Shown here piece by piece: positions 1 through 64,000 of a DNA stretch of 64,000 nucleotides. Position 1 is the first letter of the stretch. Each line of letters opens with the position of its first letter. The translations under genes were made by a program, and so were the position numbers. The notes under the pieces are model-generated. The model saw only the letters and a list, made by a program, of their open reading frames with translations, was not told the origin of the DNA and did not search any database. The stretch spans positions 1,488,001 to 1,552,000 of the forward strand of contig CP104100.1 of NCBI GenBank assembly GCA_025163595.1. The letters are read 5' to 3'. Source of the DNA: Phaeobacter sp. G2 (lineage in GTDB: Bacteria > Pseudomonadota > Alphaproteobacteria > Rhodobacterales > Rhodobacteraceae).

Positions 1-15
1 GTAGCCCCACATTGA

Positions 16-288
16 TCAAGGCACGTTTGAGCAATGCTCAATCCATCTGTGAACCTCTGCGACCCGCAGCAGGGATCGATTTCCAGCCTTGTAGATCTTG
101 ATCGTTCCCTTCTTCTTTGCTCGATAGATCGTGTCGCGTGAAATGCCGAACCATTTTTGTACTTCGATCAGCGGGACATAGAGCGGAGAAAGTTCAGGTG
201 TTTCTTTAGCTGCTTCGCGGATCTCGGTTATGTCACATCTGTTAATTGAGCTTTCCTCTACCTTTGTTTCTTGGAAGTTACTCCCCAT
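16..288 (-). CDS. Helix-turn-helix, excisionase-family DNA-binding protein
   Basis: A 90-residue protein. Its C-terminal half (residues about 36 to 85) has the MerR/excisionase winged-helix pattern: a VPLIEVQKWFGISRDTIYR recognition segment, a KKKGTIKIYKAGNRSLLR wing and a terminal helix. Such proteins bend DNA to direct an integrase towards excision, or act as small regulators. The gene overlaps the preceding gene (278-721, same strand) by 11 bp, so the two are probably co-transcribed. Its position in an island with an integrase supports an excisionase or regulator role; which of the two is not decidable from sequence. Confidence 0.6.
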   Translation of the reverse strand: MGSNFQETKVEESSINRCDITEIREAAKETPELSPLYVPLIEVQKWFGISRDTIYRAKKKGTIKIYKAGNRSLLRVAEVHRWIEHCSNVP

Positions 289-721
289 GGTTGGCCCTCG
301 CTCTTGCTACCAGGAGAGAGATTAGATTCTGCGTGGGTGAGATGTCGGGGTCGAAATCTTCTTCCATATTCTTGGTCTCTGTCCTGAGAAGGAACTCCAA
401 TGTTTTTAGACTTGCGTGGTTGCCAGAAGCACGAAATCTTTGAATTTCCTCGAGAGATAGAGTTTTTAAAGTCCTTTGCTCTCTAGAGATAGGTTTGAGG
501 AGGTTATTGATCCTTTCGATTGAAACCGAAAATGCAAGATCGCTTCTCTTGTCCGCTGGCAGATCGAAGCACCTGTCTTCTATTTTTCCCTCTATTTGAC
601 TGTCGAGGAGGTCGATTTCAAATCCCAATTCTGGAAAGGGGAGGCAGTCAAGATATTCGATGTACTCTAGTTCTTTAGGGCAAGTTACCGCCGTTCTGCC
701 GGGAATGGATGTTGTAATCAT
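278..721 (-). CDS. Hypothetical protein, first gene of a two-gene unit with the HTH protein
   Basis: A 147-residue acidic soluble protein that I do not recognise. There is no signal peptide or membrane segment. The C-terminal half is rich in charged helical sequence (RTLKTLSLEEIQRFRASGNHASLKTLEFLLR-type composition). It overlaps the downstream HTH gene by 11 bp, so translational coupling is likely. Function unknown; island-specific accessory gene. Confidence 0.45.
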   Translation of the reverse strand: MITTSIPGRTAVTCPKELEYIEYLDCLPFPELGFEIDLLDSQIEGKIEDRCFDLPADKRSDLAFSVSIERINNLLKPISREQRTLKTLSLEEIQRFRASGNHASLKTLEFLLRTETKNMEEDFDPDISPTQNLISLLVARARANHGE

Positions 722-942
722 TTGGATCCTTTGCTTCCGTGATGTTTTAAGTTTCAGGCGCTGGCCTCGGAGTTAAGTCAAAGGCCAATAAAGGATCGTT
801 AGGTCAAAGCTTTCACCGTGGCAACTGGCGTGGAAAGTCGATGACGGCGTGAATTTGACATAGTTATCCGAAATGTTGATCCAGATTGATATGCGCTGTC
901 CTTGGGGAATTTAGTTGTTTTTATTTTCGCGACGATCCCTTT

Positions 943-1004
943 CAAGGATAGATCTATTTCTTTTCAAGAATAGCCAAGGATAGGATGGGAATAGGCAAGA
1001 ATAG
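943..1004 (+). repeat. Four helically phased CAAGRATAG motifs
   Basis: Copies of the 9-mer CAAG(A/G)ATAG start at 943, 965, 975 and 996. Spacings are 22, 10 and 21 bp, close to two, one and two turns of B-DNA, so all four face the same side of the helix. A degenerate fifth copy may follow at about 1005. This is typical of iterons for a replication initiator, arm-type integrase sites or a cooperative repressor. The binding protein is unknown; Rep (2135), the RHH protein (1612) and the HTH protein (16-288) are candidates. Confidence 0.6.
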
Positions 1005-1501
1005 CTAGGATTGGTGTGATTTGGTCAATTTCTGCCTTCATCATCGATGATAAATAAAAAATTCCTCCCATGGAAAAGTGGAGAGTGATGCGTTTGTGCA
1101 ACTGCTTGTTGCTGGGGTGGGCCGTTTCTTCAATATTGCCCAAATTGACAAGAGTGAAAGGAGTGAAGCAGTAGAAGGAGGAATCAGTTGTGAGCATTGG
1201 TGTTGTCACCTGATCCTGGACTGATGACTTTCAGGCTTTGTTGTTATCGGTTCGTAAAGAAGCGATCCTAGTAGGTGCCCTAAAAGAGATCTGGCCGCTT
1301 TGTAATAGGTCGGTAGAGTTTTCGCTACTGTGCGGTCTGACATCTTCATGACGTTAGAAGCGTAGTGCTACCTGAGCCAGTTCAAGGCCGGCGGAGCAAA
1401 CGTAGACGACGACACAGATTTCATGCAGCTGGTGGAAGCGAGATTGAATGAACTTGATCATGATATTTCTCCGAGCGATAGGTAGTGATTGAAGTAATGT
1501 G

Positions 1502-1546
1502 TGTATGATGTGTATAGTGCGTATAGTGCGTATAGTGCGTATAGTG
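1502..1546 (+). repeat. 9-bp tandem repeat array (YGTATAGTG) upstream of the RHH gene
   Basis: Four near-perfect tandem units, TGTATAGTG followed by three CGTATAGTG (1511-1546), preceded by a degenerate unit TGTATGATG (1502-1510). The array ends 65 bp upstream of the RHH gene. Short tandem sites before a ribbon-helix-helix gene are classic for autoregulated CopG/ParD-like operators; iterons are the alternative. Confidence 0.6.
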
Positions 1547-1611
1547 TGGCGTAAGTTGTGTCAACTACTGGTGTCTGTGCATGACTAAACTCTGAAAAAT
1601 GGGAGAGATAA

Positions 1612-1797
1612 GTGGAAAGACTAGGAAATGAACCGCCAAAGCGAGTTCAATTGCTTATTACTGAAGAGGAGTTGATGGATGTTGAAGAGTACCTTCATCA
1701 GAGAAGGATTTATGGGAAATCGAAAGCAATTCGAGAACTCATAAAAATTGGTTTAGCAACTGAGGAGAAGAATGGGAGATGGAAACGTACAGAGTGA
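1612..1797 (+). CDS. Small ribbon-helix-helix (CopG/Arc-like) DNA-binding protein
   Basis: A 61-residue protein beginning at GTG after a GGGAGAGA ribosome-binding site. It shows the RHH layout: a beta strand (RVQLLIT, residues about 12 to 18), helix A (EEELMDVEEYLHQRR), a turn (YGKS) and helix B (KAIRELIKIGLA). Such dimers bind short direct or inverted repeats, and a 9-bp tandem array lies 65 bp upstream, suggesting autoregulation. It sits between that array and the Rep gene, so copy-number or replication control of the element is plausible. Confidence 0.6.
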   Translation: MERLGNEPPKRVQLLITEEELMDVEEYLHQRRIYGKSKAIRELIKIGLATEEKNGRWKRTE

Positions 1798-2134
1798 AAA
1801 TTTTTCTTGGAGTGGAATTTTCGTACCTTAATGTGGAAATTTATTACTTTTCTACGGAGTAACGGGAGGAGCTCCTCAAAAGTCAGTTTGAACTAAAACC
1901 TTTGGCTTGTTTCGTGATGCCTTCTTTCCAGGGTGAAATCACCTAAGCTCCAGAATTTTTAATACCTGCGAAAATTGCTCGACCATATGACTCAAAGTGA
2001 TGAGTCAGAATGCTATATGAACACTGACTGGCTCTCGCTTGTAACATGATCGAGTGTCCGGTTTCACCATTGCCAATTTTTGGTCTTGCGGCTGAGTTCA
2101 CCAAATCTCGATCCAATAACTTTGGAGGCGAGGT

Positions 2135-3568
2135 ATGAGAATCTCGAGAGAGTGTCCGATTGGTGATGATCGTGGTAGTGCAAAAAAGAAGGTTCAAGGT
2201 GAGGAGGAGGCGGCCCGCACATTGCGTGGGCACGAGCTGATAGAAGGAGGTGTTAATCTCAGCAAGATTGGGACTGATGCTGTTTATACAGGGGGATTCA
2301 AATTTGCAGCTGGTTCACTAGATCACAGAGAACAGACACAAATTGTTATGGAAATGGGTGATCGAGTGGGGGTATCGCTACGCAGGAACGGGGGTGGAAA
2401 ATCTGCGCAGTTCTTACTTGGACTACCTGATGGTGAATATCTTGGGGTCGTTTATGATGCTCCTGCGCACAGCAAGCACCTTCCATCCAGCGCTATTGTT
2501 GACAGCAAGCAAGCTTCAGCAAACCTGCTCTATTATGTTGAAGCCGAGATGCCGAGTTCTTGTGGGCTCATAGCGTTAACTTTTCCGGCCTTAAGTTCAC
2601 GGGTTCAAGTCGAAGACATCAAAGAGAGCGTTGAGGCTGCTTTCACCCACTACAAATCTGTAAAGCACCGCTTCTCTAAATCTGGTTTTGGAGGTTTCCT
2701 TTATGCGCAGCTTGAAATGGCTTACTGCAAAGATGATGAAACGTTCTACCTACACTTCCATGTGTTTCTTGAAGCGCGAAACTATGATGCGAACAAGAGT
2801 AGTATTCATGAGGTTCTTAACGAAAACATGCCTTGGGTTGGCGGCCATTCTGGGGTTGAGCTAAAAAAAGTTGCTCCTCGGGATGCGATGCGGTTCATCA
2901 GCTACGGTACAAAGCCGAGCCAGACTGCGGTTACGATCGCTGCAGCAGGCCATGAGAGCACGTTTAGAGACTATTATGACGCAACTAGTGGAAAGCGGCT
3001 CACACGAACCGAGAATGGCTTGAAGGCCTGTTTAGCAACACTCAAAGCAACTGGGCGCCGGGCAAAGCTCCAAAGGTGTGACAGCACTGGTGACACGCAT
3101 GTTGTGCTAGTGGAGAAGGTGGGGGTGGGCACTTGCAAAACGCCTGCTACTGGGCAAACTCCGCATTCTAGCTCGGACAGAACCGAGCAGAGTGAGGCGC
3201 AAACCAATTCAAATGTTTACTGTGGAAGCAGTCCGGCTACCCCCGCGCCAGGAGGGCGGTTGCTGGCCTTTGGTTTCGTGCAAAACTTCAATGAACAACA
3301 ACTTCCTGAACTGTTATCTAGAGAAAAACGGGGGATGTTCTACAAGGCGAATGAAGAAGCGCGAGTGGCGTGGGAGCGAAACACAAAGGAGAAATTCGAC
3401 TTGGAAACTTTTCTTAGCCCTCTGGCTTTCGAAGTACTTGCAGCAATCAAAGCCTCTTTATTTAAGAGTTACACGGTAATATTCAGCCCCAAGGTTTATG
3501 ATGTCTTGAGACACATAGAGGCCAGCATCGCAGACAGAAGGCGAGAGTGGGCCGATAACTTGATGTGA
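2135..3568 (+). CDS. Rolling-circle replication initiator-like (HUH endonuclease) protein
   Basis: A 477-residue protein starting at ATG behind a strong GGAGGCGAGG site. The HUHUUU motif is present as HFHVFL (His207 and His209), the metal-binding motif II of RCR Rep proteins. Downstream, RFISYGTKP places Tyr257 as the candidate nicking tyrosine of motif III. The region after about residue 330 is a low-complexity linker followed by a helical tail of unknown role. Rep proteins nick a double-strand origin to start rolling-circle synthesis; in an integrative element they would support episomal replication after excision. The repeat-rich DNA upstream (943-1546) is a candidate origin or control region. 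The assignment rests on motifs only. Confidence 0.6.
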   Translation: MRISRECPIGDDRGSAKKKVQGEEEAARTLRGHELIEGGVNLSKIGTDAVYTGGFKFAAGSLDHREQTQIVMEMGDRVGVSLRRNGGGKSAQFLLGLPDGEYLGVVYDAPAHSKHLPSSAIVDSKQASANLLYYVEAEMPSSCGLIALTFPALSSRVQVEDIKESVEAAFTHYKSVKHRFSKSGFGGFLYAQLEMAYCKDDETFYLHFHVFLEARNYDANKSSIHEVLNENMPWVGGHSGVELKKVAPRDAMRFISYGTKPSQTAVTIAAAGHESTFRDYYDATSGKRLTRTENGLKACLATLKATGRRAKLQRCDSTGDTHVVLVEKVGVGTCKTPATGQTPHSSSDRTEQSEAQTNSNVYCGSSPATPAPGGRLLAFGFVQNFNEQQLPELLSREKRGMFYKANEEARVAWERNTKEKFDLETFLSPLAFEVLAAIKASLFKSYTVIFSPKVYDVLRHIEASIADRRREWADNLM

Positions 3569-3654
3569 TGGGTTTCTTGGGGATCACGCTCTGCCACAGC
3601 TGCGATCCGTCCGAGATGGTAGGACGTTTTCCGAGGAGAAATAGGACAGGCTGT

Positions 3655-3787
3655 GCCACCTGCGTCACCGTTGCACCGCCCATCTCAACCGACATGACAA
3701 TCTCGAGCTTGTCCTCGTCACGCCAGAATCGCCGCCGCTCCACCCCAAGTATTTCACCACGCTTCTGATCGAGGAAGCGCGCGGAAG
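3655..3787 (-). pseudogene. IS66-family orfA (TnpA) fragment
   Basis: Read leftwards, the frame encodes RGEILGVERRRFWRDEDK, then KLEIVMSVEMGGATVTQVAQ. This matches the conserved N-terminus of IS66 first-ORF proteins common in Rhodobacteraceae. After VAQ the frame runs into unrelated sequence and no TnpB or transposase follows, so this is a short dead remnant. The stretch 3569-3884 otherwise holds no gene. Confidence 0.6.
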
Positions 3788-3884
3788 GTCACGAGCGATG
3801 CTGAACAGGGGCAAGTGATGGCGGTTGAAAAAAGGAGTGGGTGTGGGATTGGTCAGGGTGCAGACAGCTGTTCCATAGGTGAGA

Positions 3885-5153
3885 TTAAGAAGCTAGCTCT
3901 TGGAACATGAAAGTGGCGAAGTTTTCTTCCTCTTGATCAAGGTCTTCGTTTTCCAGATTGAAGGCGTAACCCTTTAGTGTAATGCCATTTATTTCGCCAA
4001 TTATTGTAGGTCCGGATTTCTTTCTTGGACTGCTTTGGTAAATCAATATAGCTTTCTGCGTCCTGTAGCACAGTGCATAGGTAATAGCCTGATTTATATC
4101 CTCCCGATTGGGCTTGTCTTTATATTTAACTTCACCAACAATCTGTGTGCCATCAGGTGTCGATTGTAGAACTATGTCTGGCTGCGCGGGTGGATCCCTC
4201 TTGTCATCAAATAGAGATCTTTTACCTTCCTTGTTTCCATCCTGAACAGAAACACTGTTTGGCCGGTGTGCGCTCAAGATGCGCCGGAGATATTCTTCAA
4301 ATAGCACCTCAAAATTGATGATGAATGTATTCAGAATTATATCGCTCCCAACACTTTGGAGTGCAACGCTCTTGTTCGACAGAATAAGGGATGCGATATC
4401 GAGAGCACGGTAATAGTAACTCTTCGTGGCCGGCAGGCTTCTAGTTTCGATAGTCGCTTGGCAGACACACATATCTCTGCCGGTCATCTCCTTGACGATG
4501 TCAGGGAACCGCGCAAAAGCTTGATTGGCGACCTTGATCAGATGTCGAGCGCCTTCAGAACCTGGATCAAGGCGACTGAGAAGAATGCGAAGCGCACTCT
4601 TCAATGTTCTGTTGTGGGGAGTATTTGCCGTGTGTACGAACTTCTGCGCTCGCACCCTGTGGTATTCGCCCCGGCTCCAACATTTTAGAAGCGTTTCAGA
4701 GTAGAGCAACTTACCGCTCGGATATGATGTCTTTTCGATAACCGGGAGATATTCTTTGTGAAAACCATTCTCCTCTATGGTCTTAAGAGCATCAACAAGA
4801 TTGGCACCCAGAAACTCCAGTATGCTGTTCGAGCTTGCTTCGCTGGCAAGGTAGAGACGGTCGGTTCCGGAGAGCGCTGTCAACGAGCTGCGGGCGGTAT
4901 CGAGAACTCGGGCAAGGTTGCTCACTGGAAGCTTCGGCTCCACCTCTATCGATACTGACGGCGTCAGCGGGATCAGGCCAATATACGGGCCAGCGGAAAC
5001 GATTACCTTATCGTTCCGGAATTGCAGGAAAAGCAAACCCTTCTCTTCGACATGAGGGTAGATCTGAAGCTTGCCGTTCACCAGCAAGTCTGCGAGATCC
5101 AGCTCGGTAGATTTCCTTGAAGGTACGCTTCGTGTGATCACGATACCACTCAA
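3885..5153 (-). CDS. mcrC: McrC-like endonuclease subunit
   Basis: A 422-residue McrC-family protein, the nuclease partner of the McrB NTPase. The C-terminal third contains a PD-(D/E)xK core: AQPDIVL around residue 327, then VGEVKYK around 343, followed by a helix with DINQAITYALCY. The N-terminal half matches the McrC module that docks on the McrB hexamer. The start is probably TTG at 5153, 8 bp after the McrB stop, with no strong ribosome-binding site, so translational coupling to mcrB is likely. It is last in the methyltransferase-mcrB-mcrC operon. Confidence 0.85.
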   Translation of the reverse strand: MSGIVITRSVPSRKSTELDLADLLVNGKLQIYPHVEEKGLLFLQFRNDKVIVSAGPYIGLIPLTPSVSIEVEPKLPVSNLARVLDTARSSLTALSGTDRLYLASEASSNSILEFLGANLVDALKTIEENGFHKEYLPVIEKTSYPSGKLLYSETLLKCWSRGEYHRVRAQKFVHTANTPHNRTLKSALRILLSRLDPGSEGARHLIKVANQAFARFPDIVKEMTGRDMCVCQATIETRSLPATKSYYYRALDIASLILSNKSVALQSVGSDIILNTFIINFEVLFEEYLRRILSAHRPNSVSVQDGNKEGKRSLFDDKRDPPAQPDIVLQSTPDGTQIVGEVKYKDKPNREDINQAITYALCYRTQKAILIYQSSPRKKSGPTIIGEINGITLKGYAFNLENEDLDQEEENFATFMFQELAS

Positions 5154-5161
5154 TGTTACGC

Positions 5162-6586
5162 CTATTGATTTGCGTCGAAGGTGGCGGCTTCACCTTCCGT
5201 TGCATCAGTATTTCCATTTAGAGCTTCCAGGCAATCTGCGGTCAGATTTTCAACTGCTTTGAATGACACTTCATCGAAACGGAACCTCTTGAAAACGATG
5301 TGCCTGAGCTGCGTCCGCCAAAGCCGATCGAGGGAAGCCGTGTCTCGAATAGTCCGAAAGAGCGCGTGACCTATGCTGATGTGACGCTGTAGATCGTTGA
5401 AATACTTGATTATGGGTCCAAGTTGAGCACCCGTCATTCCATTATCTGTTAAAAACTGACGAAGCTTATTGCTGTCGGGATCGAGCGTAACCTTCGCCCA
5501 CCGCCGTTCCATAGCCGCGTCGATTTCATCTACGGAGCGATCCTCGGGGTTCATCGTTGCCAGGAGGATGAGGTTCTTCGGGATGTTTGCATGCCGACCA
5601 GACGGCAAGCTGAAGTCCTGGCCGCGCAACGTGCCTTCCATATATGTCATCGCTTCACCCATCACCCTCGCAGGGTCGGTACGGCTGAACTCGTCGATGA
5701 TCAGGACTACGGGTCCATCATGCGACCTCGCAAGCGTACACATTTGCAAAAGATGCTTGTCGCGAATAGTAAAGCCCATTTCGCCGTTCGGGACATAACC
5801 TTCAACAAAGTCTTCGTACTGGTACGATGGGTGGAACTGAACTTCGCGAATGAATTCTTGTCGGCCGTCGACGAAACGGAGCGCGATCTGTTTGGCATAC
5901 CAAGTCTTCCCGGTCCCAGGGACACCTTGCAACAAGACGCCGCCAACACCATCGTCCTCAATAAGTGTTTTCACCTCCTGAAAGATCAGATCGTCCTCAC
6001 TGATTTCAGGCTCAGTTTTTTTGTTATCGGACGAGATGACTTTCGCTTCCTCGCCAGATTGTCTTTCAATCAACTCGATATCACCGATACCGGGAATGGC
6101 GGCTTCTAATGCCGGTCTGACTTCTGGTAGAAGTTGGAAAATCACTGCGCCGATTGTCTTAAATTCATTCCCGGATAGTATTTGAACGACTTGAGATGAG
6201 TAGTTATTGAGACCCACGATCGCAGCTCTCGAAAGAGATCGAGCATAGGTTTCAGGAGACGTTTCGAGGAGTTCGTGTTTCTCAATCGCTCGAGGCAAGA
6301 GTATCACGTCACTCAGTGTGATCTCAAAACTCTTGGTGTTGACCGGATCTCTTTCTTTATTCGCGCATACGGCGTACGCACGTATGCCTTGCTCCCAGTC
6401 CGTGCGTTGGCCCTTATTGTTGTCACTACCTAGCCATAGCCACACCTGAGAACCCACATCAAAATCAGCTGGGACCTGGGCGCAGGTGATTTCGATATAG
6501 TCGCCATAGGACCCTGCAGGCGCTCCTGCCAGGTTTCTCGAAAGTTCGGCACTACTCGGGCCAAGACGTACTATCGCAGGTTCCAT
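5162..6586 (-). CDS. mcrB: McrB-like AAA+ GTPase restriction subunit
   Basis: A 474-residue AAA+ protein. Walker A is GVPGTGKT, Walker B is VVLIIDEFSR, and the McrB-type MNxxDRS signature appears as MNPEDRS, followed by the ERRW segment. The N-terminal ~150 residues are not the E. coli DUF3578 reader. They resemble a small beta-barrel of the EVE type (YGDYIEITCAQVP...VWLWLG), which in related enzymes flips and recognises modified bases; that match is tentative. McrB hexamers translocate DNA and activate McrC. The gene sits 36 bp downstream of a C5 methyltransferase, suggesting a methylation-linked restriction system rather than a stand-alone type IV enzyme. Confidence 0.85.
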   Translation of the reverse strand: MEPAIVRLGPSSAELSRNLAGAPAGSYGDYIEITCAQVPADFDVGSQVWLWLGSDNNKGQRTDWEQGIRAYAVCANKERDPVNTKSFEITLSDVILLPRAIEKHELLETSPETYARSLSRAAIVGLNNYSSQVVQILSGNEFKTIGAVIFQLLPEVRPALEAAIPGIGDIELIERQSGEEAKVISSDNKKTEPEISEDDLIFQEVKTLIEDDGVGGVLLQGVPGTGKTWYAKQIALRFVDGRQEFIREVQFHPSYQYEDFVEGYVPNGEMGFTIRDKHLLQMCTLARSHDGPVVLIIDEFSRTDPARVMGEAMTYMEGTLRGQDFSLPSGRHANIPKNLILLATMNPEDRSVDEIDAAMERRWAKVTLDPDSNKLRQFLTDNGMTGAQLGPIIKYFNDLQRHISIGHALFRTIRDTASLDRLWRTQLRHIVFKRFRFDEVSFKAVENLTADCLEALNGNTDATEGEAATFDANQ

Positions 6587-6622
6587 ACAGGCCTTTTCCT
6601 TCAGAGTGTTCGTTTCCTACAA

Positions 6623-7987
6623 TCACTCAGCAGCGATCTTTGAAACCATTCTTTCGAGCGCGTGTCGCATTGGCGAGAACAGGGTGCGACCAACGGAGTC
6701 TGCTCGTCGAATAATTCCAGCAGCGGCGTTGGCCGTCAGAAAATATCGATCATCTGGACACACGTCATCCAGCGCATCGACGAAGCGGGAACCGATAATC
6801 TCTGAAGGTGCCTGGGATGCTTTGCCTTCAACTATATGGTCCCCCCAAGCGCAACCACCGGATTTCCAGCGGTAAGAAAAACCTTCTTCTTCTACATCAT
6901 GAAGAATCTCATTCACGTTGAAAAACTGTGAATGGTTTTCTAAGTCCGGAGCCCGTGCCAGTACATCGCTCTCAAAGCAGTTCCGACGTCTTCCGGGATA
7001 TTTCTTCTGAATAACAGAAGAAATGCGCTTGGCAATCCAATCAACAACGGGCACCGCTACCGCATTACCAACTGCTTTATAGCGGTCAGAATCAAGACCG
7101 CGGAGAGGCGTGGCATAATCATCGAGAGGCATCGACCACCCGGCTGGAAAGCCCTGAAGCCGCTCACTCTCGGTAGGTGTGGGTCGACGAACACGATCAG
7201 AATAGGAAATGTATGATCGAGCCCAGTCATTTCCTGTATGTCGGCCTGAGGTTGCAGCGACACAATACGCTGTTTCGGGGACAATAGCTCCGGTTTTGTG
7301 AACCGTGGGAGTGATAAACCCTAAGCGTTCCCGCGGTGTTTTTGCACCAACCTCACCTTCATACAGAGATTCAATCGCTCTTCTGTAATCACCCTTCCAG
7401 GCGCAGATAAACACGCGCGATCTGGATTGGGGGGCGCCGAAATAGCGAGCATTGAGGACGCGCCACGAAACCGCGTAGTCCCGTCGCATCAGCTCTTTCA
7501 GGATGATTGCAAAATCTTGACCTTTGTGGGAGTTGAGGAGGCCAACTACATTCTCAAGTAAGATGACTTTCGGTTGGGCGACTTCTACCAATGCCATGAG
7601 CTCATAGAAAAGGCTCGTCTGCTTCCCTCTCAGCCCGGTTCTCCCGTGATTGCCCCGTGCAAGTGAAACATCTTGGCATGGAAATCCGGCAGTCCACACA
7701 TCTGCTTTTGGAATGTCATTTGGCTGCAATAACTTGATATCGGACTTCAATTCAGCGTTCGGCCAATGTCGTGATAACACTGATCGACAGAATGGATCGA
7801 GTTCGCACTGAAACTTGACCTCAGCTCCGGCGAGTTCAAAAGCACGATCAAACCCACCGATACCGGCAAATAGAGAATTGACCGATAATCTTGTCTTGCG
7901 GGAAGTCGTGCTCTGACTTTTTTCGGTCTTGTCGACAGATGGATGAACCGGTTCAGGATTTAATCCGAGGTGCAATGTTTTGTTCAT
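6623..7987 (-). CDS. DNA (cytosine-5) methyltransferase
   Basis: A 454-residue C5 methyltransferase. Motif I is NSLFAGIGGFDRA (about residue 38), motif IV GFPCQDVS carries the catalytic Cys, motif VI is LENVVGL, motif VIII is QSRSRVF, and motif X is VGNAVAVPV (about 310). It transfers a methyl group from SAM to cytosine C5 within a recognition site. After motif X there is a ~120-residue C-terminal extension of unknown role, ending near FSPMRHALERMV. It is the first gene of an operon with mcrB and mcrC, an order seen in LlaJI-like systems where McrB/McrC-like proteins restrict DNA lacking the cognate methylation. No separate type II endonuclease is visible. Confidence 0.9.
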   Translation of the reverse strand: MNKTLHLGLNPEPVHPSVDKTEKSQSTTSRKTRLSVNSLFAGIGGFDRAFELAGAEVKFQCELDPFCRSVLSRHWPNAELKSDIKLLQPNDIPKADVWTAGFPCQDVSLARGNHGRTGLRGKQTSLFYELMALVEVAQPKVILLENVVGLLNSHKGQDFAIILKELMRRDYAVSWRVLNARYFGAPQSRSRVFICAWKGDYRRAIESLYEGEVGAKTPRERLGFITPTVHKTGAIVPETAYCVAATSGRHTGNDWARSYISYSDRVRRPTPTESERLQGFPAGWSMPLDDYATPLRGLDSDRYKAVGNAVAVPVVDWIAKRISSVIQKKYPGRRRNCFESDVLARAPDLENHSQFFNVNEILHDVEEEGFSYRWKSGGCAWGDHIVEGKASQAPSEIIGSRFVDALDDVCPDDRYFLTANAAAGIIRRADSVGRTLFSPMRHALERMVSKIAAE

Positions 7988-8396
7988 CTCTACCTGTCTC
8001 CACGGCCGTTATACTGACGCTCATCGATTGCTATCTCTTCAATAGCACCTAAACAGGAACAGCCGGCAGCCTATTTCTTGTTTTGTTCTCACAAAATCTA
8101 GCGGTTTCGTACCCATTTTGCAACACGATTCCTGAGCTTCAGTGGCGCGGCGAGGTCTTGCTCGCCTGCGCAGTCATCACGATGGGAAGGTGGGCGTCGC
8201 TATGTCCACATAGCGTGAGTTCGATCGCCATAGCTCTTTGCGGCTGCGGCGAATGTCCGGACTGGTGAACCCGCGTGCGGGATCGGAAGCAGAGGCGAAC
8301 GGCAGGAATGGGCCGTTCACGTTCTGCTGAAGATCTGGCACGTCTGGCATTGGTAGGTTCGTCCCAAAATGTAGTGAACGTCATAGAGGGAGAGTG
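7988..8396. other. Intergenic region, no supported gene
   Basis: About 409 bp between the methyltransferase start and the 3' end of the resolvase gene. It should contain the promoter of the leftward restriction operon. A leftward frame at 8139-8384 is open but Arg/Pro-rich with no recognisable domain, and I do not regard it as a gene. Confidence 0.5.
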
Positions 8397-8972
8397 TTAC
8401 GAAGGCGCCTCGGCCAACTCCTTGCGGATTCGGTACACAGAAGCGACCCCAACTTTGGCCAGTTTTGCTATCTGCGTTGGAGTTACTCCCGCTGTTAGCA
8501 TTTGTGCTATGGGTTCCCGATCAATGGTTCTAGGCTTGCCTTTGTATTTTCCAGCGCTTTTGGCTTTTTCGATCCCTTCGCGCTGTCGTTGACGGATCAA
8601 GTTTCGCTCAAATTCAGCGATTGCCCCAAGTACTTGCATCATTAGGCGACCAGCGAAATCTTCTGTACCCGTAGAGAAGGTCAATTTTTCTTTCAGAAAA
8701 TGTACAGAAGAGGATTTGTCAACGATTTCATCTACGATGTTGCTCAGGTCTGTAAGTGACCTGGCCAAGCGGTCGATACTGTATACATAGATTTCGTCTC
8801 CAGGTTCAATTCGCCTTAGCAGTTCTGTAAGCTCTGGGCGATCATACCTGCCTCCTCCTGATACCTTTTCTTCGTAGATGTTTTTCGGGGATATGTCGTT
8901 TGGTAGTTCTTGACGCTCTGTAGATTGGCTTTTTGATGAAACTCGTTTGTAACCCAGTTTTGTCACTTTCAT
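8397..8972 (-). CDS. Serine recombinase (resolvase/invertase family)
   Basis: A 191-residue small serine recombinase. The N-terminus KLGYKRVSSKSQSTERQ contains the catalytic serine region. The family's DRLARSLTDL segment appears around residue 66 and AEFERNLIRQRQREGIEKAK (long E helix) around 120. A C-terminal Hin-type HTH follows (TPTQIAKLAKVGVASVYRIRKEL). Start ATG at 8972 follows AAGGAAAA. Proteins of this size resolve cointegrates or invert short segments at res/hix sites. No obvious site was recognised nearby. Confidence 0.85.
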   Translation of the reverse strand: MKVTKLGYKRVSSKSQSTERQELPNDISPKNIYEEKVSGGGRYDRPELTELLRRIEPGDEIYVYSIDRLARSLTDLSNIVDEIVDKSSSVHFLKEKLTFSTGTEDFAGRLMMQVLGAIAEFERNLIRQRQREGIEKAKSAGKYKGKPRTIDREPIAQMLTAGVTPTQIAKLAKVGVASVYRIRKELAEAPS

Positions 8973-9182
8973 TTTTCCTTATGATTTGATTCTGAATGTA
9001 ATTGATAAAGGTGTATATCGATTTTAAAATGACCCTAATGATAGGCTTTGTACTGATTTGAGGATTTATTGCCCGGGTGTACCGTATTGAGAGGCGTATT
9101 TTATGTTGGTGGTTTTAATTTCACTGACCTTTAGTAAGTTGCCTCCATCAAAAAATGATCGATGTTTTTCTCTGTCAATTGG

Positions 9183-10631
9183 TTAGGCTTTCCCGAAGAA
9201 TTTTTGGCGATCATCCAGCAGAATCTTCAAGAGCTCAGAAAGGATTCGGACTGAGCGGTGCTTCGGCCAACTTTCTTCAAGCTGCTCTAAATCTCCTGAC
9301 ATCACGGGAAGGAAGCGTTGGTCGATGCCCAGATCCTGTGCATAGTCTGAGATCAAGCTTCTAATGATTGCTCGAATTTGAGTAGGAAGCGGGGGTTCGA
9401 TCCGGCAAACCATACAACGAGATAGAAATGGCCGGGGGATCAAGGTAACATCATTCGCAGTGAACACCCAGGAGATGCCACTCGCATCTACGTTCGTCGC
9501 TAAGAAGCGTTCGTAATAGGTCTGTGCTTCAGTTGGTTCCAGCAAGCCCAAGAACTCAGCCCAGACATCTCCATTTTGAGATGGCCTCACTTTGTCGATT
9601 TCGTCTACCATAATCAGAGGATTCATGGAGCCGGAGTCTGAGATTGCTGTAGTCATGACGGACGGAGATGCAGAACTCCATCCCCCTGACACTCCAAAAA
9701 TCTGAGAGTCAGAATGGCCAGCAACGGTAGTGATGGCTACATGCACATTAAGAATTTTGCCAATCTCCCGGCACAGCCTAGTTTTTCCTGTACCAGGTTC
9801 GCCCGTTAAGATCATTGGGCGAAGATGGACCCGGTCGTCACCATATTGCCATCGGCGACGTAGATTCCGGCCAATCAGTTCGATTGCATTCTCAGCGTTT
9901 GGAAACTTCTCACCCAGCTTAGCAACGGCTTGGAGCTGTGCCTGTGTTACCCTTGAGAAATTAAGAGGCTTGAGAATGTTCTCTAGTTTTCCTTTGATGT
10001 TGTTTTGAGTGGTTCGCGACAGTGACTTTCTGTGTTTCAGCAGATAGCGATTGCTGCTGCTGTGAGTGACATTTTTCGACTCTTGCGTTGCGTGAATTGC
10101 CTGCCATTCGTGCTTAATCTCTTCCGCCTCGGATTCATCTCTGGGTCGGCGACCAACAATCCCCTGGCGAAGATCTTCAACAGGCAGTTTCCTTAAAAGT
10201 TGTTGGAGGGTTTCAAAGAAGACTTCAGGGCTATGTGAGGTGGAAATCCATCCAGTCAGTTCGTTGGCTAGGGTTCCTGAGTTCGAGCCATTTTCTACGC
10301 CCACAAGTCTTTCAGCCTCTCGTCGGGAAGAGGTCTCGCGCTTTGCTTGTCTCGCTGTATGCTCCGATAGAATTTGCTGATCGGAGGCCGAGATCAGAAG
10401 ACGGGTTTGTAGCTCAGCAAGAAGCTCATAGGGAGTGTTATTGAATAGCTCACCTAACCAACCTGCGTCTTCAGGGCTGCCGTTCGCCCAGAGAGTGATC
10501 AATGCCTGCCAGTTGGGTTCGTCTGATTGGGAGGATTCGGAGGCACCGTGGCTATCCTCTTTACTGCCGCTGGAAGAAGTCTTGGAGTTCAGCGTCTCCA
10601 TAGTGAAACTTGTGGTTTCGTCGGCCGTCAT
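9183..10631 (-). CDS. Lon-like AAA+ ATPase of unknown role
   Basis: A 482-residue protein. The C-terminal half is an AAA+ module: Walker A GEPGTGKT (about residue 285), a Walker B-type MVDEIDK (about 345), sensor-1 FTANDV and an arginine-finger-like SRCM segment. The order and loop sizes resemble the Lon ATPase domain, but no protease domain follows. The N-terminal ~230 residues are Ser/Glu-rich and helical, without a recognisable domain. Only 21 bp separate its start from the 3' end of a tRNA-like element on the same strand, so the RNA and the gene may share a transcript. Proximity to restriction genes suggests a defence or stress role; function unknown. Confidence 0.7.
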   Translation of the reverse strand: MTADETTSFTMETLNSKTSSSGSKEDSHGASESSQSDEPNWQALITLWANGSPEDAGWLGELFNNTPYELLAELQTRLLISASDQQILSEHTARQAKRETSSRREAERLVGVENGSNSGTLANELTGWISTSHSPEVFFETLQQLLRKLPVEDLRQGIVGRRPRDESEAEEIKHEWQAIHATQESKNVTHSSSNRYLLKHRKSLSRTTQNNIKGKLENILKPLNFSRVTQAQLQAVAKLGEKFPNAENAIELIGRNLRRRWQYGDDRVHLRPMILTGEPGTGKTRLCREIGKILNVHVAITTVAGHSDSQIFGVSGGWSSASPSVMTTAISDSGSMNPLIMVDEIDKVRPSQNGDVWAEFLGLLEPTEAQTYYERFLATNVDASGISWVFTANDVTLIPRPFLSRCMVCRIEPPLPTQIRAIIRSLISDYAQDLGIDQRFLPVMSGDLEQLEESWPKHRSVRILSELLKILLDDRQKFFGKA

Positions 10632-10638
10632 TTCAATC

Positions 10639-10660
10639 TCCTACATTGAAAATGGTAGGA
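10639..10660 (-). promoter_or_regulatory. Hairpin that could hide the AAA ATPase ribosome-binding site
   Basis: In the leftward transcript, UCCUAC at the 3' end of the tRNA-like acceptor stem is perfectly complementary to GUAGGA, which forms part of the Shine-Dalgarno of the AAA ATPase gene; the loop is 10 nt. If the tRNA-like fold forms, its acceptor stem uses the same UCCU bases and the Shine-Dalgarno is free. If not, the site is masked. The complementarity is seen in sequence; the switch is inference. Confidence 0.45.
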
Positions 10661-10748
10661 GGACAGGGACTCGAACCCTAGGGTGTCACAGTAATCTGCT
10701 GCCGACAATGAAGGGGTATAAACCCGACCGCCGCACCTGCGCCCTCCC
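10653..10748 (-). ncRNA. tRNA-like element with encoded CCA and an abnormal body
   Basis: Leftward, GGGAGGG at the 5' end can pair as a 7-bp acceptor (G-U at both ends) with TCCTCCT, followed by discriminator A and encoded CCA. Before it lies a proper T arm, TAGGG-TTCGAGT-CCCTG. The total is 96 nt. The middle does not form a normal D arm and anticodon arm. It contains a short GGG/CCC hairpin and an 8-bp stem with one bulged G closing a 7-nt loop, CAGATTA. If the former were the anticodon arm, TAT would be the anticodon on a 3-bp stem. It is either a decayed or divergent island tRNA or a dedicated tRNA mimic upstream of the ATPase gene. Confidence 0.5.
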
Positions 10749-10759
10749 ACAAAAGTGGG
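10746..10759 (-). promoter_or_regulatory. Short hairpin competing for the 5' strand of the tRNA-like acceptor
   Basis: CCCAC-TTTT-GTGGG (leftward) gives a perfect 5-bp stem with a UUUU loop. It overlaps the first bases of the tRNA-like GGGAGGG strand. Together with the hairpin at 10639-10660, both acceptor strands have a competing partner. Whether the transcript starts upstream of this point is unknown. Confidence 0.35.
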
Positions 10760-11342
10760 TCAATATCTGACTTAGGTAGATATTCTTTCGGACGTGGTGT
10801 GGTTGCGTGCGTTGATCATCCACCTAAAGTAGTTAGGGGAGGTTTAGAAGTCAAAGGGAGAAGGAAAATCTGGTGCTCTTGAAAGGGTGAGTGCTTATTT
10901 TACAAAGCGTATCGTAAAAAATGCGCCAAAAAGGGGAGTGTGAAATGTTGGTGTGCCCGCTATTTAGTTTGATCTGCGTCGATGCCTTGGAGGTGTCATT
11001 TAAACCCGAAGTTGCCGCTCGACGTAGGTGCAGAAATTCTTCATCTTAGGCTATTGTCAGCTTTCATGCCCTCCCGCGAGAGCAACTCTCAACAACCGTT
11101 AGGTGGTGCGTCGCAGTATAGAGTTTAGCCTTTGCTTCCGACCAAAAGTCAGAGAGAGGAAAGGGGAATGTTTTTCTTGAAATCTCTTGCTTCTATGGAG
11201 GCTGAGAGAAGGGCAAAGTGCGGCCGATCTCGACGCGGCCATCTTAGGAAGCGCAGAAAAGCGCTTTAAGGAAGATACAGTCGGTAGCCTAGAGATCTTC
11301 TTTGCAGTCGCGAAGGGACACCTCCGGACGAATAGGCTGAGG
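10760..11342. other. Intergenic region, no supported gene
   Basis: About 580 bp between the tRNA-like element and the 3' end of the ImmA/IrrE gene. I see no domain-bearing frame. It presumably contains the promoter for the tRNA-like element and AAA ATPase near 10760-10800. Confidence 0.45.
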
Positions 11343-11918
11343 TCAGGAAATTACTCGAAGGTTCTTCAATCGAATCTCCATAGATTGCCTGGAGACGTTG
11401 AATATACTTGCTAACTCCTCAATATATGCATTTCGTGACATTCCAATCTTTCCGTCATCAGTGCGGTTTTCATCAGCAATATTTTTTGCATATTCTTTCA
11501 CTAGCGGGGCAGGCATCAAGAGGCGTGCTGCGAATTGATTTGCTTCACGTTCTACCTGAGAAGTGCTCCCGTCTCTATGAAACTTATTGGGCGTGTCCTT
11601 AAAGGTATCAGCTTCCCCTTCTTTGTCATGCTTGGGCAGCATGTGGAGGAAAAGGTGGCCTAGCTCATGGCTGAGTGTAAACCGCTGCCTAACTTCTGCT
11701 TCGATGGGGTTCACCCAAATTTTCGCGGACTTTCGGTCAGCCGTCCACTCGATCGACCCCGACAATTCCAGTTGGTCGAACTCGAAATTTTCGCTCTGAG
11801 CCAGCTCAAAGGCCGCAAGAACTTTGCTTAGATCAACAGGTGGCTCTGTAATGCCTGCAAGCTCCAGGACCTCACGCGCAGTGTAAGGCCTTGGGTTTTC
11901 AAGAAATTCCTTCTTCAT
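11343..11918 (-). CDS. ImmA/IrrE-family metallo-endopeptidase
   Basis: A 191-residue protein with the zinc-peptidase signature HELGH (residues about 82 to 86, in TLSHELGHLFLH) and the downstream EREANQFAARLLMP segment supplying the third ligand glutamate. The N-terminus lacks a fused HTH domain. Members cleave repressors to release mobile-element genes or activate stress responses, and often act as antitoxin- or repressor-cleaving partners. Start ATG follows GGAGGT. No XRE-type repressor is adjacent, so the substrate is unclear; the next gene downstream on this strand is the AAA ATPase, beyond the tRNA-like element. Confidence 0.85.
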   Translation of the reverse strand: MKKEFLENPRPYTAREVLELAGITEPPVDLSKVLAAFELAQSENFEFDQLELSGSIEWTADRKSAKIWVNPIEAEVRQRFTLSHELGHLFLHMLPKHDKEGEADTFKDTPNKFHRDGSTSQVEREANQFAARLLMPAPLVKEYAKNIADENRTDDGKIGMSRNAYIEELASIFNVSRQSMEIRLKNLRVIS

Positions 11919-11957
11919 AATCTACCTCCAGCTCTCTCATTAGAGATTATATAGGCG

Positions 11958-12695
11958 CTATTTCGCAAAGTCATCATCGTCAAGCGTATTGAACGTAGCT
12001 TTCCTTCCACCGTCATCATCTTCAGGCTTTGACAATTTATTTGATACCGCAGCGTCGACCAAGCGCGTCAACATGTTCTTGAACTCACCGTTTTGCATGA
12101 GCAATGCAGGAGTCTCTTCGAGGTCTTCTTTGACGCTCTCTCTTACAGCTTCGAGAACTTTTCTTGTTCCGTGGTTCGGTGTGTCGCTGGAGCTCGACAC
12201 GAACTCCTTTATTATGTCTTCAGCCGCTGTCGAAGCTACATTGCGGATCCTTCTATTTGTTACTTCCATTGCGATTGCAGCAGCGATTGCGGCGAATGCC
12301 GCCACTATGCCTAGGATTGCTGCAGCAAAGCCTCCCATTGAAAGATACGCTTCACTTGCACTGACGGCAGATTGCGATGCCTCAATGGTGGCGTGGGCGG
12401 CATCCATATTCATGCTGCTAGCATCAAGAACATTTGAAATGTTCATTAGGGAATTGGTTAACTCCCTCTCGATCCACTGGACTTTCTCAACCAAAATCGC
12501 ACTATCGGCCTGACGCGCCTCAATTGTTTCCAGCCGCTGTTGTAGACCCTCGATATGATCTTTTAACTCATGTAGCGCTATCGGTTCCGATGAAAGGCTA
12601 GCGTTCTTCGGAGCCGATTGAGCAATCACTGAGGACGTTGCGCATGCCACAAAAAGAAGAACTTGTAAAAGCAAACGAGGGGTGTATCGATTCAA
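11958..12695 (-). CDS. Hypothetical membrane protein with coiled coil
   Basis: A 245-residue protein with a probable TTG start. An N-terminal signal-like hydrophobic stretch (LLLQVLLFVACATSSVIAQS, residues 8 to 27) is followed by a coiled-coil region (HELKDHIEGLQQRLETIEARQ, about 41 to 100) and a strong Ala/Ile-rich membrane helix (about 120 to 142). An acidic cytoplasmic-type tail ends in DDDDFAK. It lies upstream of the ImmA/IrrE gene, 39 bp apart on the same strand, so they may be co-transcribed. Function unknown. Confidence 0.55.
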   Translation of the reverse strand: MNRYTPRLLLQVLLFVACATSSVIAQSAPKNASLSSEPIALHELKDHIEGLQQRLETIEARQADSAILVEKVQWIERELTNSLMNISNVLDASSMNMDAAHATIEASQSAVSASEAYLSMGGFAAAILGIVAAFAAIAAAIAMEVTNRRIRNVASTAAEDIIKEFVSSSSDTPNHGTRKVLEAVRESVKEDLEETPALLMQNGEFKNMLTRLVDAAVSNKLSKPEDDDGGRKATFNTLDDDDFAK

Positions 12696-13049
12696 TTTCT
12701 ATCTAAGCCTCAAAAAAGGTGGGTATCAACTATGCTCTTGAGTGTAGAACATAAAATTGTGCAACCCACCAGACGTTCGTGAGCGGCACGCCAAGCTTTT
12801 GCTTCTAGCGGTGTCTCAGCGCCAGAGTCTCTGACTTTGCAAAGGCTGCTTCTGCGCCAAGCTGCCATCTGGGTTCTCCATAAGTCGATGCACTAGTACG
12901 ATTGCTTGGGGTATAAGTCATTGGAAACAGGTAATAAAACAAAGAAACCTAAGGCGACGATATGGCCAAAAAGACTGCCGTAAGCGTTCCAATATGGTAC
13001 TTGAACCAATGCGGAAGAGATTGGTAGCATTCAGAGCCAATACCGCGGC
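12696..13049. other. Intergenic region, no supported gene
   Basis: About 350 bp between the membrane protein start and the integrase 3' end. No gene, RNA or clear repeat recognised; it should contain the promoter of the leftward membrane-protein/ImmA pair. Confidence 0.45.
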
Positions 13050-14267
13050 TTACTTAGCCGTTGCGATGTTATTTGACGACAGTTCAGGTTTGTTCTTTTG
13101 AATTACGAAACTTGACCAGGAATTCATTAGCTTCCTGCGTGGAGCCAGCAAGTCAGACCTATGGTAAGAACGTTCGGTTTTGTTTCCAACCTTATGGGCG
13201 AGGCATGTTTCCGCGACTTCACGCAAGCCGGAGTGGCACTCCCTTGACCAGTCTTTAAAACTACTGCGGAACCCATGAGGCCGGCCTGGTTCATTTAGCT
13301 CATTTAGCGCCTTAAGAAGCGCGTTCCCGTGAATGGGCTTACCTCTATGACCGGGAAAAAGAATCTCTGATTTTCCCCGCTTGCGGCATTCAGAGATCAC
13401 ATTTAGAGCTTCTGGCGATAGAGGAACTCTAAAGTCCTTTGCTTGGCTTTCAGTACTTTTCATGCGTGATGCTGGAATTGTCCACACGTCTCCTTCAATT
13501 TCCTTAACCCGAGCACCACATACGCTGTCAGCTCTTTGGGCGGTCAAGATCAATAGCCTCAGTGCCAAGTTGCTGGCTGTTGGTTTGCTCAACCGTTTGT
13601 ACAAGGCTGGGATGTTTCGCCATGGGGTGGACGCAATGTTACTGGTCTTATGATTTACGATTGGAAGCTGTCCCACAGCTTTGTTGACGATATCGGGATC
13701 GGCCTGAGCTTCGTAATCCGCGCAGTATTTTAGAACCATACGGGTTCTTTGGACAACTTTTTCTGCGGTAGGTTGGCGGCTTGTCTAGATGGGTTCTAGG
13801 ACTCTTTTGATATCCGGAACTTTTAAAGTGGACACACGCCTCTTCCCGAGCAGTGGGATGGCATGGGTGTCCAAAGGGGACCTCCACCTTCCAGCATCGC
13901 CTCCTCTCTTTAGCTTAGCAGCATTGTGCTTGCGACATCTTTCCACGGCTTCTTCAAATGTTGGGTCGAAAGCCTTTAGTTGCTTCATTTTTTGGGCTAG
14001 TTCATCTTCCCGTGCTTCAACTGGATCGCGCCCCGAGATTTTAGTGTGCTCCCAGTGATCTCGAAACGATCTCGCATTAGCCAAACCGATGCTTGGGAAT
14101 GATCCCAACCCCATGTCGCGTCTTTTGCCAAGGAAGCTGTAGCGATAGATCCACTTTCCTGAGTTGCGGGAAGTTTTCTGCAGTTGCAAACCCCCGCCAT
14201 CATATAGAGTACCGGTTTCGGTGTTCTTGATCTTGGCTGCGCTCAGTTTATGTCTTGCTCTGGTCAT
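13050..14267 (-). pseudogene. P4-type (DUF4102) tyrosine integrase interrupted by one amber codon
   Basis: Residues 1 to 160 (ATG at 14267) carry the DUF4102 N-terminal arm-binding domain (KLSAAKIKNTETGTLYDGGGLQLQ) and the start of the core-binding domain, ending VLEPI. A TAG at 13785-13787 follows. The same frame continues without shift as TSRQPTAEKVVQRTRMVLKY, where family members have IW then a TArRvR-type helix. The catalytic domain follows (TAQRADSVCGARVKEI, then HGFRSSFKDWSREC), with the terminal tyrosine region near ERSYHRSD. A single TGG to TAG change would explain everything. The element's integrase is therefore inactive unless the stop is suppressed, re-initiated at Met 13739, or a sequencing error. 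Confidence 0.8.
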
Positions 14268-14589
14268 GTATGCTGTTCTGGCCCCACAGTTAGCCCCACA
14301 ATTTGTTTGCGATTTTCTGCATCAGCATGCGATCTGCGGCAACAGGATCTTGCGTAAGTCGCTGAAATTAGTTGTCAAAATCGGCATCCTGCAACAGCGT
14401 GCTACACGCACTGTGTCTTCTCGACCGCACCATTATCCATAGTTAAGAAATTGTTTTCCCTTAGTTTTCAACTCCGGAGAATGCAACTTGGAACACATCA
14501 AGCACACAATTCACCACTAATCTGACGTTTTTGGGACTGTTGCATTAGTCAGGCAGAAAATGTGGTGATCGCTGTTCTGGGCATGTTAC

Positions 14590-14905
14590 GCGGCCAATGC
14601 GAACAGATTCTGGTTGGAGACATGCGGTCCCCGGAAGGCTACCTCGACCACTGGAGTATCGTTGATGAAGATCCTGGAGCGCCAGTCGCTGTTCAGGCTC
14701 TGCCACCAGCCCCCATAGAATCGACCATTTAGCTCCCAGTTTCACCGCTAAAGATCCGGCGGGTCCGCTTGTGATGGTGGTCGATTGCGACGTCATCGAC
14801 CCTTGGCTCTTCTTGGCTGGGAATGTCGATGAAGGCGTTGGCGATCACCTCATTGTAGCGCCGCACTTCTTCCTGCATCCTGATGGCCTCATCGGTGTCT
14901 TCGTA
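14590..14905 (-). pseudogene. Decayed mobile-element gene fragment with GRFYGGWWQ motif
   Basis: Two frames, joined by a frameshift near 14740, read MQEEVRRYNEVIANAFIDIP...RRIFSG and then NGRFYGGWWQSLNSDWRSRI followed by FINDTPVVEV. This order, with the GRFYGGWWQ core and a following 'IN..P.VEV' strand, recalls a phage/plasmid protein family of unknown function. The 3' end is cut by a stop after FALAA. It is fused at its 5' side to an IS3 orfA fragment. Confidence 0.4.
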
Positions 14906-15238
14906 CGCGACGTTCTCCAAGGTGAGGTCGGTCACACATTCCTTCAGAGCCATGGCCTCGGATCGCAGATCCTTCACCTCAGGCGAAGTTGCCTGACGCG
15001 CTGTGTCGCCGGAAAGACGACGCTTTCCAGCCTCAAGTAATTCCTTCGACCAAGTGTAATCCGGGCTGTCAGAGATACCCTCACGACGACAGAATACCGA
15101 GATGCTTTCCTCCCCGCGCAATCCGGCCAAAACAATGCGGTTCTCCTCCGCCGCCGAGTAGGTCTGGCGCGTCTTGCGGCGGATGCTTTCGACCAGTTTG
15201 TCAGCTGCGTCTTTCGATGTTCCGGGCTTCTTGTTCAT
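14906..15238 (-). pseudogene. IS3-family orfA N-terminal fragment
   Basis: The frame from ATG 15238 encodes an IS3-type first-ORF HTH protein: KTRQTYSAAEENRIVLAGLR, then an HTH with CRREGIS, then EAGKRRLSGDTAR and the leucine-zipper-like LKECVTDLTLEN. At about residue 109 the IS3 homology stops abruptly and unrelated sequence follows in frame. No orfB is present, so the element is dead. Confidence 0.65.
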
Positions 15239-15433
15239 CTTCGCTCCTTAAAGGCTACGATGAACCAGAAACCCTCCGTTGTTCAAATCCTCAGATCTGT
15301 TCCAAAGGGGCTGACGTCAGACAGGTTGGTGGAATACGTGCTGACCCGGAAGCTAGCCTAGAAACACCCTCGTCTGGCTTCGTGCTGGCCGGGGGCGACC
15401 ACTTTTCTTTTTTTCTTCGAGTTCAAAGACGTG

Positions 15434-17707
15434 TTAGACAAACAGGAAATTGTCGCTGTCTGCTATTTCACTAACAGTCATATCCTCGACAGTAATCTCA
15501 ACATTGCGGAAACTTACTAGAACGTCGTCACCTTGCTGCTCAAAGTCTAGCTGACGCAGCCTCGATGCACCTCGTCCGATTTGAATGTGATCGATGCCGA
15601 CCGCAAAGTCCGTGATCGTGTCGTGTCCGTCGCCGCGATTGAACACGAAAGCATCGCGACCAGATCCACCTGTGAGTACATCACTGCCTTTTTGGCCCTG
15701 CAGTACATCACGGCCGCCACCGCCGTTCAGCAGATCGCTGCCCTTTCCCCCAAACACCTTGTCACTCCCATTGCCGCCAAACACCTTGTCATTCCCATTG
15801 CCGCCTTTCAGAGTGTCACCTCCGCTACCGCCAAAGAGTTTGTCCCGACCGGAATTGCCAGATATCGTGTCGTTCCCGACATGTCCCTTCAGTGTGTCGC
15901 GGCCTGCGCCGCCACCCAATTTGTTGTCAAATTCATTTCCGGAAATGCGATTATTCTGTTCATTACCGATGCCCGCGATGGCAGCGTTTTCCCCAACCAA
16001 TAGTTCCAGGTTTTCGATATTTGAATTTAGAGCGTTGATAGAGACGGAGGACCGCACCAAATCGGTACCTGCGTCAGTGTGTTCGAATGCTATGTCACCG
16101 CCGTCAATCATATAGGTGTCATCGCCTAATCCGCCGGACATAGAATCATTGCCACCCCGGCCGTCTAGAAAGTCGTCACCGTCACGCCCAAACAAGAAAT
16201 CGGTTAATGATGTTCCAACGATGGTATCGTTAAGATCGCTGCCGGTAACTTCGATAACATCTGTGAAGTTTTCCCAGCCGATGAACGAAAACCCGGACAG
16301 ATCGGCGCTCCCGTCAGTAACCTGCACGATCAGGAACTCTCTGGACCCCGTCGGAACTAGGGATTCGAACACTGCGTCTGGGGAAAAGCCAGCAGAATTG
16401 ATCTGGCTTGAGTCCAGGCGAACGGTTGTTCGGCCCGAAATATCGCCCATTCGCACCCCTTCAACCGAGGTAAGGTCTACACTTGTGAAGTCATAGTCCC
16501 CCTGAAAGAAGATAACAAATTCATCGGTGCCTTCACCGCCGTCATAGATTTCACCGGCCACCAATTCAGATGGGTCGACCAAGAGGAAAAAATCGTCTCC
16601 ACCTTCTCCAAACTGCCTGTCCAGCCCTGCGCCGCCTTCTAGGTCGTCATCGCCGCCGCCGCCCCTGAGCGTGTCGTCCCCCAAACCGCCAAACAGCCTG
16701 TCATTGCCGCCGTTGGCAGTCCCTATGCCGTCAATGATGCGCTGATCACCGAACAGTTGATCATTGCCTGCACCGCCAATCAAACTGTCATCACCGCCAA
16801 ATAGCACCGCGCCATCCTCGACCGTGCCAACGTCGCCAACCAAGACATCGTTGAGGTCAGTGCCTGTAATTGTGTCGTTACCACCTGTTGCAGTCGTGGC
16901 GTTCGATACCGCATCGCCAAACGCGGTCACAGCCCGCGTACTGGTGGAGAAGTCCATAATGTCATTGCCACCAGTCAGCGTTCCGATGGCCCGCTCAACA
17001 TCACCAGACGCAAGGTTTTTTGGTGCCAACCCCGAAATGCTGTCGTTGCCGCCCTGCAAGGTGGCAGAAAAACCAACGGTGAAAAAATCTCCGAAGTACT
17101 GCGTACTGCTATATTCGAAGCTGCCATCAGTCGTGTTCAGAGGCGGTTGAGGCTCAGATTCAAATAGGCGCATGACATCATTGCCACCTGTCACATTGCC
17201 TGAATTCAGGTCTCGTCCGTCACCGGCAACTTCGTTGTCTACGCGCTGATTAAGCGTGAAATCGTCGTCCCCATCAAAAATGAGCGACCAAAGCTCGTCT
17301 GTATCGAGGCCTGGAAGTGAGGCCACATCGAGATCTAGATCACTGATTGTGAGGCTGGATTCACGGGTCTCAACACCTACCGGGCGGCGTACGCGCACCC
17401 CCCATTCCGTTCCAACAATGAGCGTGTTGATGTTCCCGGCCGTTGGGAAAACCAGGTCACCGACATCTTCGCCATAAACAAACCCGCTCCCCTGAAAATG
17501 AGCCACAGTTTCTACACTTCGGGCCGTGAGGACGCCTTTGAAGGCTGTCAGCCTGAGCTGGATGGTGGCCTGAAATTCGGTCTCGTTGGCGATTTCGCGC
17601 ACGTCATCCCCGGTCGCGCCCTCCGGTATCGTTCCATTGATCGCGAGAGGATCGTTGTAGAACATCGATTGGCCAGGTGCCAATGATTGGGAAATGACGG
17701 TGGCCAT
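15434..17707 (-). CDS. RTX calcium-binding repeat protein (secreted)
   Basis: A 757-residue acidic protein. Dispersed GGND-type units occur from about residue 175. Blocks of nonapeptide GGxGxDxUx repeats lie at about 295-365, 510-535 and 590-690 (GGAGNDQLFG, GGLGDDTLRG, GGNGNDKVFG, GGRDVLQG). The hydrophobic C-terminal segment ending DNFLFV is the usual type I secretion signal region. Such repeats fold into calcium-binding parallel beta rolls outside the cell. No catalytic domain is recognisable, and no type I transporter is adjacent; the HlyD/ABC genes at 39 kb belong to another system. It lies between IS remnants. Confidence 0.85.
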   Translation of the reverse strand: MATVISQSLAPGQSMFYNDPLAINGTIPEGATGDDVREIANETEFQATIQLRLTAFKGVLTARSVETVAHFQGSGFVYGEDVGDLVFPTAGNINTLIVGTEWGVRVRRPVGVETRESSLTISDLDLDVASLPGLDTDELWSLIFDGDDDFTLNQRVDNEVAGDGRDLNSGNVTGGNDVMRLFESEPQPPLNTTDGSFEYSSTQYFGDFFTVGFSATLQGGNDSISGLAPKNLASGDVERAIGTLTGGNDIMDFSTSTRAVTAFGDAVSNATTATGGNDTITGTDLNDVLVGDVGTVEDGAVLFGGDDSLIGGAGNDQLFGDQRIIDGIGTANGGNDRLFGGLGDDTLRGGGGDDDLEGGAGLDRQFGEGGDDFFLLVDPSELVAGEIYDGGEGTDEFVIFFQGDYDFTSVDLTSVEGVRMGDISGRTTVRLDSSQINSAGFSPDAVFESLVPTGSREFLIVQVTDGSADLSGFSFIGWENFTDVIEVTGSDLNDTIVGTSLTDFLFGRDGDDFLDGRGGNDSMSGGLGDDTYMIDGGDIAFEHTDAGTDLVRSSVSINALNSNIENLELLVGENAAIAGIGNEQNNRISGNEFDNKLGGGAGRDTLKGHVGNDTISGNSGRDKLFGGSGGDTLKGGNGNDKVFGGNGSDKVFGGKGSDLLNGGGGRDVLQGQKGSDVLTGGSGRDAFVFNRGDGHDTITDFAVGIDHIQIGRGASRLRQLDFEQQGDDVLVSFRNVEITVEDMTVSEIADSDNFLFV

Positions 17708-17743
17708 TGGAAGAATCCTCTTCTTGCGCTACTAGTTAACACT

Positions 17744-18286
17744 TCACGTTGCTTTGGCAGGGCGAACCTTGTCGGCTGAAAACTCATAGGTTCCCCCCAT
17801 GTACTGGAACCCCATTTTCGACAGAAAACGATGCGTTTGCTTCAACCGAAACCCAGACGTCACCTGCACGCCAATCTTTTTTGCACCGCCATTCACTGCG
17901 CGGCGCATCAGCGATCGCAATAGCATGAAACTAGCTACGGTATGTCGGGCTTCGGGCTGGACATAGAGCGCCTGACAGGACACCATGATATCTTCAGAAA
18001 AAAAGTCTTCCACAGCAATGGAGTACAAAAAACCAGCAAGGTGTTCGTCCGCGCCTTGTCTGCGCGAGGCAACCAGACTGAGATCGCCATTTTTGCCTGT
18101 CAGAGCGTGTTCAAAACCGCGATCAAACTTACTTTGTTTCAGGTGTTTTTCGGGACCAGAGATTTCAGCGTAGGCTGATCGGCATAACCTTAGGATCTCC
18201 GCGCGATCCCTTTCTTCGAGTTTGCGAATTTCGATATTTGAGTTTCCGAGAACACGTCGAGCTTGGCTGCGAGCAGAGTATTCCAA
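17744..18286 (-). CDS. GNAT-family N-acetyltransferase
   Basis: A 180-residue protein, probably starting at TTG 18286. It has GNAT features: an N-terminal strand-helix (IEIRKLEERDRAEILRLCRSAY), a central strand before a pyrophosphate-binding-like turn (QALYVQPEARHTVASFMLL), and a C-terminal segment (THRFLSKMGFQYMGGTYEF) typical of the last helix-strand. GNATs move an acetyl group from acetyl-CoA to amines; the substrate is unknown. It lies 36 bp upstream of the RTX gene on the same strand, so co-expression is possible. Confidence 0.6.
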   Translation of the reverse strand: MEYSARSQARRVLGNSNIEIRKLEERDRAEILRLCRSAYAEISGPEKHLKQSKFDRGFEHALTGKNGDLSLVASRRQGADEHLAGFLYSIAVEDFFSEDIMVSCQALYVQPEARHTVASFMLLRSLMRRAVNGGAKKIGVQVTSGFRLKQTHRFLSKMGFQYMGGTYEFSADKVRPAKAT

Positions 18287-18469
18287 CTAGAAGTTCTCCA
18301 TCAAAAGTACCTACCCCCTTCAGGGGTGTTCGAAACAAGTTGGCTGATAAAATTTTGATGAAGCCTAGGGCGAGCTCGAAAAATAGTCCACCAAAATGGT
18401 CTAGTGAATCGCTCCGAGTTTGTCGGAGACCATCAATTAAAGTAAGCATGATGGTTCTGACAAAAAGCA

Positions 18470-19230
18470 AAATGGCAAATCGCCACTCGCCTGAGGTCCG
18501 CGTCCGCGCGGCCCATATGGTGTCTGAGCATCAAGGCTCCTATGAAACGCAGGCGGGTCCGATCGCCGCCATTGCACCCTAGATCGGCTGTATTCCCCAG
18601 ACCTTGAGTGGATGGGGTAAGCAGGCCGAGACAGACAGTGGCATACGCGACGGTGTCACGACCGCGGAACGTGATCGCATCAAGACCCTGGAACGACAGA
18701 ACCGTGAACTGCGCCAGGCGAATGAAATTCTCCGCAAGGCGTCAGCGTTTCACCTCCCACTCGAACCCGTGGCGTGACGGGTTCGACTTTGCGCAGGCGG
18801 AACTCGACCGCTCACTGAAGCGAGGATCGCCTTCATTCACTGCCCGGCAGGTCATTGCGCAGCAATCTCTCGAGAGGGAACATTCCATCACCGCCTGGCA
18901 TGCCTCGCTGATCCGTCCAAAGCTTTGGCGCGGCATCAGCGTGACACGGAGCTGCGGCCTGAGATCAAAAGGGTCGCCACGGGCAATATCTATCCATTCG
19001 CCATACCGAGCGTTTGGCCGAAGCAGGCATTGAACCATCGGTCGGCAGCGTCGGGGATTCTTACGACAACGCCCTCGCTGAGACGAAAAATGGTCTCTAC
19101 AAAACCGAACTGGTCCACTGCCAGAGGCCATGGCGCAACATGCAGGATCTGGAAATGGCCACTCTCGGCTGGGTCGATTTGGACCTGTCACGGTTTGATG
19201 CCGCTCCTTTGATAGCAATTACTGCAACAA
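18470..19230 (+). pseudogene. IS3-family insertion sequence remnant with internal deletion and frameshifts
   Basis: The start encodes an orfA with stops (MANRHSPEVRVRAAHMVSEH, then TLSGW, then TTAERDRIKTLERQNRELRQ and ANEILRKASAF). A degraded orfB follows in other frames: FDFAQAELDRSLKR, later TELRPEIKRV, then EAGIEPSVGSVGDSYDNALA and ETKNGLYKTELVH near the DDE-domain glutamate, ending around LGWVDL. The middle of orfB, including most of the DDE core, is missing. No terminal inverted repeats were identified. Confidence 0.7.
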
Positions 19231-19330
19231 AGCGCCCCACATACTGGTGGACGTTTGTTTTGAGCGCCATCGAGACACCGTGACGCGCGGCTAGTTCGGG
19301 ATCCAGTTGGGTGGGTTCGCTGACGACAGG

Positions 19331-19374
19331 CAAAAGCTCCACCGCCCCGTAAACAAGCGCGGTGGAGGCCTTTT
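19331..19374. terminator. Bidirectional rho-independent-type terminator
   Basis: CTCCACCGC (19337-19345) pairs perfectly with GCGGTGGAG (19359-19367). A TTTT run follows on the plus strand and the left arm is preceded by AAAA, giving a T run on the minus strand. It is placed to terminate the leftward alpha/beta hydrolase gene that ends 20 bp away. Confidence 0.7.
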
Positions 19375-19393
19375 GACCCTGGCTCAGGTCAAG

Positions 19394-20293
19394 TCATGCG
19401 ACGCCCAGATGTTCGGCGAACCATGCACATTGCGCCGGGGCCGAGATATCGAACGGCGCATCGGTATAGGCCTCGAAATGTGCGCAGTCGAGGATCAAGA
19501 GTTTCTTAGGCTCCATGGCATTTTCATAGGCCCGCAAGGTCAGATCCGCTGGCGTCAAATGATCATGACGGCCCGCGACCAGCATCAAGGGCGTGGGCGC
19601 GATGCGCGACACCCAGTTTCCGGGCTCATATTCGGTAAACAGCTCCATCGACCGCAGGGTGATGTCGTTTTCCCATGCGCCGCGGTCCTGGTCGCTCAAG
19701 CCAAAGAAAAACTCCCGGCTGTCATCTGTCGGCAAGGCGCAAGGGTCGCCTTCTTTCTCGCCAACGACCGGCAGGCGGAGCGGCGCGTCGCCGTTCAACC
19801 GCCCGGTGCGATCTGCTGCAAATCCGGCACGCAGGCCCGCCCAGTGATCGGAACGCACAAGGCGCTGCGCATTCTCCAGACCATAGACAAGCGGCACCTG
19901 GCTGACGACGCATTTGACCCTTCGATCCTTGGCCGCGATCACCAGAACATGTCCGCCAGAGTAGCTGGACCCCCAAATGCCGATCTGCTCGGCATCGACC
20001 GAATCCAGTTGCTGCGCATAGGTAATCGCGTCGCGATAGTCCGCAATCTGCTGGTCAGGGTCGATCTCGCCGCGCGGCTGTCCGCCGCTGCTGCCGAGGT
20101 TGCGGTTGTCGTAAACCAGCACGTTCATACCAGCATTCTGGAACGTCTCGGCAAAGCCTGACAGGTGCATTTCCTTGGTCGCCGAGAACCCGTGCGCCAT
20201 GATGATACAGGGCGCCAGGGTCGCTTCGGTTTGGTAGAACCAGCCGACAAGCTCGGTGCCGTCTTCGGTCTTGAAGCTTACATCTTTTCTCAT
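19394..20293 (-). CDS. Alpha/beta hydrolase
   Basis: Start ATG at 20293 is supported by GGGAGGA seven bases upstream; the frame is open further upstream but lacks a site. The 299-residue protein shows the alpha/beta hydrolase layout: oxyanion segment AHGFSATKEMHL (about residue 35), nucleophile elbow GIWGSSYSGGH (Ser about 111), acid region LMLVAGRHDHLTP (about 245) and His in DCAHFEAYTD (about 270). It resembles xylan-esterase/DUF-type hydrolases that act on small esters or amides. It is divergent from an AraC regulator 106 bp away, which probably controls it. Confidence 0.8.
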   Translation of the reverse strand: MRKDVSFKTEDGTELVGWFYQTEATLAPCIIMAHGFSATKEMHLSGFAETFQNAGMNVLVYDNRNLGSSGGQPRGEIDPDQQIADYRDAITYAQQLDSVDAEQIGIWGSSYSGGHVLVIAAKDRRVKCVVSQVPLVYGLENAQRLVRSDHWAGLRAGFAADRTGRLNGDAPLRLPVVGEKEGDPCALPTDDSREFFFGLSDQDRGAWENDITLRSMELFTEYEPGNWVSRIAPTPLMLVAGRHDHLTPADLTLRAYENAMEPKKLLILDCAHFEAYTDAPFDISAPAQCAWFAEHLGVA

Positions 20294-20399
20294 GAAATCC
20301 TCCCATTTCAGATGAAGCAGTGTGCATGCGATGGACGCCCTGTTCTTGACTGCCAGCGCATTATTGTTTGATCGTGGGTGCAAGTCGGGAGGAAGATTG

Positions 20400-21341
20400 A
20401 TGGCCATAGAGCGCTGGACCAACGCCCTGGAAGACAAGGCGCACCAGTTTGATGCGTGGAGTGAAGGGTTGAATGCCTCGCATCAGACCTGGTCTTTGGG
20501 CGCGCACCGGGGGCGCCGCGCGGATGGGTTCAAGGCGACTGTCTCGTCGCGTGTTGGGTCCGGGTTTTCGATTATCGAATGCGGTTGTGATCCGTGTCAT
20601 GGCACCCGTGGGCACCGGGAAATCGGGAACAGCGATGACGCGTATTTTGGGCTGCTTGGACTGAGGTCTGGTCGTGAACACGTGGTTCAGGAGGATCAGG
20701 CGGTGACGCTTTCGGCGGGCGATATGATGGTCTGGGATGCCTCCTTGCCGTGCCATTTCAAAACCGAAGGGCCGATTAACAAGACCACGCTGTTCATCAG
20801 CCGGAAACTGCTTCGCGATATCACGGGATCTGACGCCTTGACGGTTGGTCGCTTGGATGTGTCCGGCGGATGGGGCGCGCTGTTGCGGGACAGGATCCTG
20901 TCGCTGCCGCCCGTGCTGAGCGACATGGATCAGGCTGCATTCTCGCGGCTCGGGCGAACCTTGATCGAAGAGGTCGGTTTGCTGGCACAAGGCAATCGCG
21001 ACGTAACCGCGCCAAGGGACGCTCTTATGGCACGGGTCGACAGCGCAATTGGCAAACACTTGCACGACCCCGATCTGAGCCCCGCTGACATCGCGGCCAG
21101 CGTTGGGATATCGGTCCGTTACCTGCACCACCTCTTCGTCGATGAGCCTGATACCTTTCGGGCGAGGCTGATCGCAAAGAGACTTGATGCGATCTCAAGG
21201 GTGCTGCGCCAAAGCCCAGAGCGGTCGTCATCTTTGACTCAGGTTGCCTTTGCGCACGGCTTTTCAAGCTCCGCCCATTTTAGCCGCGCCTTCAAACGCC
21301 GCTTTGGTGTCAGCCCGAGAGACTGTCGCCACGCGAACTAA
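20400..21341 (+). CDS. AraC-family transcriptional regulator
   Basis: Start ATG at 20400 follows GGGAGGAAG. The 313-residue protein has a cupin-like N-terminal sensor domain of the AraC_binding_2 type (SLPCHFKTEGP, about residue 120) and a C-terminal double HTH (SPADIAASVGISVRYLHHLF from about 225; LTQVAFAHGFSSSAHFSRAF from about 280, ending FGVSPRD). It probably senses a ligand and activates the divergent hydrolase gene; the ligand is unknown. Confidence 0.9.
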   Translation: MAIERWTNALEDKAHQFDAWSEGLNASHQTWSLGAHRGRRADGFKATVSSRVGSGFSIIECGCDPCHGTRGHREIGNSDDAYFGLLGLRSGREHVVQEDQAVTLSAGDMMVWDASLPCHFKTEGPINKTTLFISRKLLRDITGSDALTVGRLDVSGGWGALLRDRILSLPPVLSDMDQAAFSRLGRTLIEEVGLLAQGNRDVTAPRDALMARVDSAIGKHLHDPDLSPADIAASVGISVRYLHHLFVDEPDTFRARLIAKRLDAISRVLRQSPERSSSLTQVAFAHGFSSSAHFSRAFKRRFGVSPRDCRHAN

Positions 21342-21616
21342 GCGTGTCGCACACTATGAGCGAGCTTCTGGGGAATAAGTCGCTAAACTACTGCCCCGCA
21401 ATGGGTAGGCGTCAAAACGGGCGATGTGTGCTAGCGGGCAGCTGAATTCCTCGCTGGATCCCTAACGTCCAACCATAGCTTTCCTGCCCTATCCCCCCTG
21501 AAACAAGTACCCAGGCTCGCTAACCTCATGATCCTGTTCTGCCCAGTCACGATATCGGTCATTCGTCACGACCCTAGGCTATCCCCGTTCCACACACTCC
21601 GCCTATGGTTCCCGTT

Positions 21617-22075
21617 TCAATTCAGACTGAACAGATCGACGATGACGCTTGCGTTGCGGCGTTGACCGGTTCCCACGAAAAGGGTGCGGTTGACCCAGTT
21701 GTAGCGCTCGTCTCCGGTTTCCAGCAGGGCGTGGGTGCGCATGTAATAGCTGTCGTGCGGCACGTCCTCGCCTCGGGCAATTGCTGCGATCACCTCGGGC
21801 GGGCCATGGCGAAAGCCATAGTTGCGGATCTCGATAGTCGCACCGTCATCGGTTTCCATCGCGTAGCGGGTGTCCAGCTCGGCGGTGCCGTCCCCGAAGA
21901 TGGTTTGCCAGTCGGCACCAAGGTTCAGGATCGTCCCGTTGACCTTCGGGCCGCTGACCGTACCGCCGATGATCGGGATGATCCGGCGATGACCAGCCCG
22001 CCCGGGGCCCATTTCGCGGATCGGACCAAGCTTCACTTCGAGGCGGAAGGCGAATTCAAGTAGGGGCGGGTTCAT
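21617..22075 (-). CDS. DUF3237-family protein
   Basis: A 152-residue protein matching the DUF3237 fold: N-terminal strand ending EVKLGPIREMGPGRAGHRRI, then GGTVSGPKVNGTIL, GADWQTI, ELDTRYAMETDDGATIEI and the terminal block RNASVIVDLFSL. The family's function is not established; it is often found with transporters and catabolic genes for aromatic or carboxylic acids. Its start overlaps the end of the TRAP permease gene by 20 bp, so it belongs to the TRAP operon. Confidence 0.8.
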   Translation of the reverse strand: MNPPLLEFAFRLEVKLGPIREMGPGRAGHRRIIPIIGGTVSGPKVNGTILNLGADWQTIFGDGTAELDTRYAMETDDGATIEIRNYGFRHGPPEVIAAIARGEDVPHDSYYMRTHALLETGDERYNWVNRTLFVGTGQRRNASVIVDLFSLN

Positions 22076-24359
22076 TTGACCTCCGAGACAGAATAATATG
22101 CAGACTGATCAGCGACAGCCCGGCGACAATGCCGACCCACATGACGGGATCGGTCTTCCACATGATGAGCACCGCAAGGAGCAGCCTGCAGGCGATTTCC
22201 CAGGCGCGCATCGGGCCACGGTCAAACCGCGCCAGCGCCGACGCCACGAGGTACAGCGCCAGGATCAGCCGCAGCGACAAAAGCCCAAGGGCAGCCAGTT
22301 CGACCTCGCCGCTATACCCTTCGATCAGGGTCTTGGCGCCGCTTTCGTCGGTGATCATCACCGCCTCGGGGATCAGCAAAAGCTCGGGGTACCAGGCAAA
22401 GATGAAGGGGATCGTGAACATGACGATTCCCACGCGGACGGCGGCAAAGCCGGTGCGCATCGGCTCGGCCCCGGTGATCGAGGCTGCGGCAAAAGCGGCG
22501 ACGGCGACGGGCGGCGTGATTGCTGATGCGACCGCGAAGTAGAAGACGAACATATGGGCGGTGAAGAAGCTGACGCCAAGGTTGGTGAGCAGCGGCCCCA
22601 GCAGCAGGGCCACGTTCACATAGGCCGGAACCGTGGGCATCCCCATGCCCAGCAGGATCGCGCAGAACATGGCGCAGGTCAGCGCCAGCATCAGGTAGAC
22701 GCCACCGACGATCGGTACTTCTAAGCCAAAGATCCGCAGCACCTGCGCCTTCTCCAGCCAGGAGGTTACGGCGCGCGTCAGCTCTCCGGTCAGGCCGCTT
22801 TCGTTCAGGAAGGCCGATATGATCGACACCGCGAACAAGAGCAGGAACAGGCGCGAGATCAGCAGCCCGCCATCAGCCAAGGAGGCAAGGATCTTTGATG
22901 GCTTAGCCCGCGTCTCGGGGTCCAGCAACAGCAGCGGGATCAGGACGGCGACCGCCCACCAGCCCGCTGACACGGCGTCGCCAGTCGAATTGGTTATCGT
23001 ACGGAGGGCCGCGTCCGGCAGGATGGCGGCGAGCAGGCCGCCGCCGATGGCGTCCTTGCTGCCCAGAAGCAGAAACAGGATCGTCGCGATCGGCACGATG
23101 ATGATGATCAGGTTGTACCAATCCTGCCGGACCATGATCAGGTCGTCGGGGACCTCGCGCATGGCCTCGACCTTCTCGCGCCGGGCCTGGAACATGACGG
23201 CCAGGAAGATCGAGAAGAAGAAGAACATCGCGGGCAGGAAGGCGGCGGTGATGACCTTGGTGTAGGGCACCGCCGTCAAAGCCACCAAGACGAAGGCCGC
23301 GACCCCCATGACCGGCGGCATGATCTGCCCGCCGGACGAGGCTGCGGCCTCGACCCCGCCGGCGAACTGCGGTGAAAACCCGTTACGGCGCATCATCGGG
23401 ATTGTCAGGCGACCGGTGGACAGCACGTTGGTCACTGGACCGCCGGTAATGGTGCCGAACATGGCAGAGGATACGATGGCCGCATGCGCGGGCCCGCCGC
23501 GCAGGTTGCGCGTGGCCCGCACCGCCAGCTTGATCAGAGATGTGCCGCCCGCCGAGGTGCCGAACAGAGCACCAAGCACCACATAGGGAAAGACCTGGTT
23601 CACGACGATGTCCATGAACCGGCCCATGAAGCCGTCAGGGGTCACGAAGACGTTCGTCGCTTTCTGAATCGCGGCGGCAGTCGGATCGCCACCCTCGGCG
23701 CCCAGCTTGGTCAGCAGGAAGTTGTTATCCGACAGATCGAAAACCCAGATCAGCGCCGTGCCCACAGTGTACAGCACGACGATGCTGGCCACCGCCACAA
23801 GCGGCAGGCCCCAGATGCGAATGTTGTAGAGGAAGAACAGCGTGATGATCGTGAACAGCAGCGGCAGAATCCAGATCCCGAAACGGGCCTGACAGGCGGG
23901 CACCTCGGCCTCGAACGAGATGCCGGGGATCGCCCCTGCTGAGCGTTCCGCCGCGTCCTGGATCAGCCGCGCGCGTTCACCGGTGATCTGGTCGATCAGG
24001 CAGATGGAATCGATTTCGACCAGAAAGCCGAAGGCGGCAAGAAAGGCCGCGATCACCAGGCCGACATCCAGCATCAGCCCAAACCAGGCGAATTGAGGTT
24101 TGTCCAGCTTCCACGCCCGGTAGACGCTGGCATCCAGCGCCACGATCACCATCATCAGCATGAAGACGGGGGGGTAGAAATACTCGGGCGGGAAGTTCGA
24201 CACCCGGAAGAACGGCCGCCCTGTGACATCCCGCGCCCAATCCTGCAGGCCGGGAATTTCGGGCATGGTGTTGGCCATGCCGACAAAGACCAGCACCAGC
24301 GCCAGAAGTATCGCGATGCGCCGGCCAAGCGGCAGGATGATGGATGTCTGAGATGTCAT
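22056..24359 (-). CDS. TRAP transporter fused (4TM/12TM) permease
   Basis: A 767-residue integral membrane protein if it starts at the ATG at 24359 (MTSQTSII...). It combines the small (DctQ-like) and large (DctM-like) TRAP permease parts in one chain, as is usual for TAXI-type TRAP systems. About sixteen hydrophobic segments are visible. The large part has motifs GGQIMPPVMGVAAFVL and LLGMGMPTVPAYVNVALLLG and the late segment HMFVFYFAVASAITPPVAVAAFAA. It imports an organic acid or similar solute, driven by the sodium gradient, delivered by the TAXI protein encoded just upstream. Confidence 0.9.
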   Translation of the reverse strand: MTSQTSIILPLGRRIAILLALVLVFVGMANTMPEIPGLQDWARDVTGRPFFRVSNFPPEYFYPPVFMLMMVIVALDASVYRAWKLDKPQFAWFGLMLDVGLVIAAFLAAFGFLVEIDSICLIDQITGERARLIQDAAERSAGAIPGISFEAEVPACQARFGIWILPLLFTIITLFFLYNIRIWGLPLVAVASIVVLYTVGTALIWVFDLSDNNFLLTKLGAEGGDPTAAAIQKATNVFVTPDGFMGRFMDIVVNQVFPYVVLGALFGTSAGGTSLIKLAVRATRNLRGGPAHAAIVSSAMFGTITGGPVTNVLSTGRLTIPMMRRNGFSPQFAGGVEAAASSGGQIMPPVMGVAAFVLVALTAVPYTKVITAAFLPAMFFFFSIFLAVMFQARREKVEAMREVPDDLIMVRQDWYNLIIIIVPIATILFLLLGSKDAIGGGLLAAILPDAALRTITNSTGDAVSAGWWAVAVLIPLLLLDPETRAKPSKILASLADGGLLISRLFLLLFAVSIISAFLNESGLTGELTRAVTSWLEKAQVLRIFGLEVPIVGGVYLMLALTCAMFCAILLGMGMPTVPAYVNVALLLGPLLTNLGVSFFTAHMFVFYFAVASAITPPVAVAAFAAASITGAEPMRTGFAAVRVGIVMFTIPFIFAWYPELLLIPEAVMITDESGAKTLIEGYSGEVELAALGLLSLRLILALYLVASALARFDRGPMRAWEIACRLLLAVLIMWKTDPVMWVGIVAGLSLISLHIILSRRSNEPAPT

Positions 24360-24426
24360 TGCGCACAAGTCCCCAAGGGAGAGGCCGAAAACCAGCCCCT
24401 CCATGTTGTTCAGGCAAGTTCAGGCG

Positions 24427-25482
24427 TTATGGACGCAGGCAATCGGCGACCGTATGGCCCGCCTCTTCAAAGGCGCGGATCGCGCCGGCGTGCATCTTGA
24501 CCTGCACAGCTCCGCAGGCGCCTTGCGACACGCCGTCGATGTCCCCGAAACTGAGCCGCGAGAACGGACCGCGCGGCGATCCTTCGATGAATCGGCGTTC
24601 CCCGTCCAGGTAGGCTTTGGTGATCCGGTAGGCCAGATCCTCGTCCATCGAGGCGTTGACGATCTGCCCGAATGCGGTGGCGTAGGTGTCGAAGGTATCG
24701 TCGTCGGTCACGACGGTGATGTCGTTGCCGGCATAGGCGTTGCGGAAATCCTCGACCGGCAGCGAATAGGGTGCGTGGCCGGGCGCCGCAACGATCTGCT
24801 GGCCCAGCGTGCTGGCCAGAAGATCGGAGGGGATATCATGCATAGTGATTCCGCCCGCGGCCGCGATGGCGATCTGTCGGCCCGAGGGCAGCCCCTCGGG
24901 TGAGGTCCAGGCATCGGCGCCGCCACCGGTGATGGTCGATACCGCGTCGGGCCAGGGGGTCTGGATGCCCTCATAGCCCTCGCCGTCCTTCAATCCTGAC
25001 AAGAGCTGAACCATGGCCCGGCCCGAGGTCAGCGCGGCGCCGCGCGGCGGGCCGTTCCAGATCCGCAGGCCGTCCAGGGCACGGATGTCCTCGACCGGGT
25101 TGTTGTTGTAGTAGGCGAAGATCTGCGCCGACCCTGAATTCCAGAAGATCACCCGCAGGTTTTCGGCCAGCCTAGCGCCATCTTCGGCACCGATACCGCT
25201 ATAAGGGCCAATGCCGCGGGATAGCAGGAATGGCAGGATCAGCGGCGCGGGGGCCATGTCAAGCTGGCCCTCGGCAACGGCCTGCACCGAATTGGTTAGC
25301 GTTGCGCCTTCGGTGATCTGAAGCGTCGCAACGCCCGCACTGTCGAGGATCCCGGCCAGAGTGGTGTCGATGTAATGCGGGGTCGACCCCGGCGTGGTGG
25401 TTTCCGCTGTCAGCGTCGCCTGTGCGGTCGCCGCTATGGGCGCGATTGCTAGCGCGGCCCCGATTATCACTGTCTTGATCAT
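24427..25482 (-). CDS. TAXI-family TRAP transporter solute-binding protein
   Basis: Start ATG at 25482 follows GGGAGGAC, giving 351 residues with a clear signal peptide (MIKTVIIGAALAIAPIAATA). The mature protein has TAXI features: an early TTTPGSTPHY strand, ITEGATLTNSVQAVAEGQLD (family 'S.eN...l..ge.dlg' region) and DALRIWNGPPRG-type ligand loops. It binds the substrate in the periplasm and hands it to the fused permease 67 bp downstream. The substrate cannot be predicted. Confidence 0.85.
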   Translation of the reverse strand: MIKTVIIGAALAIAPIAATAQATLTAETTTPGSTPHYIDTTLAGILDSAGVATLQITEGATLTNSVQAVAEGQLDMAPAPLILPFLLSRGIGPYSGIGAEDGARLAENLRVIFWNSGSAQIFAYYNNNPVEDIRALDGLRIWNGPPRGAALTSGRAMVQLLSGLKDGEGYEGIQTPWPDAVSTITGGGADAWTSPEGLPSGRQIAIAAAGGITMHDIPSDLLASTLGQQIVAAPGHAPYSLPVEDFRNAYAGNDITVVTDDDTFDTYATAFGQIVNASMDEDLAYRITKAYLDGERRFIEGSPRGPFSRLSFGDIDGVSQGACGAVQVKMHAGAIRAFEEAGHTVADCLRP

Positions 25483-25632
25483 ACTGTCCTCCCTTGAACC
25501 CGTGCCTTCCTCCAAAGGCACGCAGGCCCGGTTTCCCGGAGCCCCACACAAAGGCTTGCAGAAATTATATGACTTGTCACGCAAAATCTTTTTCTCCATG
25601 ATTTGCCAGATGACCAGATGAGAGGAGAAGCC

Positions 25633-26157
25633 GTGACCGAACAGGGAAAGATAGACGCCGACCAGGTGCGCGCCCGGATGGAGCGTGAAGGCCTGAACAT
25701 CTTTTCGCGCCTGCCGGCCGTCTACGCCGCGTCGCGGACCCAGGGCCGCAAGTTCCTCGACCTCGCCGGGGGGCTGTCGATCGTCGAGTGGCGGACACTG
25801 TGGGATCTTGTCGAAGCCGGGCCGATGACCATCCGCGATCTTGCCGCGATCCAGCGCGCGGATCATTCGCTGCTCAGCCGCGCCCTGCCGGACATGCGGA
25901 AAAAGGGCTACGTCGCCATGCAGCGCAGCAGCCAAGACGCGCGGCAGACCATGGTAGAGATCACGTCGCAAGGGCGTGCCGCCTATGATCGGGCGGCCCC
26001 GGTCATGGCCCACCGCCGCGCTGCCCTAAGGGATGTCTTCACGGAAGAGGAAATAGCTGACTTCGCCGGCTACCTCGACCGGCTGGAACAGTTCCTGCGC
26101 ATTCCGGTCGAACAGCTTGTTGCGGACGGGATTGCACGCAAGGACCCCACAAAGTGA
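25633..26157 (+). CDS. MarR-family transcriptional regulator
   Basis: The best start is GTG 25633 behind GAGAGGAG; in-frame ATGs lie 15 and 30 bp upstream. About 174 residues form a MarR winged helix: SIVEWRTLWDLVEAGPMTIRDLAA, recognition helix ADHSLLSRALPDMRKKGYV, and wing QRSSQDARQTMVEIT. Divergent from the TAXI-TRAP operon with a short intergenic region, it probably represses that operon in the absence of substrate. Confidence 0.85.
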   Translation: MTEQGKIDADQVRARMEREGLNIFSRLPAVYAASRTQGRKFLDLAGGLSIVEWRTLWDLVEAGPMTIRDLAAIQRADHSLLSRALPDMRKKGYVAMQRSSQDARQTMVEITSQGRAAYDRAAPVMAHRRAALRDVFTEEEIADFAGYLDRLEQFLRIPVEQLVADGIARKDPTK

Positions 26158-26529
26158 CCAAATGCCCCAACGCCCTGTGGATCATGGCGGACTCAGGAGA
26201 GTTGTTTCGGACAGATCACCCGCTAGCCTTTCAGCGAGAGCTACGAACCCTCGAAGCCTGACGGACAGTTCTTGGAGCCTATCAGTGGGAAATTGAAACC
26301 TACCCTGTTCTAAATGACCGATTCCAGCAGCGGCTGCTGTTTCAGCATCTTCTAGGAGAAGGTCCTGGTTGCCGATCGAATATGCGCAGGTTAGCCCGGA
26401 CGAAAGCGATGCGGCTCTGCGCAAGCTCAATCGAGCAAAATTACTGTCTCAAGACACAAAAATGTAAACGCCCCTGTAAACGCGGGGGCCCAAACACGGC
26501 AAGGAGTGATGTAAGTAATTGTTTTTAAA
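26158..26529. other. Intergenic region left of the tRNA-Cys element
   Basis: About 370 bp of chromosomal flank between MarR and attL. A leftward 82-residue frame (26182-26430) is open but has no recognisable domain or ribosome-binding site. A GC-rich imperfect hairpin lies around 26468-26490. This DNA would have followed tRNA-Cys before insertion. Confidence 0.4.
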
Positions 26530-26573
26530 TGGAGGCGAGTACCGGAATCGAACCGGTGTACGCGGATTTGCAA
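26530..26573 (+). repeat. Attachment-site copy (attL): tRNA-Cys 3' fragment
   Basis: Forty-four bases identical to 31991-32034, with mismatches immediately outside on both sides. It corresponds to the tRNA from the anticodon loop to CCA, in leftward orientation, and has no 5' half. Crossover within an anticodon loop is usual for tyrosine recombinases. Confidence 0.9.
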
Positions 26574-26823
26574 GACTAGGTATCTGTCTGAAAATAAGTG
26601 GAATTATGTTTAGATATAAGGCTGAAATGCGGGGAACATTGCGTGAATGTTTAGATCGAAACTTCCCTCTTTCGTAATCCTTCAAGGTGCTGCTTGGCTG
26701 CCAAGGAGAACGGATACGTCTTCTGACGTAAGGGCTATGAAATAGCCGCAGGTATTGATCGGGTGCTCGATCTGTCGCACAGTCAGAGGTTGTGATTTCT
26801 CTATTCATTCAAAGTGCTTCGTG

Positions 26824-27357
26824 ATGATCAAATTTATCTGGCGTCTTCTCTTTCAAAGCCAAAGAGTGGCCAAACGTCCACCTATAAGGGACTTCGTTCC
26901 GCCGCGTGCTGTTCCCGTAAAATCGGCTGCTCCTATTGCGACCCCGACAGACCTTCCAGAGCCTACGCATGAGACGACGCTTTCCGGAAAATGCTATGTT
27001 GTTGACGGGGATACAATCAGGATTGGCAAGGTGAGTTTACGCTTGGCTGGGATTGATGCGCCAGAAATGGAACACCCATGGGGCAAGAAAGCCAAGTGGG
27101 AGCTTGTTCAGCTTTGTAGAGGGCAGGTGATCACAGCAGAGATCGAACCAGAGCTCTCTTACGATCGTCTGGTCGCAACCTGTTTCCTACCAGACGGGCG
27201 CGACTTGAGCGCAGAAATGGTGCGCTTAGGGCTAGCTTTGGACTGGCCAAAGTTTTCAGGCGGAAAATACGCCCATCTTGAGCCCGAAGGCGTGCGTAAA
27301 AAACACTGGAAGGCGGCGGCACGCCAAAGAGGGCATATGCAGGTATTCAATAAGTAG
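26824..27357 (+). CDS. Thermonuclease (SNase-like) family protein
   Basis: About 177 residues from the ATG at 26824; the frame is open upstream, so the start is uncertain. A short hydrophobic N-terminus (MIKFIWRLLFQ) and Pro-rich linker precede an SNase OB-fold: VVDGDTIRIGKVSLRLAGIDAPE, then AKWELVQLCRG, YDRLVATCFLPDGRDLSAEM and LGLALDW. Residues equivalent to the nuclease Asp/Arg/Glu/Arg set are recognisable (D in DGDT, R in LRLAGID, E in DAPE). It would cleave DNA or RNA near the membrane or outside. It is the first gene inside the element at its attL side. Confidence 0.8.
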   Translation: MIKFIWRLLFQSQRVAKRPPIRDFVPPRAVPVKSAAPIATPTDLPEPTHETTLSGKCYVVDGDTIRIGKVSLRLAGIDAPEMEHPWGKKAKWELVQLCRGQVITAEIEPELSYDRLVATCFLPDGRDLSAEMVRLGLALDWPKFSGGKYAHLEPEGVRKKHWKAAARQRGHMQVFNK

Positions 27358-27594
27358 GTATTGGCGGCAGTCAGCCCTTTCACGACATTCGTGCTTTGCG
27401 TAGCTTCGTCTATACAGAGAGGCCAACGAAACTGGCCTAACTTCCCGAATCTGCCATTCAAAGGGTAATAGCTGTCCAAACAAATGCCGCACCTCCAACC
27501 AATGGCCGCGATATGCAGTAACCGCTCTTTGTGAATTCAAATCGTAGCGGCAATGGTCTGCTACGGAACCCCGATTTCAGTTTTTGTCTCTGCC

Positions 27595-29172
27595 CTAAGC
27601 AGCAGCGCTGCTAGGCGTCACCGAAGTTTGTTGATCCAATTCAAACCGTGCCATCAAGCCCGAGAGTTTGGTTGCATCAGCCTGCAACATGTGGCCAGCG
27701 GCAGTCGCCTGTTCCACCATTGCGGCGTTTTGTTGGGTCACATTGTCCAGCTGGCTAACACCGGTGTTGATTTCCCCTAGGCCCGTTGATTGCTCAACCG
27801 CGCCATTGGCAATGTCTGAAATCAGTTTTGAAATTTCGTTCACCCTTCTGACAATGGTGCCGATGGATTTTCCGGCATCGCCAACCAGGGTAACGCCCTG
27901 CTCAACTTGCTTCGAACTCTCGGTGATTAGCACCTTAATCTCAGTCGCTGCATCGGCAGACCGCTGCGCCAATCCGCGTACTTCGGAAGCAACAACCGCA
28001 AACCCTTTGCCTGCTTCCCCAGCACGCGCAGCTTCAACACCAGCGTTCAAGGCCAGAAGGTTGGTCTGGAAAGCGATATCATCAATAACACTAATGATCT
28101 GCGCAATCTGATCAGAGGAACTCTCAATTGTTGACATCGCTGCAACCGCCTTGGTGACAATTTCACCGCTGCTTTCGGCTTCCTTGCGAGCCTCATCCAT
28201 GGTGTTTTCAACATTGCGGGCACCATCTGCAGCAGATTTCACCGAGACTGTCATTTCTTCCAAGGCTGCGGCCGTCTCTTCCAGCGTGGCGGCCTGACTT
28301 TCGGTCCGATGCGACAGATCATCCGAGGCTTGGCTGACTTCAGTGGCCCCGTTTTTAATGCTCTCACTTGCCCCAACCACCTGTTTCATAGTGTCTTTCA
28401 GCGAGACCACCGCTGTGTTGAAGTTCGTGCGTAGCTCTTCGTATTCACCCGGGAAACTCCCACTGATCGTGCAATCCAACCGGCCACGTGCCATCTCACC
28501 CAGATGTGACCCTACAGTTTTCACCACATGTTCAGCATCTTGCTGGCTTTTGGTGGCCTTTGCCTGCGCTTCTTCAGCAACAAGGGTCTGCGCGCTTGCT
28601 TCTTCTTGCTGGTGTTTAAGCTCAGTATCGGCCGCGATACTTTTGAGCATGCTAAGCAACAAAACGCCCGCTTCCAGCAAAACAATACCTGCGTGCAAAA
28701 CGGTGCGCTGCAGGTTCGCCATCAAATCACCACTGGGGTACACCATCTTGGGCAACAGAACGCTAAAGGAAATATGGTGCAGCGCGATCAAGACAGTTGC
28801 AAAGATCAATGCCCTAGGGTTTGCTAAGGTTGAGACAATGGCAAGAGCCGCAAAGAACATCATATGGGCATCTAGCTGCCAAGCGTGGCCACTCAGCGAT
28901 GCTGTCAGCAAGATACAGTGGGCCACAAAGCTGAAACTCAACAAGTAGTCTCTTGTTGAGGGAGGCAGGGCCTTTGACACATAGGTAAGAACACCTAGCA
29001 CCATGCTGAAACCCGCAAAGACCCACCAATTGCCATTGCCATTAAGGTAGAGTGCGGCAACTGCCGGGCCTGGCACCAAGAGCCAACTGGTGATTTGCTG
29101 AATGCTACGTTCGTTTGCAAAGATCCCGCTGACGGAACTCGATTTATCCCCGGAGGGTTTCATATTGCGCAT
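27595..29172 (-). CDS. Methyl-accepting chemotaxis protein (cytoplasmic-facing, polytopic sensor)
   Basis: A 525-residue chemoreceptor. The N-terminal ~170 residues hold about five or six hydrophobic helices without a large periplasmic domain, then a coiled coil (residues 175 to 210) and a HAMP-like segment ([23 protein letters not shown]). The signalling hairpin follows with the highly conserved tip [20 protein letters not shown] then [19 protein letters not shown] (about 375 to 415). It couples to CheA/CheW. It lies inside a tRNA-integrated element far from any che operon, so it is cargo that would plug into host chemotaxis. Its start overlaps the upstream small gene by 13 bp. Confidence 0.9.
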
Positions 29173-29468
29173 ATTTCTAAGACTCTTTCACCATCAATAA
29201 CCAGCCAAGCACCATGCGCGTAAAGCTGGGAAACGCTTTCAGGACTTTCCAGAGCAACCAGAACACCCAAGGGCGCGCGCTCTGGTGCCACTTCTTGCAC
29301 GCCGGCCTTGTTAGCAATCCATGCGGCATCTCCCCAAGGAGACGCAACAACCAATGCGATGTCTCCAACTTGTGGGCGTGCCTGCATAAACAGCGGCAAG
29401 ATTGGTGAACAGATCACAATGGCCGTGGCGATCATCATGAGTGCTGCATCTGAAACGGTAACTTTCAT
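29160..29468 (-). CDS. Small membrane-anchored protein coupled to the chemoreceptor
   Basis: From the likely ATG at 29468 the product has 102 residues (the open frame extends to 29612). One hydrophobic helix ([21 protein letters not shown]) is followed by a soluble part with [20 protein letters not shown] and [19 protein letters not shown]. It overlaps the chemoreceptor gene by 13 bp and so is probably translated with it. No known domain; a co-receptor or accessory sensor role is inferred only from coupling. Confidence 0.5.
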
Positions 29469-29827
29469 CTTGAGAGCTTTGCAGCAAAATCCCTTATCGA
29501 ATCTAAAGACCCAAGGAACTGCCCTGACAAAAAAACCGACAATCTTAATAGGTCGAAAAGAAAAGGTCACATTTTTGAGAACTGCTGTCTGTGTCGGACT
29601 GGGAGAAGTCATTGCGGCTCAGTTCTTTAAGTGTAGCAATGTCCGCCTAGACACAGTCCGACCAGTGAATTTGCGACATGGAGTTCACAATGTCCGCTTT
29701 CATACGGTAGCGCAGCGGTCACAGGCTATATTCCTAGGTCGAAAGGCAGATTTTGCAAAGGTCGCTATCTGCGCATTGCTGACCTCCTGCGGTTTTCGGC
29801 TCCTTCGGTGGGAGAAGAGTCTTCGCA

Positions 29828-29870
29828 GCCATAGGGGCGCTTAGACGCTAGCAAGGAGGGCCCCTATGGC
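29828..29870. repeat. Perfect 10-bp inverted repeat
   Basis: GCCATAGGGG (29828-29837) and CCCCTATGGC (29861-29870), separated by 23 bp. There is no T run, so it is not a standard terminator. It may be an operator or a structured element. Confidence 0.55.
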
Positions 29871-30031
29871 TTTGCTGCAGGAGTGGGGCGCCAAAGAGTG
29901 GACGCGGCGCCTTGAGCGTTCCATTTTGCCCGCGTGCCTGCTATTCTTTCGCCTCAAGCCCTTTTCTTCCGGAGACTTCAAGTATCGGAGGAAGAGAAGG
30001 GCGAGCCACAAACACCTCCCCCCCTTGTTCC

Positions 30032-30187
30032 TGTATACATTTACTGACACCCCGAAATTGTAACATTTGGCCAGATTTTGGTGCGGGTCACGTCAAGTTT
30101 TTTCTTGATCGGGGTTTCGTTTTTTTTCAAAGTGGATGCTTTGTGGAGAACAAAGCACGTTTCGTTGTATACGTTTACTGACACCCC
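30032..30187 (+). repeat. Pair of 22-bp direct repeats upstream of the integrase operon
   Basis: Copies at 30032-30053 and 30166-30187 begin TGTATAC and end TTTACTGACACCCC, identical except for one base (A/G). Their starts are 134 bp apart. Their location 155 to 310 bp upstream of the small gene and integrase suits arm-type integrase sites or an operator. Confidence 0.65.
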
Positions 30188-30341
30188 CTGACTGAAATAT
30201 TTCCGTTTTCCGGTCTGCTCGGTTGTCAGCGAATCAGCTGACGAGTATTTTTTCCGTAGTGAGCTTGCATGGGTCTAACAGCCCATTCAGCCGAAAGGAT
30301 GCGCAAGCGCACTTTTATGGAAAGACTGCAAGGTAAGTGAG

Positions 30342-30515
30342 ATGGCACGGACAACGATTGAGGAAAGGGCATTGAGAGCGCTTGCAGCGTTCGAGAGGGC
30401 TGGAAAGTCCGTTAGCCGTGTCACTTTGGACGGACGCAAGATCGAACTTGTGCTTAAATCGTCCGACGAGCTGGACGAATTTGAGAGGATAGAAATGCGT
30501 CATGGCAAAGCGTGA
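30342..30515 (+). CDS. Small charged protein overlapping the integrase gene
   Basis: A 57-residue protein starting at ATG 30342 after an AAGGTAAGTGAG stretch. Sequence begins MARTTIEERALRALAAFERA and ends in an acidic helix. It overlaps the integrase start by 14 bp, so the two are translationally coupled. Its size, charge and position fit an excisionase-like or integrase-control protein, but no HTH is evident. Confidence 0.6.
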   Translation: MARTTIEERALRALAAFERAGKSVSRVTLDGRKIELVLKSSDELDEFERIEMRHGKA

Positions 30516-31512
30516 ACTTCCCAAGCACGTCTATCGCCAGCGAAACGGGCTATACTTTCAGCGTCGCGGCTGGCCGTCTAGAAAGTTCCAGCACGACTTT
30601 GGGTCGCCGGAGTTCTGGAAGGAATATGCCGACATTCTTGCGGGCAGGGCGGAGCCCAAGCGGGTCAATGTTAGGAGCTTCTCGGCTTTGATTAGCGATT
30701 ACCGAAAGTCGCCTCGCTATACGCGGCTCAAGCCAAGAACTGCGCTCGATTATGACAAGTATCTGGAATTCTTCCTGTCAATCATGGCTGGCGCCAATCC
30801 AGTCAACATGAAGCGCAAAGACGTCATCCGGTTGCGGGACGCGAATGCGGACAAAATTTACTTTGCGAATTACTCCCTGCGTGTGCTGCGGGTCCTTATG
30901 GAGCATTGTGTGGATCTCGGCTGGTGCGATAGCAACCCGGCGAAGGGCGTGTCAGAGATTAAATCCGAAAAGCAACAGCGCGATCCTTGGCCCCAAGAGC
31001 TTCTTGAAGCTTATCGCGGTGCATGCGCCTTCGGCACTCGGGAGCGGCTGCTGATGGAGCTGTGTCTCGGTACGGGGCAGAGGATCGGAGACGTGTTGGA
31101 AATGCGCTGGTCTGATATTCAGGATGGTGGCTTTGTTATTCGCCAGAACAAAACCGGCAAGGAACTCTGGATTCCTATCCTTTCCGAACTTCAAGCGGCG
31201 CTGAATGGCGCCAGTCGGCATTCGATGTTTATCTTGACCAATGAGCGCGGAACCAATCGTTGGTCATATCGTGGGGCGTCACAGGCTGTTAGAAACGTCA
31301 GGGAGCGCATTGGTGCCATTCGCTATGATATCCATAGCTGGCGCTACAACGCTGCCTGTGAGCTTGTGGAAGCAGGCTGTAGTGACGATCTGGTCGCCTC
31401 GGTCACAGGGCAAAGTCCGGCGATGGTTCTGCATTACACGAAAAAAGTTCGTCAGAGGGTGCGGGCACTTCAAGCGCAAGAAAAGCGTGCTAGCCAAGGC
31501 AATGTGTCCTAG
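30502..31512 (+). CDS. Tyrosine recombinase (integrase)
   Basis: A 336-residue integrase with a SAM-like core-binding domain (about residues 55 to 150) and a catalytic domain. The catalytic set is visible: Arg194 in GTGQRIGDVLEMRW, Lys in the QNKTGKEL hairpin, His278-x-x-Arg281 in HSWRYNAA, a second His-like position in VTGQSPAMVLHY and nucleophile Tyr312 in HYTKK. It recombines the element's att with the anticodon loop of tRNA-Cys. The gene appears intact, unlike the integrase of the first island, so the element may still be mobile. Confidence 0.95.
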   Translation: MAKRELPKHVYRQRNGLYFQRRGWPSRKFQHDFGSPEFWKEYADILAGRAEPKRVNVRSFSALISDYRKSPRYTRLKPRTALDYDKYLEFFLSIMAGANPVNMKRKDVIRLRDANADKIYFANYSLRVLRVLMEHCVDLGWCDSNPAKGVSEIKSEKQQRDPWPQELLEAYRGACAFGTRERLLMELCLGTGQRIGDVLEMRWSDIQDGGFVIRQNKTGKELWIPILSELQAALNGASRHSMFILTNERGTNRWSYRGASQAVRNVRERIGAIRYDIHSWRYNAACELVEAGCSDDLVASVTGQSPAMVLHYTKKVRQRVRALQAQEKRASQGNVS

Positions 31513-31841
31513 TCTGAACTGGAAGGGTGGTTATCGCGCGTCGCAATTCTAACCAGAAGGCCGAATGCGATGCCGGTTGCTATATAGAGCAGGCCCTTAT
31601 CGATTGCCTCGCCGGAAGTTGAGCCGCCAAGATAGCGCCTCGACGCGGCCTCGAAGGCCGCGGCGTCTTCAGAAGTAGAAGCGACGATAAAGCCCATTAC
31701 CACGCGTAGTACACCTAAGCCCATCATGGCCCATGCAATGATGCGACCTGCAATAACAAAAAACACTGCAACAACTCCTATGCCCGCATGTGCTGCTATG
31801 GTTGAGCTTGTTTTATGCTGCTTGCAAGCCTCGCGTGTCAT
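31509..31841 (-). CDS. Small membrane protein, convergent with the integrase
   Basis: A 110-residue protein with two or three hydrophobic helices (IGVVAVFFVIAGRIIAWAMM, VLRVVMGFIVA and LLYIATGIAFGLLVRIA). Its 3' end overlaps the integrase 3' end by 4 bp. No known domain was recognised. It is the gene closest to the intact tRNA end. Confidence 0.5.
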   Translation of the reverse strand: MTREACKQHKTSSTIAAHAGIGVVAVFFVIAGRIIAWAMMGLGVLRVVMGFIVASTSEDAAAFEAASRRYLGGSTSGEAIDKGLLYIATGIAFGLLVRIATRDNHPSSSD

Positions 31842-31990
31842 CTTTCCTGAGAGTTCGTCGCGGCGTAGGAGTAAAATTCCAGTCTAGAATTGGCGTGGTT
31901 GTGGAACAGAACAAAAACAGAATGTTTAGACATTTGTTTAGACGCCGATGGCGTCAACTGTCAAAATCTGACTAAGTACTTGATTTTGTT

Positions 31991-32034
31991 TGGAGGCGAG
32001 TACCGGAATCGAACCGGTGTACGCGGATTTGCAA
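31991..32034 (+). repeat. Attachment-site copy (attR) within intact tRNA-Cys
   Basis: Forty-four bases identical to the copy at 26530-26573. This copy is part of the complete tRNA, which shows that insertion regenerated the tRNA 3' end. Confidence 0.9.
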
Positions 32035-32064
32035 TCCGCTGCGTCACCACTCCGCCAACTCGCC
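31991..32064 (-). tRNA. tRNA-Cys (anticodon GCA)
   Basis: Leftward, the 74-nt sequence starts GGCGAGTTGGCGGAGTGG. It has anticodon loop TTGCAAA, T arm CCGGTTCGATTCCGG and acceptor 3' strand ending CTCGCC-T-CCA, all pairing normally. It is the insertion site of the 5.5-kb element. Confidence 0.97.
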
Positions 32065-32475
32065 TTTTACAGGACTTAACCGTGGCACGTGGTGTCCTGC
32101 CACACAGTCTGCGACACCTTCTATTTCTGTTCCCTTTTATTCGCAAGGGGCAAAACGACAATTAGGCGCGAAAATCAATGGGCTGCTGGGCAGATGTGTT
32201 TTGACGAACAAGCCGGGTGGAATGGGGGCTATGTTGGCGCATTTTACAGGGGTGTGCAGCGATGGTTTCACCCTTGTCATTGGCCCGAAAACGCTCGGCA
32301 GTGGTGGCGTGGCAGGCCGCAGATATGCCCCAGGTCATGGCCCCATTCCCGTCCCGATCTGCTGCACAGCGGCAGAGCCACCGTAGTCTGATCTGTGGGG
32401 CGTTGCTCGCAGCCCCGCCGGAATGAATACGAACGGATCACATAATCAGTCCTTGGGATCAAACACGGGGCTGGA
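32065..32475. other. Intergenic region, no supported gene
   Basis: About 410 bp between tRNA-Cys and the phosphatase gene. Short open frames on the plus strand have no recognisable domain. The tRNA promoter should lie just right of 32064. Confidence 0.45.
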
Positions 32476-33282
32476 CTAGCGGTTTGGGCCGTCGCTGCGC
32501 AGAGCTGCCAGCGCTTCTGCGTGGAGTGTGGTGCTGGCGGCTGCGATGACTTTTCCCTCGGAGGCCAGCGTCAACGGCTGTCCATCCCAGTCGGTAATCA
32601 CGCCGCCTGCGCCTTCTATGACCGGGATAAGGGCCATGTAGTCATAGGGTTGCAGGTTCATCTCGAACAGGAGGTCCACATGCCCCGAAGCCAGCAGGCC
32701 GTAGCCATAGCAATCGCCGCCAAACCGCCGCAGAGCAGCGCGTTTGGACAGGGTCTCAAACTGTGCCAAACCCGCGGCGTCAAAGCTGTCGGGGCTGGTG
32801 GTATACAGGATCGCATCGGCAAGCTGCGCCTTGGCGCTGGTCTTGCAGGCTCTGCCGTTGAGCAGGGTGGGCTTGCCACGCTGACCGACCCAGCGTTCGC
32901 TGGTGGGCGGGATTGAAACAACCCCCAGATCGGGCCTGCCATCGGTCATGCAGGCGATCAGCGTTCCAAAGGTTGGCATGCCGGACAGAAAACTCTTTGT
33001 GCCGTCGATTGGGTCAATGACCCACAAATGGGAGGCCTCTAACCGTATGGATTCCTGTTCTTCTCCGAGAATCCCATGGGTTGGAAAGGTCTCCGTGATC
33101 TGCCGCCTCATTTCTTCTTCGATGGCGCGGTCCGCCTGGGTAACGGGCGAATCGTCCGCTTTTGACTCGATGTCCAGCGGGTTGCGGAAATAGCTCATGG
33201 CCATTGTATCGGTGGTATTGGCCAATCGATCAGCAAACTGGGCCAGCATCTCCGGTTCAGAAAGAGTCGTCATCATCTGCAT
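32476..33282 (-). CDS. Inositol-monophosphatase-family phosphatase, histidinol-phosphatase (HisN)-like
   Basis: A 268-residue lithium-sensitive-type phosphatase. Metal and substrate motifs are present: GEEQES (about residue 72), WVIDPIDGTKSFLSG (about 87 to 101) and YDYMALIPVIEGAGG (about 213). The YDY variant of the second motif is usual for HisN-type histidinol phosphatases. It removes phosphate from a small organic phosphate using Mg2+. Start ATG follows GAGGAA. It is divergent from a phosphonate/organophosphate-type ABC importer, so an alternative role is dephosphorylating the imported compound. Confidence 0.85.
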   Translation of the reverse strand: MQMMTTLSEPEMLAQFADRLANTTDTMAMSYFRNPLDIESKADDSPVTQADRAIEEEMRRQITETFPTHGILGEEQESIRLEASHLWVIDPIDGTKSFLSGMPTFGTLIACMTDGRPDLGVVSIPPTSERWVGQRGKPTLLNGRACKTSAKAQLADAILYTTSPDSFDAAGLAQFETLSKRAALRRFGGDCYGYGLLASGHVDLLFEMNLQPYDYMALIPVIEGAGGVITDWDGQPLTLASEGKVIAAASTTLHAEALAALRSDGPNR

Positions 33283-33488
33283 AAAAATTCCTCAATTGCG
33301 CGGGTTGGCGGGCTGTGGGCATCGGTGTTGGGAATTTGTTGTAGACAAATGCCACAAAAACGCAAGACTACACAAATAACCCCAAGTTTAAAAACAGAGC
33401 GGGGCAATCAGAACGGGTCATCACAAGGACCCGCAGCTTTCCGGATACAGGTCCGGGCCAACAGATATGGACCAACAAGGAGATCACG

Positions 33489-34496
33489 ATGAAAACCTGG
33501 ATGCAGACCACCGCACTCTCGCTGGCAGCCCTTGGCTTTGCCGCACCCACCCTTGCCGATGACCTGACGGTTTACACCGCGCTGGAAGAAGAAGAGATCG
33601 CCGCATATGTTGCCGCAGCGCAGGCCGCTATGCCCGATACCAAGATCAACGTTCTGCGTCTTTCCACCGGCAAGCTCGGCGCGCGGCTTCTGGCCGAAGC
33701 GGGCAATCCGCAGGCAGATGTGATCTGGGGCTGGGCGGTCAGCGCCATGATGGACCCACAGATCCTTGAGATGCTGGAAGCCTATCAGGCCGCGGGTGTC
33801 GAGGTGCTGCCCGACACGTTCCGAGGCGAAAATGGCAAATGGTTCGCCCCGATTGGCTACATGGGCGCCTTCTGCGTCAATACTGCGCGGCTGGAGGAGA
33901 AGGGGCTAACGATGCCAACCAGCTGGACGGATCTGCAAGATCCGGCCTTCAAAGGTGAGGTGGTGATGCCTGATCCAAACTCTTCCGGCACCGGCTACCT
34001 GCATGTAAACGCTGTCTTACAGGGCATGGGAGAAGAGGCGGGCTGGGCCCAGCTTGAAGCTGTTGATCCAAACATGGCGCAGTATACCTCCTCTGGGTCG
34101 AAGCCGTGCAAAGCGGCCCGCGTGGGGGAATACACCGTCGGGATCTCGCTGGCCTTTACCGCGATGCAGTCGATCGAGGAAGGCTATCCGCTGGCCATGG
34201 TCTTTCCCGAAGGTGGCGTTGGGTATGAGCTGGAAGCCTCAGGCCTGATGGCAAGTTCGGACAACAAGGAGGCCGCAAAGGCGTTCCTGGATTGGACCAT
34301 GTCGGATGAGGCCATCGGGCTGTATCAGACCTACAAAGCCCTGATCACAGTGCCGGGTGTTGATGCCTCCAAAGCCGCAGAGGCGGCTGGCCTGCCTGCC
34401 GATATCTCAACGATCCTCGCGGATGTGGATTTTGTTAAGGCCTCGACGCAGCAGTCTTCGGTGAAGGCACTATGGAAAGAGAAGTTCGGCCGCTAA
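33489..34496 (+). CDS. ABC transporter substrate-binding protein, 2-aminoethylphosphonate type
   Basis: A 335-residue periplasmic protein with a signal peptide (to about residue 23, ...APTLADD). The sequence DLTVYTALEEEEIAAYVAA, then STGKLGARLLAE and PQADVIWGWAVSAMM closely follows the putative 2-aminoethylphosphonate-binding (PhnS2-like) subgroup of iron-type binding proteins. Start follows AAGGAGATCACG. It is first in an operon with ATPase, permease and DeoR genes. Substrate inference is by family; hexose phosphates and other organophosphates are alternatives, because related AfuA proteins bind sugar phosphates. Confidence 0.8.
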   Translation: MKTWMQTTALSLAALGFAAPTLADDLTVYTALEEEEIAAYVAAAQAAMPDTKINVLRLSTGKLGARLLAEAGNPQADVIWGWAVSAMMDPQILEMLEAYQAAGVEVLPDTFRGENGKWFAPIGYMGAFCVNTARLEEKGLTMPTSWTDLQDPAFKGEVVMPDPNSSGTGYLHVNAVLQGMGEEAGWAQLEAVDPNMAQYTSSGSKPCKAARVGEYTVGISLAFTAMQSIEEGYPLAMVFPEGGVGYELEASGLMASSDNKEAAKAFLDWTMSDEAIGLYQTYKALITVPGVDASKAAEAAGLPADISTILADVDFVKASTQQSSVKALWKEKFGR

Positions 34497-34506
34497 GCCA
34501 AACACT

Positions 34507-34526
34507 GGGGCGGCCAGGGTCGCCCC
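34507..34526 (+). terminator. Intercistronic stem-loop between binding-protein and ATPase genes
   Basis: GGGGCG (34507-34512) and CGCCCC (34521-34526) form a GC-rich 6-bp stem 10 bp after the binding-protein stop, without a T run. Such stems often stabilise upstream mRNA or attenuate read-through, giving an excess of binding protein over membrane subunits. Confidence 0.45.
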
Positions 34527-34577
34527 ACGTCTACCCGGGCCGGTACCCAGCCGCCCGTACGCCAGGAAAGATCCCCT

Positions 34578-35612
34578 ATGTATTTAACCGTCCGTGACGC
34601 CACAAAAACCTATGGTACCTTCACCGCGCTTGATCGCGTCTCGATCGAGATCGAGAAGGGCGAATTTGTCTGCCTTCTGGGCCCTTCTGGATGCGGCAAG
34701 ACCACCCTGCTGCGTCTGATCGCTGGATTGGCTGATCTGGATGGCGGAGAAATCACCCTGGAGGGGGCGGCGCTGTCCGACCTGCCTGCACGCAAGCGTG
34801 GCTTTGGTATCGTTTTTCAGTCTTATTCGCTGTTTCCAAACATGAGCGTGGCAGAAAACATCGGCTATGGTCTGAAGATCCGCGATATTCCCGCCGCTGA
34901 AATTGCGGAACGGGTGACGGAGCTTTTGGATCTGGTGAAACTGCCACAGGTGGCTGACAAGCTACCCGGCCAGCTGTCTGGCGGGCAGCAACAACGGATC
35001 GCATTGGCGCGGGCGATTGCCGTCGATCCACGGGTGCTGTTGCTGGACGAACCACTTTCGGCGCTGGATGCAAAGGTCCGCGCCACCCTGCGTGACGAGA
35101 TCCGCCAGGTGCAGCGGTCCCTGGAAATTCCAACGCTTATGGTGACCCATGATCAAGAAGAGGCCCTTGCGCTTGCCGACAAGATCATCTGTATGAACCA
35201 CGGCATCGTCGTGCAGGCAGGCACGCCGGAAGATCTGTACCACCGTCCTGCCACGCGGTTTGTGGCGGAGTTCATGGGCAGCAGCAACTTGTTGTCGACC
35301 CAAGAGGTGAGACAGCATTTCCCGGAACTGATGTCCACCTGTCCCGCCGATAACAAGACATATCTCGCCTGTATCCGTCCCGAGCAGATCGTCCTGACAC
35401 CTGATCAGAACGGCAACGCCACAGTACGAAGTATCAGTTTTCTGGGCAATTTGCAGCGCCTGGAAGTGGACAGCCCGGCCGGCCCTCTCCTGGTCGAAAC
35501 ACACGGCAGGGCCCCCTGTGGTACTGGAGACTCCGTAGATCTGAGCATCGCCTCACAGGCCTGTACCTGGGTTCTTGATGACGTGGATCAGCCAAAGACC
35601 GTTACAGCATGA
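34578..35612 (+). CDS. ABC transporter ATP-binding protein (phosphonate/iron type)
   Basis: A 344-residue ATPase with Walker A GPSGCGKTT (about 37), Q-loop FQSYSLFPNMS, signature LSGGQQQRIALARA (about 134), Walker B VLLLDEPLSALD and switch His in MVTHDQEEALALADK. A C-terminal TOBE-type domain (residues about 265 to 340) follows. It powers import together with the fused permease, whose start it overlaps by 4 bp. Confidence 0.92.
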   Translation: MYLTVRDATKTYGTFTALDRVSIEIEKGEFVCLLGPSGCGKTTLLRLIAGLADLDGGEITLEGAALSDLPARKRGFGIVFQSYSLFPNMSVAENIGYGLKIRDIPAAEIAERVTELLDLVKLPQVADKLPGQLSGGQQQRIALARAIAVDPRVLLLDEPLSALDAKVRATLRDEIRQVQRSLEIPTLMVTHDQEEALALADKIICMNHGIVVQAGTPEDLYHRPATRFVAEFMGSSNLLSTQEVRQHFPELMSTCPADNKTYLACIRPEQIVLTPDQNGNATVRSISFLGNLQRLEVDSPAGPLLVETHGRAPCGTGDSVDLSIASQACTWVLDDVDQPKTVTA

Positions 35613-37294
35613 ACACCACCGACCAGACCTCCCGCCCCGCATTGCACCGTCACTTTGACGGCGATCGCCTTTTGACACTTGCCTGCGTAGGCCTGCCGTT
35701 GCTTGGGTTGATCTTGTTTTTTGCCTACCCGATGGTGATCGTCTTCCTGCGCTCCATCACCGTCGCAGACAGCTATGGTATCGGCAACTATACCGAGGTC
35801 CTCGGCTCTGCCGGTTTCTGGCGGGCGACGCGGCATTCGTTGGCGATGGGGGGCGCCACCACGGTGCTCAGTGTCTTTCTGGGCTTTATCATTGCCCATG
35901 GGCTATACCGCTGTGCCTTCAGGGGCAAATGGCTGATCCGCAGCGTGATCGTGCTGCCATTGCTGGCGCCGTCTCTGGTGCAGGCGCTGGGGCTTATCTT
36001 TTTGCTGGGGCGCAATGGCGTCATCAGCCGGGCGCTTGGGGTTGAGATCGAGATCTATGGGTTTTGGGGGCTACTGATCGCCAATACGCTTTATGCACTG
36101 CCGCAGGCGGTGATGATCATTGGCGCGGCTTTGGTCCTGTTGGATGCCCGCACCTATGAGGCGGCAGAGGTCATGGGGGCGTCGCCCTGGCGGCAGTTTC
36201 GCGATCTGACCCTGCCAGCCGCGCGATTTGGGGTGCTGAATGCAGCGTTTGTCTGCTTTACCATCACAATCACCGACTTTGGCAATGCTGCGGTGATCGG
36301 CGGCGATTATTCCGTATTGGCCACAGAGATCTACAGCCAGGTCGTTGGTCAGAGGAACTTTAACATGGGCGCCGTGGTTGGCATCATGTTGCTGCTGCCC
36401 ACGGTCATTTCCTACAGTATCGAACGCCAAGCGATGAAGCGGCAGCAGGCCGGACAGACCACCGGGCAGGTCGCATACCAGCCCAGCTTTGCACCGCTGC
36501 GCGACCTGAGCATGGCTGCTGTCTCGCTGGTGATTTGTTCAGCCATTGTCGCGGTGATCGGGATCGTGGTCTATGCCAGCTTTGTGAAGCTGTGGCCCTA
36601 CAACATGTCATTGTCGTTTAAACACTACAACATCACCCTGGCAGGGGGGTATTCGTCACTTTGGATGACGATCCTTGTCTCTTTGGCAGCTGCCGTCGGC
36701 GGCACCATTGCGGTGTTCATGCTGGGTCTCGGCCTGCGCCGCCTGCCACAGAGCCTTGCCCAGCCGATCCAGATCCTTGCGGCGATGCCTGCCGCCGTGC
36801 CGGGCATGGTGCTGGGGCTGGCCTATATCCTGACTTTTAACTCCACTGCGACGCCGCTTTACCTGCTGTATGGCACCGCTGCGCTGATCGCCATCGTCAA
36901 CTTTTACCACTACCACACACAGGGGTTCCTGACAGTGATGACAGGGTTTCGCCAATTGCCCGCGGCGCTGGAAGAAGCCGCCGGAAGCCTCGGCGCTGGG
37001 CTGGGCCGCACTGCGCGCGACATCGTGGCGCCCTTTATTGCGCCGATGCTGGTTTCTGTCTTTTTCTTCCTCTTCATGCGCTCCATGGTGACGCTTTCGG
37101 CTGTGGTTTTCCTGACCACGCCAAACCTGAGCGTCGCCGCCGTGACGATCATGCGCCTGGACGATGCCGGGCTGACGTCACAGGCCGCAGCCTTCTCCAC
37201 TTGCGTGATGGCGGTGGTCTGTGTAGCGGTCTTGTCAATGAAGGCAACCTTGGCGCTGATGGGGCGTCGCAGTCGGAGCAAAGGGACGGTCTGA
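35609..37294 (+). CDS. Fused two-domain ABC transporter permease (PhnU2-like)
   Basis: A 561-residue permease containing two tandem BPD-type permease units. About twelve hydrophobic helices are seen. EAA loops for ATPase contact appear as EAAEVMGASPWRQFRDLTLP (about 182) and EEAAGSLGAGLGRTARDIVAP (about 465). A single-chain double permease of this length is typical of the putative 2-aminoethylphosphonate transporter subgroup and of some FbpB-like iron transporters. It overlaps both the ATPase gene and the DeoR gene by a few bases. Confidence 0.9.
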   Translation: MNTTDQTSRPALHRHFDGDRLLTLACVGLPLLGLILFFAYPMVIVFLRSITVADSYGIGNYTEVLGSAGFWRATRHSLAMGGATTVLSVFLGFIIAHGLYRCAFRGKWLIRSVIVLPLLAPSLVQALGLIFLLGRNGVISRALGVEIEIYGFWGLLIANTLYALPQAVMIIGAALVLLDARTYEAAEVMGASPWRQFRDLTLPAARFGVLNAAFVCFTITITDFGNAAVIGGDYSVLATEIYSQVVGQRNFNMGAVVGIMLLLPTVISYSIERQAMKRQQAGQTTGQVAYQPSFAPLRDLSMAAVSLVICSAIVAVIGIVVYASFVKLWPYNMSLSFKHYNITLAGGYSSLWMTILVSLAAAVGGTIAVFMLGLGLRRLPQSLAQPIQILAAMPAAVPGMVLGLAYILTFNSTATPLYLLYGTAALIAIVNFYHYHTQGFLTVMTGFRQLPAALEEAAGSLGAGLGRTARDIVAPFIAPMLVSVFFFLFMRSMVTLSAVVFLTTPNLSVAAVTIMRLDDAGLTSQAAAFSTCVMAVVCVAVLSMKATLALMGRRSRSKGTV

Positions 37295-38043
37295 TGTGGG
37301 CAAAGGAGCGTCATCAGCGGATTGTGTCGATGCTTACGGCCAACCGGCAGGTCAGCGCCAATGATCTGGCCGGGATGCTGGGCGTTTCGCGCGAAACCGT
37401 GCGCCGTGATCTGCTCGACCTGGAAGAGATCGGCAAAGTTGTACGCGTCCACGGCGGTGCCATCCTGCCAGAGGCCCGCTCCGAGGATCCTTTTCACCAA
37501 CGGATGACGACCCAGATCCGGGCAAAATCCGAAATGGCAAAAAAGGCCGTCGGCCTGATCCAGCCCGGTCAGACGATCATGGTGGATGCCGGATCAACCA
37601 CCGCTGTCTTCGCCCGCGAACTGGTGAAGGTTCCGGGGGTTTCCGTCATCACCAATTCGCTGGACATTGCTACCACCTTGCAGGCTGGCGGAATGGATGT
37701 GATCCTGCTGGGGGGGCGGATCGCCGCAGATGTGCCCGCAACAGTGGGCGAGCTTACCCTGTCAGAAATCCGGCGTTTTGAGGTCGATCTGTGCTTTTCC
37801 GCCCCGGTTGCCCTGCACCCGGAAAAAGGCTCATATTTCTATGACCTGCAGGAGGCCGAAATCTCCATCGCGATGGCAGCGCAGGCGCGGCGGACAGTGG
37901 CGTTGGCTGACCACACAAAACTGGGCACCACCAATCGCGTGCGTGCTTGGGACGTGGCAGAGATCTCAACGGTGATCACCAACCACACCGCCGCCACAGC
38001 CCTGCTTGACCAGTTCCGAACCATCGATATCGAAGTTCTTTAG
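37294..38043 (+). CDS. DeoR-family transcriptional regulator
   Basis: A 249-residue protein; the ATG shares one base with the permease stop. N-terminal DeoR HTH: ERHQRIVSMLTANRQVSAND, then SRETVRRDLLDLEEIGKVVRVHGGAI. The C-terminal DeoRC sugar-phosphate sensor domain includes DAGSTTAVFARELV and DHTKLGT. DeoR regulators usually respond to phosphorylated metabolites. That fits a transporter for organophosphates and the divergent phosphatase; probably the local repressor. Confidence 0.9.
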   Translation: MWAKERHQRIVSMLTANRQVSANDLAGMLGVSRETVRRDLLDLEEIGKVVRVHGGAILPEARSEDPFHQRMTTQIRAKSEMAKKAVGLIQPGQTIMVDAGSTTAVFARELVKVPGVSVITNSLDIATTLQAGGMDVILLGGRIAADVPATVGELTLSEIRRFEVDLCFSAPVALHPEKGSYFYDLQEAEISIAMAAQARRTVALADHTKLGTTNRVRAWDVAEISTVITNHTAATALLDQFRTIDIEVL

Positions 38044-38173
38044 TCTGTTTTGATGGCTGGTCTCCGGGCGCGGTCAGACTGGTAAAATCGCGGGGAGCTG
38101 GAATAGCAGTGCTCGCCGATCCAGTCTGGGGGCGGGCCCTGGGTATTGCAACAGTTGGGCGACATGCCCTTGC

Positions 38174-38776
38174 TTAGCCGACCATAAAAACATCATATCG
38201 CGTTGTTTTGCCGCGAATTTGGTGGGTGCATTTCTGAACCCCAGCTATCGGATCTGCTTTTGCAGGCCACTTGAGAACCACCCGTTTTTGCGCGTGTTCA
38301 ATCGCTATGCGAACCAAATCTGCCGCGTCATCGTCAGTGCCGACCAGCTCTCGAACCTGACGCAAATCCTGTTTCACCAGCGCTGACTTTTTCCGTTCAG
38401 GGTGCATCGGGTCTATTAATATTGCGTCGCAGGATAACGCGGGGATCAAATCTTTGGAGTCGCCCTTTAACAGGGTCATGCGGCTGATAATTTCGCGAAA
38501 CTGACCGCCTTCTTGCTCGGCGCGTTGCATACCCTGCGCCAGTAAGGCGTGCATTTTTTCTGATCGCTCTATCAAGGTCACTTGCGCACCCAGAGAGGCC
38601 AGGAGAAATGAATCGCGGCCCAGCCCGGCAGTTGCATCAACAATCGTTGGCGTTTTTCCCGCCCGCAGCCCCATAGCCTTTGCCAAGTCTTGACCACGGC
38701 CGCCACCGAACCGCAGGCGGTGCGCGACTGACCCGCTGACAAAATCGACCTTTAGTTCTGCCACAGCCTGTTTCAC
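38174..38776 (-). CDS. rsmJ: RsmJ-like 16S rRNA (guanine-N2) methyltransferase
   Basis: A 200-residue SAM-dependent methyltransferase with VDATAGLGRDSFLLASLG (motif I, about residue 45), the substrate-side motif IDPMHPERKKSALVKQDLR (about 121) and RVVLKWP. These match RsmJ, which methylates G1516 of 16S rRNA in E. coli. A preceding segment SGSVAHRLRFGGGRGQDLAKA is also typical. RsmJ is mainly known from gammaproteobacteria, so this copy could be transferred. It is convergent with the DeoR gene. Confidence 0.8.
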   Translation of the reverse strand: MKQAVAELKVDFVSGSVAHRLRFGGGRGQDLAKAMGLRAGKTPTIVDATAGLGRDSFLLASLGAQVTLIERSEKMHALLAQGMQRAEQEGGQFREIISRMTLLKGDSKDLIPALSCDAILIDPMHPERKKSALVKQDLRQVRELVGTDDDAADLVRIAIEHAQKRVVLKWPAKADPIAGVQKCTHQIRGKTTRYDVFMVG

Positions 38777-39088
38777 ACTCTACTCATTTCCGAACCCAGA
38801 AGAGCACCGCTCTCCATGGTTTTCAGTTTGTACTGTTTTCTTTATTGACCACAGCCCGCAAATTCAACGGCTGAAACGAAGGGGCTTTCTCCGTAAAGTT
38901 CTGATCCAATGCTGTCCGGGGAACTCGGGAATGACGGGCTGCACTGCAGAGCTTGCAACGCCACCTTTCCCAATGGTCCGGCCTGCTGGGACCACTTCAG
39001 CCCGTGATTAAACTTATCGCAAGGTAACAAGGCCTACTGTGATCTGAAACCTCAGAAATTTAATAGCTAACCGCTTTGAAGGCCAGAC
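38777..39088. other. Intergenic region before the lanthipeptide export genes
   Basis: About 310 bp with no supported gene. It separates the divergent rsmJ and HlyD-like genes and should contain both promoters. No clear operator or terminator was seen. Confidence 0.45.
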
Positions 39089-40435
39089 ATGTTATCGGAC
39101 AAGATTAGAAAGTCCGCCCTCAAAAAGGCGCGGTCGCCTGAGCAATTGGACGCGATGTTGACCGTGGTGCCGCCGCTTGGTTGGCTGGCCTCGCTGCTGC
39201 TTGTGGCAAGCGTTTTTGCTTTTCTGCTTTGGGCGCTGGTTGCGACAGCCCCGGTCAAGGTTGTTGGCAGCGGCATTCTTTTGACAGAGGGGGAGATCGT
39301 CACAGCGCGCGCCCAGGGGGCTGGTATCGTGGTCGGGCAACTGGCCGAGGTCGGAAACCGGGTGCAGGAGGGGGATTTACTGACGCGCCTGGAAAATTTC
39401 CAGATGCAAGAAGCCATTGCGCAGGGCAAGGCTGCTTTGGCCCGGCGCGAAACCATGCTGGCGCAAACGCGCAAGGCACACCAGAAATTTGTGACATCGC
39501 TCCGGACGGAGCTTGCGGATGCTGCGGCCTTTCACCAGGATCAGGCCAGTAATTTGCGCGATCGAATTGCGCGATTGGCCAAACTCAACCAAGAGCGACA
39601 GGTGCTTTTTGACAAGGGCTTGATTGTCGAACAGAAACTTCTTGAGACCCTGCAGAGCCTGGAAGATGCCCGTCAAAGCCTCAGCGCCGCGCAATACGAT
39701 TTTTCGTCCACCCGCACGACAGTTCTGGCAGATATCCATAAATCGACAGCCGATGTCACCGCGCAAGAAAACCAAGCCGAAATAGAGCGTGAAAGACTGA
39801 AAGACCTGCAGGCGGATTATCAGCGCAGTGTCGAGATCCGCGCCCTGGCGGCAGGCATTGTGACGGAAAGCACCAAAAGCATCGGTGATCAGGTCAGCGC
39901 CAATGAAATTCTCTTTGAAATCCTGCCGGACGCGGCTCCCGTCGCTAGCGACCAGCCAGAGGCACCGGCTTTGCTGGCCGTGCTCTATGTGGATGCCAGC
40001 CAGGCAGCAAGGCTGGAAACCGGGGCAGCGGTTCAGGTGGTGCCTGCATCCGTTGAACTGGAACGCGATGGGTTTATTCAGGGTCAGATCATTGAGGCCT
40101 CGGTCCTGCCAGCGACGCAGGCGCAATTGCTAAAGCGTGTGCAGAACCCAGAATTGGTTACGGCGCTATTGGCCAATGGGCCGGTTCGCGAAGTGTTGGT
40201 GCGCCTTCAACCTGACCCAAGCACGGCCAGCGGGCTTGCCTGGTCCAGCGGCGAAGGGCCCGCCTTCGTGATCCATCCCGGCACTTTGACAGAGGCCAGT
40301 TTTGTGGTTGACCGAAAGCGGATCGCCAGCTTTGTGTTCCCCAAACTGGATGAGATCCTGCCCGCCGTGGACAGTATCGCTCCGACCCCGGTGGTTGCCG
40401 CGCCGCCGCAGCCCATGTCTCGGCTTGAGGGCTGA
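39089..40435 (+). CDS. NHLP-type bacteriocin secretion protein (HlyD/MFP family)
   Basis: A 448-residue periplasmic adaptor. One N-terminal membrane helix (LASLLLVASVFAFLLWALVA, about residues 34 to 53), a split lipoyl domain (EGEIVTARAQGAGIVVGQLA and later IRALAAGIVTESTKSIGDQV), long coiled coils (about 110 to 240) and a C-terminal beta domain match the NHLM bacteriocin-system secretion protein family. It bridges the inner-membrane ABC exporters to the envelope. It is first of three consecutive export genes, 3 bp before the peptidase-containing transporter. Confidence 0.85.
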   Translation: MLSDKIRKSALKKARSPEQLDAMLTVVPPLGWLASLLLVASVFAFLLWALVATAPVKVVGSGILLTEGEIVTARAQGAGIVVGQLAEVGNRVQEGDLLTRLENFQMQEAIAQGKAALARRETMLAQTRKAHQKFVTSLRTELADAAAFHQDQASNLRDRIARLAKLNQERQVLFDKGLIVEQKLLETLQSLEDARQSLSAAQYDFSSTRTTVLADIHKSTADVTAQENQAEIERERLKDLQADYQRSVEIRALAAGIVTESTKSIGDQVSANEILFEILPDAAPVASDQPEAPALLAVLYVDASQAARLETGAAVQVVPASVELERDGFIQGQIIEASVLPATQAQLLKRVQNPELVTALLANGPVREVLVRLQPDPSTASGLAWSSGEGPAFVIHPGTLTEASFVVDRKRIASFVFPKLDEILPAVDSIAPTPVVAAPPQPMSRLEG

Positions 40436-40438
40436 GCC

Positions 40439-42583
40439 ATGAAAGGGGTCAAAACACCCACAATCCTGCAAATCGAAGCCGAGGAATGTGGCGCAGCCTC
40501 GCTTGCCATGGTTTTGGCCTATCATGGCCGTCACATTCCGCTTGAGGATTTGCGGATTGAATGTGGCGTCTCCCGGGATGGGGCCACGGCGGCCAATGTG
40601 CTGAAGGGGGCGCGCCGCCATGGCCTGACGGCCAGCGCCAAACGGCTTGAACTGCCGCGCCTGGCCGAAATTCCCCTGCCTGCGATCATCTTTGTGAATA
40701 TGAACCATTTTGTGGTTCTGGAAGCGGTCTCGGCGCGGCGGTATCGCATCAATGATCCCGCTGCCGGGCGGCGCATTGTCGACCATGACGCCTTTGATGA
40801 GATGTTCACGGGCATCACTCTCTTGCTTGAACCGGGGGAGGCGTTTGAACGCAAGGCAGGCCCGCCAGGCAAGCTGTCTTCGCTGATCGGCTATCTGCAA
40901 TGGGATCGCACAGCCAGCCAGCTTATTCTGCTCTGTGGGATGACATTGATTGTGCCCGGTCTGGCTATTCCCGCCTTCAGCAAGGCCTTTGTCGACGATA
41001 TTTTGATGGGTGGGCAGGACGACTGGCTGTTCTGGTTTGCGGTTATGATGCTGGCGGTGATTGCGCTTCAGTCCGGGCTGATGGCCCTGCGCAGTTTGCT
41101 GAGCGCCAAGCTGGAAGCAAAACTGGCCCTGTCGTTGAACGCCAAGCTTGCCTGGCGTTTGCTGCGGTTGCCGCTTCCATTCTTTCAGCAACGGTTTTCC
41201 GGGGCGCTGGCCGGGCGGGGGCAGATGGCCGCACGGATTGCGCAACTGGCTGGCAAAACTCTGCTTTCGACCGCGCTGGAGGGAACCACCCTGATCTTTT
41301 TCCTCGCAGTGATGGCGCTTTATAGCCTTCAGATGGCGGCGGTGGTGGGCCTGTTGGTTCTGGGCAGTGGGCTGCTGATCTGGGTGGTGCAGCAGCGTAT
41401 GGATCAGCTTTCGATCAAGACGATGATCGAGTTTATGAAACTCACCGGCAAGACCATGGTCGGGGTGCAGACCATCGAAAGCATCAAGTCCTCGGGCACC
41501 GAAGCCAAATATTTTGAAGGCTGGGCCGGCACCCACGCCAATGTAGTGAACGGACAGGCTGAGCTGACCCTTCGGCAATCGGTGCTGCAGGTCACGCCGG
41601 GATTTGTGTCCTTCTTTGGCAAGGCCCTGACACTGGTGATCGGCGGGCTTGAGGTCATGGCCGGGGAGCTGACAGTGGGGTCGCTGGTGGCGTTTCAGGC
41701 CTTGCTTGCGGCGATGGACAGGCCCTTTCAGGGGCTGATGAGCAACGTGCAGGAGCTGCAGCAATTGCAGGGACCGTTGAACCAGCTCAGGGATATTACC
41801 GACCACCCGGAGGCCAGTGAATTTTCCCAGCGGCGCAACCCGGCGGAGCCTGCGGGCGCATCGCGGTTAAACGGCGCGATTTCATTGTCGGATGTCAGTT
41901 TTGGCTACAGCCGCTTGTCCCCGCCTTTGATCGAAAACCTCGATCTTGCGGTGGCGCCGGGACAACGTGTTGCCCTTGTCGGCGGCTCCGGCAGTGGAAA
42001 ATCGACCTTGGCCAAACTGATTACCGGCGCCTATTCAACCTGGTCCGGCCGCATCGACTTTGACGGGACATCAATCGAAGATCTGCCGCGCGCGGTCTTG
42101 CGAAACTCTCTGGCCGTTGTTGACCAGAACATCGTGTTGTTTGAAGGCAGCTTTCGCGACAACATCCGCCTGTGGGATGAAACCATTTCCGACGATCAGG
42201 TGACTGCAGCGGCCCAGGCGGCTGAAATCCATGATTTCATTGCCGGCACGGAAAGCGGCTATGACACGCAGGTGGAAGAAGGCGGGCGCAACATGAGCGG
42301 CGGCCAACGCCAGCGGCTTGAGATCGCCCGGGCGCTGGCGCGGGATGGATCCATCCTGGTTCTGGATGAGGCCACAAGTGCGCTCGATCCCATTGTCGAG
42401 GCAAAGGTAATGCAGAATATTGCCCGGCTGGGGATCACCTGTGTGATCGTGGCCCACAGGTTGTCGACCATTCGTGATTGCGATCAGATACTGGTGATGG
42501 ATCATGGCAGCGTTGTGCAACGGGGCACCCACCAAGGTCTGCGCGATGTGGAGGGTCCCTATCAGAGGATGATCGCCGCATGA
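40439..42583 (+). CDS. NHLP-family peptidase-containing ABC exporter (C39 peptidase/permease/ATPase)
   Basis: A 714-residue exporter. The N-terminal C39 peptidase has Cys17 (EAEECGAASL), His90 (NMNHFVVLE) and Asp106 (RINDPAAGRR), so the protease is intact and should cut a double-Gly leader. The membrane domain spans about residues 155 to 430. The ATPase has Walker A GGSGSGKST (about 521), signature MSGGQRQRLEIARALA and LVLDEATSALD. It would cleave the NHLP leader of the precursor at 45595 and export the core. Its stop overlaps the next gene (ATGA). Confidence 0.92.
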   Translation: MKGVKTPTILQIEAEECGAASLAMVLAYHGRHIPLEDLRIECGVSRDGATAANVLKGARRHGLTASAKRLELPRLAEIPLPAIIFVNMNHFVVLEAVSARRYRINDPAAGRRIVDHDAFDEMFTGITLLLEPGEAFERKAGPPGKLSSLIGYLQWDRTASQLILLCGMTLIVPGLAIPAFSKAFVDDILMGGQDDWLFWFAVMMLAVIALQSGLMALRSLLSAKLEAKLALSLNAKLAWRLLRLPLPFFQQRFSGALAGRGQMAARIAQLAGKTLLSTALEGTTLIFFLAVMALYSLQMAAVVGLLVLGSGLLIWVVQQRMDQLSIKTMIEFMKLTGKTMVGVQTIESIKSSGTEAKYFEGWAGTHANVVNGQAELTLRQSVLQVTPGFVSFFGKALTLVIGGLEVMAGELTVGSLVAFQALLAAMDRPFQGLMSNVQELQQLQGPLNQLRDITDHPEASEFSQRRNPAEPAGASRLNGAISLSDVSFGYSRLSPPLIENLDLAVAPGQRVALVGGSGSGKSTLAKLITGAYSTWSGRIDFDGTSIEDLPRAVLRNSLAVVDQNIVLFEGSFRDNIRLWDETISDDQVTAAAQAAEIHDFIAGTESGYDTQVEEGGRNMSGGQRQRLEIARALARDGSILVLDEATSALDPIVEAKVMQNIARLGITCVIVAHRLSTIRDCDQILVMDHGSVVQRGTHQGLRDVEGPYQRMIAA

Positions 42584-45399
42584 GCACGCAGCCCAACCCC
42601 GCTGCACAGCGCTTATTGCAGGCGGATGATCAGGATATGGTGGCCTACGGCGACGGCGCGCAGATCTCTTTGCAGGGGGCAAACCGGTGTTTCCTGATCG
42701 AAAGCGGGCGCCTGGATGTCTATATTGGCTGCGGAGACCAGTCACAGGCCATAGCGGAGCTGGTTGAGGGCGAGGTTATTCTCGGTCTGGACGGCAGCAG
42801 GGAGCGCCTGTTTGGCCGGGCGCGCGGCGATCTGCAGCTGTGCCGGATAGAACTGCCTGCCTATTGCGCCCCGGATGCGGATGCCGAGCAAAGACTGCTG
42901 CACGCGCTGAACCTTGATATCTGGTTGGCGCGTCTCAACGCGATTGCACCGGGCTACGCCCAGCAGGGCACGCAGCCAGATCACCCTGCGATGACGCAGG
43001 GCATTACATGGGTCAAAGACATTGATTGCGCAGAGGCGCTGCCGAGACCGCATTTCCCACAAGATGGCACCCCGGACCAGGATGGCAATTCCTTCACTGT
43101 GTTCGTCCGTGATACCGAGGCACTCTTGGCACAGCCGATGGCTGCTGCCACCATTGCAGCGGCCAATGGGCACCTTGCCCAGACCATTGCTGACGGGATG
43201 CAAAGCAGAGCGGAGGCCCAGGTCCAGCGGCGGGTGCTGCAGGCTACTCAGGATACGGCGCGTCTGGATCGTGCTTTTGGGCGGCTGACCGCGTCCTTGT
43301 CGGCCAAATCTCCCACAGTTCAGCAGGGACACAGCCCTGCCCAGATGGCGGCTGGCTTTGCCCAGATCGCGCATTTGGCCCGGCGGGCAGGGCATGACCT
43401 GACTGCGTTTGAGCCTGGCAAAGATCTGGCCGGGCGGGGTTATATCTGCGCCCTGTGCGATGCCAACAATATCCGCTACCGCACAATCACGCTGACGGGA
43501 CACTGGTGGCGCAAGGATTCCGGTGACTTTGTTGTCTTTGATGAGGCTGGCCAGGTTTTCACCCTCATGCGCGAAAACAGATCCTATGTGGTGATGGATG
43601 CCAATGGTGACAAACGGCAGTTTCGTCCCGAGATGGCAGCCCAATGGGAGGGGCAGGGGTTGTTCCTCTATTGGCCGCTTCCAGATCAGCCGGTCAATGG
43701 CTGGGGCTTGATCGGGCGGGTGTTTCGCATCTGCGCCTCGGATCTTTGGACTGTCTTTGGGGTGAGCCTGGCCATGAGCCTGCTGGCGCTTGTTCTGCCA
43801 ATTGGTGCGGGCATTCTGGTTGGGCAAATCATCCCGCAGCAAAGTCAGGCTCTTTTGGTGCAGCTTGGCGTGATCCTTGCGCTGGTGGCGATGGTGCAAT
43901 TTGCCATCGGCATTATCTCCCAGATTGCAGCTGCCAGGATTGAAACCCGTGCGACGCTTTGGATCCAGGGATCGGTCATGGACCGGATTTTGCGCCTGCC
44001 CACGGGGTTCTTTCGCAGGTACGCATCGGGTGAGCTGACCCAGCGCGCCCTGGCGATCAGCCGATTGGAGCGTCTGGTGACCAATGGCATGATCACCGGT
44101 GTCCTGTCGGGCTTGTTTTCGTTTCTGAGCTTTGGCCTGATGTTTCATTTTGCCCCCGGACTTGTCCTGCCCGCGCTCGGAGCGGCGGCGGTTTTTATCG
44201 TCATTGCCGCCTTGCTGGGCCGGGCCGAGACAGCCGCCGCCCGCAGTCAGATCCTGACCAGTGGCCCGGTTATTGCGCGCATGATGGATATTGCGCAGGG
44301 CATTGAAAAACTGCGTTTTTCTGCTGCCGAGGCGCCGGCGTTTGAGCGCTGGACACAGGCTTTTCAGCTGCAACAATCGGCGGCCTACCGGGAAAAACGC
44401 ATGGCGGCGCTGATGGAAACCTTTAGCGGATCGTTCCTGGCAACGGCTACATTGACGGTTTTTGTGGTGATTGGACAACGCGGGAGTGACAGTGCGCTCT
44501 CTACCGCCAGTCTGGTCAGTTTTCTGACATGTTTTGCCAGCTTTATGACGGGCTTAGGCCAGTTGACCCGCACGGCGACGCAGCTTGCCAGCTTTAAACC
44601 GATCTATGATTTTGCAGCCCCCATTCTGCAGGAGATCCCAGAAAACAGTCAGGGCGGCACCGACCCCGGCGCGCTGCAGGGGGCGTTTTCGCTCACCAAT
44701 GTGCGCTTTGCCTACAAAGACCAGGGTCCGATGATCCTGGATGGGCTGAGCCTGACAATCAAGGCGGGTGATTATGTGGCGCTGGTTGGGGACTCGGGCT
44801 GCGGAAAATCGACCCTGCTGCGGTTGCTCATGGGGTTTGAGACGCCAAAGTCGGGATCTGTCAGCCTGGACCAAATCGATTTGCGAGTGATCGACAAACG
44901 CCTGATGCGCCGCCAGTTTGGGGTGGTCATGCAGGATGCCAAACTGCTGCCGGGCTCGATCTATGACAATATTGTCGGCACCAATTTTGGCATGCCGATG
45001 GAGCAGGTGAGCCGGGCCATTCGTCAGGTAGGACTGGCAGACGACATTCAGCAGATGCCCATGGGGCTGCAAACCGGGGTTGTTGAATCCTCCGGTGGTC
45101 TGTCTGGTGGCCAGGTGCAGCGCATCATGCTGGCGCGGGCCATCGCAGCCAATCCCAAGGTTTTGTTGTTGGATGAAGCGACAAGTGCTTTGGACAACCG
45201 GACACAGGCCATTGTGACAGAAACGCTGGACGGGATGACGGCGACGCGCATTGTTGTGGCGCATCGGCTGTCCACGGTGGTGAAAGCCGACAAGATCATC
45301 GTGCTGGATCATGGCAAGGTGGTCGAGGTTGGCGACTATGACAGCCTGATGGCGCAGGATGGCAAATTTGCTGCCCTGGCACAGCGCCAGCTTGTCTGA
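42580..45399 (+). CDS. NHLP-family ABC exporter permease/ATPase without peptidase
   Basis: A 939-residue partner exporter starting at ATG 42580, overlapping the previous stop. The N-terminal ~120 residues look like a cyclic-nucleotide-binding-type beta roll (FLIESGRLDVYIGCG). A helical region follows, then five or six membrane helices (about 400 to 660). The ATPase has GDSGCGKST (Walker A), LSGGQVQRIMLARA and LLLDEATSALD. In NHLM systems this subunit pairs with the C39-containing exporter, probably as a heterodimer. Confidence 0.88.
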   Translation: MSTQPNPAAQRLLQADDQDMVAYGDGAQISLQGANRCFLIESGRLDVYIGCGDQSQAIAELVEGEVILGLDGSRERLFGRARGDLQLCRIELPAYCAPDADAEQRLLHALNLDIWLARLNAIAPGYAQQGTQPDHPAMTQGITWVKDIDCAEALPRPHFPQDGTPDQDGNSFTVFVRDTEALLAQPMAAATIAAANGHLAQTIADGMQSRAEAQVQRRVLQATQDTARLDRAFGRLTASLSAKSPTVQQGHSPAQMAAGFAQIAHLARRAGHDLTAFEPGKDLAGRGYICALCDANNIRYRTITLTGHWWRKDSGDFVVFDEAGQVFTLMRENRSYVVMDANGDKRQFRPEMAAQWEGQGLFLYWPLPDQPVNGWGLIGRVFRICASDLWTVFGVSLAMSLLALVLPIGAGILVGQIIPQQSQALLVQLGVILALVAMVQFAIGIISQIAAARIETRATLWIQGSVMDRILRLPTGFFRRYASGELTQRALAISRLERLVTNGMITGVLSGLFSFLSFGLMFHFAPGLVLPALGAAAVFIVIAALLGRAETAAARSQILTSGPVIARMMDIAQGIEKLRFSAAEAPAFERWTQAFQLQQSAAYREKRMAALMETFSGSFLATATLTVFVVIGQRGSDSALSTASLVSFLTCFASFMTGLGQLTRTATQLASFKPIYDFAAPILQEIPENSQGGTDPGALQGAFSLTNVRFAYKDQGPMILDGLSLTIKAGDYVALVGDSGCGKSTLLRLLMGFETPKSGSVSLDQIDLRVIDKRLMRRQFGVVMQDAKLLPGSIYDNIVGTNFGMPMEQVSRAIRQVGLADDIQQMPMGLQTGVVESSGGLSGGQVQRIMLARAIAANPKVLLLDEATSALDNRTQAIVTETLDGMTATRIVVAHRLSTVVKADKIIVLDHGKVVEVGDYDSLMAQDGKFAALAQRQLV

Positions 45400-45594
45400 T
45401 TTTGGCGGCCTGCAGGAACTAACACTGCGGCAGCCCTTAAAAAGCAGGCATTGCAATGGCGCCTTTGAAACTAATTAACCCTTTTCATTTTATCGTCTCC
45501 CCACAATACAACCGCGCCTTTTGCTCCAGTGGGCATATTTGTCATGCCGCCTTAGGGCAGGGGTCTTTTTTAAACTTCACGTAAGGAACGTATT

Positions 45595-45879
45595 ATGTCG
45601 ACTTGGACCGAAGAAGACCAACACACTGCCATTTCCGCTTTGTTGGAGCGCTGCGCAAGCGATGCGAACTTTTATCAAAGCGCCCTTGCAGATCCTGCTG
45701 CGGCAATCAAAACCGTGTCCGGCAAGGCGCTGCCTGAAGGCTTTAATCTGCGTCTGGTGGCAAATGAGGGGGCTGATCTGACCCTGGTCCTGCCCGACCC
45801 GGTGAGCGAAGATCTGTCCGATGCGGATCTGGAAGCTGTCGCCGGTGGTGGTCGCAGCTGTACCGTCACCATTATGTAA
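45595..45879 (+). CDS. NHLP-leader RiPP (lanthipeptide-type) precursor peptide
   Basis: A 94-residue precursor after AAGGA. The leader has nitrile-hydratase-like features: LLERCASDANFYQSALADPA, GKALPEGFNLRLVANEGADL, then TLVLPDPVSEDLSDADLEAV ending in AGG. Cleavage after the double Gly leaves a core of GRSCTVTIM (or RSCTVTIM), with one Ser, one Cys and two Thr. It lies between the export genes and the coupled GNAT-UPF0489-cupin-LanM operon, so it is the likely substrate of that LanM. The core is unusually short, and further precursors elsewhere in the genome are possible. Confidence 0.85.
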   Translation: MSTWTEEDQHTAISALLERCASDANFYQSALADPAAAIKTVSGKALPEGFNLRLVANEGADLTLVLPDPVSEDLSDADLEAVAGGGRSCTVTIM

Positions 45880-45984
45880 TCCGCGACTGATCAAGCGCTC
45901 CGGCTGGCCGCGTCAGCGCCCGGCCGGATCACGCGCCGCGCCTCTTGCTGAGGCCCGGCCCAGATTTTTCCTGAGGGTCGTTCT

Positions 45985-46932
45985 GTGACAGTCCCGTTTT
46001 CCACGCCTGCAGTGTCGCCCTGTCCGCCCTATTGTATTCAACCCATGGATCCGTGGCTGGCCCAATCGGCGGCTTCGGTGGTTTTTCCGCATTATAGAAA
46101 TCACCTGAACGGGACAGATCCAGCACGCATCCGATTGGCGGCTGTGGCGCAGGGTGACAGTGCAACGCGGCGGGTTCTGGGCGCCATTCTGGTTGAGATC
46201 GATCAGCCCAACGCCACGGTTTTGTCGCTGGCTGTAGCCCCCGAGTTTCGCCGCAGGGGCATCGCCAGGGCGCTTCTGGAACGGGCTCTGAAACAAGCCG
46301 AAATACAGGGGGCCAAACGGGCTTGCCTGTCGTTTGTGTCCCGGATGCCCCAGGTTACAGCATTAAAAGCCTTGCTGCGCAGTACAGGCTGGTCGGAGCC
46401 GGCACCCCGAATACTGTTTGCAGAAACGGCGCCGCAGCAGGTGTTGCAACAGGCCTGGGCGCAGCGGGTGCTGAGCCGGGGACCGCGCAATGCTACCGCC
46501 TTTGACTGGAGCGACCTGACGCCAGCGGACCGCGCCTTTGTCGAGGCTGAAATAGCAGCTGGGCGCTACCCGCAGGATGTCTCCCCGTTCTGGGATGAGG
46601 GCAATATCGCCCCGGTCAGTCTGGGCCTGCGTGCGGCAGATGGGCGCGTTGTGGGCTGGCTGGTCTGCCATTTTGTACCTCAGCGGCCAGGCAGCATCCG
46701 GTTTAGCCGCAGTTTCTGCCATGCCGAGACCGCTTTTCGGGGCAATGGCGCCTGGATCATGGCAGCGGCCCTGGAGCGTCACGTCAACAGCAGCCTGCAC
46801 CAAAGCCATCCGACGGTTCTTTTTGATGTGGATGAGCGCAACACGGCCATGATGACTGTCTACAGGCGTCGGATCGCGCCCTATATCGACAGCTCCTATC
46901 AAAGCTATCTTGTGGCAAAGGATCTATGCTGA
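45985..46932 (+). CDS. GNAT-family acetyltransferase in the lanthipeptide operon
   Basis: A 315-residue protein from GTG 45985 behind TGAGGGTCG. The first half is a GNAT domain with the acetyl-CoA pyrophosphate loop VAPEFRRRGIARALLERAL (about residues 77 to 95). The second half (from about 165) looks like a second, divergent GNAT repeat (LICHAETAFRGNGAWIMAAALE region). It overlaps the next gene by 7 bp. In RiPP pathways such enzymes can acetylate the N-terminus or side chains of the peptide; this is inferred from position. Confidence 0.7.
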   Translation: MTVPFSTPAVSPCPPYCIQPMDPWLAQSAASVVFPHYRNHLNGTDPARIRLAAVAQGDSATRRVLGAILVEIDQPNATVLSLAVAPEFRRRGIARALLERALKQAEIQGAKRACLSFVSRMPQVTALKALLRSTGWSEPAPRILFAETAPQQVLQQAWAQRVLSRGPRNATAFDWSDLTPADRAFVEAEIAAGRYPQDVSPFWDEGNIAPVSLGLRAADGRVVGWLVCHFVPQRPGSIRFSRSFCHAETAFRGNGAWIMAAALERHVNSSLHQSHPTVLFDVDERNTAMMTVYRRRIAPYIDSSYQSYLVAKDLC

Positions 46933-47897
46933 CCATGGCGCACCATACGACACCTTTACAGCAGACAGACAGGCCCCCCACGATCCCGGTGATCGGGTTT
47001 GAAGAGCACAACGAGGCCCTGATTGCGCTGGCCTGGGCGCGCGAGAATTCCCTGCTGGGCAACGCACCTGCGCGCCTTTTGCATGTGGATCAACATCAGG
47101 ATCTGGTGGTGCCCCAGCTCAGACGAACGATTGGCGGCACGCCGCTGACGGTTGCGGCTATCAAAGACCTGGTGGAGACCGAAATCTCCATCGCCAGCTT
47201 TATCTGGGCCGGGGTTTATCTGGGGCTTCTGGATGAGATGTTCTGGCTTGCGCCCAAGGCTGCCATTGCCGGGGGACGACCTCATTCAGCCCTGCCCAGT
47301 AAGTACCTGTGGATCGCCACCATGGATGAGCAACGGCGCGAGATGATCACCCTGGCGCAGCGCCCTGAGGCCAGTGAGGTGGGCAATGACGACCGCAAGT
47401 CGATGACGTTGCATTTTGTTGATACCGAGGCCCAGATGCCCGACCGGCCGGGCCCGGAGGCCGCCCCCTGGGTGTTGGGCATTGATCTGGATTACTTCTC
47501 TTGCAACAGCATGCCGGACAATGGCTTTCGCATCAGTGTCACCCGGGACACCTACGAACAGGTCTCCACCAACCGCCACCACCCGCTGCGCCTGTCGCCC
47601 TCGCACCGGGTTGAGGCCCGTCACGATGAACAGGGCTACTGGCTGGAATATGACATGCTGCCGCCCCGGAGCTCTGATCCGCTGGTGCGCAACACCGCAG
47701 AGATTGAGGTCGAGATCGACAGGCTGGGGGCGATGTTGTCACGCCAGACACAGGCCCCGGCCCTGATCCTGATCGCCCGTTCACAGATCAGCGGATTTAC
47801 CCCCCGCGACCAATGCGAATTCATCGAGGCCCGGGTAAAGGACATGCTGGCCTCGGTTTATCCCTGCACACTTCTGGAAGGATCTGACCTATGGTGA
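46926..47897 (+). CDS. UPF0489-family protein in the lanthipeptide operon
   Basis: A 323-residue protein with the UPF0489 pattern: an early LLHVDQHQDLVVP (about residue 54), a central VLGIDLDYFSCNSMPD (about 180) and a C-terminal LILIARSQISGFTPRDQCEF. The conserved His/Asp residues resemble an arginase/deacetylase-like metal site (HVDQHQD and DLDYF). Function is not established, but the metal-hydrolase look suggests deacylation, deamidation or guanidine hydrolysis. The core contains an arginine (RSC), so an arginase-like conversion to ornithine is a testable idea. It overlaps both neighbouring genes. Confidence 0.7.
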   Translation: MLTMAHHTTPLQQTDRPPTIPVIGFEEHNEALIALAWARENSLLGNAPARLLHVDQHQDLVVPQLRRTIGGTPLTVAAIKDLVETEISIASFIWAGVYLGLLDEMFWLAPKAAIAGGRPHSALPSKYLWIATMDEQRREMITLAQRPEASEVGNDDRKSMTLHFVDTEAQMPDRPGPEAAPWVLGIDLDYFSCNSMPDNGFRISVTRDTYEQVSTNRHHPLRLSPSHRVEARHDEQGYWLEYDMLPPRSSDPLVRNTAEIEVEIDRLGAMLSRQTQAPALILIARSQISGFTPRDQCEFIEARVKDMLASVYPCTLLEGSDLW

Positions 47898-48751
47898 GTG
47901 CCGCTTTACCCAGCCCGCAGGCGCCAGAGGCAGGCGCGCAGGGAGCAACGATCGCGCGTCGCACGCGGGTATTGGCCTCTGAATTGAACCGCGCCTTCCT
48001 CAGCCAGGGCAGCACCCAGCCTGTACTGCTGACGGGGTTGACCGATGGCTGGCCCGCGATGGATCGCTGGAGCTTTGACCATTTTGCAAAAACCTATGGC
48101 GATGAGCGGGTCATAGTGACTGATTACCTGGGCTCAAAGAACCTCCACAAGGTCGGCTTTGGCCGCTATCTGGACTACGTGCGCGACCCTTCGGTGGATC
48201 TTTTACCAGGGCAGCAGGCCGAAACCCCGTGGTATTCCCCCTATTGGTCGCCTTTTGTGGATCATCCGGAGTTATCCGCCGATTTTGATGTCTCTGAGAC
48301 GGTTGAGAACTGGATGCCGGAGGCCAGCGGGATTGACGCCGCTGAGGGTTCCAGCGAAGCGCTGATGGCGCAGTGGGCGCTGCGCGGGTTTTCCTGGCTG
48401 TTCATCGGCCCGGCCGGGACCTATACGCCCCGGCATCTGGACACGCTGAATACCCATGCCTGGAACACCCAGATTTGTGGGCGCAAACGGTTTGATCTGT
48501 GGACGCCGGGCCATTCGGCGCAGGGGGATGCACCGGATTTTCAGGTGGTGCTTGAACCGGGCGAGACACTCATTATTCCAATGGGGTGGGCTCATGCGGT
48601 GGTGGCTCTTGAGGCCTCGATCAGCCTCACCGGGAACTTTTTCAACGCCACCAACAGCGCTGCATTTTTCCGTACCATCTATACTCAGCCAGATGTCTGG
48701 CAGGCAAAGGCGCGTCTTGTTCCGGCGCTAAAGGCGCAGCTGACCCCATGA
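47891..48751 (+). CDS. JmjC/cupin-like 2-oxoglutarate dioxygenase-type protein
   Basis: A 286-residue cupin_8/JmjC-like protein. The N-terminus has VLLTGLTDGWPAMDRWSFDH; the core shows IGPAGTYTPRHLDTLNTHAW (HxD metal ligands as His-Leu-Asp, about residue 182) and later FQVVLEPGETLIIPMGWAHA supplying the distal His. Such enzymes hydroxylate peptides or proteins using Fe(II) and 2-oxoglutarate. Overlap with UPF0489 and LanM genes puts it in the same maturation operon, so it may hydroxylate the core. Start ATG lies inside the end of the UPF0489 gene. Confidence 0.8.
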   Translation: MVSAALPSPQAPEAGAQGATIARRTRVLASELNRAFLSQGSTQPVLLTGLTDGWPAMDRWSFDHFAKTYGDERVIVTDYLGSKNLHKVGFGRYLDYVRDPSVDLLPGQQAETPWYSPYWSPFVDHPELSADFDVSETVENWMPEASGIDAAEGSSEALMAQWALRGFSWLFIGPAGTYTPRHLDTLNTHAWNTQICGRKRFDLWTPGHSAQGDAPDFQVVLEPGETLIIPMGWAHAVVALEASISLTGNFFNATNSAAFFRTIYTQPDVWQAKARLVPALKAQLTP

Positions 48752-51700
48752 CCACAGCCCAGCCTGCAGCGGTTTGCGACAGGGCTGTGGACCTGGTGCA
48801 GCAGGTGGCAATAATCGCCGCCCGCGCCCAGACCCTGGAAGAGCGGTTGGCAAACCCTGTAGCGCTGGACCAGCACTGGCCACAGCACCAGCAGGCCGAA
48901 ATGGTCCAGAACTGGCGGCAGATCTGTGGTCAGGGCGATCCGGCAGACTTCGACAAACGTCTCGCGTGGTCAGGGCTTACTCCGGCGCGGCTGGAGACCT
49001 ATCTGGGCGATCCTCCAGCCATGCCGCGCAGTCAGTGGCCGGAGTGGGCGGAGTGGTTGCTTAATGTGTTGGCTAATCCCCGCCCTGATGCAGGGGCCAG
49101 CCCAGCCCCTGCTGCTCATTCGTCCCATCCTTTTGCCGAGGTTCTGGCAGGATTTTCCGACTACGCGACGCAGCATTTACAAACCGTCTATGAGGATATC
49201 TCCAAGGCGCTGGGCTGCGACACCCCTGCGGTGCTGCAGGACGCCTTGCTCAGCCGTCTATGCGATGTGTCTGTGCAGGTCTTGACGGCGGAATTTCAAA
49301 TCTTTCGCCACCCGCGGTTGGCTGGGACCATGGTGCTGCCGGGCGCGCATCACGCCTATGACGCCTTTGTCGGCTCCCTTCAGGACGGGGCGGGTTTGCT
49401 GGGGCTTTTTCAGAAATACCCCGTGCTTGCGCGGCTTCTGGCTACGGTTCTGCAACATGGGATCGCATTTACCCGCACATTGCGTGACCGTCTGGTGGCC
49501 GACCTGCCACTGCTGAAGCAGGCGTTTGGATTTGTTGGGCCCGCCCGGTTGGAATTGGCGGGCTCTGATCCGCATCTGGGTGGCCAGGTCTGTGTGAAAC
49601 TGGTGCCGCAGGCCGGACCGGCGGTGTTCTATAAACCAAAATCGCTGCAGCCAGAGCTGGTGTTTGAAGCCTTCCAGGTACATTTGGCCGGGCTGCTTGG
49701 CCTTCCCGCGCCCACCACTGGGGAAAATCTGGATCGTGGTCTATATGGCTGGAGCAGGGAAACCATATCTGCAGCCTGCGGTGATGCGGCAGAGGTTGCG
49801 TCTTTCTTTCGCGCCAGCGGGCATCTGTTGTTTGGCCAGTACCTGTTGGGCGGCGCAGACATTCACCGTGATAACCTGATTGCAGCGGGGCCGGTGCCGG
49901 TCATCATTGATCAGGAATGTCTGATGACCAATTGGCCAGCGCCCAGCGTTGATCAGACCCCGGCAGGTGTTGCCGCTGTGCGTGCCATGGTATTTGAGAC
50001 CGTTTTGCGGAGCTCGATGCTGCCGGAGTGGAATGACGCCTTTGAGGGCCAGCGGGTCGACATCAGTGCTTTGGGGGGGGCAGGCGGTCCCGAAAAACAA
50101 ACGCCAGACCTGGTGGTTTTGCACCCGAATTCGGACCTGATGCGGCTGGTGCGCAAGATCACACCGGTTGAGCGGCGCATGGAAAATCTGGTGCGCCATG
50201 ATGGCAGGATTGTGCAGTCTGCAGATCATGTTGATGATATCTTGCAAGGGTTTTCAGATGCTTACCACGCGCTGCGCAGCGCGCCGGAGCTGCCTGATGC
50301 GCTGGTTCAAAAGCTACAGTCCCTGCGCGCCCGGGTGGTGTTGCGGCAGAGCCGTGCCTATAGCGAGCGGCTGACCCGCCTGTGTGCGCCGGCCAATCTG
50401 CGCAATGGCATTGCCGCGCAGCTGTCCATGGAGAGCCTGTTTCAATCGCTTTTGCAGGACCCGGCGACGGCGGATAGCCTGGTTCCCGTTGTCAAAAGCG
50501 AGCTTGCCCAACTGATGAATATGGACGTGCCGGTGCTGCACGCCGGCGCCAATGGCCGCGCCATCCAGCTGCCAAGTAAAACTGAGGTTCGCGATGTGTT
50601 TCCAACCTCCGCCATGGAGAACTTAAAGGCGCGGATTGCCCGGCTGGGTGACAAAGACTTGGCGCTGCAAAGGCAACAGATCCTCACAAGTTTTGCCTGT
50701 CAGCAACGGACGGGGCCGGAGTGTTCTGCCTGGGCGCAACATAGGCCGCAACAGAGCGTCGAAACCAACAGGCCGGTTGCTGCTAATCCATCTTTGGGCG
50801 TGGTGCTGGGCCGCCTGGGCGATGATCTTTTGGCGCAGGCCATTCGCGGCACGCAGGGGTCGCTTGCCTGGCATGCGCCAGTGTATAAGGAAAGCATCGG
50901 CGCCTGGCGTCTGTCCCCCCTGCGCGAGCGGGTGTTTGATGGCGCGCTTGGCATTGCCTTGTTCCTGGCGGCGCTGACCCGGCAAAGCGGCAACAATGAC
51001 TATTTGCAGGCGGGGCTCAGCGGGATTTCAAACCTGCTTGAGAGCGCAGGCAGGGCGGCGACGGTGCGTATGCTGATGGCACCGGGGCTGGGGTGCGGCA
51101 CCGGGGTGGGGTCGGCGATCTATGGTCTGGTGCAGCTTGCGCGGATCAGCGGTCAAGATAATCTGGCCGATGTGGCACGGGATATCTTCTATAGGGTTGA
51201 GGCCCACCGCAGCAGCGGTACACACAGCACCACCAAAGCGGACTACGGTCTCTCTGCCGGCCTGTCGGGATATGTGAACGCATGTTTGGCGCTGGACCAG
51301 CATTACCCCGGCGATGCCCGGGTGCAGCGCACGCTTGAAGATTGTGCGGCGCGGATTGTCACGGCGGCGGTTCCTGATCAGGCGGGCGGGGTCTATTGGC
51401 CGTCGCCCTATGGCCCCGGGGTGTATGGTTTTGCCCATGGCAGCGCAGGGGTCGCAACAGTTCTCATGCGCGCAGCACGCCACCTGCAGGATACGCAGCT
51501 TTGGGACTATGGCCGTCGCGGTCTCAGTTTTGCTTTACGTCAGGATCAGGCCCTGCAGGAGGATCTAGGCTGGAAAACCGGCCGCATAGGGCTTTGCATT
51601 GCCGTGCAAGAAGCGCTGACCGTCCCTGGTGCAGAGGATTTGGATTTGCGCAGCTGGCTTGAACGGCAGATGGTGGCGCTCGGCAGTCACTCTGGGCTCG

Positions 51701-51966
51701 CGCTGGATGATCTGTGTTTTGGAGAGGCAGCCCGGGTTTCTATCCTGCAGCGCAGCGCCGACGTCTGCGGACGCCCGGAGTGGGCTGCGGATGCCGCTTG
51801 TGCCAGTCGCCGGTTATGGGGCCGGGCGGCCAGCGGTGATTTGGAGTTTGGCTGGCCCCGGGGGGGAGCATTGCCTGGCTTTTTCCAAGGCACCGCCGGA
51901 ATTGGCTACCAACTGCTGCGTTGCGAGGTTGATCAAGGGTTGCCCGATATATTTGCCTATTTTTAG
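48748..51966 (+). CDS. LanM-type class II lanthipeptide synthetase with degenerate cyclase site
   Basis: A 1072-residue LanM. The dehydratase (DUF4135) keeps kinase-like residues: Lys296 (FYKPKSL), Asp371, His373 and Asn376 (GGADIHRDNL) and Asp388 (VIIDQECL). The C-terminal LanC-like domain (from about residue 690) retains GFAHGSAG (His897). The canonical W-C-x-G zinc motif reads GWKTG (Lys943 in place of Cys), and the C-H-G motif reads LCFG (Cys990, Phe991 in place of His). Two of three zinc ligands thus appear lost. It should phosphorylate and dehydrate Ser/Thr in the NHLP precursor, but classical zinc-dependent lanthionine cyclisation is doubtful. It is last of the coupled operon. Confidence 0.88.
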   Translation: MTTAQPAAVCDRAVDLVQQVAIIAARAQTLEERLANPVALDQHWPQHQQAEMVQNWRQICGQGDPADFDKRLAWSGLTPARLETYLGDPPAMPRSQWPEWAEWLLNVLANPRPDAGASPAPAAHSSHPFAEVLAGFSDYATQHLQTVYEDISKALGCDTPAVLQDALLSRLCDVSVQVLTAEFQIFRHPRLAGTMVLPGAHHAYDAFVGSLQDGAGLLGLFQKYPVLARLLATVLQHGIAFTRTLRDRLVADLPLLKQAFGFVGPARLELAGSDPHLGGQVCVKLVPQAGPAVFYKPKSLQPELVFEAFQVHLAGLLGLPAPTTGENLDRGLYGWSRETISAACGDAAEVASFFRASGHLLFGQYLLGGADIHRDNLIAAGPVPVIIDQECLMTNWPAPSVDQTPAGVAAVRAMVFETVLRSSMLPEWNDAFEGQRVDISALGGAGGPEKQTPDLVVLHPNSDLMRLVRKITPVERRMENLVRHDGRIVQSADHVDDILQGFSDAYHALRSAPELPDALVQKLQSLRARVVLRQSRAYSERLTRLCAPANLRNGIAAQLSMESLFQSLLQDPATADSLVPVVKSELAQLMNMDVPVLHAGANGRAIQLPSKTEVRDVFPTSAMENLKARIARLGDKDLALQRQQILTSFACQQRTGPECSAWAQHRPQQSVETNRPVAANPSLGVVLGRLGDDLLAQAIRGTQGSLAWHAPVYKESIGAWRLSPLRERVFDGALGIALFLAALTRQSGNNDYLQAGLSGISNLLESAGRAATVRMLMAPGLGCGTGVGSAIYGLVQLARISGQDNLADVARDIFYRVEAHRSSGTHSTTKADYGLSAGLSGYVNACLALDQHYPGDARVQRTLEDCAARIVTAAVPDQAGGVYWPSPYGPGVYGFAHGSAGVATVLMRAARHLQDTQLWDYGRRGLSFALRQDQALQEDLGWKTGRIGLCIAVQEALTVPGAEDLDLRSWLERQMVALGSHSGLALDDLCFGEAARVSILQRSADVCGRPEWAADAACASRRLWGRAASGDLEFGWPRGGALPGFFQGTAGIGYQLLRCEVDQGLPDIFAYF

Positions 51967-52106
51967 GGGCGCTGAGCGTCTTGAAATTATGTTGATTTCC
52001 CAGTGCTCCACCGCATCCCTGCCGTTTCGCGAAGGGTGCGCGTAGATCCCGGCCTTGGTTTTCGCTGTGAAACAGGGTGCAGGCCGGGACCCTTGCCAGG
52101 GCGTGG

Positions 52107-53666
52107 TTACGAGATCTGACGTTGCTTTCCTTGCCAGTAGGGTTTGCGCAACTCGGTTTTCAGCACTTTGTTTGCACCAGACAGGGGAAAGGGCTCTGTT
52201 CGGTATTCGATGCTACGCGGGCATTTGTATCCGGCGATCAGCTGGTGACAGTGGGCCTGCAACTCTTCGGTGGTGACGGTTGCGTCAGGGTGCAGGATGA
52301 CAAGAGCATGCACGCTTTCACCCCATTGATCGCTGGGAATGCCGATGACCGCACTGGTGGCGACGGCGGGGTGCTGGCCCAGAGCATTCTCGACTTCGGC
52401 AGAATAGACGTTTTCGCCGCCTGAGACGATCATATCCTTCACCCGGTCCACCAAAAAAACAAAGCCGTCTTCGTCCATATAGCCAGCATCCCCGGTCATG
52501 ACCCAGCCATCAATGATGGTTTCTGCGGTCACCTCTGGCTTGTTCCAATAGCCGAGCATGGTGGTCGGCCCCTTGACCGCAATCTGACCAACATCGCCGC
52601 GCGCGACCTCTTGGTTGTGATCATCCACAATGCGGATCTCGCACACCCGCGTGGCACGACCAGCAGAGCGCAGCTTACCTGCTTTGGGGCCGTCCAGCAC
52701 ATGGTATTCGGCGGGCAAAATGGTCGCGACCGGGCTCAGCTCGGTTTGGCCAAAGGCCTGCAAAAACGAAACATTGGGGAATTTCACAAAGGCGTCTTTC
52801 AGGACCGCCTCGGTAATGGGAGAGGCGCCATAGGCGATCTGGCGCAAAGAGGAGATATCCGTCTGCGCCAGCTTGTCGCTTTGCAGAACCATCTGCAACA
52901 TCACCGGCACCAGCAGGGTCTGGTCTGGGCGGTGTTGTTCAATCGCTTTCAGAGTACCCTCAGGGGTGAACATGGGGATGATGACATGGGTCCCCGCCAT
53001 CAGGGTGATGGCACTGAACCACAGCAGATCGGCGATGTGGAACATCGGGGCAGCATGCAGATAGACCGTCCTGTCGTGCATGTTGATGTCATGGGCGTTT
53101 GCAACTGCCGCCACATAGAAATTTGTATGGGACAGCATCACGCCTTTGGGGAAACCGGTTGTGCCGCCGGTGTAAAAAACACCGGCCAGATCATCACCGC
53201 TGCGTTCTGTATCAGCAGCAGGCGCGGCGGCTGCGATCAGGTCTTCGTAGTTTTCCATGCCCTCTGGCGTGGCGTCGTCTCCGGCATAGATCAGCGTCTT
53301 TAGCCCGGCCACTTGCGGTTTCACCTCGGCGGCGAGATCCTTGAAAGTTGCGTCGCAGATCAGGATTTCGGCCCCGGCGTCGTTCAGGGCATAGGCACAT
53401 TCGGCGGCGCTCCAGCGAATGTTCATTGGCATCATGGCGCCGCCACCCCAGACCACGGCAAAATAATATTCGATGAACCGGTCCGAGTTCAGCGAGACCA
53501 AAGCCACCCGGTCGCCAGGTTTCATGCCAAGGCCCTGCAGGGCGCCAGCCAGGCGGGCAACGCGGTCCAGCATTTGGCTCCAGCTTTGCTGACGGTCCTG
53601 GAATATTGTGGCAATCCCGTTGGGATTGATCTGGGCGGCGCGTTTGATCATCGAAGTGATCTGCAT
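52107..53666 (-). CDS. AMP-dependent acyl-CoA synthetase (long-/medium-chain fatty-acid ligase type)
   Basis: A 519-residue adenylate-forming enzyme. P-loop-like motif FYTGGTTGFPKGVMLSHTN (about residue 169), YGASP and QAFGQTELSP (A5-type), TGDAGYMDEDGF (A7) and DRVKDMIVSGGENVYSAEVE (A8), with the C-terminal catalytic Lys in GANKVLKTELR. It activates a carboxylic acid with ATP and forms its CoA thioester. It is divergent from the carboxyltransferase gene 231 bp away; the two could share a pathway of acyl-CoA degradation. Confidence 0.92.
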   Translation of the reverse strand: MQITSMIKRAAQINPNGIATIFQDRQQSWSQMLDRVARLAGALQGLGMKPGDRVALVSLNSDRFIEYYFAVVWGGGAMMPMNIRWSAAECAYALNDAGAEILICDATFKDLAAEVKPQVAGLKTLIYAGDDATPEGMENYEDLIAAAAPAADTERSGDDLAGVFYTGGTTGFPKGVMLSHTNFYVAAVANAHDINMHDRTVYLHAAPMFHIADLLWFSAITLMAGTHVIIPMFTPEGTLKAIEQHRPDQTLLVPVMLQMVLQSDKLAQTDISSLRQIAYGASPITEAVLKDAFVKFPNVSFLQAFGQTELSPVATILPAEYHVLDGPKAGKLRSAGRATRVCEIRIVDDHNQEVARGDVGQIAVKGPTTMLGYWNKPEVTAETIIDGWVMTGDAGYMDEDGFVFLVDRVKDMIVSGGENVYSAEVENALGQHPAVATSAVIGIPSDQWGESVHALVILHPDATVTTEELQAHCHQLIAGYKCPRSIEYRTEPFPLSGANKVLKTELRKPYWQGKQRQIS

Positions 53667-53896
53667 GGTGCGACCTCTCAGGTTGCTGTGAATTGAAAGG
53701 GCGGAACCCGGGGTTTCAGCCAGAGTTGATCATCAGATCCTCGCAAGTCAACGCTTTTGGCTGATTGGATAATCCTGATTTTGATGTGACGGAACGTCCT
53801 TTGCACAGGGCGCCGGAACTGGCGCATGCTGAGGCGGAACCCTGGCAAGGAGCAGTGAGGGGCAAAGCCGAAGCGGCCAATCTAAAGAGGACAGAC

Positions 53897-55672
53897 GTGA
53901 AAACCATCAAAGCTGAAAACCCGGCCATCGTCTCTGAAATTCGCGTAGGGCTTGGGGATGAGATTGCCGCAGGCACTGTTTTGCTTGTGACGGAGCTGAT
54001 GAAAATGCAGCACGAGATCCGCGCGGATGAAAGTGGCGTGGTCACGGCCCTGCATGTGTCACCGGGGGATGAGCTGCGCGGTGGCGAACCGCTGGTGAGC
54101 CTGGAGCCGGGCGAGGTTTCTTTGCAGGTGAAGCAGCAAGAGCAAGGGCTGCGGCTGGAGTTTTCCGAGTTTGAGGCGCGCATGGCGGGGCTTGCGGATA
54201 GCAGCAGATCACAGGCGGTTGCCAAGCGTCAGAAAAATGGCGGCCGTACAGCGCGCGAAAATATCGATGATCTGTTCGATCCAGGGTCCTTTACTGAATA
54301 CGGAGCCCTGGCCGTGGCTGCACAGCGTACAAAACGCCCCCTGGCGGATTTGCAATCGCGCACCCAGGGGGATGGGATCATTTGCGGCACAGGCACGGTG
54401 AACGGGCGCGCTGTTGCGGCAATGGCGGTTGATTACATGGTGCTTGCTGGTACCCAGGGCTACAATCACCACCGCAAGATGGACCGCTTGATTGAACGCG
54501 CTGGGCGGGACGATCTGCCTATCGTGCTCTTTGCAGAAGGTGGCGGCGGGCGTCCCAATGACTACGATGTGGCGCCGCTGGTGGTGGCCGGGTTGAACGT
54601 GCCCTCCTTTCGCAACTTTGCCGCCCATCGGGGCCCCAAGATCGGCATCGCCGCCGGGATGTGCTTTGCCGGGAATGCAGCAATGTTTGGCCTGTGTAAT
54701 GTCCGAATTGCCACCGACAACAGTTGGATCGGCATGGGTGGCCCGGCGATGATCGAAGGCGGCGGTTTGGGCAGTGTAAAGCCTCAGGAGATTGGTCCCT
54801 CCGAAACGCAAAAGGCCAATGGTGTCATCGACCTGTTGCGCCAGGACGAGGCCGGGGCGGTCGCCGCCGCAAAGGCGCTATTGGGGTTGTCAGCTGCAAA
54901 AATCTGCCCGCAAGAAACCGTGCCGGTCATCCCCCTGCGCAGCGTTGTGCCCGCCGATCGCAGCCGCGCCTATGACATGCGCCAGGCCATTGAGGCGCTG
55001 GCCGATGCGGACAGTTTCCTGGAACTGCGCCGGGATTTTGGTCAGGGCATGATCACCGGGTTTGTGCGTATCAAGGGGCACGCCTATGGGATTTTGGCAA
55101 ATAATCCGCTGCATCTTGGCGGCGCCATTGATGCGCCCGCAGGGGACAAGGGCGCGCGGTTCTTGCAACTTTGCGACGCTTGGGGGCTGCCGGTTGTGAC
55201 GCTCTGCGACACACCGGGCTTTATGGTGGGGCCAGCGATCGAAGAGACCGGGCAGGTGGCGCATATCTCGCGCCTGTTCCTTGCTGGCGCACATTTTGGC
55301 CAACCCCTGGTGACCGTCATTCTGCGCAAGGCTTACGGCCTGGGGGCGATGGCGATGGCGGGCGGCGGCTTTGACCGGCCGCATTATTGTTGCGCCTGGC
55401 CCACGGGCGAGGTGGGCGCCATGGGGTTGGAGGGCGCGGTAAAGCTGGGCCACCGCGACCACCTGGCCGCAATTTCGGATCCGGTGGCGCGCGAGGCAGA
55501 ATACCAGCGCCTGGTTGCCGAGCTGTACAAAAACGGTTCAGCCCTGAACGCTGCGAGCCTGCTGGAATTCGACGCGGTGATTGATCCTGCCCTGACGCGT
55601 GAGGAAATCGCGCGGGTTATCGCGGCGTCAGGTCCCACCATCCCCAGTGATCGCTATGTCGATGCCTGGTAA
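53897..55672 (+). CDS. Biotinyl domain-carboxyltransferase fusion (acyl-CoA carboxylase type)
   Basis: Starts most likely at GTG 53897 after AGAGGACAG; an in-frame ATG at 53765 would add 44 unlikely residues. An N-terminal biotinyl domain has the ELMKMQHEI lysine site (about residue 38 of this form). It is followed by a carboxyltransferase of the propionyl/acetyl-CoA type: GGGRPNDYDVAPLV, AAGMCFAGNAAMFG, GGPAMIEGGGLG, CDTPGFMVGPAIEETG and RKAYGLGAMAMAGGGF. It would move CO2 from biotin to an acyl-CoA. No biotin carboxylase subunit is in the window, so it must use one from elsewhere. Confidence 0.88.
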   Translation: MKTIKAENPAIVSEIRVGLGDEIAAGTVLLVTELMKMQHEIRADESGVVTALHVSPGDELRGGEPLVSLEPGEVSLQVKQQEQGLRLEFSEFEARMAGLADSSRSQAVAKRQKNGGRTARENIDDLFDPGSFTEYGALAVAAQRTKRPLADLQSRTQGDGIICGTGTVNGRAVAAMAVDYMVLAGTQGYNHHRKMDRLIERAGRDDLPIVLFAEGGGGRPNDYDVAPLVVAGLNVPSFRNFAAHRGPKIGIAAGMCFAGNAAMFGLCNVRIATDNSWIGMGGPAMIEGGGLGSVKPQEIGPSETQKANGVIDLLRQDEAGAVAAAKALLGLSAAKICPQETVPVIPLRSVVPADRSRAYDMRQAIEALADADSFLELRRDFGQGMITGFVRIKGHAYGILANNPLHLGGAIDAPAGDKGARFLQLCDAWGLPVVTLCDTPGFMVGPAIEETGQVAHISRLFLAGAHFGQPLVTVILRKAYGLGAMAMAGGGFDRPHYCCAWPTGEVGAMGLEGAVKLGHRDHLAAISDPVAREAEYQRLVAELYKNGSALNAASLLEFDAVIDPALTREEIARVIAASGPTIPSDRYVDAW

Positions 55673-55999
55673 GGCACGATGATACCACGCGCGACTTCGC
55701 GCAAAAGCTGAAACAGCTGGGCGGCATCGGGCTCTTTGCTTTCTGGCCAGCGCCGCCCTCTGATCAGCCGACTTCCCCAAACCCCAGATCGCCCCTGCTG
55801 AGGGCAGACATGTCCCGGCCAAAATGGGCGGCGCAGGGGCCAGAGCTTTTGCAATGGGGGGAGGTGTGTTATCCCTCAAAACGTGTGCGAAAATATTTGA
55901 CTAACTCTACCTCAGGTGGAACTGTGCACCCATTGCACAACGTCGTGCGCGGCGCAGCCGTCAGAGCCAACTCATTGTTTGATAAATTGGGGCACCCAA
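55673..55999. other. Intergenic region before the ferritin-like gene
   Basis: About 327 bp. It should contain the promoter of the ferritin-like/MNIO operon. A leftward frame with LFQLLREVARGIIVPY-type sequence is open at about 55654-55854 but I cannot assign it. The ferritin-like frame is open back to 55916, so its start may be earlier than 56000. Confidence 0.4.
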
Positions 56000-57820
56000 A
56001 TGGATGTAGATGCGAGTTTGAAACACGTGCAGGACATGCACGAAGCGTTTGATTTGTCGCAGGCAGAGGTCATGATGGTTGCCATCATCAATGCAGGGGT
56101 GCTGGGGGATAAGGACACGCTAAAGGCGCGGTTGATCGCGGACCTGCAGGCCGCCATCCAGGTCGAACTGGCAACTATTCCGCTGTATTTGTACACCTAT
56201 TACTCGATCAATCGGACCAAGCTACAGGGCAAAGACCTGGAGGCCGCGCAGATTTTTGCCAATGAGGCGGGCGGCGTCATCATGTCGGTTGCTGTCGAAG
56301 AAATGCTGCACATGTCTTTGTCCAGCAACATTTATTTTGCTTTGACAGGCCAGCCGCCGCAGCTTTACCAGGCGGCACCGCAAAGCTATCCTGCGCTGTT
56401 GCCGCATCATAATCCGGTGGTGCCAGAAGGCCCGGACCCACAGTCCAAGGGCGGGATCCCGCTGCGGCCTTTCTGCTCGGCTCAGCTGTGGCATTTCCTG
56501 CAGATCGAATATCCCCATAACCCGTTCTTTAGTGAAATCCCGGCCGAGGCTTTGCCGGATCTGGTGCGGGAGCTGTCCCAGATGCCCGGCAAGGAGGCCC
56601 TGGCGTTTTTGAATGAACACGGCTGGCCGATGGATCAGAACTGGAATTCGATTGGCCAGTTCTATTCCTTTATCCGCTGCATTGTGGCCTCTTCCTATTT
56701 TGACGATGGGGATTTTCAGGCCGGAGATCCCAAGCAGCAAATCCAGCCCTATAACTACGCCCCGAACAATATCGACACCATCTATCCCAAACAGGCCTTT
56801 GATCCTTCCAAACCGGCGCCGACTGCTCCGGGGGGCGGCTCGGGCTGTCCAGCGGGGCTGCCCGGTGCCGCAGAGGTCACTGTCTATGCCGACGCGGCGG
56901 ATAGTTCTGATGCGCCGGTGCGCCCGGTTGAGGACCACAAGGGGCATAAGGTTTCTGGCGCTTTTGAGCTGATGACGATTTCCAGTCGCCAGGATGTCAT
57001 GCTGGCGCTGGAAACAATTTGTGAGCAGGGCGAGGGATATTCCGCCAAACCCGGCGGTAGCGAGGCAAACTGGGATGACCCGGCCTCGCAGGCAGAGCAG
57101 AGCCATTTTGACAAGTTTCTTGAGTTGCAGATGCAGTTTGAGGACTTTTCGCACAGCCTGGAAAGCCTGCCGCCCTGGATGGAAGAACAGATCGACCTGC
57201 AGTGGCTGTCGGAAGCGGTGCAGGGCAAGGCGAATAAATGGAGCGCGGAGGGGCTCAAAGCCAAAGAACTGCTGTTTGACTACCCGGCCAATCCGACGCG
57301 CGCGGACTATGCCCATGATCCGATCGCAACGGCGCTGAATGATTTTTGTAGTGGCTTGTTCCAGTACATGCTGATCCTGTCCGAAACCATCTACAAGATC
57401 GAACCGAACTATGTCGCGCCGGACCAGCCGGGGGCTGACAAGGTTTCAAAAGATGGCACTGTTCCCCATCAAAAGTACTTTTTCAACATCGCGTTGCATC
57501 GCTCGATGATCTGGATTCTGGATAAATTCATCGCCCTGATGCGTGGCTATGAGGTGACCTTGACGGATGGCCGGACCGTCGCATTGGCGCCCAGTTTTGA
57601 TAACCTTGGCTTTGGCCCGGCGGGGCAGGGGCTGGGCGCACGTCAGGAGGCCTTTGCCAATCTGGCGCAGCTTGGCGCCGAGGCGCTGCTTGCGACGGCG
57701 GGCAATAGTGCGCTCAACGGGTCTGTGGCGCCGCTGGTGGCCCTGACCATCAACAAAACATCCGCTGATGGCGAGGGTATGCACCTGCCTGATGTCAGCG
57801 CCTATTGGCCACAGACCTAG
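56000..57820 (+). CDS. Ferritin-like protein with VioB/iminophenyl-pyruvate dimer synthase domain
   Basis: About 606 residues from ATG 56000 (an ATG at 55916 is the alternative). The first ~220 residues match the ferritin-like domain of the VioB/RebD family: LIADLQAAIQVELATIPLYL (helix with the first Glu), then EAGGVIMSVAVEEMLHMSLS (E-x-x-H ligand helix), then HHNPVVPEGPD and FLQIEYPHNPF. Later helices (HFDKFLELQMQFEDFS; FFNIALHRSMIWILDKFIAL) may complete a second bundle. VioB proteins oxidatively couple imines from amino acids, but this context has no partner oxidase. It lies 97 bp upstream of the CX5C protein and the MNIO gene, suggesting an oxidative or metal-linked role there. Confidence 0.75.
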   Translation: MDVDASLKHVQDMHEAFDLSQAEVMMVAIINAGVLGDKDTLKARLIADLQAAIQVELATIPLYLYTYYSINRTKLQGKDLEAAQIFANEAGGVIMSVAVEEMLHMSLSSNIYFALTGQPPQLYQAAPQSYPALLPHHNPVVPEGPDPQSKGGIPLRPFCSAQLWHFLQIEYPHNPFFSEIPAEALPDLVRELSQMPGKEALAFLNEHGWPMDQNWNSIGQFYSFIRCIVASSYFDDGDFQAGDPKQQIQPYNYAPNNIDTIYPKQAFDPSKPAPTAPGGGSGCPAGLPGAAEVTVYADAADSSDAPVRPVEDHKGHKVSGAFELMTISSRQDVMLALETICEQGEGYSAKPGGSEANWDDPASQAEQSHFDKFLELQMQFEDFSHSLESLPPWMEEQIDLQWLSEAVQGKANKWSAEGLKAKELLFDYPANPTRADYAHDPIATALNDFCSGLFQYMLILSETIYKIEPNYVAPDQPGADKVSKDGTVPHQKYFFNIALHRSMIWILDKFIALMRGYEVTLTDGRTVALAPSFDNLGFGPAGQGLGARQEAFANLAQLGAEALLATAGNSALNGSVAPLVALTINKTSADGEGMHLPDVSAYWPQT

Positions 57821-57917
57821 GTCGCAATCTGCACCTGCAGTTCAGGTCTGTTCCGGCCTGAAAAGCTGCAAATGAACTGGCCGTTACGCCACTTAAAGAT
57901 GCCGAAAGGACAAACCC

Positions 57918-58529
57918 ATGTCTGAGACCAAGCACAGCAACGCCAAGACAACGCAGACAGATCTGCCAGCTGTGGTGCCCCCGCCCTTTAACTGGAAAGA
58001 CACTCCCTATGGTAAGGCAGGGGCGCCGCTGGAATTGCCGGAAGGTGCAGAACTGCACGCCTGTCTGGGGCTGAATTCCTGCAAGGGGCAGGATCGCTAC
58101 GGCATTCATGGGCCCAATGGCAATAATCCAAACAGCTGTGCCGGGCAGGGGTTTTGCGCCACCACCGAAATCCATTCCTGCCATACCAATAACAACTGCG
58201 CCAATCAGGGCGGCTGCGGGCTGTATGGTTGGGGGCCCGATATGGACCAGCCCGGCCAGAACGACTGCCGCTCGATGGGGTCATGTGCGGCCCCGATCAA
58301 TGCCGAACGCTTTATCACCGAAGGTGACCACAAGGGGATGAGCGTCTGGACCCGGGCCCGCCAGGTGTTTGAGGAAGCCTATGCGCAAAAGCAATCGGGT
58401 GAAAAGCTCGGGGCGGCACCAGCGCCGTTTAGCGACACCGGCCCGACGGAATCCTGGATCACGGAAAACTGCAACAGCTTTGCCGCCTGTGGCGCCAGCG
58501 GGCTGTCGGGGGGAGGCAGCTGTTCGTGA
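57918..58529 (+). CDS. Cys-rich protein with six CX5C units; candidate MNIO substrate
   Basis: A 203-residue protein after AAAGGACAAACCC, with no obvious signal peptide. It has twelve Cys (49, 55, 74, 80, 88, 94, 100, 117, 123, 185, 191, 202). Eleven fall in exact CX5C spacing: CLGLNSC, CAGQGFC, CHTNNNC sharing its last Cys with CANQGGC, CRSMGSC and CNSFAAC. The central part (45-125) is Gly/Asn-rich; a helical charged segment (140-165) separates the last unit from a Gly/Ser/Cys tail. Its stop overlaps the MNIO gene by 4 bp, the usual precursor-enzyme arrangement for MNIO RiPPs such as bufferins. It lacks the EGKCG repeats and signal peptide of classical bufferins, so it looks like a distinct precursor or metal-buffer class. 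Confidence 0.75.
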   Translation: MSETKHSNAKTTQTDLPAVVPPPFNWKDTPYGKAGAPLELPEGAELHACLGLNSCKGQDRYGIHGPNGNNPNSCAGQGFCATTEIHSCHTNNNCANQGGCGLYGWGPDMDQPGQNDCRSMGSCAAPINAERFITEGDHKGMSVWTRARQVFEEAYAQKQSGEKLGAAPAPFSDTGPTESWITENCNSFAACGASGLSGGGSCS

Positions 58530-59479
58530 CACCACCGCCAACAGAGATCGCAAAACTGCCCAGGCTTGGCCTGGGGCTGGGGCTGCGCAACACCCATTTT
58601 GACCATATCCTGACCACTTGGCCGGAGGTCGACTGGTTCGAGGCCATCTCGGAGAACTTTATGGATTCCGGTGGGCGTCCGCGTCAGGTGATCCGCAAAG
58701 TGGCAGAGCGCTATCCGGTGGTGCTGCATGGGGTGTCGCTGTCAATTGGCAGCAGTGATCCTTTGAACATGGACTACCTCCAGCGGCTAAAGCACCTGGC
58801 CCAAGAGGTGCAGCCGCAGTGGATCAGTGATCACCTATGCTGGACCGGTGTCATGGGATTGAACTCGCATGATTTGCTGCCGGTTCCGCTGACCGAGGCA
58901 ACGCTGGACCATATCGCCGCCCGTGTGCACCGTGTGCAAGAGGTGCTGGGGCGTCCATTGATCCTGGAAAACCCCTCTACCTATCTGAATTTCCGCGAAA
59001 ATACTCTGTCCGAGCCTGAATTCCTGCGTGCCCTCTGTGACCGCACCGACTGCGGATTGCTTTTGGACGTCAACAACGTCTTTGTGAGCTGCTTCAACGC
59101 CGAAAGCGACCCGGTGGACTATTTTGACAGCTTCCCCTGGGCCCGTGTGGTGCAGATGCACCTGGCGGGGCATACGGATTGTGGCAGCCATTTGATTGAT
59201 ACCCATGACCAACCAGTGCGCCCGGAGGTCTGGGCGCTGTTTGCCTTGGCCTGGCAGCGCAGCAATGGGGCCTCTACCTTGTTGGAGTGGGACGGCAATA
59301 TTCCCGCCTTTGAGGTCTGCCATGGAGAGTTGCTCAAGGCCAAAGCCTATATGAATGGCGGTTTTGCGTCTCTGACCGGCGCGCCTGCTCCGCTGGCTGA
59401 AACCCGGGCGGTATCCAACCCAGTCAGTTTCCTGGTGCCGGATGTTATGGCCGGAGCAGTAGAGCTGGAAAAGGGGTGA
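58526..59479 (+). CDS. Multinuclear non-haem iron oxidase (MNIO, DUF692/UPF0276)
   Basis: A 317-residue TIM-barrel MNIO from GTG 58526. Conserved metal-site residues are visible: Glu in FEAISENF, His68 (VLHGVSL), Asp102-His103 (ISDHLCW), Glu148-Asn149 (LENPSTY), Asp181 (LLLDVNNVFV), His212 and His216 (MHLAGH), the Asp-x-His of DTHDQPV and Glu254 (LLEWDGN). Characterised relatives (MbnB, TglH, ChrH, BufB) oxidise peptide Cys residues, often with a partner protein that binds the precursor. Overlap with the CX5C gene upstream and DUF2063 gene downstream makes these substrate and partner respectively. Confidence 0.92.
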   Translation: MTPPPTEIAKLPRLGLGLGLRNTHFDHILTTWPEVDWFEAISENFMDSGGRPRQVIRKVAERYPVVLHGVSLSIGSSDPLNMDYLQRLKHLAQEVQPQWISDHLCWTGVMGLNSHDLLPVPLTEATLDHIAARVHRVQEVLGRPLILENPSTYLNFRENTLSEPEFLRALCDRTDCGLLLDVNNVFVSCFNAESDPVDYFDSFPWARVVQMHLAGHTDCGSHLIDTHDQPVRPEVWALFALAWQRSNGASTLLEWDGNIPAFEVCHGELLKAKAYMNGGFASLTGAPAPLAETRAVSNPVSFLVPDVMAGAVELEKG

Positions 59480-60291
59480 GCGCCCCGCCTGAGCTGCTGG
59501 ACCTGCAAAAGTGGATGCAGGGGGCGTTGCTACAGCCGCAACAGACGCCGCCCCAGGAAATTGAAGACCGGGTGCAGTCCACATCCAGGCTGTCGGCTGC
59601 GGCGGGCCTGGAGATCTATCAAAACAGTTACAACCTGCGGATCGCGGCCTGTATGCGCGATCAGTTTCCGGCGCTGTGCTATGCCTTGGGGGAGGGGTTG
59701 TTCAATGATTTTGTTGCGGAATACATTCGCCAGGACCCGCCCGAAAGCTATACTCTGTATGATCTAGGTCGCCGGTTTGCAGGGTTTTTGCAGGCCAATC
59801 GCCCCGATCTTGGCGCCGCCGTGCCCGAACTTTGGGTGGATTTCATTATCGACCTCACCCGGTTTGAGCGGCAGGTTTTTTCCACCTTTGACTGCGCCGG
59901 AGCAGAGGATCTGCACCTGGCAGAGCTGGCGACGCCAGACGCCGCGCTTGTGGTGCAACCCAGCCTGTCGGTCGCGTCCTATGGGTTTCCTGTCGGGACG
60001 TATTATCACGCGGTTCGTCAGGGGCGCGCGCCGCCGCCGCCGCAGCGGGAGCAGGTTTATCTAGCGGTTCTGCGCAAGGATTATGTCACCCATACCATCC
60101 CGGTGAGCTTTGGCCATTTTGTGTTCTTGCACGCGATGTGCCAGGGCGGAACGGTGCAGACTGCTCTGGCGACAGTGGCGCAGCAGCTTGGGCAGCCCCC
60201 GGACAGGGTTGAACAGGCGTGGAAAGACGCCGCCGAGATACGCGATGGCTGGATCACAGCGGGGTTTTTCCTGGATCGCAGATGGGCCTAG
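59476..60291 (+). CDS. DUF2063-family MNIO partner (BufC/HvfC-like)
   Basis: A 271-residue protein from GTG 59476, overlapping the MNIO stop by 4 bp. The N-terminal DUF2063 domain shows LEIYQNSYNLRIAACMRDQF, then PALCYALGEGLFNDFVAEYI. A second half carries LWVDFIIDLTRFERQVFSTF (about 118 to 137). Partners of this family bind the precursor leader or form a complex with the MNIO. The gene ends the forward operon, meeting the protease gene tail to tail. Confidence 0.88.
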   Translation: MSAPPELLDLQKWMQGALLQPQQTPPQEIEDRVQSTSRLSAAAGLEIYQNSYNLRIAACMRDQFPALCYALGEGLFNDFVAEYIRQDPPESYTLYDLGRRFAGFLQANRPDLGAAVPELWVDFIIDLTRFERQVFSTFDCAGAEDLHLAELATPDAALVVQPSLSVASYGFPVGTYYHAVRQGRAPPPPQREQVYLAVLRKDYVTHTIPVSFGHFVFLHAMCQGGTVQTALATVAQQLGQPPDRVEQAWKDAAEIRDGWITAGFFLDRRWA

Positions 60292-60307
60292 GGGTTGCCC
60301 CTCCCGG

Positions 60308-61285
60308 TTAGTCCGCCGGGATCAGGCTCAGATATTCCACGGTATAGCCGTTCACATAGTCCAAACTGACCGCGCCATTGCCCCGGCGTCCAACCCCTGG
60401 ATAGCCCGCCAGCGGGTCGTCCGGGTATTTTCCAAAATCGCCATTCCAGCTGTTGCGGAAAATGAACCAGCCGCCTCCTAGCTCTTCTGGTCCGGGCTGA
60501 AACCCGGTCACACAGACGCAATGGCCTGAAACCCGCACCTCACGGTCCACCAGGTCCGGGCGGGCCACCGGGTCAAATACAATGCCAGAGTTCAATGCGC
60601 CGTTGTAGGTCCAGTTGTTTTTGTGGGAGTTCTTCAGCTTGAACACCGGCAGGCCCAGCGCCACCGGGCGCCCTTGGCTCAGCTCTTGCAGGATACTGTC
60701 TGCTGTGGTTTCAGCAACAGGGCCGTTTTCAAAATCCTCATATTTTACCGTGCAAAACCGCCGGGTTGCGGCATCCGCTTCGGCGGCCTCAGGGGGGGCG
60801 TGTTTAGAAAACAGCCCGTTCTGCAGGTCGCTGGTCTGGTAGGGGGTCAGGGCCTCGGTACATATTCCACGGGCGGCGAGCACCTTATGCGCCTGCTTCA
60901 ATTTGGTGGCGCCCCTGGCATAGTCCGGCAGAACTGCGGCTTCCTCGGCGGTAATGGCCGCACGCATGTGCCAATAAAGATATTCCGGCGAATGCAGGAC
61001 CGGTTGTTCCCCCCGCCGGGCCTGCAGGATATCGACACAGGCTGCGACGGCAAAGGCGGTGCAGGTCCCGCGCGGGCGCTGATCCCGAGGATCCCAGTGG
61101 GGTGACATACCTGCTTCGAGATCAATCACCTGCGCCCGCAGGGCGCTTTCAGCGCTGCTTGCTCCAAGGTGGGCACAGCGATGGACCCATTCGGCATATC
61201 CAGGCGCGCGAAACAGCTGGTCCAGAGACTCAGGGGGGGTGAACCCAGCAAAAAAGCGTCCCAAGGGCGTTGGAAAATCAGGCAT
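60308..61285 (-). CDS. C1-family papain-like cysteine protease
   Basis: Start ATG 61285 follows GGAGG; an ATG 12 bp upstream overlaps that site. About 325 residues with the C1A catalytic set: oxyanion Gln and nucleophile Cys in RDQRPRGTCTAFAVAA (about residue 75), His in VSGHCVCVTGF (about 265) and Asn in FIFRNSWNGDFG (about 287). No signal peptide is evident, so it may act in the cytoplasm. It is convergent with the MNIO operon and upstream of nothing else on its strand but the haloperoxidase-like gene; a role in precursor processing is possible but unproven. Confidence 0.85.
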   Translation of the reverse strand: MPDFPTPLGRFFAGFTPPESLDQLFRAPGYAEWVHRCAHLGASSAESALRAQVIDLEAGMSPHWDPRDQRPRGTCTAFAVAACVDILQARRGEQPVLHSPEYLYWHMRAAITAEEAAVLPDYARGATKLKQAHKVLAARGICTEALTPYQTSDLQNGLFSKHAPPEAAEADAATRRFCTVKYEDFENGPVAETTADSILQELSQGRPVALGLPVFKLKNSHKNNWTYNGALNSGIVFDPVARPDLVDREVRVSGHCVCVTGFQPGPEELGGGWFIFRNSWNGDFGKYPDDPLAGYPGVGRRGNGAVSLDYVNGYTVEYLSLIPAD

Positions 61286-61357
61286 GGCAGCCTCCATGAG
61301 CGGGGGAACGGGGAGAGGATCGGGGGCAAAGCAGGCCGAGCCGGGCCATGGCTGGGA

Positions 61358-62440
61358 TCAAGGGGATTTCTTTTTCTGGTCCTTGAATGACTTGTCTGGG
61401 CGTTCCGCTTTTTTAGCCTCGCAGTCGCTGTTCAGGGCTGCTGCAATCAGATCGGGCAGGTCATTGGCCAGCCTTCTGGCCACAGCGTTGGATACCCTGC
61501 GGCTCAAAGAGGTGCCGCCCTCCAGATCCGGAAGGGTCGCAGGGTCAGGGGCAAAGCTGCAGGTGATCCCGGACCACTCTGCGCGGGCCTCGGCGAGCAG
61601 GGCTTTGACCTCCGGCATCTCCTTGAGGAAACCGTGAAAAGTGTCCTTTGCCAATTGCTGCCCAGCCCGGGTATCGCTGCGAAAATGCACTCCGGCGATT
61701 TCGCGGTTTTCGGAAATGCGCTGCGCCAGTGCAGCGGCATAGCGGGCCATGGCATGCGCTTCGCCGTCGTCAAACAGAGCGGCAATCATCGTCGCAATCA
61801 GGGTCATCTGGGTGGCGTGGCCGCTGGGATAGGAGGCATGCGGCGGGGTTGGTACCAGGGGCATCAGCGCTGGGCAGACCTGCACCGGGCGGGCGCGGCC
61901 AATCTTATGTTTGAAATGAAGCGCAACCATCTGTCCGGCCTGCATTGCCAGCATGATCAATTTCTGTGTCGCGGGCCGGTTGCCTGCCCCCATCATCAAC
62001 ATGTTTGACCAATAGGCCTCGCTATTGGCGACCTGCGCTACGATCTCTGCGGCGCGATGGGACCTGTGGTTGTTGCGCATGGCAATCAGATCATGCACTT
62101 CGCGGCGCAAGGCCAGATCGCCGTCATCAGGGTTATCCACCTGAATGGCACTATCGCCTTCGTCCCAGCCAGTTTTGGCAAACCGCTGCAGGATCAGCTT
62201 GACTTCGAGCTGCGGCGACCAGGCATCGGCGGGAAATTCCTGACCGCCGAGATAGCTAAAAGGCACGCCACCTTTGCGCCCCAAAGGCTCGTTAAAGGGC
62301 AGCCCGGCAGCTTTTCCTGCAGAGCGATAAGGGGCGTAAGATCCGGCGGCAACAGCGCCATCTACCGCCCCGTCAACGGCCCCATCCACTGCGCCGTCTA
62401 CGGCCCCGTCAACTGCGCCATCGCGATATCCATGTGTCAT
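61358..62440 (-). CDS. Vanadium-dependent haloperoxidase/PAP2-superfamily protein with N-terminal DGAV repeat
   Basis: Start ATG 62440 follows GGAGGG; the open frame continues upstream but without a site. About 360 residues. Residues 7 to 30 are six tandem DGAV units. The PAP2/VHPO core follows with motif 1 KHKIGRARPVQ, motif 2 YPSGHATQMT and motif 3 GVHFRSDTRAGQQLA, the pocket that binds phosphate or vanadate. A C-terminal extension is Lys-rich. It could be a haloperoxidase or a phosphatase; the VHPO-type spacing and NHRSHRAAEIVAQVANSEAY segment favour the former family. It lies 73 bp upstream of the C1 protease gene on the same strand. Confidence 0.8.
   Translation of the reverse strand: MTHGYRDGAVDGAVDGAVDGAVDGAVDGAVAAGSYAPYRSAGKAAGLPFNEPLGRKGGVPFSYLGGQEFPADAWSPQLEVKLILQRFAKTGWDEGDSAIQVDNPDDGDLALRREVHDLIAMRNNHRSHRAAEIVAQVANSEAYWSNMLMMGAGNRPATQKLIMLAMQAGQMVALHFKHKIGRARPVQVCPALMPLVPTPPHASYPSGHATQMTLIATMIAALFDDGEAHAMARYAAALAQRISENREIAGVHFRSDTRAGQQLAKDTFHGFLKEMPEVKALLAEARAEWSGITCSFAPDPATLPDLEGGTSLSRRVSNAVARRLANDLPDLIAAALNSDCEAKKAERPDKSFKDQKKKSP
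62351..62422 (-). repeat. Six tandem 12-bp units encoding DGAV
   Basis: Six consecutive units encode DGAV at residues 7 to 30 of the haloperoxidase-like protein. The units differ mainly at third codon positions (GAT/GAC, GGC/GGG, GCA/GCC/GCG/GCT, GTT/GTA/GTG), so the amino-acid repeat has been kept while the DNA diverged. Confidence 0.85.
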
Positions 62441-62541
62441 GTAACCCTCCACTCCGGCCCCTGGTTCTAGAATAGAACGCCCGACCAGATTAACTCTGGA
62501 AAGCACTGCGTTAGCCTGGCGTGAAGAGCCCGTGAGATCGG

Positions 62542-64000
62542 TTAGTCTTGTAGGCCAATCTCGCGCAGGCGGGCGGCGTATCTCTGGCCGGTGGCTTGAT
62601 CCTGGAAAGGTTGCTTTTTCAGGAATTGGCCAATGCGAAAGCCGGGATCCAACCGTTTGATCTCAGACGCAATCTTGCCGGCCTCCGCCAGATCTCCGGT
62701 TTCGGCCAGGGCCACAGCGGTCATGCGCAGGTTGGAGGTATAATTGGGGTTCAGCCTTTGGGCACGCCGCCCTGCGGCCACGGCCTCGGCGTAGTTGCCG
62801 GCGGCAAAATGGGCGATGCTGAGAAAATGCTCTGATCTGAACAGATAGGGGTCACAGGGCGACAGGTGAATGGCGGTGCGGGCGTTGTTGATACCCTGCT
62901 CTGGCTGACCAGAAAAGGTCAGCGTCGGGGAGGACCACAAAAGCGCCTCGGCATCATTGGGGGCGTTGCGCAAAGCCTTACCACAGATCTCGATCGCCTG
63001 TTCCGCATAGCCAAACAACACCGTCTGATTATGGGCATAGCGGGCCAGCGCACGGCCACTTTCACCGCTGAGCCGCACCGCTTCTTCGGTCGCATTTTGC
63101 AGAGCTTTGCCATCGGCTTTCGGGTCCTTGGACCAGCCTTGACCAAGCAAAACAGAGTGCCAATCGGTCAGGGCAACCCGGCTTATGCCATAGCGGGGAT
63201 CGCGGGCGCAGGCCTCTTCCAGCAGGGATTTGGCGGTGGTGAAGGTGGCCGGATCAAGATGAAAGGCGATGTCGCGCCCCCGGATCATCAGATGATAGGC
63301 CGACAGGTCTTCGGGCAGGCTGCCTTCGGTGCGCCGCAGTTCCGCCGCCGAGACCGAGGGCAGCAGTTGATGGGTCAGGTTGATGGCAATATCGGTCTGC
63401 ATTTCAAACAGTTCCGAGGCATGGGCGGCATAGGTATTGGCCCATTCAACCAGCCCCGTACGGGTATCTACCAGCTGTACCGTGATGCGAAACCGATCAC
63501 CTGCGCCGCGAACGCTGCCGGTCACCACATAGTCGGCGTCCAGTTCTGGCGGCTGGCTGCCGGGGGCGCCGGGCAGTCCCTGGAATTGCCGGGTGGTATT
63601 GCTGGAATAGACCTGCAATTCGCGCAGCTGTGCCAGCAGTGACACGGTATCCTCCAGGATCCCATGGAGGAAATAGCTCTCAACGGGGACAGGCCCCAGA
63701 TCGACAAAGGGAAAAATCGCCAGTTTTGGCGGACCCTCCCGGTTGGGCGCGATGGATGACGCCGCAGAGAACACACCGCGCGGCTGTGGCGGTGGGGGCT
63801 TCGGCTTGGCGTGCTGCAGATCACCGTTTTTGATCGCAACCGCCAGCGCCTGGGTCTCTGCTGAGGGATCCATTGCCAGGGCCTCGTCGAGGCGGTCATA
63901 AAGCTGGCCATAGATCTGCAAAGAGGCCCCGGTTTCGCCGCGCTCAGCCAAGCTGCGCATGGCAAAACGGCTGGCTTCCTCGTTCAGGGGGTCGAGACGG
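62542..64000 (-). CDS. BTAD/TolB-like/TPR regulator (SARP-type), 5' end outside the window
   Basis: The frame is open to the window edge; upstream of Met 63960 it reads RLDPLNEEASRFA in the style of a bacterial transcriptional activation domain, so the N-terminus (probably an OmpR-type winged helix) is missing. Visible parts are a BTAD helix set (SLQIYGQLYDRLDEAL), a TolB/FlgO-like alpha-beta domain (KLAIFPFVDLGPVPVESYFL, then ADYVVTGSVRGAGDRFRI) and C-terminal TPR-like repeats (from about 63250 leftwards). Such proteins are signalling or transcription activators. It may control the haloperoxidase, protease and MNIO genes. Its stop lies 101 bp upstream of the haloperoxidase gene. Confidence 0.8.
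   Translation of the reverse strand, partial: RLDPLNEEASRFAMRSLAERGETGASLQIYGQLYDRLDEALAMDPSAETQALAVAIKNGDLQHAKPKPPPPQPRGVFSAASSIAPNREGPPKLAIFPFVDLGPVPVESYFLHGILEDTVSLLAQLRELQVYSSNTTRQFQGLPGAPGSQPPELDADYVVTGSVRGAGDRFRITVQLVDTRTGLVEWANTYAAHASELFEMQTDIAINLTHQLLPSVSAAELRRTEGSLPEDLSAYHLMIRGRDIAFHLDPATFTTAKSLLEEACARDPRYGISRVALTDWHSVLLGQGWSKDPKADGKALQNATEEAVRLSGESGRALARYAHNQTVLFGYAEQAIEICGKALRNAPNDAEALLWSSPTLTFSGQPEQGINNARTAIHLSPCDPYLFRSEHFLSIAHFAAGNYAEAVAAGRRAQRLNPNYTSNLRMTAVALAETGDLAEAGKIASEIKRLDPGFRIGQFLKKQPFQDQATGQRYAARLREIGLQD

Follow-up and report, generated by a model that had tools for sequence, protein, structure and literature searches.

The cassette lies on the forward strand of a 64,000-nucleotide stretch of the Phaeobacter sp. 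G2 genome (contig CP104100.1), here called the window, and all coordinates are those of the window. It consists of a ferritin-like gene (PF12902, 4.4e-34) at 56000..57820, a gene at 57918..58529 for a 203-residue protein with 12 Cys (the CX5C protein, the predicted MNIO substrate), a BufB-type MNIO gene of the MbnB/TglH/ChrH family (PF05114, NF050167) at 58526..59479, and a gene for a DUF2063 partner protein (PME-type 1; PF09836, 1e-16) at 59476..60291. Based on the ORF positions, a gap of 97 bp (57821..57917) separates the first two genes, the MNIO gene overlaps the CX5C gene by 4 bp, and the DUF2063 gene overlaps the MNIO gene by another 4 bp. The ORFs, the CX5C protein, both overlaps, the gap, and the identities of the other three genes were all confirmed as given in a preliminary description of the locus.

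The Cys residues of the CX5C protein are located at positions 49, 55, 74, 80, 88, 94, 100, 117, 123, 185, 191, and 202, and form six CX5C pairs, compared with a mean of 0.63 under random Cys placement. Chance spacing was ruled out, as six pairs were obtained in 0 of 100,000 random placements. In an alignment of 81 rows the Cys were retained among homologues as anticipated, eleven of them in at least 80 rows, and C185 was Cys in 8 rows. Five pairs were counted in 72 relatives, six in 8, and four in 1, so that of the six units noted earlier the sixth (C185-C191) is present in the window protein and is a local feature, not a family-wide one. Five pairs make up the Cys core (C49-C123, 58062..58286), and a further conserved pair, C191-C202 (58488..58523), lies near the C-terminus. 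The separate CX5C proteins of relatives contained 155-277 residues and 10-22 Cys, the maximum of 22 occurring among some Bacteroidota members with many additional Cys. A Pfam scan of the window CX5C protein gave no match. Hydropathy near the N-terminus was 0.22 for this protein, with a median of 0.19 and a maximum of 1.95 for 63 separate CX5C proteins, versus 1.7-2.5 for six Buf2 precursors by the same measure, in agreement with the earlier statement that an obvious signal peptide is absent (as judged by hydropathy alone).

The Cys periodicity had been described as different from that of bufferins, a view that was abandoned because BufA2/Buf2 precursors are themselves CX5C-spaced and show homology to the Cys core in their Buf2-type members. 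The best profile match of the CX5C family to these precursors had an E-value of 1.8e-11 over residues 29-125, and none of 40 Cys-preserving shuffles approached it. L114, which gave the strongest match of Buf2 type, falls under the BufA2 cut-off itself and has no MNIO within its 3 kb of sequence. Three single BufA2-like sequences scored 42.3 (L089), 43.3 (L100), and 29.7 (L091), against 29.3 for the best shuffle. With NF050166 (BufA2 equivalog, cut-off 60 bits), the window protein scored 16.2 bits and two relatives 23.0 and 16.6 bits, all below the cut-off. The same genome carries an apparent Buf1 operon, and its Buf1-like precursor did not match the CX5C family profile (0.3% probability, score 12.7). 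Since both the spacing and the homology of the Cys core are those of Buf2, the CX5C protein is, on sequence grounds, a Buf2-like domain that lacks an obvious signal peptide and is extended at both ends; the C-terminal pair has no counterpart within the Buf2 match.

The MNIO and DUF2063 assignments of the preliminary description were borne out by family matches. The window MNIO matched PF05114 (4.6e-106, 354 bits) and passed the cut-off of NF050167, the BufB equivalog (351.7 bits, cut-off 310); the MNIOs of the cassettes form one group adjoining the Buf2-type MNIOs. The DUF2063 protein scored 61.4 bits against PF09836 (cut-off 27.2), which was matched by all 81 cassette partners. In common with the BufA2/Buf2 systems (Buf_6/12Cys), the cassette therefore has CX5C spacing, CxGxNxC units, the order precursor-MNIO-DUF2063, and an MNIO that is above the BufB cut-off and nearest to Buf2-type MNIOs. 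Unlike those systems, its CX5C protein is about twice as long, lacks an obvious signal peptide and has a conserved C-terminal part, and it is accompanied by a constant ferritin-like partner that is often fused to it.

A total of 106 places were found in the search, and 80 loci, spanning six phyla, were retrieved (26 were not). The gene order and the presence of an MNIO held throughout, since in all 80 loci the CX5C sequence was followed by MNIO and DUF2063 genes. The ferritin-like partner was likewise constant, preceding the CX5C sequence in 79 of 80 loci, the remaining one being cut by a contig end. The two proteins formed one polypeptide, in one frame, in 17 of the 80 loci. A database search with the CX5C part returned 207 long proteins, with PF12902 in 119 of the 120 listed, and two divergent fused relatives were found with MNIO and DUF2063 genes downstream. 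A chance neighbour was ruled out by the 79 loci and the fusions together. Pairwise distances of the Cys core correlated with those of the ferritin-like protein (r 0.83) and of the MNIO (r 0.67), calculated without a control gene. A wider conserved operon was also ruled out, as no Pfam family occurred in more than 3 of the 84 flanking proteins scanned; the largest sequence clusters among neighbours covered 10 and 8 of the 80 loci. No match was obtained among 72,556 plasmid records searched for plasmid spread.

The window ferritin-like protein passed the gathering score of PF12902 (118.7 bits versus 22.3), and its profile matched PDB 3hl1, a 'Ferritin like protein' (1.9e-22). Candidate diiron ligands are E56, E101xxH104, E170, E345, and H369 (and E366), which were present in 76-79 of 80 aligned rows; in a set of 25 rows that combined cassette and non-cassette proteins, E56, E101, H104, E170, and H369 were invariant and E345 was present in 24. 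The domain is related to that of VioB (iminophenyl-pyruvate dimer synthase), but with TIGR04492 (VioB equivalog, cut-off 1250 bits) the window protein scored 15.1 bits and a Collimonas fusion 32.7 bits, both below the cut-off. The protein has a hydrophobic stretch near its N-terminus (2.41), so that its location may not be cytoplasmic. Of 18 other PF12902 proteins, two have Fer4_19 plus CDGSH after the ferritin-like domain. These resemble the cassette in the ferritin-like domain, the ligand residues, and a trailing metal module, and differ in that iron-sulfur domains replace the Buf2-like domain and that no MNIO was found in the flanks examined.

Among published systems, adjamnio-I proteins are described in PMC12452194 as lacking a signal peptide, having 122-293 residues and 8-21 Cys, and being encoded before the MNIO, a description that the window protein fits with its 203 residues, its 12 Cys, and its lack of an obvious signal peptide; one CX5C relative has 22 Cys, outside that range. 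In the major adjamnio-I organisation, however, the partner is of PME-type 2 without the DUF2063 signature (PMC12452194), whereas 81 of 81 cassette partners carry this signature, and the main text of that paper does not mention ferritin. Compared by description only, the CX5C family may overlap the adjamnio-I set. A lack of signal peptide in the substrate has been reported to go with PME-type 2 partners, a correlation to which the cassette is an exception. Bufferin-domain fusions have also been reported (Buf1 with cytochrome c and FGE-sulfatase domains, MerC with Buf1 or Buf2), as few instances predicted to be exported or membrane proteins (PMC12452194). These are similar in that a bufferin-type domain is joined to another metal-related protein, and differ in the partner; here the domain is joined to PF12902, as seen for 17 of 80 loci and for the 207 database proteins.

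The frequent fusion of the ferritin-like protein to the Cys domain suggests a single protein that has two metal modules. The interpretation preferred here, for which the case is about evenly balanced, is that the four genes make one metalloprotein in which the MNIO-modified domain gives a diiron protein its metal or redox module. The product would probably be cytoplasmic, and its carboxylate-bridged diiron centre would come from the ferritin-like protein. With the DUF2063 partner as guide, the MNIO would modify several Cys of the Buf2-derived domain, probably forming 5-thiooxazoles like those of bufferins. After modification the domain would remain with the ferritin-like protein, being a subunit in the window and the C-terminal part of the fusions elsewhere. 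For that protein it would bind metal or transfer electrons, occupying the position that Fer4_19 and CDGSH hold in some other PF12902 proteins. In favour of this interpretation are the conserved cassette order, the fusions, the Buf2 homology, the conserved candidate diiron ligands, the single MNIO group, the iron-sulfur counterparts, the lack of any other constant neighbour, and the correlated distances. The more specific proposal, that an intracellular bufferin-type Cys domain is modified by the MNIO to become the second metal centre of a diiron oxygenase or oxidase, replacing an iron-sulfur module, is advanced tentatively. Several observations count against the preferred interpretation: the fusion is also compatible with a tailoring enzyme acting in cis, the iron-sulfur architectures are a minority, L114 is below the BufA2 cut-off and without a nearby MNIO, L091 is barely above the shuffles, the ferritin-like protein has its hydrophobic stretch, and the AlphaFold2 confidence of the Cys domain is low. 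The latter ranged over 25-77 among blocks of the domain in the fusion and averaged 45.8 for the domain alone, values that are not a controlled comparison because the models were built on different alignments (70 and 34 rows, respectively).

Bufferins bind copper (PMC12452194, PMC13097082), and with the Buf2 homology, the BufB-type MNIO, and the Cys-rich Bacteroidota members (up to 22), the CX5C protein could be an intracellular store whose thiooxazoles hold copper or another soft metal, loaded or protected by a ferritin-like oxidase or metal-handling partner. This is rather unlikely, as 49 positions, Cys and non-Cys, were kept in at least 79 of the 81 rows of the family alignment, which is beyond the needs of a simple store, no constant metal transporter or regulator was found among the neighbours (80 loci; 84 flanking proteins scanned), and the genome already has its apparent Buf1 operon.

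In borosins, precursor-fused enzymes modify their own precursor. A comparable two-enzyme maturation, with the ferritin-like protein as a second tailoring enzyme on the CX5C region and the modified CX5C protein as the product, would agree with the fusions, the strict co-occurrence, and the complete candidate diiron ligand set, which would suit an oxidative enzyme. It was considered improbable, since the Cys domain and MNIO were found in only 3 of 21 other genomes with PF12902 matches (flanks of about 1.5 kb), most of these genomes thus being without a nearby Cys-rich substrate, and since iron-sulfur modules can hold the same place. Overall, the MNIO/DUF2063 system, long precursor, and ferritin-like partner of the preliminary description were upheld, and its Cys periodicity was not; the extra tailoring step that it assigned to the ferritin-like protein is possible but, given the frequent fusion, not the best reading. 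Modification of the CX5C family is itself a prediction, and the MNIO might target the ferritin-like protein or something else, but this is very improbable given that in every retrieved locus the gene immediately after the CX5C sequence is that of the MNIO and that Buf2 homology makes the Cys domain a natural MNIO substrate.

The characterised MNIO and DUF2063 products in the cited literature are copper-binding peptides (PMC12452194, PMC13097082), and MNIOs are suspected to modify proteins as well (PMC12452194). If the one-metalloprotein interpretation is correct, MNIO modification may, beyond such peptides, help to build a working enzyme, and thiooxazole formation would be used, as part of a protein-derived cofactor, for something besides metal sequestration. 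Whether an enzyme is matured by MNIO chemistry can be tested directly with the cassette, given that its predicted substrate, a conserved domain, is linked to a ferritin-like diiron protein in six phyla, and the single-chain fusions are convenient for co-expression, mass analysis, and structure work.

All that remains of the ferritin-like gene in L034 is a 132-residue piece, and L013 has both its ferritin-like gene and its DUF2063 gene split into two frames. LanC-like, tryptophan halogenase, tyrosinase, lipase, and weakly THAP4-like proteins adjoined single or few cassettes.

The ferritin-like gene (56000-57820, Pfam PF12902), the gene of the 203-residue, 12-Cys CX5C protein (57918-58529, no Pfam family assigned), the MNIO gene (58526-59479, PF05114) and the DUF2063 gene (59476-60291, PF09836) all lie on the + strand, and the last three overlap by 4 bp at each junction, forming a compact cassette. 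The CX5C spacing, overlaps and four-gene order of the preliminary description were all present in the open reading frames of the window, and the feature is real. Against the NCBIfam models, the MNIO scored 351.7 bits and passes the equivalog cut-off of 310 for BufB, the MNIO of bufferin systems; the CX5C protein matched the bufferin precursor model BufA2 weakly (16.2 bits, cut-off 60), and the ferritin-like protein was not identified as VioB, its score being far under that cut-off. Papain-like protease and PAP2 phosphatase genes are convergent to the cassette (60308-62506, - strand), and their relatives occupy the same position in three near loci (L003-L005).

A first homologue search with the CX5C protein yielded 239 proteins, and eleven Cys were invariant when the window protein was aligned with 33 of the 120 best matches listed. 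A genome-collection scan identified 106 places encoding a CX5C relative, from which the best 80 were retrieved and the other 26 left out; many of the retrieved loci are from MAGs. The Cys spacing held in these homologues, eleven Cys being kept in 80 or 81 of the 81 rows (window plus 80 loci), with 49 positions conserved in at least 79. The six CX5C pairs proposed earlier exceed chance (reached in 0 of 100,000 random placements of the 12 Cys), but the sixth unit is not a family trait, since position 185 is Cys in only 8 of the 81 rows. In several Bacteroidota proteins the N-terminus is extended by NGCGG-type tails that contain additional Cys; in L063, L066, L076, L077, L079 and L080, NGCGG/NGCGSSG-type repeats precede the conserved core, and the highest Cys count among the tailed proteins is 22 (L077).

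The 80 loci belong to Pseudomonadota (50), Bacteroidota (22), Acidobacteriota (4), Actinomycetota (2), Cyanobacteriota (1) and Myxococcota (1). Gene order was conserved as predicted, and occurrence without an MNIO was not encountered among these best 80 of 106 places: MNIO and DUF2063 relatives lie downstream of the CX5C gene in 80/80, and a ferritin-like relative lies upstream or is fused in 79/80, the sole exception (L007) being truncated by a contig end. At L034 the ferritin-like gene is reduced to a 132-residue piece, and at L013 two cassette genes are each split over two frames. In the bacterium's own taxonomic family, 3 of 394 genomes encode a member of the CX5C family, the Phaeobacter genome counted; a scan of 385 genomes of the class matched that genome and gave three further hits, all weak and short, of which L084 and L085 adjoin an MNIO. 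The cassette family is rare and patchy within any single group, yet it extends across six phyla.

At 17 of the 80 loci, including those of Collimonas humicola, Thalassospira sp. HJ and Paraliomyxa miuraensis, the ferritin-like and CX5C parts form a single open frame, and at least four changes between fused and separate states are required on the MNIO tree. With the CX5C portion of the Collimonas fusion as query, 207 proteins matched at E <=1e-20 under a length rule admitting only proteins of about 380-1209 residues; PF12902 was carried by 119 of the best 120 listed. Bufferin-domain fusions with other proteins are in print as few instances (PMC12452194), and section 14 of that paper includes none with a ferritin-like partner.

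A profile of 30 ferritin-like sequences matched PDB 3hl1, 'Ferritin like protein' (1.9e-22). Residues E56, E101xxH104, E170, E345 and E366xxH369, which by their motif are candidate diiron ligands, are conserved in 76-79 of the 80 rows aligned. When 11 cassette and 14 other PF12902 proteins were compared, E56, E101, H104, E170 and H369 occurred in 25/25 and E345 in 24, E366 was variable outside the cassette, H137 and H500 were confined to cassette rows, and E462 was found in cassette rows and two others. AlphaFold2 modelled the ferritin-like blocks of the Collimonas fusion mostly at 80-98 confidence and its Cys domain at 25-77; the window CX5C protein alone had a mean of 45.8.

The different Cys periodicity from bufferins that had been claimed was not borne out: twelve Buf2-type precursors (ten from places above the BufA2 cut-off, two below) have CX5C spacing in CxGxNxC units. 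The family profile matched the Buf2-like protein of L114 over residues 29-125 (97.3% probability, E 1.8e-11, 41% identity), a protein under the BufA2 cut-off, from a genome of 10% estimated contamination and with no MNIO within the 3 kb examined. The real L114 part scored 67.3, and all 40 controls with Cys fixed and other residues shuffled scored 29.3 or less; single sequences scored 43.3 (L100), 42.3 (L089) and 29.7 (L091), and the Buf1-like precursor of the same Phaeobacter genome 12.7. A tree was built from 83 cassette MNIOs and 28 others (111 in all; quick search, LG+G4, midpoint root, several outgroup branches long), and a branch of 100% SH-aLRT separates the cassette MNIOs from the rest. 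Nearest to them are two from Buf2-like loci under the cut-off (98%), then eleven from loci above it; the fifteen others, among them the Phaeobacter Buf1-type MNIO, stand apart from both. This last belongs to a second MNIO locus of the genome (L002, near C1:3024650) resembling a Buf1 operon: it encodes a precursor whose N-terminus looks like a signal peptide, an MNIO scoring 373.6 bits against NF050167, and both a DUF2063 relative and a DoxX-like protein; the names Buf1 and DoxX are our tentative reading of these genes.

The cassette is a bufferin-type MNIO system, new in having a ferritin-like protein as constant partner. Among the papers listed in literature searches, none deals with both an MNIO and a ferritin-like or dimer-synthase protein; 'Ferritin', 'VioB' and 'PF12902' are absent from the main text of PMC12452194, the part searched, and PMC8224329 has DUF692 but mentions ferritin-like solely in a reference title. 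The adjamnio-I group of PMC12452194 comprises 100 sequences of 122-293 residues with 8-21 Cys and no signal peptide, encoded ahead of an MNIO whose partner is PME-type 2. It overlaps the CX5C family in size and Cys counts; the CX5C-family partners, however, carry the DUF2063 signature in 81/81. Signal-peptide substrates are described as going with PME-type 1 and those without with type 2 (PMC12452194), and the CX5C family is an exception to this correlation.

EGKCG peptides and Buf1 have Cys residues that MNIO and PME1 pairs convert to 5-thiooxazoles, giving copper-binding products (PMC13097082). Because the CX5C core (C49-C123) is homologous to bufferin substrates, it should be modified likewise by its MNIO. 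The modified domain may then stay on as a lasting module of a diiron ferritin-like protein, a reading to which we give an even chance; it is likelier than a released peptide because of the fusions and of an iron-sulfur counterpart among other PF12902 proteins. PF12902 was present in 6 of the 190 genomes scanned from the class and 17 of the 398 from the phylum, the Phaeobacter genome in both counts, and three weak hits (L139-L141) had no match to the ferritin-like profile. Among 21 other PF12902 genomes, examined over flanks of about 1.5 kb that more distant MNIOs would escape, in three (G035, G854, G995) the PF12902 gene is fused to a Cys domain and an MNIO is present; the fused relatives in G035 and G995 are divergent and are followed by MNIO and DUF2063. 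In two of 18 scanned PF12902 proteins (L119, L134) the ferritin-like domain is followed by Fer4_19 and two CDGSH stretches; neither has an MNIO in flanks of about 1.5 kb, and both are possibly functional counterparts of the cassette; CDGSH is reported to co-occur with Fer4_19 and ferritin-like domains (PMC5859297).

Pairwise distances of the Cys core, calculated with no control gene, correlated best with those of the ferritin-like protein (r 0.83), ahead of MNIO (0.67) and DUF2063 (0.69); the values were 0.80 for ferritin-like with MNIO and 0.83 for MNIO with DUF2063. N-terminal hydropathy of 63 separate CX5C proteins was low (median 0.19, maximum 1.95), and since these termini are weakly hydrophobic an intracellular location is suggested; the more hydrophobic N-terminal stretch of the window ferritin-like protein (2.41) makes this location tentative. 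The CX5C protein might alternatively be an intracellular metal buffer, which we consider doubtful. That the ferritin-like protein is instead an in-cis tailoring enzyme, as its fusion to the CX5C part would allow, seems improbable.

Among the cassette neighbourhoods, five loci (L006, L008, L009, L026, L032) have a common gene set, on varying sides, that includes GST-like, cytochrome P450-like and unknown proteins, with an additional LanC-like gene at L008. One protein family is common beside the cassette at L027, L033, L039, L049, L055, L067, L072 and L082, lying immediately upstream and co-oriented with it in 5/8, and two of its members have weak THAP4 haem-binding matches under the Pfam cut-off.
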